NCBI GenBank assembly: GCA_002816585.1
Contig: MUCT01000004.1
Span: 1 to 21,995, forward strand
Origin: SAR202 cluster bacterium Io17-Chloro-G6
GTDB taxonomy: Bacteria; Chloroflexota; Dehalococcoidia; UBA3495
Direction: 5' to 3'
Length of the DNA: 21,995 nt
Both the position numbers and the translations under genes were made by a program. The first letter of the stretch is position 1, and every line of letters begins with the position of its first letter. A model generated the notes under the pieces. The model was not told the DNA's origin. It made no database searches and worked only from the letters and a program-made list of their open reading frames with translations. Of the stretch, positions 1 through 21,995 are shown one piece after another.

Positions 1-79
1 CGCCGGCCTTTCCTCCATGAATCATCCTCCTCACCCCTAAGATGACTTCTATACTACTATTGCCACCTCGCCTCCAATC

Positions 80-95
80 AGATGCGATTGCCCTG
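80..95 (+). repeat. 16-bp element, partner of 21901-21916
   Basis: AGATGCGATTGCCCTG, identical to the minus strand at 21901-21916. It lies immediately before the point where the tandem-repeat similarity begins. See the separate finding on chance expectation. Confidence 0.45.
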
Positions 96-97
96 CC

Positions 98-865
98 ACG
101 CCCAGCGGGGTGGTGGCCATCACGATAGCGCCGTCAAACGGTACGGCTACCCTAAACGCGGATGGGACCGTGAAGTACACTCACGACGGTTCCGAGACCA
201 CGAGCGATAGCTTCAAATATACGATAGAGGACTCGGGTGGCGTCGCGTCGGGCGAAGCTGCCGTGTCCATCACGATCACTCCAGTGAATGACCCGCCGGT
301 GGCAAATGATGACACCGGGTCGGTGGCCGAAGGCGGATCGGTAGACGTGGATGTCCGGTCCAACGACACCGATGTCGAAGACACGACGCCCAGCGGGGTG
401 GTGGCCATCACGCTAGCGCCGTCCAACGGGACGGCCACCCTGAATCCGGATGGGACCGTGAATTACACTCACGACGGTTCCGAGACCATGAGCGATAGCT
501 TCAAATATACGGTAGAGGACTCGGGTGGCGTCGCGTCGGGCGAAGCTGTCGTGTCCATCACGATCGCTCCGGTCAACGACCCGCCGGTGGCGAATGATGA
601 CACCGGGTCGGTGGCCGAAGGCGGATCGGTAGACGTAGATGTCCGATCTAACGACACCGATGTGGAAGACACCACGCCCAGCGGGGTGGTGTTCATCACA
701 ATAGCGCCGTCAAACGGGACGGCTACCCTAAACGCGGATGGGACCGTGAAGTACACCCACGACGGTTCCGGGACCACGAGCGATAGCTTCAAATATACGG
801 TAGAGGACTCGGGTGGCGCCCCGTCGGGCGAAGCTGTCGTGTCCATCACCATCACTCCGGCCGCG
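98..865 (+). repeat. Near-identical 288-bp tandem repeats (about 2.7 units)
   Basis: Units start at about 98, 386 and 674, with a constant 288-bp period. They differ by only scattered substitutions, many of them silent, and the last unit stops after the ITITP segment. This near-identity at DNA level points to recent duplication or gene conversion. Such arrays are prone to copy-number change and to assembly collapse. Confidence 0.9.
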
Positions 866-1216
866 CCGGCCGGCGCCGTCCACGTACATGACCTGGATGC
901 GCTCACCATCAAGGAAAGTAAAGGTGCCTGGAGGGCCATAGTTACCATTGAGTTGATGCAATCGGACGAGTTAACACCCGTTAACGGAGCCACGGTCTTT
1001 GGGACATTTACGCAAAATGGAACCGACATCCCAGTGTCCTGCGTAACCGATTCTGGGACGTGCTTCGTCGATTCAGGCGCATTCCCAAAGAAATCGGGGA
1101 AGGACACCTCTTTCACGGTAACCAGCGTCAGTCATGATACGCTGAATTACGAATCCGGCTTCAACCACGACCCCGACTTGGACAGCAACGGCACGACCAT
1201 TATGTTGAGCAAATAA
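110..1216 (+). CDS. Secreted tandem Ig/cadherin-like repeat protein, 5'-truncated
   Basis: The protein contains about 2.7 copies of a 96-residue unit (288 bp; equivalent GTG-GTG codons at 110, 398 and 686). Each unit carries PPVANDDTGSVAEGG, NDTDVED and DGTVxYTHDGS motifs typical of bacterial Ig-like/cadherin-like repeats (Big_9, 'tandem-95' proteins) of adhesins and S-layer-like surface proteins. The acidic NDTDVED stretch could bind calcium. After the last unit comes a different C-terminal beta domain of about 115 residues (VHVHDLD, PVNGATVFG, CVTDSGTC, NHDPDLDSNGT), a module I recall at the C-termini of other secreted proteins. The frame is open only from position 41, after a TAA at 38-40. 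There is no signal peptide and no convincing RBS, and repeat similarity begins abruptly near 98. The GTG at 110 is only the first available start; the true N-terminus is missing through rearrangement or misassembly. The family call is confident, the start is not. Confidence 0.75.
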   Translation: MVAITIAPSNGTATLNADGTVKYTHDGSETTSDSFKYTIEDSGGVASGEAAVSITITPVNDPPVANDDTGSVAEGGSVDVDVRSNDTDVEDTTPSGVVAITLAPSNGTATLNPDGTVNYTHDGSETMSDSFKYTVEDSGGVASGEAVVSITIAPVNDPPVANDDTGSVAEGGSVDVDVRSNDTDVEDTTPSGVVFITIAPSNGTATLNADGTVKYTHDGSGTTSDSFKYTVEDSGGAPSGEAVVSITITPAAPAGAVHVHDLDALTIKESKGAWRAIVTIELMQSDELTPVNGATVFGTFTQNGTDIPVSCVTDSGTCFVDSGAFPKKSGKDTSFTVTSVSHDTLNYESGFNHDPDLDSNGTTIMLSK

Positions 1217-1237
1217 CTGCTCGGCGGTAACAGGTCA

Positions 1238-1267
1238 AAAAAGGGCCGGCATCAGTCGGCCCTTTTT
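1238..1267 (+). terminator. Rho-independent terminator, probably bidirectional
   Basis: A perfect 11-bp inverted repeat: AAAAAGGGCCG (1238-1248), an 8-nt loop, and CGGCCCTTTTT (1257-1267). It lies 21 bp after the stop codon of the repeat protein. The A-tract on the left arm would make it work on the other strand as well. Confidence 0.9.
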
Positions 1268-1495
1268 GCTACCCTCCCTTACATTCCGTTTCTGGCACGT
1301 TCGTACACCCCGGAGAGATTCGCGCCTGCTTTTCGGTTCTTGATATTAACCGGATGGGGCTAATTGCCGCCACATTCATTTAAGCTACACGGACAATGGG
1401 GCCGACCACGGACTTCTCTTCGGTGTTAACATCCATCTGCAGCCCGCTTGTAAACCGCTGGTTGTAAAAGCTAGACGAGAAAAGAAGAGGAAGCC

Positions 1496-1933
1496 ATGAG
1501 CGAATACATACCTAGCCCCAGGGAATGGGTGGCAGATCAAGTGGAGTTATATGAAGGGAGCGGAGGCACCGAAGGATTAACCTTGAGGGACACGGGTCTG
1601 CCGGTCATCATCGTGACTAACCGGGGACGGAAAACGGGTGCGATCCGTAAGACTCCGTTGATGCGGGCGGTGGACGGAAAGAACTACATACTCGTGGCAT
1701 CTCAGGGTGGGGCGCCAAAACATCCGGTTTGGTATCACAATTTAAAGGCCGAGCCAAATGTTGAAATTCGCGACGAGGCAGATCTCTATTCGATGCGGGT
1801 TCGAGAGGTAGTGGACTCAGCCGAGAGGAAGCGACTTTGGGATATCGCCGTCGAAGCATACCCTCCTTATCAGGAATACCAGGACAAAACCGATCGCGTG
1901 ATACCGGTCTTCATCGCGGAAGCAATCGGCTAA
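1496..1933 (+). CDS. Deazaflavin (F420)-dependent nitroreductase family protein (Ddn-like)
   Basis: This 145-residue protein matches the length and pattern of the Ddn/F420H2-dependent reductase family (PF04075), split beta-barrel enzymes that bind coenzyme F420 and reduce quinones, nitro compounds or similar acceptors. Visible marks are LPVIIVTNRGRKTGAIRKTPL (about residues 35-55, the family's GRKSG-R-TPL signature), SQGGAPKHPVWYHNL (about 70-84, cofactor-binding region) and the NVEIRD strand. The ATG at 1496 follows AGAGGAAG at a normal distance, which supports the start. A flavin nitroreductase follows 72 bp downstream on the same strand, possibly co-transcribed. The substrate cannot be told. 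Some members use FMN or heme instead of F420, so the cofactor is inferred. Confidence 0.88.
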   Translation: MSEYIPSPREWVADQVELYEGSGGTEGLTLRDTGLPVIIVTNRGRKTGAIRKTPLMRAVDGKNYILVASQGGAPKHPVWYHNLKAEPNVEIRDEADLYSMRVREVVDSAERKRLWDIAVEAYPPYQEYQDKTDRVIPVFIAEAIG

Positions 1934-2005
1934 GCGGCTCCCAACCGTCGCCGGGTAGCGGCTTCGCGGCTATTCGACGGTGACACGATTCTTCGGAGTG
2001 GAAAA

Positions 2006-2527
2006 ATGGACGTTTACCAATGTATCCGGTCCCGGCGAACGGTGCGGGATTACAAGCCCGACCCGATTCCCAAAGAACTCGTTCGCAAGATTCTTCAAGC
2101 AGGGCGGTGGGCGCCTAGTTCCAGCAACACGCAGAAATGGTATTTCATCGTGATTCAAGACCGTGACACCCTGGCCTCCCTGGGCAAGATTGCCACCCAA
2201 GGTCCGTTCATTGGACAAGCCCCACTGGCCATTGCAGTCGTCATGGACGACGCACCCAGGCCCCAACTGGACGCGGGACGGGCGTTGCAACAGATGGAGC
2301 TAATGGCCTGGTCTGAAGGCGTTGGGATGTGCTTCGTGGGCGTGCGTGAGTCGGACCAACAAAAGGCCGTAAAAGAACTCCTCAACATCCCGGAAGATAT
2401 GGAGCTAATCACCCTGTTGCCCTTCGGCTACCGGGCTGAAGGTCCCAAGGGCCAAGGAACCCCTAGGAAGCCAATGCAAGAGATAGCTCACTGGGAGCGT
2501 TTCGGAGAAACGGCGCAGCCAGGATAA
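2006..2527 (+). CDS. Nitroreductase family protein (FMN-dependent)
   Basis: This 173-residue protein is a nitroreductase-fold oxidoreductase, normally a homodimer with FMN at the interface, that uses NAD(P)H to reduce nitro groups, enones or similar electrophiles. The FMN-phosphate motif RSRRTVRDYKPDPIP (residues 8-22) and the flavin-contacting PSSSNTQKW segment (about 37-45) are clear, followed by the LITLLPFGY strand and the usual C-terminal region ending in a KP...W tail. The start is supported by GGAG at 1995-1998, 7 nt before the ATG. It follows the Ddn-like gene and may share its message. It converges on the hydroxylase gene with only 12 bp between the stops. The substrate is unknown. 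Confidence 0.9.
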   Translation: MDVYQCIRSRRTVRDYKPDPIPKELVRKILQAGRWAPSSSNTQKWYFIVIQDRDTLASLGKIATQGPFIGQAPLAIAVVMDDAPRPQLDAGRALQQMELMAWSEGVGMCFVGVRESDQQKAVKELLNIPEDMELITLLPFGYRAEGPKGQGTPRKPMQEIAHWERFGETAQPG

Positions 2528-2539
2528 GCCGGAAGTCGG

Positions 2540-4870
2540 CTAGGCGCCGTTACTCGAGTTTTCCCACAAATTCTCCAATATGGCGCCCGGCGTCATGGGC
2601 AAACTGTTGGTCCGAGTCCCGACCGCATGAGCAATGGCGTTGGCCACCGCCCCCATCGGCGGGACCAATGGCACTTCCCCCACGCCGCGTACCCCGAACG
2701 GATGGCCATTGTTCGCCACCTCCACGATGACCGTGTCAATCATGGGCAGATCGAGGCTCGTGGGCATCCGGTAGTCAAGGAAGCTGGAGTTCAGCATCAA
2801 CCCCTGACCGTCCATGAAATACTCTTCGTTGAGGGCCCAACCGATCCCCTGGACCGCGCCTCCCTGTATCTGGCCCTCGACGTAGCTGGGATGGATGGCT
2901 TTGCCGGCGTCCTGTAGCGCGGTGTAGCGGAGTATCTCTACTTTACCTGTCTCGGGGTCAACTTCTACATCAACGATGTGCAGGCCAAAGGCATTGCCCA
3001 CGCCGCCCGGGTTTGCGGTTCCCCGGCCCACTATCGGGCCGCCGGTGCCATTGAGCCGCCGGGCGATCTGCTTCAGCGTCATCTTGAGTTCCGAATCTTC
3101 TTTGTGGCGAAGCTCACCGTTCGCGTATTCAACGACTTCAGAGCTGACATCCCAGATTCGGGCGGCACGGTCGATCAATTGTTGCCGCACATCCTCGGCG
3201 GCCTGATAAACCGCGGTGCCCATCTTGAATGTAACACCGCTCCCGCCGGCGCCCGAACTGTAGCCGATGGAGTCAGTGTCGGCGATGGAGGGTTTGATAT
3301 CCGTGGCCGGGATGCCCAGAACCTCCGCCACATGTATCGCCATAGCAGCCCGGCTGCCACCGATGTCAGGAGAGCCTTCCACCAGGCTGATGGTGCCGTC
3401 CGGACTAACGCTGGCTGTCGCGCTGGCGGGACCGGTGCCATTGAACCAGGCGCCGGCTGCAATGCCCCGGCCTCGGTTGGGGCCTTCTAGTGGTGTGGAC
3501 AGGTGGGAGTGCTGCTGAGCGGCTTGAAGCACCTCGACCATACCTATGCGCCGGTATGTGGGACCGGCAGCTTGTCTGGTCCCTTCCGCCGCAGCATTTA
3601 TCAGCCGGAACTCGACGGGGTCCATGCCGATCTTCTCGCAAATCTCGTCTATTAATGACTCAGCGGCAAAGGCAGCGGGCGGCGAGCCTGGTGCCCGGTA
3701 GGCGGCGGCCTTCTGGGTGTTGATGACAATATCCAGGCCTTCGATGTAAGCGTTGGGAATGTCGTATGGGCCGAACATTGTGCGGCAACCAGATGGCACG
3801 GGAGAGCCGGGAAACGCTCCGGCCTCGTAGACCAAGCGGGCTTCTGCAGCGGTGATCTTTCCGGCGTTCGTGACTCCCATTTTGACATTGATCTGGGTAC
3901 CCGAAGTGGGACCGGTCCCATGAAAGACCTCAGTGCGGCTCATTGTAATTTTGACCGCCTGTCCGGCCTTGCCAGCGAGGGCTGCTGCCACTGGCTCCAG
4001 ATAACACCCGCCCTGACCCTTTCCGCCGAATCCCCCGCCGATCTCCATGGGTATGACTTTGACCTTGGATACAGGCAGACCCAGAATGGTCGACGTGTGG
4101 TCGCGCAGCGCGAAGTGACCTTGGCTGCTGGCCCAGATCGTAACCGTACCGTCGGCATTCCACTGCGCGGTTGCCGAATGCGGTTCAATGTAACCCTGAT
4201 GGACCGGTTTTGTGTGATACTCCCTCTCAAGGACTAAATCCGCATCCTTGAACCCTTGTTCCACGTCTCCCATTCGGAACTCAAATCGATTGGCGATATT
4301 ACTCTGCTTGCTGTCTTCCACGTCTCCCCAGCCTCCGGACCGCATTTCCGGACTGCTCATGGTAAGGAGCCGCTCGTGGAGAACCGGAGCATCGTGTTTC
4401 ATGGCGTCGGTAGCGTTCAATACCGGAGAGAGAACCTCGTAATCGACGTCAATGAGGGCCAGCGCCTCTTCTGCCACGTGGAGGCTGGTGGCTGCGACCG
4501 CCGCGACTGCGTGCCCCTGGTACAACGCCTTTTCCCGGGCCAAAATATTTCGACTGTAGAAACCGTAATTTACTGCGGCTCCCTCTTCTTGGTCGGCCAC
4601 CTCAGCAGAGACTTCTGGCAGGTCGGCGGCGGTGACGACAGCTCTCACTCCGGGCAGCGCCAACGCCCTGCTGGGGTCGATACTTCGGATACGAGCATGG
4701 GCGTGCTGGCTCCGCAAAATCTTGCCGTGCAGCATACCCGGCAGGTGGATATCGGCGGCGTAACGGGCACGGCCCATTACTTTGTCGGGTCCGTCATGCC
4801 GAACCGGGCGAGTTCCGACCACCGCAAAATCCTCGGTTGATAAGACTATGTTGGGCTCGTAGTCGGGCAT
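2540..4870 (-). CDS. Xanthine dehydrogenase/CO dehydrogenase-family molybdopterin-binding subunit (copy 1)
   Basis: This 776-residue large subunit belongs to the molybdenum hydroxylases (XdhA/CoxL-like), which hydroxylate N-heterocycles, aldehydes or related carbons with water as oxygen donor. An N-terminal a/b hammerhead domain (about residues 25-145) is followed by two MoCo-binding domains. Active-site landmarks are visible: SSQG (Q250), GGGFGGKGQGG from 278, YRAPG at 391-395, and the catalytic glutamate in RGVGE (E732). YRAPG is not the AYRCSFR loop of form I CO dehydrogenase, so a CO role is unlikely. The start is firm, with GAGGAGAG just upstream of the ATG. No FAD subunit, [2Fe-2S] subunit or maturation gene lies nearby, so partners must be encoded elsewhere. 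A paralog of similar length lies at 12013-14316. The substrate is unknown. Confidence 0.93.
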   Translation of the reverse strand: MPDYEPNIVLSTEDFAVVGTRPVRHDGPDKVMGRARYAADIHLPGMLHGKILRSQHAHARIRSIDPSRALALPGVRAVVTAADLPEVSAEVADQEEGAAVNYGFYSRNILAREKALYQGHAVAAVAATSLHVAEEALALIDVDYEVLSPVLNATDAMKHDAPVLHERLLTMSSPEMRSGGWGDVEDSKQSNIANRFEFRMGDVEQGFKDADLVLEREYHTKPVHQGYIEPHSATAQWNADGTVTIWASSQGHFALRDHTSTILGLPVSKVKVIPMEIGGGFGGKGQGGCYLEPVAAALAGKAGQAVKITMSRTEVFHGTGPTSGTQINVKMGVTNAGKITAAEARLVYEAGAFPGSPVPSGCRTMFGPYDIPNAYIEGLDIVINTQKAAAYRAPGSPPAAFAAESLIDEICEKIGMDPVEFRLINAAAEGTRQAAGPTYRRIGMVEVLQAAQQHSHLSTPLEGPNRGRGIAAGAWFNGTGPASATASVSPDGTISLVEGSPDIGGSRAAMAIHVAEVLGIPATDIKPSIADTDSIGYSSGAGGSGVTFKMGTAVYQAAEDVRQQLIDRAARIWDVSSEVVEYANGELRHKEDSELKMTLKQIARRLNGTGGPIVGRGTANPGGVGNAFGLHIVDVEVDPETGKVEILRYTALQDAGKAIHPSYVEGQIQGGAVQGIGWALNEEYFMDGQGLMLNSSFLDYRMPTSLDLPMIDTVIVEVANNGHPFGVRGVGEVPLVPPMGAVANAIAHAVGTRTNSLPMTPGAILENLWENSSNGA

Positions 4871-5075
4871 TATTCTCTCCTCGTGCCAGGTCAGTTTCTA
4901 CGGTTATTTGACGGCGCCTCCGGTGTCTTGGGCGAGGACAGAGACGCATGGTTGCGTTTCCAATACGGTCCCATTATTCATTTTCCTCAGGGCCGCAGTC
5001 AATCATCCCTACAGAAACCCGGTTGGGCATGGCGCGATTGCGATAGCCGACACACCAGGTTTTTGATTACGGGGA

Positions 5076-5103
5076 TTGTGATCGCTCCCCAATATCGTAT
5101 AAT
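5076..5103 (+). promoter_or_regulatory. sigma70-type promoter of the CMD-family gene
   Basis: TTGTGA (5076-5081), a 16-bp spacer, and a perfect TATAAT (5098-5103). The predicted transcript starts near 5110, giving a leader of about 33 nt that contains the GGAGG at 5134-5138. Confidence 0.7.
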
Positions 5104-5142
5104 CGCGGCGACCCCGATTCATGTGCAATTGCTGGAGGAAAA

Positions 5143-5700
5143 ATGGCTCGAGTACCTGACTTATCCAGAAACAACATTCCCGAAAACCAAAGGGCTGCCT
5201 TTGACGAGATGGTCCAACAAAGAGGGGGAGTACCCAACACCGGCCCCGGCTCTGTGATGCTAAACGCCCCGGAGGTCGCACAACGTGCCTTAGCGCTGGC
5301 ATCATTCCTTCGGACAGACACTTCGTTATCGCCCCGGATCCGGGAACTCGGCATGCTGGTTGCCGCCCGCGAGAATGACTGCCAGTTCATCTGGCACGCC
5401 CACGCTCCGGTGGGCCGCCAAGCAGGCTTGAAGGACGAGGTCGTTGACGCCCTCCGCGATAAGCAGGAGATCCCGGGTCTGGCGCCCGACGAGGCGGCGT
5501 TGATCGATTACGGCCGCGAGTTCTTCCGCACCCGGCGGGTCAGCCAATCCACCTTCGATACGGCATTGAACCAGTTTGGTGTTCTGGGACTGACCGAGCT
5601 TACAAATCTGATGGGCTGCTATTCCATGCTGGCCTTCAACGTCAACGCCTTTGGAGTTGAGCTGCCGGCGGACAGCCCGGAGAAACCTCTGCCGATCTAG
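5143..5700 (+). CDS. Carboxymuconolactone decarboxylase (CMD) family protein
   Basis: This 185-residue all-helical protein resembles the CMD/AhpD superfamily. The core helix LSPRIRELGMLVAARENDCQFIWHAHAPVGRQAGL (about residues 66-100) is the signature region, followed by a second helical half (DEAALIDYGREFF, LTELTNLMGCYSMLAFNVNAFG). AhpD-type thiol peroxidases need a CxxC motif. Here only the first cysteine is present (CQFI), so a thiol-peroxidase role is unlikely; a lyase, hydrolase or isomerase role as in gamma-CMD-like proteins fits better. GGAGG at 5134-5138 places the ATG firmly, and its own promoter lies just upstream. It diverges from hydroxylase copy 1 across a 272-bp intergenic region, which fits a shared catabolic context, but the reaction cannot be named. 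Confidence 0.88.
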   Translation: MARVPDLSRNNIPENQRAAFDEMVQQRGGVPNTGPGSVMLNAPEVAQRALALASFLRTDTSLSPRIRELGMLVAARENDCQFIWHAHAPVGRQAGLKDEVVDALRDKQEIPGLAPDEAALIDYGREFFRTRRVSQSTFDTALNQFGVLGLTELTNLMGCYSMLAFNVNAFGVELPADSPEKPLPI

Positions 5701-5979
5701 AATTGCGGTCCAATCACTGAGATCGGCCCCATGCGCCAAGACAGAGGACACCATTCGTCGCTATTTCCGTGAGAGGAGCGGGCGTTGATGGCCGCTCTTT
5801 GCTTAGCCAATCCGTTTTGGAGCGAAAAGACTGCTCCCTTAGTTTTTGTTGTCGGCATTCCCAACCGGTAGCGTCTACCCCATCGCGACATTGTGGTCGA
5901 TCGATGATCTGGCAGCAGAATCTTAACCGAAACGGTTGTCCGCGATTTCAACGCCATCTCGCACTGGAATCATTCGGCG

Positions 5980-6013
5980 GTGAAAGTAGAGGCTAAGTGA
6001 AAGTAGCGGCTAA
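5980..6013. repeat. 17-bp tandem direct repeat (2 copies)
   Basis: GTGAAAGTAGAGGCTAA (5980-5996) is followed immediately by GTGAAAGTAGCGGCTAA (5997-6013), with one mismatch. It lies in a gene-free stretch about 90 bp upstream of the orphan terminator. It could be an operator pair for a dimeric regulator or a recent slippage duplication. Confidence 0.8.
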
Positions 6014-6104
6014 AAGAAATCGTGGAAGATGGCTGGATTATTTTGAAAAAGGTAGTACAATGATTTTGCAGATTGAGTGTTTTGGTAAGCCTCACCTGCG
6101 ATCA

Positions 6105-6138
6105 GCCCTGGCGGTTGCAGCCGCCAGGGCATTTTTTT
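6105..6138 (+). terminator. Strong rho-independent terminator without an obvious gene
   Basis: A perfect 10-bp GC-rich stem GCCCTGGCGG (6105-6114) / CCGCCAGGGC (6121-6130) has a 6-nt loop (TTGCAG) and is followed by A and seven T residues. The nearest + strand gene upstream ends about 400 bp earlier at 5700, so the terminator either ends a long 3' UTR or a small RNA. Confidence 0.9.
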
Positions 6139-6259
6139 GCCTTCGAGCGCAGTTCTCGGGACTGAGCCAAGGACCGAAATTCCTATCCGCTCTCGATAAA
6201 CACCCCTGGCGTCAGCAGCGGTTTTTGCTCCTAGGCGCCGATCTATTCGAATCTCGTCG

Positions 6260-6286
6260 GGAACTTTCTCCACCCCCTTCCCGTCT
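6260..6286 (+). promoter_or_regulatory. Candidate ECF-sigma promoter upstream of the stand-alone DUF4349 gene
   Basis: GGAACTT at 6260-6266 resembles the common ECF -35 element (GGAAC). CGTCT at 6282-6286, 17 nt after GGAAC, matches the common ECF -10 core (CGTC). The start site would lie near 6292, about 65 nt before the ATG. The motif is short and could be chance. Its interest is that an ECF sigma gene with a DUF4349 partner lies at 11163-11717. Confidence 0.4.
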
Positions 6287-6357
6287 GGACTAATAACAGG
6301 GGATTAACACAGACAGTCAGGGAGCGCCTCAAGCTCCAGGACGCTAAGGAGACTCCG

Positions 6358-7656
6358 ATGAGTTACTCAGAAACTTCAGCCAACTCACCACGCCGAACTT
6401 GGTTGAGATTGGGACAAAGGATGTCCTTAAACAAGGCTTTTTCGCTGGGAATCGCCACGCTGCTGATTGTGTCAGCCGCAGTGGTTCTGACTTGGATGTT
6501 GGCGTCTGGCCCGTGGTCGGGCAGCGGCGATTCGTTGGCGACGTCTGAAGCAACAGGTTCTGAAGGAGGATTTGACGGTGAGTTATTCCCGCCTGGGCTA
6601 ACCGCTCCTGAGGGCTTCGGGGCCGACAGCGCTCTGGGTCTGACGTTCACCGACGAGGACTTGAAAAGCGGACAGGAATTCGGACAGTCTGAGGAGCCGG
6701 CCAACGCCGTTGCCGCTTCCGCCGCTCCCATAATGGCGATTTCTTCTGATCAACGCCAGATCATTTCACAGGGATCCATGTCAATTGAGGTTCCCGATGT
6801 TTCAATCGCGGCCGCCCGAGTCCGGGCCATAGCCGAGGGCGTCGGTGGGTTTGTTGAACAACTTTCCAGCAACGGGATAAGGGAACTCCAGCAATCCACC
6901 ATGACGGTGCGAGTTCCTCAGGCCGAATTCTTCTCGGTGTTCGAGCAGATCAAAGCTCTGGGCGAAGTGCAGAACGAGAACGCCGGCACCGAGGACGTAA
7001 CCGAACGGTTCATCGACCTTGAAGCACGGCTGAAGAGCGTCCAACGCGAGGAACTGAGTTTGCTCTCGCTCTTGGACCGGGCTCAGCAGATCAGCGAGAT
7101 TCTGATCATCGAACGGGAGCTGACCCGGATCCGTTCCGAACTGGAGCGGCTGCAAGGCCAACTGAATTTCCTGGAGCGACGGGTGGATATGTCTGCCATC
7201 ACGGTCTTCCTAGCCCCGCCGCAAAAGGATGATGGACAATCGCCTTCCGGTTCTTTCACCATCGAGTCGTCAGACGTCGGTGGCAGCGTCGACACCATAA
7301 AAGCAGTGGTCGGTCAGGTTGATGGCGAGGTCGACCGGGTGTTCACTGCCACGCAGGACGGACGACAGCGGGCGTTGATGACGGTCCGAGTCTTTGACAA
7401 GGACTTCGGTCTTCTGGTTGCCGCCGTGGAAGACCAGGGTGGTCTGGTGTTCAAAGAGGTCCGGGAAGGCAAAGCCGGGGACGCCGATTCCGAGGAACCC
7501 AGCGCCCGCCTGGACATCACATTCCAGGAGAAGGAATCCTCAACCCTGGGCCGCAATCTGGCAATCTTCGCTCCCTTGGGCAGCCTGGGGCTGATCGCAG
7601 TGCTGGGCGTTCTGTTCTACGGGGCTTACCGGATGGGGGCCCGCCGCGAAGACTAA
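6358..7656 (+). CDS. DUF4349 domain membrane protein (stand-alone paralog)
   Basis: This 432-residue envelope protein has a short N-terminus, a first membrane helix (about 28-49), an acidic low-complexity linker (50-130), a DUF4349 core (about 132-288), and a C-terminal helix (about 400-422) followed by basic YGAYRMGARRED. The DUF4349 core is an alpha/beta module (GGFVEQLSS, TMTVRVPQAEFF, ENAGTEDVTERFIDLEARL) leading into a coiled coil (about 215-278). A second, weaker copy of the alpha/beta module follows (about 305-372: VGQVDGEVDRVF, ALMTVRVFDKDF, DQGGLVFKEVRE). Both helices suggest the bulk lies outside the cytoplasm. AAGGAG about 8 nt before the ATG supports the start. It lacks the cytoplasmic anti-sigma-like N-terminus of its paralog at 9632-11170. 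The molecular function of DUF4349 is unknown to me. Confidence 0.88.
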   Translation: MSYSETSANSPRRTWLRLGQRMSLNKAFSLGIATLLIVSAAVVLTWMLASGPWSGSGDSLATSEATGSEGGFDGELFPPGLTAPEGFGADSALGLTFTDEDLKSGQEFGQSEEPANAVAASAAPIMAISSDQRQIISQGSMSIEVPDVSIAAARVRAIAEGVGGFVEQLSSNGIRELQQSTMTVRVPQAEFFSVFEQIKALGEVQNENAGTEDVTERFIDLEARLKSVQREELSLLSLLDRAQQISEILIIERELTRIRSELERLQGQLNFLERRVDMSAITVFLAPPQKDDGQSPSGSFTIESSDVGGSVDTIKAVVGQVDGEVDRVFTATQDGRQRALMTVRVFDKDFGLLVAAVEDQGGLVFKEVREGKAGDADSEEPSARLDITFQEKESSTLGRNLAIFAPLGSLGLIAVLGVLFYGAYRMGARRED

Positions 7657-7748
7657 ACTAAAGCAAAAGCGGAATCTGCATGGACGGTAAGTGCTGAGTC
7701 TGTGGGATACACCTTGGTGTTGGGTTATTGGTAATTCCCTCAACCCAG

Positions 7749-8216
7749 CTATACCAACCGACGGCCAGCCCATTTTTTAGGGTGTACAAGTTGCAGGGAG
7801 TCAGCAGGGCTAGTAAATATCGATACCGCGCCGGGGTTGTCCCGTGCATAATTCCCTAGGAGTGTTTGTTCATCCTCTTTATAATTCAGTCTGTAATTGA
7901 AACCTAACGTGCGGAGTTGCTCCAGGACTCTCTTAACATCGGCCACATCATCGGTATCATAGGTATAAACACAGATAAGGCCGACCTTAGAACTGATGCT
8001 ATTGGGGTTTGGCTTAGCAGTCGAGGTTTTGGCATCTATACCTAACACGCCATCCTCGGTCGCCTTAGCAATCTTGAGCCACACTGTATCCAGCTCTTCT
8101 TTCAGTGGGAATAGCATCCACTTGCCGATGCGACCGGTCTGCTTGAATTTCCGGTCTGGGGGTTTGGCAAAAATCCAGTAGTCATCAGTTGTTTTAGAAG
8201 GCGTGAGATTGGTCAT
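7749..8216 (-). CDS. DUF1917 (BLES03/C11orf68-like) family protein
   Basis: This 155-residue cytoplasmic protein resembles the DUF1917 family: YWIFAK near the N-terminus, GKWMLFP (31-37), a VWLKIAKATEDGVLGIDAKTST segment (45-66), LICVYTYDTDD (80-90), an arm predicted to run VKRVLEQLRTLGF, and a C-terminal HPKKWAGRRLV. The human member C11orf68 has an eIF4E-like fold and has been labelled a putative phosphothreonine lyase, but I know of no established function. The ATG at 8216 is preceded by AGAGG at a suitable distance, and an extended -10 element lies about 55 bp upstream. The gene and its flanks are visibly AT-richer than the neighbours, which hints at horizontal acquisition. The assignment is by recalled motif pattern only. 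Confidence 0.72.
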   Translation of the reverse strand: MTNLTPSKTTDDYWIFAKPPDRKFKQTGRIGKWMLFPLKEELDTVWLKIAKATEDGVLGIDAKTSTAKPNPNSISSKVGLICVYTYDTDDVADVKRVLEQLRTLGFNYRLNYKEDEQTLLGNYARDNPGAVSIFTSPADSLQLVHPKKWAGRRLV

Positions 8217-8270
8217 GCCTTACCTCTTTTCTTCGCTCTTAATGCCAGTAGAGCCTTTCGCGGGATTTAC

Positions 8271-8279
8271 AGTATACCA
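8271..8279 (-). promoter_or_regulatory. Extended -10 promoter candidate for the DUF1917 gene
   Basis: On the minus strand TGGTATACT gives a TGN extension plus TATACT (8271-8276). No good -35 is seen at the right distance, as is common for extended -10 promoters. The leader would be about 48 nt. Confidence 0.4.
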
Positions 8280-8442
8280 ACTGACATTCCCCTTGAACCA
8301 ACCGACCTCTAGAGAACGGGAAAATGACATAAATCGAGCATGAACTATAGCCAGGGTGGAATCTATAGGGGAGGCTATACCAAGTCTATGTTTTTCATTC
8401 TTGATATTTAAATAGTCTGGCCCAGTCTCTTTGCTGGCAAGC

Positions 8443-8500
8443 TATAATCTAGGGCCTGGCAGGGGTGTCCCGCCGATCAAGATTGATCATGGGACACCCC
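8443..8500 (+). promoter_or_regulatory. TATAAT box and 5'-leader hairpin of the LLM gene
   Basis: TATAAT at 8443-8448 predicts a start near 8455, though no good -35 is visible. Just downstream is a perfect 10-bp inverted repeat, GGGGTGTCCC (8462-8471) / GGGACACCCC (8491-8500), enclosing an inner GATCA/TGATC stem. There is no T-run, so it is not a classical terminator. The RBS AGAGAGG and the ATG at 8527 follow. It may stabilise the mRNA 5' end or be a protein-binding palindrome. Confidence 0.55.
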
Positions 8501-8526
8501 AATTGATTAAGTAGAGAGGCCCAACG

Positions 8527-9489
8527 ATGGCGAATGATGATACCGCTTTCGGCTACCTGCTGCCCACCCGCGAGGTGGTCATGGCCCCTGGTGCCCCCGA
8601 CTTTGCGTCCATGATCAACCTGGCGGAACGGGCCGAAGGCCATGGGTTCGACTCGGTCTGGTGCGGAGACAGCGTGCTGGCCCGTCCCCGACTGGAGGCT
8701 CTCAGCACCCTTTCGGCCATCGCCGGGCGCACCAAACAGGTGAAGCTGGGCACGGCGGTGTTCCTGCCCGCCCTTCGCAACCCGGTGATATTAGCCAACG
8801 AGGTTGCCAACTTGGACATCGTTTCTCAAGGCCGGGTCATACTTGGCGTGGGGATCGCCAGCAAGATGCCGGCGGTGGAGAAGGAATTCGAAGCCTGCGG
8901 GGTGTCGTTCCGGCGCCGGGTCAGCATCTTCGAAGAGTGCGTGACCGTCATGCGAAAGCTCTGGACCGAGCCGGAGGTCACTTTCAATGGCCGGCACTTC
9001 CAACTGGATGGAATCAGTCTGGGATTGCGGCCGGTACAGAAAAGCGGCATCCCCATCTGGATGGCCGCCAGCGCCGAGAAGCCCCAGCGAAGGATGCTTC
9101 GCATCGGCGACGGCTGGTTCCCCAACTCCACCTCACCGGAAGTATTCTCGGAAGGTTGGCGGCAGATAGAGGCTCTGGCGAAGGATACTGGGGACAACGC
9201 CGGTAAGCTGCACCGGGCCCTGTATACCACCTTGAACATCAATGAAAACAAGGCCCAGGCTGAAAAGGAGATGCGGGAGTTCATAGAAGGCTACTACAAC
9301 ACGCCTTTCGAAACGATGGCCCGCACCCAGAGTGTTTTCACCGGCAAAATCCAAGAGGCCATCGGCTGGCTAAAGGGCTTCATCGACGCGGGCGCCCAGA
9401 CCATCGTGATCCGCTTCGGCGGCCACGACCAGCCGGGTCAGTTAGAACTCTGCGCGAAAGAGGTGCTGCCCCAACTCCGGGCTGCCTGA
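8527..9489 (+). CDS. LLM class flavin/F420-dependent oxidoreductase
   Basis: This 320-residue protein has the length and pattern of a luciferase-like monooxygenase-fold (TIM barrel) oxidoreductase that uses F420 or FMN. Visible marks are AERAEGHGFDSVWCGDS (about 33-49), VKLGTAVFLPALRNPVILA (about 72-90, the typical GT...P.RhP strand), NLDIVSQGRVILGVGI (about 94-109), VMRKLWTEPEVTFNGRHFQL and PIWMAASAEKPQRRMLRIGDGWFPN (about 175-200). Members act on F420-linked alcohols and amides, or on aromatic and sulfonate substrates; nothing here decides which. AGAGAGG precedes the ATG. It stands alone with its own promoter region and a conspicuous leader hairpin. With the Ddn-like gene at 1496, it suggests the host makes F420. 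Confidence 0.92.
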   Translation: MANDDTAFGYLLPTREVVMAPGAPDFASMINLAERAEGHGFDSVWCGDSVLARPRLEALSTLSAIAGRTKQVKLGTAVFLPALRNPVILANEVANLDIVSQGRVILGVGIASKMPAVEKEFEACGVSFRRRVSIFEECVTVMRKLWTEPEVTFNGRHFQLDGISLGLRPVQKSGIPIWMAASAEKPQRRMLRIGDGWFPNSTSPEVFSEGWRQIEALAKDTGDNAGKLHRALYTTLNINENKAQAEKEMREFIEGYYNTPFETMARTQSVFTGKIQEAIGWLKGFIDAGAQTIVIRFGGHDQPGQLELCAKEVLPQLRAA

Positions 9490-9631
9490 CTTTCAATTTC
9501 TACGGTGGCAAGGCTTCCGTCTCGGTGAGGGTCTCCAGAATTGCGACACGGAATGAATCAGGCATCATGTGTCGTCTGGACAGGTCACCAGACTCTGGCT
9601 AAATGTTGCGCTCCAGCGCTCCACGCCGAAT

Positions 9632-11170
9632 CTAATTCAATTCCCCGCGGCGATGGCCAATCTGATACGTCACGAAGAACAGGAACCCTAGGACCACCAC
9701 GGAAGCAGCGACGCCTATGACGATCCATAGCCCGGTGTCAGACGATTCCTTCTCAACGAACTCAACGGCGATCCGGGAATCCGGCTCTTCGGGAGCGCCC
9801 GTCTCGGTATCGATCGTACCAATCTCTTCTTGGATTTCTTTACGGGTGACCTCGCCCAGAGACTGTATGGCGGAGACCACTCTGTTGAAGTCTTGCGCGA
9901 ATACCCTAACGGTCAGACTGGCCCTCTCGGTCCCGTCTCGCGCTGTGGTGAATACTTGGTCCAACTCGCCGCCGGCCGCGGAAACCAGGGCCTTCGTTTC
10001 TTCTACACGCCGCGGGACGTTGGATGCCTCGATTAACAATGAAGCAGTAGGCGGTTGGCTTTCCCTGAAATCAGGCGGGAATAGGGCGACTATGATGGTG
10101 GCCAAGTTGACCCTCCGCTCCAGGAAGTTGATCTGTCCTTGCACCTGCTCCAGTTCGGTCCTAATGCGGGAGAGTTCCCGCTCGATGGTTAGAATCTCGC
10201 TCACTTGATTAGCGCGTTCCAGCAGTGACAAGAGACTCAATTCCCCTCGCTCCGCGCTCTTGAGCCGGGCCTCCAGGTCGATGAACCGCTCCGTCACGTC
10301 TTCGGAGCCCGCGTTTTCATTCATCACTTTCCCCAGCAACTTTATTCGGTCGAAAACGTTGAAAAACTCCGGCTGAGGGACACGGATGGTCATCGTAGAT
10401 TGCTGGCGTTCTTCCACACCCTGGCTGGAGAGTTGCTCAACGAAACCGCCCGCGCCTTCGGCGATCAACCGCACTTGGACGGTCGCGGAAGGCACGTCCT
10501 CCACGTCCAACGAAACCGACCCCTGGGAAATGACCTGCCTTTGAGCCGTCTCCAATTGCCCACTGGAGCCCATGCCGCCCGCCGGAAGCGGTGGCTGGGA
10601 TGGCGTCGAATAGGAGAACCCTTTTTCGGTATCGAGTACAACCCATCCCCCTCTTAGGTCGATGGCTGTGGACCCGAGAGCGCCGGCGGCACCTGCTGGA
10701 CCCGCTGCGCCTGCTGGACCCGCCGCACCTGCGGCACCGAGCCCACCAGTTGGCACAGACGTAGCAGCGGGAGCAGTGGTTGGAGCTGGCGTTGGCGTCG
10801 TCCGAGACCGACGGGGAACTGGCGTTGGCGTTGGGTAAGTTGCTGGTCCTCGGGACTCAGAAGCTGGTATTAAAACAGTCCCTGGAAGCCCTCCATCGCC
10901 CTGCCAAGGGGTGGCGGTGAACAGCCAGGCGCCGGAGACCGCTAGAACTAGCACAACCATGGCGGCAAGGGCCGGCGACAATCCCCACCGGCCGGGCCGC
11001 ACCACGCGCCGCCAGACCGGCGACACAATGCCGCTCCCGATATCCGCTCGCAACCGTGCCTCTATTCTTCCCCATAAACCGGCTGGGGCCTTTAGTCCTT
11101 CGGCTTCCGACTCAAAGTGGGTTTGAAGAAGCCGTTCCATTTCCTGATCGGGATTATCGTTACTACTCAT
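9632..11170 (-). CDS. Putative transmembrane anti-sigma factor with extracytoplasmic DUF4349 domain
   Basis: The 512-residue product begins with an anti-sigma-like cytoplasmic segment (about 8-45: MERLLQTHFESEAEGLKAPAGLWGRIEARL). No HxxxCxxC zinc motif is present. It continues with a membrane helix (about 64-84), a Pro/Thr-rich stalk (about 102-140), a collagen-like Gly-rich stretch (about 143-167), the DUF4349 core with coiled coil (210-366), a second alpha/beta module (about 385-450), and a C-terminal helix (about 481-503). I chose the ATG at 11170 because it overlaps the end of the ECF sigma gene by 8 bp, implying translational coupling; a GTG at 11209 would extend it by 13 residues. Position after the sigma gene and the topology suggest that it holds the sigma factor at the membrane and releases it on an envelope signal. 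That role is inferred. Confidence 0.82.
   Translation of the reverse strand: MSSNDNPDQEMERLLQTHFESEAEGLKAPAGLWGRIEARLRADIGSGIVSPVWRRVVRPGRWGLSPALAAMVVLVLAVSGAWLFTATPWQGDGGLPGTVLIPASESRGPATYPTPTPVPRRSRTTPTPAPTTAPAATSVPTGGLGAAGAAGPAGAAGPAGAAGALGSTAIDLRGGWVVLDTEKGFSYSTPSQPPLPAGGMGSSGQLETAQRQVISQGSVSLDVEDVPSATVQVRLIAEGAGGFVEQLSSQGVEERQQSTMTIRVPQPEFFNVFDRIKLLGKVMNENAGSEDVTERFIDLEARLKSAERGELSLLSLLERANQVSEILTIERELSRIRTELEQVQGQINFLERRVNLATIIVALFPPDFRESQPPTASLLIEASNVPRRVEETKALVSAAGGELDQVFTTARDGTERASLTVRVFAQDFNRVVSAIQSLGEVTRKEIQEEIGTIDTETGAPEEPDSRIAVEFVEKESSDTGLWIVIGVAASVVVLGFLFFVTYQIGHRRGELN
10680..10742 (-). repeat. Collagen-like Gly-X-Y coding repeat (18-bp period)
   Basis: On the minus strand this encodes GAAGAAGPAGAAGPAGAAGALG, in which the six-residue GPAGAA block recurs in tandem. 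It forms the outer end of the stalk between the membrane helix and the DUF4349 core. Such repeats vary in length by slippage. Confidence 0.75.
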
Positions 11171-11717
11171 CGCTGTCACTATTTCCGGGTCCCAATTCTT
11201 GTAACTCACTACGTAATTGCTGAAGCGCCCGGTGCAGTCTGGACTTGACCGTTCCTTCCCGCCTTCCCAACGCTTGGGCCACCTGAGGCACGGTCAGCCC
11301 GGCAAAGAACCGGAGCGTGACCACAATGTTGTGCTCGTCCGAGAGGGCCGAGATCGCCTGCCGTACCCGCTGCCGAGATTCACTGGACTCCGCCAATTCC
11401 GCAGGATCACCGGCGCCGGACTGGGTCTCGGCCACTTTGATGGGGTCGATGGGCAATGACCGGCGTCTCCGCTGGGCCGTAACCGTATTAACGAGAATGC
11501 GCACCAGCCATGGTTTGACCGGGTAACCGGTGCGAAAGCCATTTATGCCCCGCCATGCCGAGAGGAACGCCTCCTGTACGTGGTCCTCGGATAGGGCGGC
11601 GTTCCCAGTCATCAAGTAGGCCGTGCCGTAAAGAACGTCTTGATAACTTTCCACCAGATGGCGAAACGCCTCCTGGCTGCCGCTCTGACAAAGCAGAACG
11701 GCTTCTTCATCGTTCAT
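11163..11717 (-). CDS. ECF-family RNA polymerase sigma factor
   Basis: This 184-residue protein has the standard ECF layout. Region 2 (about 8-80) includes the core-binding and -10 segments LVESYQDVLYGTAYLMTGN, DHVQEAFLSAWRGINGF and PVKPWLVRILVNTVTAQRRRR. A linker follows, then region 4 (about 112-168) with LRFFAGLTVPQVAQALGRREGTVKSRLHRALQQLRSEL, a clear helix-turn-helix for the -35 element. ECF factors are usually released from a cognate anti-sigma factor; the next gene overlaps by 8 bp and encodes a membrane protein with an anti-sigma-like tail. The upstream sequence holds a GGAACGTTTTT element on the minus strand at 11780-11790, possibly an ECF -35 for self-activation, but its -10 partner is poor. 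Target genes are unknown. Confidence 0.93.
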   Translation of the reverse strand: MNDEEAVLLCQSGSQEAFRHLVESYQDVLYGTAYLMTGNAALSEDHVQEAFLSAWRGINGFRTGYPVKPWLVRILVNTVTAQRRRRSLPIDPIKVAETQSGAGDPAELAESSESRQRVRQAISALSDEHNIVVTLRFFAGLTVPQVAQALGRREGTVKSRLHRALQQLRSELQELGPGNSDSDE

Positions 11718-11849
11718 AGACCGCCCCCAATTTCCGTTTCTTCGAAGAAGGGTTCACTGGATAATATGCGACTCGCGCCAAAAACGTTCCATATCTTCGT
11801 GGTTCAAATAGGGAATAAGCCGCGGGGCAACTGTTGAACAAGGGTGCTG

Positions 11850-11870
11850 GGCAACTCAGGTTGCCTTTTT
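11850..11870 (+). terminator. Weak rho-independent terminator candidate
   Basis: GGCAAC (11850-11855), loop TCAG, GTTGCC (11860-11865), then TTTTT. The stem is only 6 bp. It lies in the divergent region upstream of hydroxylase copy 2, so it may shield that gene's promoter from read-through. Confidence 0.4.
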
Positions 11871-11917
11871 CCCAACCCATCCAAAGCCGCCTGGGAGTGG
11901 AACGCTGCCCCAATAAT

Positions 11918-11945
11918 TTGACATCTACGCTGCCGGAGATATAGT
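11918..11945 (+). promoter_or_regulatory. sigma70-type promoter of hydroxylase copy 2
   Basis: A consensus TTGACA (11918-11923), a 16-bp spacer, and TATAGT (11940-11945). The predicted start near 11952 gives a leader of about 60 nt. This is the best -35/-10 pair in the window. Confidence 0.75.
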
Positions 11946-12012
11946 GGGACTCGAAGTCTCCGGCCACAGATTCTCATCATTACCTAAAACTGCCAGAATT
12001 GGGAGATAAAAA

Positions 12013-14316
12013 ATGACCACAGCCACCAGCGGCCAGCAGTCCGAGGAAACCAAACAATACGACGTTATCGGCACCCGGCCCATTCGCCACGACGGTGTGG
12101 ACAAAGTCATTGGGGCCGCCAAGTATGGGGCCGACACTCAACTGCCGGGCTTGCTACACGGCAAGGTGCTGCGCAGTCCCCACGCCCACGCCCGGATCCG
12201 GTCGATTAACACCAGCAAGGCCGAAGCGCTGGCCGGCGTCACGGCTGTTGTTACATCGAAGGACTTCCCGATCATCTCCGACGTGATCATCGACCTGGCC
12301 GAGACTCAGGGCAACGCCCGCCTCCTGGCCGAGCACGTCATGGCAGCTGCCAAGGCTCTCTACAAAGGACATGCCGTGGCGGCTGTTTCAGCGACCAGCC
12401 CTCACATCGCGGAGCAGGCCTTGGAACTGATCGAGGTCGATTATGAGGTTCTGAAGCCGGTTCTCTCCTTGGATGAAGCCATGAAAGACGATGCCCCGCT
12501 GCTCCATGAGAACCTTACCACTTACTTCAAGCTGGAGCGCTTCGCCAGGGGCGACGACAGCGGGAAGAAGAGCAACATTGCCTCCCACATTCAGCACAAG
12601 TTGGGGGACGTGGAAAAGGGGTTTCAAGAGGCTGATGTGATTGTCGAGCGGGAGTTTACCACCCAAACGGTCCACCAGGGTTATATCGAACCCCACGCGT
12701 CCACCGCCACCTGGGCGGGCGACGGACGCCTCACCATCTGGACCTGCACCCAGGGTTCCTTCGCCATCCGTTCATCATGCTCCGCCATCCTAGATATCCC
12801 AGAGTCCCAGATCAGGGTCATCCCCACGGAGATTGGTGGCGGATTTGGGGCCAAGATAACCACCTATCTGGAGCCAGTAGCCGCGGTCCTGTCCAAGAAG
12901 AGCGGCCGTCCGGTGAAGATCGTAATGTCGCGCAAGGAGGTTTTCGAGGGAACCGGCCCGACGTCAGCATCAAAGATGCGCACCAAGATCGGCGTCACCA
13001 AGGACGGGAAGATTACCGCCGCCCAATTGTGGTTGGCCTTCGAGGCCGGGGCCTATCCCGGTTCTCCCATCGGCGGCGCAACCCTGTGCGCCACCGGGCC
13101 CTACAACATAGAAAACCTCCTCGTCGACGGCTACGACGTGGTCTGCAACAAGCAGAAGGTCCAGGCCTACCGGGCCCCGGGACAACCCCAAGGTGCATTC
13201 TCCGTGGAGCCCGTGATCGACGAGCTTGCCGAAAAACTGGGGATGGATCCGTTGGAGTTCCGGCTAAAGAACGCCGCCGTTGAAGGCGACCGGATGCCCA
13301 ATGGCGTGCCCCATCCGCACTTCGGGGTCAAGGAAATGGAAGAGGCCATGAAGGCCCATCCCCATTATCAGACTCCGCTCACGGGCCCCAACCAAGGCCG
13401 GGGCGTGGCGGTGGGTTACCGCTGGCAGGGAGGACAGGCGTCGTCGGCCACAATTACAGTCAACAACAACGGCACCATCAACCTGATTACCGGCTCAGTG
13501 GACATCGGCGGTTCCCGGACCGCGGTAGCCATGCAGGCCGCCGAGATGCTGGGACTTCAGGCCGAAGACGTGTCGCCCACGGTGGTGGATACCGACACCA
13601 TCGGCTGGACCGGGGTAACCGGCGGCAGCCGTACCGCCTTTGACACAGGGTTGGCGGCCATCCAAGCAGCCGAAGAGATCACCAGGTTAATGAAGGTTAG
13701 GGCCGCCATCCTTTGGGAGGTAGAGGAAGAGGACGTCACCTTTGACCAAGGAAACTTCATCTGCGGAAAAACTGAAGACACCATCAGCTTCAAGGACCTA
13801 TCGGCCCGGTTGATGCGGACCGGCGGCCCGGTCACCTGCTCGGTATCCCCGGCCTCGCCGGGAAGCGGACCCATCATCGCGGGCAATCTGGTGGACGTCG
13901 AAGTTGATCCCGAAACCGGTAAAGTCGACATCCTCCGTTTCACCGCTTTCATGGATGTGGGCACCGCGGTACACCCCTCCTACGTGGAAGGGCAGATCCA
14001 AGGCGGCACGGTCCAAGGGATCGGCTGGGCCCTAAACGAGAGCTACGTCTACGACGAGAATGGCGCCATGCTGAACTCTAGTTTCCTGGACTACCGCATG
14101 CCAACGTCGCTCGACGTGCCGATGATTGACACTGTGATGATCGAGGTCCCCAACCCGAAGCATCCCTTCGGATTGCGGGGAGTCGGCGAAGCTCCCATCA
14201 TCCCTCCGCTGCCGGCCCTGGCCAACGCCGTCACCAACGCCATCGGCGTCCGGATGACCGACCTGCCCTTGACGCCGGACGTTATACTATCGGCCATCGA
14301 ATCGAAGGGCCAATAA
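12013..14316 (+). CDS. Xanthine dehydrogenase/CO dehydrogenase-family molybdopterin-binding subunit (copy 2)
   Basis: This 767-residue molybdenum hydroxylase large subunit parallels copy 1 along its whole length and appears roughly half identical by eye. Shared landmarks are VIGTRPIRHDGVDKVIGAAKY at the N-terminus (hammerhead domain to about 145), HQGYIEPH (221-228), CTQG (Q247), GGGFGAK from 275, a YRAPG loop and the catalytic glutamate in RGVGE (E726). GGGAG at 12001-12005 fixes the ATG. It has its own strong promoter and a strong terminator, so it is a single-gene transcript. As for copy 1, no FAD or [2Fe-2S] subunit gene is adjacent. Differences around the substrate pocket (for example GGGFGGKGQGG in copy 1 against GGGFGAKITTY here) suggest different substrates. 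Neither substrate can be named from sequence. Confidence 0.93.
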   Translation: MTTATSGQQSEETKQYDVIGTRPIRHDGVDKVIGAAKYGADTQLPGLLHGKVLRSPHAHARIRSINTSKAEALAGVTAVVTSKDFPIISDVIIDLAETQGNARLLAEHVMAAAKALYKGHAVAAVSATSPHIAEQALELIEVDYEVLKPVLSLDEAMKDDAPLLHENLTTYFKLERFARGDDSGKKSNIASHIQHKLGDVEKGFQEADVIVEREFTTQTVHQGYIEPHASTATWAGDGRLTIWTCTQGSFAIRSSCSAILDIPESQIRVIPTEIGGGFGAKITTYLEPVAAVLSKKSGRPVKIVMSRKEVFEGTGPTSASKMRTKIGVTKDGKITAAQLWLAFEAGAYPGSPIGGATLCATGPYNIENLLVDGYDVVCNKQKVQAYRAPGQPQGAFSVEPVIDELAEKLGMDPLEFRLKNAAVEGDRMPNGVPHPHFGVKEMEEAMKAHPHYQTPLTGPNQGRGVAVGYRWQGGQASSATITVNNNGTINLITGSVDIGGSRTAVAMQAAEMLGLQAEDVSPTVVDTDTIGWTGVTGGSRTAFDTGLAAIQAAEEITRLMKVRAAILWEVEEEDVTFDQGNFICGKTEDTISFKDLSARLMRTGGPVTCSVSPASPGSGPIIAGNLVDVEVDPETGKVDILRFTAFMDVGTAVHPSYVEGQIQGGTVQGIGWALNESYVYDENGAMLNSSFLDYRMPTSLDVPMIDTVMIEVPNPKHPFGLRGVGEAPIIPPLPALANAVTNAIGVRMTDLPLTPDVILSAIESKGQ

Positions 14317-14400
14317 ATTTGATTCCTGGGATGTTATTACCTGTCCGGCGAATCGATTGATCCCGATCGCCGGGTTCGACCATTCACACGAGAGCCGGTC

Positions 14401-14440
14401 CTGGGGCCCGCGGACAACCGCCGGGCCCCAGCCGATTTTT
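14401..14440 (+). terminator. Strong rho-independent terminator after hydroxylase copy 2
   Basis: CTGGGGCCCG (14401-14410) pairs perfectly with CGGGCCCCAG (14422-14431). A CGG/CCG extension leads into an ACAA loop, and TTTTT follows at 14436-14440. It separates copy 2 from the MFS gene. Confidence 0.9.
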
Positions 14441-14490
14441 GATACCGCTTCTTGACTGCGCCATCCACATCCAGACCTGCCCCCTAGACC

Positions 14491-15771
14491 ATGGCCGCTG
14501 TCCAACACAACCAGCCTTGGGCGGACCGGGTCAGAGGCTTGCTGCAACTTAAGGATTTCCGGCTAATGTTGGCCGCCGGGGGCCTGGACAACACCGGGCG
14601 CTGGATGGACACCGTTGTCATGGGTCTGCTGGTACTGGACCTCACCGACTCGGCGTTCCAGGTTGCCCTGCTCTTCGTCTTCCGCTGGATACCCATGCTG
14701 TCATTTGCCCTGTTGTCGGGCATGATCGCCGACCGGGCCAACCGCTGGATTGTCATGATGGTGTCCCGCACCATGGCCGCCGCCGCTACCACTGTCATCC
14801 TGGTATTGGTGTTAACTGACGCCTTGGAGCCGTGGCACTTATTTATCGCCTCCTTCTTCCTGGGATTGCTCTTCGTGTTGGAGTTTCCTTCGCGGCGCTC
14901 ACTAATTTATGACCTTGTGGGTAGCGGCCGCATCGTCGGCGCCATGTCACTGGAGACCATCAATTCAACGCTGGGCAGGTTCATCGGTCCATTCATGGCG
15001 GGAATCTTGATTGAATTGACCGGCTTCTCCGTAACCTACGTGATCTTGATGGCAGTCTATCTAGCCGCCTTTATTCTGATCTGGCGGGTCAAGACCAGGG
15101 GTCCGGCCCGGGCCGCAACTTCTTATCCGTTCTGGCGCACCATTTCCCGGGGTTTCAAATATTCGGTGAACAACGGCGTGATACGAAGTGTCATGATCAT
15201 CACCTTGATCATGAACGCCATGGCATTCAGCGTGGAGTCTCTGTTCCCGGTGGTCGCCCGCGACCAACTTGGCGTGGGTGCGGGGTTGACCGGAATATTG
15301 ATCTCGGCCCAGGCCATCGGATCATTGGCGGCGGCTTCCGTGATCGCGACCATTGCGGTAGTGCGTTACCACGGCCGCATCTTTTGTCTTGGTCTGACCC
15401 TGCAATTGGTCAGCCTGCTGATCTTCGCCCTGTCCCCCTGGTATCCGCTGTCTTTCTTGATGCTGCTGCTCTCTGGGCTGGGCGCGGCGGGCTATGGCAC
15501 CATGCAGAGCACCATCATTCTAATATCGGCCGACCCGGAGATGCGCGGAACGGCCCTGGGGATGCTGGGACAATGCATCGGCGTGGCTGCCGTCGGCGGT
15601 CTGGCTGTGGGCGCAGTGGCCAACATCTTCAGCGCCCAGGCGGCCGTGGCCATGAGCGTGTCTCTGGGCCTGGTTTTACTGATACCGGCGGTGGTCTTCT
15701 CGCCCCTGATCCGGGGACCCATCGCCCCGCCAGATGAATCTTCAGAGGCAGCCCAACCAGAGCCCGCTTAG
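14491..15771 (+). CDS. MFS transporter (MFS_3 / EntS-like exporter)
   Basis: This 426-residue polytopic membrane protein has a pattern of about 12 hydrophobic helices in two halves, of the drug/siderophore-exporter type (DHA3, MFS_3). The N-terminus has LLQLKDFRLMLAAGGLDNTGRWMDTVVMGLLVLDLT, followed by the loop 2-3 motif SGMIADRANRW (about 76-86). FLGLLFVLEFPSRRSLIYDLV matches the family's F..PSR..L..DLV pattern in helix 4-5. The second half includes SVESLFPVVARDQLGVGAGLTGILISAQAIGSLAAA. No convincing Shine-Dalgarno precedes the ATG at 14491, so the start is less certain. A TTGACT lies at 14452-14457 but has no -10 at the right distance. The cargo is unknown. The stop codon overlaps that of the convergent CoA-transferase gene by 4 bp. 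Confidence 0.9.
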   Translation: MAAVQHNQPWADRVRGLLQLKDFRLMLAAGGLDNTGRWMDTVVMGLLVLDLTDSAFQVALLFVFRWIPMLSFALLSGMIADRANRWIVMMVSRTMAAAATTVILVLVLTDALEPWHLFIASFFLGLLFVLEFPSRRSLIYDLVGSGRIVGAMSLETINSTLGRFIGPFMAGILIELTGFSVTYVILMAVYLAAFILIWRVKTRGPARAATSYPFWRTISRGFKYSVNNGVIRSVMIITLIMNAMAFSVESLFPVVARDQLGVGAGLTGILISAQAIGSLAAASVIATIAVVRYHGRIFCLGLTLQLVSLLIFALSPWYPLSFLMLLLSGLGAAGYGTMQSTIILISADPEMRGTALGMLGQCIGVAAVGGLAVGAVANIFSAQAAVAMSVSLGLVLLIPAVVFSPLIRGPIAPPDESSEAAQPEPA

Positions 15772-17009
15772 AGTGCTCCCGCCGATTCTAGTTCAGACAC
15801 TTCCTCGATGGTCAAACCGCCCAAAGCGCAGAGTATTTCTGCGTTGTGCTCACCCAGACGAGGAGCAGTCTCATGGGGAGAATCGACACAAGCGGTGAGC
15901 CGGGCCGGGGTTTTCACTCCGCGGAACGTGCCGCCCAGGGTGTCGCCGGTGTCAACGAACATCTGACGGGCTTCTAGTTGCGGGCACTCGGCAAGGTCGG
16001 CCATGGTTTGGGTGACTCCCATGGAAAAACCGATCTCGGTCAGCGTCGCCGCCACTTGGAATTTGGGTAATTGGGACGACCATTCTTCGATCGCTGGGAT
16101 GATTTTTTCGAAGTAGAACTGGCCGTCCATACCCGGTGCTGCCAGGTAGCGTGCGTCGCCCTCCAATAAATCTTCCCGGCCGACTACTCTCCACAGTTCT
16201 CGCATCCGCGCCTCTGACCGCACGCCAGCCAAAACCACGTAGCCGTCTTTGGCTTTGAAGGTGATACCGGCGGTGGCCAACCGGTCACGGGAGCGGCCTG
16301 GGTTGGCGCCGGTGGCCTGAAAAGAGTTCATGTTGCTCTCAATATGCGAAACCATGCACTCGTACATGGCCATATCCACATACTGGCCCCGCCCAGTCTT
16401 GCGCCTGGTCTCAAGGGCCAGAACCACACCCAAAGCGGTCCATACTCCGGGAATGGAGTCGCCTATGTTGTCGCCCACGCTCTGGGGCGGGCCGTCCGGC
16501 TCGCCGGTGATCTCCATCCACCCGGACATGGCCTGGATGGCCAGGTTGTTGGCGGGCCGGTCTGAATAGGGGCCGTTCAAGCCCTCGCTATCTCCGTAGC
16601 CGGTGATGCTGGCGTAGACCAGGCCGGGATTTAACTCGCTCAGATGGTCATAACCCAGCCCCAGCCGGCGGAAGGCCCCTGAGCCCCAGTTGTCCACCAG
16701 TACGTCGGAATTCCGGACCAGCTCCTCGAAGGCTACTTTGCATCTCGGATTACGAAGGTCTATTGAAACGCTCTTTTTGTTGCGGTTCACGCCAAGGAAC
16801 CGGGAACTCACCTCCCGCCCATCCTCGGCCTTAATGAACGGCGCGCGGCCGCGGGCCAAGTCTCCTGTGCGGGGACGTTCGATCTTGATCACGTCTGCTC
16901 CCATGTCGGCCAGGATCATGGAACAAAAGGGCCCGGCCACAATATGGGTGGCGTCCAATACTCTGATACCCTCCAGGGGCAGGGGCAGCTTTTCGCTGGC
17001 TGGAGTCAT
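15768..17009 (-). CDS. CaiB/BaiF family (class III) CoA-transferase
   Basis: This 413-residue protein belongs to the class III CoA-transferases, which form interlocked dimers and move CoA between carboxylic acids through an aspartyl-CoA intermediate. It opens with LPLEGIRVLDATHIVAGPFCSMILADMGADVIKIERP (about 10-46), continues with NRNKKSVSIDLR (75-86) and the GDS motif whose D184 aligns with the catalytic aspartate of formyl-CoA transferase, then ALETRRKTGRGQYVDMAMYE (about 198-217). Length is normal. GAGGTG about 8 nt before the ATG supports the start. A TAAAAT box and a large leader hairpin lie upstream. It would activate an organic acid for breakdown; donor and acceptor are unknown. Bile-acid, carnitine, oxalate and dicarboxylate CoA-transferases are all in this family. 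Confidence 0.93.
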   Translation of the reverse strand: MTPASEKLPLPLEGIRVLDATHIVAGPFCSMILADMGADVIKIERPRTGDLARGRAPFIKAEDGREVSSRFLGVNRNKKSVSIDLRNPRCKVAFEELVRNSDVLVDNWGSGAFRRLGLGYDHLSELNPGLVYASITGYGDSEGLNGPYSDRPANNLAIQAMSGWMEITGEPDGPPQSVGDNIGDSIPGVWTALGVVLALETRRKTGRGQYVDMAMYECMVSHIESNMNSFQATGANPGRSRDRLATAGITFKAKDGYVVLAGVRSEARMRELWRVVGREDLLEGDARYLAAPGMDGQFYFEKIIPAIEEWSSQLPKFQVAATLTEIGFSMGVTQTMADLAECPQLEARQMFVDTGDTLGGTFRGVKTPARLTACVDSPHETAPRLGEHNAEILCALGGLTIEEVSELESAGAL

Positions 17010-17024
17010 CGAAACACCTCGTGC

Positions 17025-17074
17025 ATCCTTCCGCGACGCCGAAACGTCTCGGAAGGATAGTTGCCAGCATTTTA
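17025..17074 (-). promoter_or_regulatory. -10 box and 5'-leader hairpin of the CoA-transferase gene
   Basis: On the minus strand a TAAAAT box (17069-17074) predicts a start near 17062. The transcript would then begin with a hairpin: nine paired bases (17050-17058 with 17025-17033), one mismatch, four more pairs (17045-17048 with 17035-17038) and a six-base loop. The RBS GAGGTG follows. No T-run is present. Confidence 0.5.
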
Positions 17075-17101
17075 CACGGCAAATTGCGGATGCACCGACC
17101 T

Positions 17102-17130
17102 TTGACTTTCCGGCTGCCTCCCGTTAGCAT
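17102..17130 (+). promoter_or_regulatory. sigma70-type promoter of the VOC-ACR3 operon
   Basis: TTGACT (17102-17107), a 17-bp spacer and TAGCAT (17125-17130). The start would be near 17137, immediately before a GCCGGG-TACA-CCCGGC hairpin (17141-17156). Confidence 0.5.
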
Positions 17131-17192
17131 GTGCGCCGCTGCCGGGTACACCCGGCGTTTCGAGTAGTCAATCCCTCGCATTGGAGTCCGAA

Positions 17193-17666
17193 TTGAAAGC
17201 AAAAGGCGTATCGCACATAGCAGTCTGCGTGGCCGATCTTGAGAAGTCGCTGGAGTTTTACCGGGACCTCCTGGGAATGACGGTGAGGATGCACACGACC
17301 CAGGAAATGGCCCGGCGGCCAGGGGCGGAATCGGCGGAGATGTACGAGCGGCCCAGAACGGCCCGGACCGTGGCCAACCTCTGGATCGACGAGCCCGGCT
17401 CAACCCAGCCATTTCTAGTGCTGACTTCTCATCCCGGAGACCTGGTAGGCGGCGTTCCTATCAAGCTGGACCAGAAGGGTATCAGCCATATCTCTTTTGA
17501 GGTCGAGAACGTCCAGGCGTGCGCCCAGGAACTGATTGCCAAGGGCGTGTCCTTGGCGGGGAACATGGAGGACTTCACCGACGCGTCGGGCAACATCCGG
17601 ACCATCTTCGTCTATGATCCCGATGGGATATTGGTCCAATTTGATGAAGGCCCACCTGCCAACTAA
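17193..17666 (+). CDS. VOC family protein (glyoxalase/bleomycin-resistance/dioxygenase fold)
   Basis: This protein of about 157 residues consists of two paired beta-alpha-beta-beta-beta modules. The first opens with GVSHIAVCVADLEKSLEFYRDLLGM and the second with KGISHISFEVENVQACAQELIAKGV, ending at TIFVYDPDGILVQFDEG. Likely metal ligands are H8 and H99, with Q149 or E152 near the C-terminus. The family includes glyoxalase I, methylmalonyl-CoA epimerase, extradiol dioxygenases and antibiotic-binding proteins, and nothing here decides the reaction. I prefer the TTG at 17193 because GGAG lies 6 nt upstream; a TTG at 17181 would add four residues but lacks an RBS. It is followed 24 bp later by the ACR3 permease. 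It lacks the vicinal cysteine pair of the C-As lyase ArsI, so that role is unlikely. Confidence 0.85.
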   Translation: MKAKGVSHIAVCVADLEKSLEFYRDLLGMTVRMHTTQEMARRPGAESAEMYERPRTARTVANLWIDEPGSTQPFLVLTSHPGDLVGGVPIKLDQKGISHISFEVENVQACAQELIAKGVSLAGNMEDFTDASGNIRTIFVYDPDGILVQFDEGPPAN

Positions 17667-17690
17667 AAATGGTCTCTACCCGGCTGAAAA

Positions 17691-18779
17691 ATGAGTAGTA
17701 TGGAAGCTTCGGTGTTCCCGGTGTCGGCGAGGATCGGCATGGGCCGGCTATCTCTGCTGGACCGGTTCCTGACCGTCTGGATATTCTTGGCCATGGCTAT
17801 CGGCGTGGGAAGCGGCCATTTTTGGCCAGGGATTTCCGATTTCACCGACTCGCTCTCCATCGGGTCCACGTCCATCCCCATCGCCGTTGGTTTGATACTG
17901 ATGATGTACCCGCCGTTGGCCAAGGTACGTTATGAAGAGCTGGACGAGGTATTCCGAAACTGGCGTATCCTAGGCCTTTCGCTGGTGCAAAACTGGCTCA
18001 TCGGCCCGGTGCTGATGTTCCTGCTGGCGGTCCTATTCCTAAGAGACCATCCGGAATTCATGGCGGGAGTTATCCTCATCGGGACGGCCCGGTGTATCGC
18101 CATGGTGATTGTGTGGAACGAACTGGCCAAGGGCGACAGCCAATATGCTGCTGGCCTGGTGGCTCTCAATTCGATATTCCAGATACTATTTTACTCCCTC
18201 TACGCCTACATCTTCATAACCGTGGTCCCTCCCTGGTTCGGGCTGGAAGGCTTGGTCGTGGACATAACCATAACCCAGATAGCCCGGAGCGTAGCAATCT
18301 ATCTTGGGATACCATTCTTCGCCGGAATGCTATCCCGGTATGTGCTATTGCGGACCATGGGCAGACTTTGGTACGAGCAGACCTTCATTCCCAGAATTAG
18401 CCCCATGACCTTGGTCGCCTTGTTATTCACCATACTGGTGATGTTTTCGCTACAGGGCGGCGTCATTGTGGATATCCCGCTGGACGTGGTGAGAATTGCG
18501 ATTCCCTTGGCGATCTACTTCGTGGTGATGTTCCTGATCTCCTTCTATATGGGCAAGCGCGTGGGAGCGGACTACTCCAAGACGACCACCGTGGCTTTCA
18601 CGGCGGCCAGCAACAACTTTGAGCTGGCCATCGCCGTGGCCGTTGGCGTATTTGGAATAGGCTCCGGTCAGGCGCTGGCGGCCGTGGTTGGCCCGCTGGT
18701 TGAAGTGCCCGTGCTCATCGGCCTGGTTAATGTTGCCCTGTATTTCCAACGGCGGTACTTTAAGGTGGAAGCACCGTAA
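17691..18779 (+). CDS. acr3: ACR3-family arsenite efflux permease
   Basis: This 362-residue membrane protein has about ten hydrophobic helices and the marks of the ACR3 (BASS superfamily) arsenite permeases, which export As(III) or antimonite using the membrane potential. The signature [34 protein letters not shown] contains the essential helix-4 cysteine (C135). [13 protein letters not shown] contains the conserved glutamate (E311). Their spacing of 176 residues is the same as between C129 and E305 of the Alkaliphilus Acr3. Start choice is uncertain: the ATG at 17691 and a second ATG at 17700 both lack a strong RBS, so translation may depend on coupling to the VOC gene 24 bp upstream. No arsR, arsC or arsM lies nearby, so the permease may be unregulated or controlled from elsewhere. 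Confidence 0.93.
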
Positions 18780-19013
18780 ATGTTGACCATATTCGGGTCA
18801 ATCGCCGTGAGCATCATGTTTCTTTCCTACTGGACCGAGGAACGCTCCAAGTGGTTGGTGCTCGTCTTCGCCCTGGGCTCCGCAATGACCTCCCTTTATA
18901 GTGGGTTGGCCGAGGTATACCCCATCACCGTGATAGAGGGGTTGTGGGCGCTTGTGGCGCTCCGCCGCTTTGCTCAAAGGTTCCAGCGGGAGAAAGAAAA
19001 AGCCGACGCCTGA
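18780..19013 (+). CDS. Small membrane protein of unknown function
   Basis: This 77-residue protein has three likely membrane-spanning segments (about 3-18, 24-42 and 46-63) and a charged, coiled tail (RRFAQRFQREKEKADA). The YPITVIEGLWALVALRRF stretch recalls the small CBU_0592-like membrane proteins, which have no known function. Its ATG begins at the base after the ACR3 stop codon (TAA then ATG), and AAGGTGG lies inside the end of the ACR3 gene about 11 nt upstream, so the two are almost certainly co-translated. It may be an accessory to the permease or simply a hitchhiker. Confidence 0.7.
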   Translation: MLTIFGSIAVSIMFLSYWTEERSKWLVLVFALGSAMTSLYSGLAEVYPITVIEGLWALVALRRFAQRFQREKEKADA

Positions 19014-19060
19014 CGGGCGCCGGCTCTGGCTGGAAAAGGAGTTGGAAGGGTCTCTCGCCG

Positions 19061-19080
19061 GGGAGCCTACACGGGCTCCC
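19061..19080. other. Stem-loop between convergent genes
   Basis: GGGAGCC (19061-19067) pairs with GGCTCCC (19074-19080) around TACACG. It overlaps the stop codon of the minus-strand gene and has no T-run. It may block read-through between the convergent units but is not a typical terminator. Confidence 0.35.
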
Positions 19081-19609
19081 GCACCGTAAAGGTCACTTCC
19101 CGTCCAGCGATCTCACACTCGCAGCACACCGGCCGGTCCATAACATCACCGTTCGCCATCCGGAAGAGCGCGCTCAAGGCCGTGGCTCCGGGGCGGCACA
19201 TAGGCCGGGATAGCTTACCGTCCGGGTCGATTGTCCAGTTGTTGCCCGGCATTAAGCCGAGGGGACAGGGGCCGACGACCTTGGTTATTGTTGCACTAAC
19301 GGGGGTCTTCGGCGCGTCGATCAAGGATTCGACCATCGCTATATTTTCTGATTCTAGAGCGACGAAAAGGTCCGCGGATTCACACATGGCTTCCTCCCTC
19401 TCGGTTGTATCTGTGCTTGGTGTCTCCCGTGTTAAGACTGTCCCCGCGAATAGAATGACAGTTGCGAAGGCAATCACCGACAAGACCATAATGATTGGCG
19501 CAGACAGGACCACCACAACCACCGCTCCCGCCAAAAGCACCACCGGCGCCGCAATCATCATGCCGAGTCCCGCCATCCAATCGTAACCGCCCTTATGTTC
19601 TCCACTCAT
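19067..19609 (-). CDS. Two-helix membrane protein with Cys-rich C-terminal domain (TIGR04076-like)
   Basis: The 180-residue product has two adjacent hydrophobic helices (about 14-34 and 36-57), a charged linker, and a C-terminal domain (about 102-180) with cysteines at 115, 138, 162, 163 and 165. The domain pattern, TITKVVGPCPLGLMPGNNWTIDPDGKL...MCRPGATALSAL...C...VTFTVRE, recalls the small TIGR04076 proteins (V..V.G.CP.G...GD.....GKL...CP.A...L), whose function is unknown; the match is distant. The clustered cysteines could bind metal. A perfect AAGGAGG precedes the ATG at 19609, so the gene is well supported even though its role is not. It is convergent with the VOC-ACR3 operon. Confidence 0.7.
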   Translation of the reverse strand: MSGEHKGGYDWMAGLGMMIAAPVVLLAGAVVVVVLSAPIIMVLSVIAFATVILFAGTVLTRETPSTDTTEREEAMCESADLFVALESENIAMVESLIDAPKTPVSATITKVVGPCPLGLMPGNNWTIDPDGKLSRPMCRPGATALSALFRMANGDVMDRPVCCECEIAGREVTFTVREPV

Positions 19610-19845
19610 GGCCGGCCTCCTTAGATCGGTTTAGCCCCTGAGGTCCAGATACATGTTCCGCCATTGGCGGCCCAAGTCCAAGAGCCTATTGGACCAGCCG
19701 CCTGCGCCGAATGGCCTGGATTACGAAAAAAATACCTTGAGCGGACCAAAACTCGGCGAAACCCGAAGCGCCATCGCTTTGTGGACGGAACCAGAAATAC
19801 GCAAATATAGAAGGACTAGGAATCCCTTGATCAAGAGGATAAAGA

Positions 19846-20802
19846 ATGCTGTCTAACAGTGTTTTCCACCGCTTGAAGGCGCTGGCCGCCTGCTCAAGCA
19901 TAGTGCTGGTTGCGTTGTTCGTTCTAGGGGCCGGACCACGCCAAGGCGGCGTGCCCCCACAGCCCTACGGCGCCAATTTCTTCTCCGGGGTGGTTACAGT
20001 GCAGGGCCAGTCCCCGCCGGCCGGCACCCTGATCATTGGATGCGTTGCCGATTGCGTCGAGATTTTTCAAAGCGAACCGGTCCAAACCGATGCGGACGGA
20101 AATTACGTTGCCCTTCAATTGAACCCGGATGACGAAGAATTGGTGGGCCGGATCATCACCTTCTATCTGACTAATGAATTTGGCCGGATCGCCGCCAGTG
20201 AGACCCGACGGTTTGAAGGCGACTTCAACATCTACGACTTGGACCTGACATTCACAGATCCTATCCCGGTGTTCGCGCCTCGTCCCGCTCCGACCACCGT
20301 GCCTGTTATTCCCACGGCTCTGAGCCTGGCGCCAGAGAGAGGATTGGCGACTGCGATTACCGGGGCGGGGTTCACTCCCGACTCAGTGGTGACTTTGACT
20401 TCTCAGGGGACGACTTTGGGGACTGTGCTCACCGACGGTACCGGGGCTTTTCGGCTGGTGGTCGCCGCGCCATCGTCGGTCGCCGGGGAATACGAGATCA
20501 AGTCCACGGACGAAGAGGGGACAACTAGAAGCGTAACTCTGGCGGTGCCAGACTTGACTGGGCCGGATGGAATCGACGGAGCCCCGGGGGCCACGGGATT
20601 GGAGGGTCCGGGTGGTGTTGATGGCGCTGATGGAAATCAAGGATTAGCGGGACCAACAGGGGACGATGCTTCCGTAGTGCTGCCTGTGGTGGCGCTTTCG
20701 CTAGCCGGCCTGGCAATCCTGATCATCATCGTGATCTATCTATACCTGATCAGTTGGTATAGGGACCTGGCCCGCCGCCTCCCTCCTCCGGGAATAAGAT
20801 AA
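19846..20802 (+). CDS. Exported, membrane-anchored protein with collagen-like stalk
   Basis: The 318-residue product starts with a signal peptide or anchor (KALAACSSIVLVALFVLGAG, about 11-30). Next comes an Ig/carboxypeptidase-regulatory-like beta domain (about 45-136, with C66 and C70), a Pro-rich linker, and an IPT/Ig-like domain (about 155-233: ALSLAPERGLATAITGAGFTPDSVVTLT). Then follow 12 uninterrupted Gly-X-Y triplets (239-274), a membrane helix (about 277-302), and a short basic tail (WYRDLARRLPPPGIR). This puts the beta domains outside, lifted on a collagen-like rod. GAGG about 8 nt before the ATG supports the start. The beta domains look like ligand- or surface-binding modules, but no enzyme motif is visible. 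It has no co-directional neighbour within 800 bp, so it is probably monocistronic. Confidence 0.8.
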   Translation: MLSNSVFHRLKALAACSSIVLVALFVLGAGPRQGGVPPQPYGANFFSGVVTVQGQSPPAGTLIIGCVADCVEIFQSEPVQTDADGNYVALQLNPDDEELVGRIITFYLTNEFGRIAASETRRFEGDFNIYDLDLTFTDPIPVFAPRPAPTTVPVIPTALSLAPERGLATAITGAGFTPDSVVTLTSQGTTLGTVLTDGTGAFRLVVAAPSSVAGEYEIKSTDEEGTTRSVTLAVPDLTGPDGIDGAPGATGLEGPGGVDGADGNQGLAGPTGDDASVVLPVVALSLAGLAILIIIVIYLYLISWYRDLARRLPPPGIR

Positions 20803-21030
20803 CCCACGGCGGCGGCCAGTCGCACTCCCACATCTTCCACACAGCAGGGTGGATATCAGGGTCCGCGGAGCGATTTAGGAAGGGGCTAAAAAATGGTGCG
20901 CTAGCTCCACGGGTTACTAGCGAGTATTTAGGTGGGAACAGACTAGGCTAGCCCAGGTCCATAAGACCACCGGCCGTCTCAGCCTGCCCACGATAATAAA
21001 AATTAATCTGTTAATTGAGTTGCCCTAGGG
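20803..21030. other. Convergent intergenic region with two inverted repeats
   Basis: It contains CGCTAG (20899-20904) / CTAGCG (20917-20922), and an AT-rich AATTAA-TCTG-TTAATT palindrome at 21001-21016 just beyond the regulator's stop. Neither is followed by a clear T-run on the strand that needs it. I see no gene. Confidence 0.4.
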
Positions 21031-21747
21031 TTAGGCAGCTTTACGGACGCCGTTCTTTGACCCTCCGATAAATCGGTAGCCCACGCCTGGAACATTGGCG
21101 AACCACTTGGGGTTTTTTGCATTGTCCCCGAACTTACGCCGCAGGCGCATGATATGCTGTTTTACTGAGCCAACGTTGCCTAATCCTGCCTTTGAGAGTT
21201 CCTTATCGATCTGACTCCTTGAGACGACAGCGCCTTGGCTTTTAACCAAGAGTTGGGTCAGCTGAAACTCTGCTGGCGTCAGGGACACCTCGCGGCTGCC
21301 GATGAACACCTCATGGGTCAAGGGGTCCACCTTCAAGTCCCCGTCAACCAAGGGTTCCTCGTCTTCGCCTCCATTGCGCCCTTCCGTACGCCTCATTAGG
21401 CTCCAAACTTTGAAGGTTAATTCCGATAGCTCACAGGGAAGTTGAATATACTCATCAGCGCCCGCCTCCAGCGCGGTCGCTGACTCCAATTCGTTCGTCT
21501 GATGGTTGAGCACAACCAGGGGTACATCAGAGAATCCACGTAGTTCCCGTATCATCTCCGTTAGAGACTTGTCGGGAAAATCCGGCCTCAGAAGGACCAA
21601 GTCCGGTGATTCCGCCTTGACGAGTTCCAGTCCGCCTGTGCCTGTGCCAGCGACCATTGGAGTCACTTTGGGCCAGCGGAGACAAATTCCCAATCGAACA
21701 ATCTCCGCCACCTGTGGATCGGCACCAATGAATACGGCTTTTTGCAT
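21031..21747 (-). CDS. OmpR/PhoB-type response regulator with degenerate receiver
   Basis: This 238-residue protein joins a receiver-like domain (about 1-120) to an OmpR-type winged helix (about 134-232: REVSLTPAEFQLTQLLVKSQGAVVSRSQI, VKQHIMRLRRKFGD, WFANVPGVGYRFI). The DNA-binding half is orthodox. The receiver half keeps the fold pattern but loses the phosphorylation chemistry: FIGADP replaces the acidic pair, DLVLLRPDFPD has R54 where the phospho-acceptor Asp should be, N81 replaces the Thr/Ser, and L103 replaces the invariant Lys. It should therefore act without phosphotransfer. No histidine kinase is adjacent. I start at the ATG at 21747, preceded by GGAGG 9 nt upstream and beginning at the receiver's first strand; an upstream frame to 21870 has no support. 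Target genes are unknown. Confidence 0.88.
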   Translation of the reverse strand: MQKAVFIGADPQVAEIVRLGICLRWPKVTPMVAGTGTGGLELVKAESPDLVLLRPDFPDKSLTEMIRELRGFSDVPLVVLNHQTNELESATALEAGADEYIQLPCELSELTFKVWSLMRRTEGRNGGEDEEPLVDGDLKVDPLTHEVFIGSREVSLTPAEFQLTQLLVKSQGAVVSRSQIDKELSKAGLGNVGSVKQHIMRLRRKFGDNAKNPKWFANVPGVGYRFIGGSKNGVRKAA

Positions 21748-21900
21748 TAAGGTAGTCCTCCGAGTGGGTCCAAGTCGGTGGTAGATGTGCCGCGTGCCGA
21801 TACTTTCTGCCGGATGCTCGAATCCAGCCCAGCGGTGTTCCGTCAAAGGTTTTTGCTGGCCACGCTGCAAGCATGGATTGCCTAATATAGTTCCGGAGCC

Positions 21901-21916
21901 CAGGGCAATCGCATCT
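21901..21916 (-). repeat. 16-bp element, partner of 80-95
   Basis: On the minus strand it reads AGATGCGATTGCCCTG, about 155 bp upstream of the response regulator start and in the same orientation relative to that gene as the copy at 80-95 is to the repeat protein. Confidence 0.45.
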
Positions 21917-21995
21917 CACAGGGATAATACCTTAAGAAGGTAGGCCTCATCCCAACCGGCCCTCAGTCTTCTGGCCTTGACCCCACCTTTGGAAC

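Follow-up and report, generated by a model that had tools for sequence, protein, structure and literature searches.

A candidate ECF sigma factor and membrane anti-sigma factor pair with an outer DUF4349 domain in a SAR202 cluster bacterium

Introduction

Membrane proteins that are co-encoded with an ECF sigma factor are usually its inhibitors, and the pairing of an ECF gene with the gene of a membrane anti-sigma factor is well known.

In the class II system CnrH-CnrY, a short, zinc-less two-helix part of CnrY binds the ECF factor; according to the accessible text of PMC7406223, the two helices wrap the sigma factor so that the first lies on its domain 4 and the second on its domain 2, and class I anti-sigma domains contact the same two faces. 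The membrane anti-sigma factor RsiV of the SigV-RsiV system (ECF30) has an outer region that guards a cleavage site near the transmembrane (TM) segment, as described in the available part of PMC6066255. For DUF4349, the accessible portion of PMC10924467 reports on a protein that has both a lipobox and a tail at its C-terminus, which by analogy would fit an outer location of the domain.

Here we describe a gene pair in the window, by which we mean the whole stretch of 21,995 nucleotides that was analysed, from SAR202 cluster bacterium Io17-Chloro-G6. The partner of its ECF factor carries a short cytoplasmic tail that, like the corresponding part of CnrY, is zinc-less and has two helices, whereas its outer domain differs and a profile search of PDB sequences detected no sequence similarity between the tail and CnrY. 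In the predicted model the tail consists of two helices without a bundle and is shorter than about 50 residues, which is how class II is defined. With SigV-RsiV the pair shares the membrane anti-sigma arrangement, and the present tail also occurs on DUF4179-type proteins behind ECF genes; however, the outer domain here is DUF4349. Class I factors (RseA, RskA, RsiW) have the same operon position and the role that we infer here, but the tail is too short for their three-helix bundle plus helix 4, and it lacks an HxxxCxxC motif.

Two further comparisons concern DUF4349 itself. Tail-less DUF4349 lipoproteins and membrane proteins have the same outer DUF4349 core and C-terminal TM helix, but they lack both the anti-sigma tail and a directly preceding sigma gene, and nearly half of those in the group studied here have an ECF-type promoter. 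On a plasmid of Tsukamurella tyrosinosolvens (L155), an ECF gene overlaps a DUF4349 gene whose product likewise has a zinc-less N-terminal part before the TM segment. This locus, the only one of nine DUF4349 plasmid records with a sigma gene within 3 kb, belongs to another phylum, however, and has no GGAA[CT] in the 200 bp upstream of the sigma gene. Since our tail model does not recognise its N-terminal part, the coupling may have more than one origin.

Results

The gene pair and the anatomy of the partner

The pair and the parts of the partner protein are as follows.

11163..11717, minus strand: ECF sigma factor gene, 184 aa (P0002), with Pfam r2 and r4_2 matches
9632..11170, minus strand: gene of the 512-aa protein P0001, a candidate membrane anti-sigma factor that carries DUF4349, based on the 8-bp overlap, Pfam and the model
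11036..11152, minus strand: cytoplasmic tail, residues 7-45, predicted sigma-binding module (alignment A1, model, surveys)
10916..10975, minus strand: first TM helix, residues 66-85 (model helix, hydrophobic sequence)
10547..10915, minus strand: disordered Pro/Thr and collagen-like stalk, residues 86-208 (pLDDT < 50)
10079..10540, minus strand: DUF4349 core, residues 211-364, a ferredoxin-like half and a helical hairpin (Pfam, model)
9830..10048, minus strand: second ferredoxin-like module, residues 375-447 (second Pfam stretch, model, BLAST)
9638..9736, minus strand: C-terminal TM helix, residues 479-511, with a basic end (model helix, hydrophobic sequence)

P0002 consists of regions 2 and 4 and little else, as an ECF factor does by definition: both PF04542 (Sigma70_r2, 1.2e-14) and PF08281 (r4_2, 4e-13) score above cut-off, and its top relative among PDB sequences is M. 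tuberculosis SigL. The partner gene adjoins this ECF gene and encodes a TM helix and an N-terminal part that is cytoplasmic in the topology predicted from the sequence, the attributes by which an anti-sigma gene is recognised. As start of P0001 we take the ATG whose MSSN residues recur in relatives, though a longer version from a GTG at 11209 is possible. The genome scan returned a single relative, L001 (Chloroflexi bacterium isolate B15T1B11), with the same gene pair and a sigma factor that is 84% identical.

A preliminary description of this DNA had reported the 8-bp overlap of the two genes, which we confirm and which is identical in L001, and had proposed for the partner the order of tail, TM helix, stalk, DUF4349, second module and C-terminal helix, which both Pfam and an AlphaFold2 model of P0001 (built from a 72-row alignment) uphold. 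The collagen-like run that it saw in the stalk exists, although the Pfam Collagen match is weak (E 0.023, under the cut-off). It had also seen no zinc-type anti-sigma motif, and rightly so: P0001 is free of cysteine and thus has no HxxxCxxC, and the motif is absent from the first 80 residues of all 94 tailed homologues found among 121 proteins, i.e., P0001 and 120 relatives among the matches listed, some of the other 27 being N-terminal fragments.

In the model, the tail forms two helices (7-25 and 32-45), and alignment A1 shows conservation of E12, A28-P29 and W33. The basic residues that flank both TM helices suggest, from sequence, that both ends of the chain lie inside. DUF4349 (PF14257) is recognised at residues 211-364 with an E-value of 4.5e-50 (170.4 bits against a gathering threshold of 27.7), along with a second Pfam stretch, and is modelled as a beta-alpha-beta-beta-alpha-beta unit (213-291) followed by a long helical hairpin (293-355). 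The second module (375-447) is another beta-alpha-beta-beta-alpha-beta unit in the model and, as judged from its sequence, repeats the first half of DUF4349 in diverged form (a BLAST of just these two sequences gives 23% identity, E 6e-7). The homologue of P0001 in L001 has one additional copy of this repeat.

Fold relatives of DUF4349 were sought with its model, and none was found at E <= 1e-3; below that level there are partial matches to ferredoxin-like folds, such as NikR (3.2 A over 70 columns), and to generic helical hairpins. A PDB sequence search with the DUF4349 alignment returned one irrelevant chain alone.

Elsewhere, the window encodes two molybdopterin-binding large subunits of the xanthine/aldehyde dehydrogenase type (2540-4870, minus strand; 12013-14316, plus strand), a luciferase-like monooxygenase (8527-9489), a CoA-transferase (15768-17009), a cadherin/Ig-like repeat protein (110-1216, plus strand) and a protein that weakly matches Big_6 and collagen-like sequence (19846-20802, plus strand).

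The tail occurs with changing outer domains

When the tail alone was searched in 400 genomes of the phylum, 61 matches in 43 genomes were obtained at E <= 0.01. Thirty-six of these were strong (E <= 1e-4), and 34 were examined (G303:C12 and G391:C30 were left out); two of the 34 are rows of A1 and two lie at contig ends, which leaves 30 testable matches. All 30, many of which are close relatives, are linked to a sigma factor, 27 by an ECF gene directly upstream and three by fusion in one ORF. The 11 examined among the 25 weaker matches comprise three with a separate sigma gene, five fusions and three without sigma.

The outer domains of these proteins vary. A VWA-type domain was recognised in 21 of the 21 scanned proteins of that type (by vWF_A, and also by VWA except in L196), and L182, which was not scanned, belongs to the same type by resemblance. 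Other tailed proteins have DUF4179 above cut-off (L185, and L214 from the weaker matches) or just below it (L187), a weak DUF5643 match (L186), a DUF3558 match below cut-off (L188) or no domain match (L189). The loci with an ECF gene followed by a tailed VWA-type protein are L168-L184, L195-L203, L212 and L213; many of their stalks are rich in VEKVV/KEVPVE, and many genomes of this group have two or three tail matches each.

In a tree of 44 chosen sigma sequences, a 22-row set (support 97/88) joins the window's sigma factor to VWA-linked ones. The DUF4349 label must have changed at least twice across well-supported branches, so outer domains have been exchanged.

Compared with Pfam and NCBIfam, the tail gave weak, scattered matches alone (best E 0.01 and 0.03), and its profile found one irrelevant chain and no anti-sigma chain up to E 10 among PDB sequences. 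A protein search with residues 1-60 returned five close DUF4349 proteins among 24 candidates.

Tail and sigma gene go together among DUF4349 genes

DUF4349 was sought in 294 genomes of the class to which L001 belongs, 140 of which were positive. Sampling among the matches listed covered 30 loci and 115 further regions, with contig-end fragments (G003, G048, G058) excluded, and gave a final set of 149 DUF4349 ORFs, window included, after six duplicate loci had been dropped. Among the matches listed, seven ORFs combine the tail with an ECF gene that directly precedes them in the same direction, none has the tail only, none the sigma gene only, and 131 have neither; 11 more also have neither, but have less than 600 bp of upstream DNA. 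Because the tail model had been built partly from sigma-linked rows, it was rerun without the five rows from survey loci, whereupon six of the seven were recovered at E <= 5.5e-6 and the seventh at 0.046, with zero additional genes among 3,987 ORFs.

The coupling of the window's DUF4349 protein to its ECF factor, as claimed in the preliminary description, is thus well supported by the class survey and the tail-only search. The broader expectation that DUF4349 genes of related genomes are associated with sigma factors holds for the tailed forms (7/7), but not for tail-less ones with enough upstream DNA (0/131 among the matches listed).

Sigma genes also occur near tail-less DUF4349 genes in other orientations. 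In the class survey, a sigma gene lies adjacent on the opposite strand at eight loci, a sigma gene lies downstream on the same strand at four (L063, L064, L066, L067), and at L047 a sigma gene lies 1.3 kb upstream. A recurrent arrangement is a tail-less DUF4349 gene that faces an adjacent ECF gene with an HxxxCxxC anti-sigma factor (L049, L058, L092, L103, L109, L112, L114, L146). At L224, L225, L227, L237, L241 and L246, a co-directional sigma gene follows a tail-less DUF4349 gene at about 0.1-0.7 kb.

A conserved promoter-like site upstream of the sigma gene

11761..11790, minus strand: predicted autoregulatory ECF promoter, GGAACGTTT-N12-GCATATTAT, whose GGAAC starts 73 nt before the sigma ATG

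The site upstream of the window's sigma gene reads GGAACGTTTTTGGCGCGAGTCGCATATTAT. As the search pattern was derived from the window and related sites, an exact match there proves nothing, and it is the position that was put to the test. In 41 of 45 linked or fused sigma genes, GGAAC is found 65-95 nt ahead of the model-adjusted start. The non-redundant figure is 29/33, compared with 1.1 on average and at most 6 in 1,000 shuffles and with 0 on the reverse strand. GGAAC is missing upstream of the four remaining genes of the 45 (L188, L189, L192, L214), and none of eight zinc-type ECF genes on the opposite strand has it at that position. The column consensus of the linked sigma promoters is GGAACGATT-N12-GCGTA. 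That GGAAC is conserved in place suggests autoregulation, as far as sequence can tell.

A regulon search in the genome G001 with two promoter patterns yielded one exact site each, namely the sigma promoter. Sites with two mismatches numbered 3 and 6, barely above the 1 and 2 for the reversed patterns, so no wider regulon was found in that genome.

Tail-less DUF4349 genes often have an ECF-type promoter

6358..7656, plus strand: second DUF4349 gene, 432 aa, with a short N-terminus and a signal anchor, tail-less (PF14257 1.6e-52)
6260..6285, plus strand: predicted ECF promoter of this tail-less gene, GGAAC-N17-CGTC (GGAACTTTCTCCACCCCCTTCCCGTC), 98 nt before the ATG

The window contains this second DUF4349 gene 2 kb from the sigma pair, and G001 likewise has a tail-less DUF4349 paralogue (L057) with a similar ECF-type site. 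The pattern GGAAC-N15..18-CGT[ACT], sought from 250 bp upstream of the ORF to 90 nt into it, was chosen after the window's site had been seen and was then fixed for new loci. It is present at 64 of 137 tail-less DUF4349 genes, compared with 21 of 825 other ORFs; shuffling gave 1.7 on average (8 at most), and the reverse strand gave two. Against non-overlapping control ORFs the figures are 64/137 and 16/556, and in the subset with free upstream DNA 49/107 and 11/345. Although the pattern permits four spacers, 60 of the 64 sites have a spacer of 17, and 47 of the sites have CGTC as their ending. In the phylum search (26 new DUF4349 loci, 24 testable), the fixed pattern was found at 14 of 24 loci versus 1 of 61 controls; in DUF4349 genes of other phyla, it was found at 0 of 8.

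With 64 of 137 tail-less genes preceded by an ECF-type promoter, DUF4349 looks like a common ECF target, and in the pair described here it looks to have been recruited as the outer domain of an anti-sigma factor. As the -10 part is unlike that of the tailed pair, a different ECF factor may serve the tail-less genes.

Natural fusions of sigma factor and tail

At eight loci (L204-L211), sigma factor and tail are encoded in a single frame, and the GGAAC site is present upstream of all eight. Five of the eight stop right after the hydrophobic segment; the fusion of L204 continues into a VWA domain, and L207 and L211 are, by eye, without a hydrophobic segment. A search with one fusion yielded 34 proteins, 25 of them a fusion family (P0123-P0147, with P0146 apparently frame-shifted) and nine separate sigma factors. 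The family is conserved, and the tail is present in all 24 aligned members. Sigma region 2 (PF04542) is recognised in only two of the 25 (P0140, P0147), so most look degenerate. The fusions (L204-L211, P0123-P0147) may be decoys, tethered sigma factors or decaying genes.

The model of the fusion P0147 is confident in the first tail helix (block pLDDT 89 and 76) but not in the second (52-53), with a pTM of 0.42. In a fold search with this model, ECF factors match the sigma part, and those from anti-sigma complexes do so at about 10 A, so that no domain arrangement can be read from the model.

Discussion

We consider it probable that the pair is a self-controlled ECF sigma factor with its membrane anti-sigma factor, in which the tail holds the sigma factor, DUF4349 senses, and release leads to transcription of the pair's own operon. 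The zinc-less two-helix tail would keep the sigma factor close to the membrane on its inner side. As the tail has just two helices, a CnrY-like binding mode would be expected by analogy, in which helix 1 probably meets domain 4 of the sigma factor and helix 2, which carries the conserved AP..LW, meets domain 2. The preliminary description had suggested that the way of binding sigma may be new; the tail indeed lacks a convincing match in Pfam, NCBIfam and PDB sequences, but a zinc-less pair of helices is what CnrY has as well. The DUF4349 modules, predicted to lie outside between the two TM helices on a disordered stalk, would sense the state of the envelope, and the stalk may, as proposed in the preliminary description, set their distance from the membrane. 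A signal would then remove or open the anti-sigma factor, for which regulated proteolysis would be the simplest route, and the freed sigma factor would transcribe its own operon from the GGAACGTTT-N12-GCATA promoter. Peptidase M50, found in 4/4 genomes, is equally present in the controls (14/14) and is therefore uninformative.

The DUF4349 protein could instead be transcribed along with the sigma factor as one of its targets, and its tail could bind something else. The ECF-type promoters at 64 of 137 tail-less DUF4349 genes and at 14 of 24 new loci do mean that the presence of a DUF4349 gene in an ECF operon does not by itself make its product a regulator. However, among the matches listed in the class survey solely tailed forms lie directly behind sigma genes, the tail stands behind sigma genes even where the outer domain is a very different one, and in some genomes sigma factor and tail are one protein, which makes this reading very unlikely. 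Even less likely, in our view, is a tail that anchors the sigma factor in the membrane or assists it, without inhibition. The five of eight fused loci that end right after the TM helix could indeed encode membrane-tethered sigma factors, but with PF04542 found in two of 25 fusion proteins most of these look degenerate, and the membrane protein encoded alongside an ECF factor normally inhibits it.

A further alternative touches the origin of the tail and leaves its role as it is, namely that the tail is a shortened class I domain that has lost its zinc site. About 44% of class I domains have no zinc motif, according to the accessible text of PMC7406223, and two of 18 tail rows have a weak NCBIfam match to RsrA (best E 0.031). 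On the other hand, the tail has about 40 residues compared with a class I mean of 101 (same source, same portion), the model predicts just two helices ahead of the linker, and the PDB sequence search returned no anti-sigma chain. We therefore regard a class I origin as rather unlikely.

Under the preferred reading of a self-controlled sigma/anti-sigma pair, one may speculate further that DUF4349 proteins are, in this phylum, a dedicated output of envelope-stress ECF factors, and that the tailed anti-sigma factor senses them and uses its DUF4349 modules to co-assemble with an ECF-induced tail-less paralogue, such as the one at 6358-7656, as a means of self-shutoff. We hold this extension to be improbable; if it were true, the switch would register how much of its own type of product there is on the outside, or in what state.

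What seems to be new is the tail family, whose outer domains change and which includes fusions, as well as the link between DUF4349 and ECF factors. In the open-access main texts searched, we found neither a DUF4349-sigma link nor an ECF anti-sigma factor with a von Willebrand factor domain in Chloroflexi. A published re-classification of ECF factors may already list DUF4349 partners.

DUF4349, found in 279 of the 400 sampled genomes of the phylum yet rarely named in the literature searched, thereby gains a testable role. The promoter patterns allow regulon searches, and the tail is an unnamed, portable anti-sigma module, by our reading, that connects related sigma factors to several outer domains and occurs in natural fusions.
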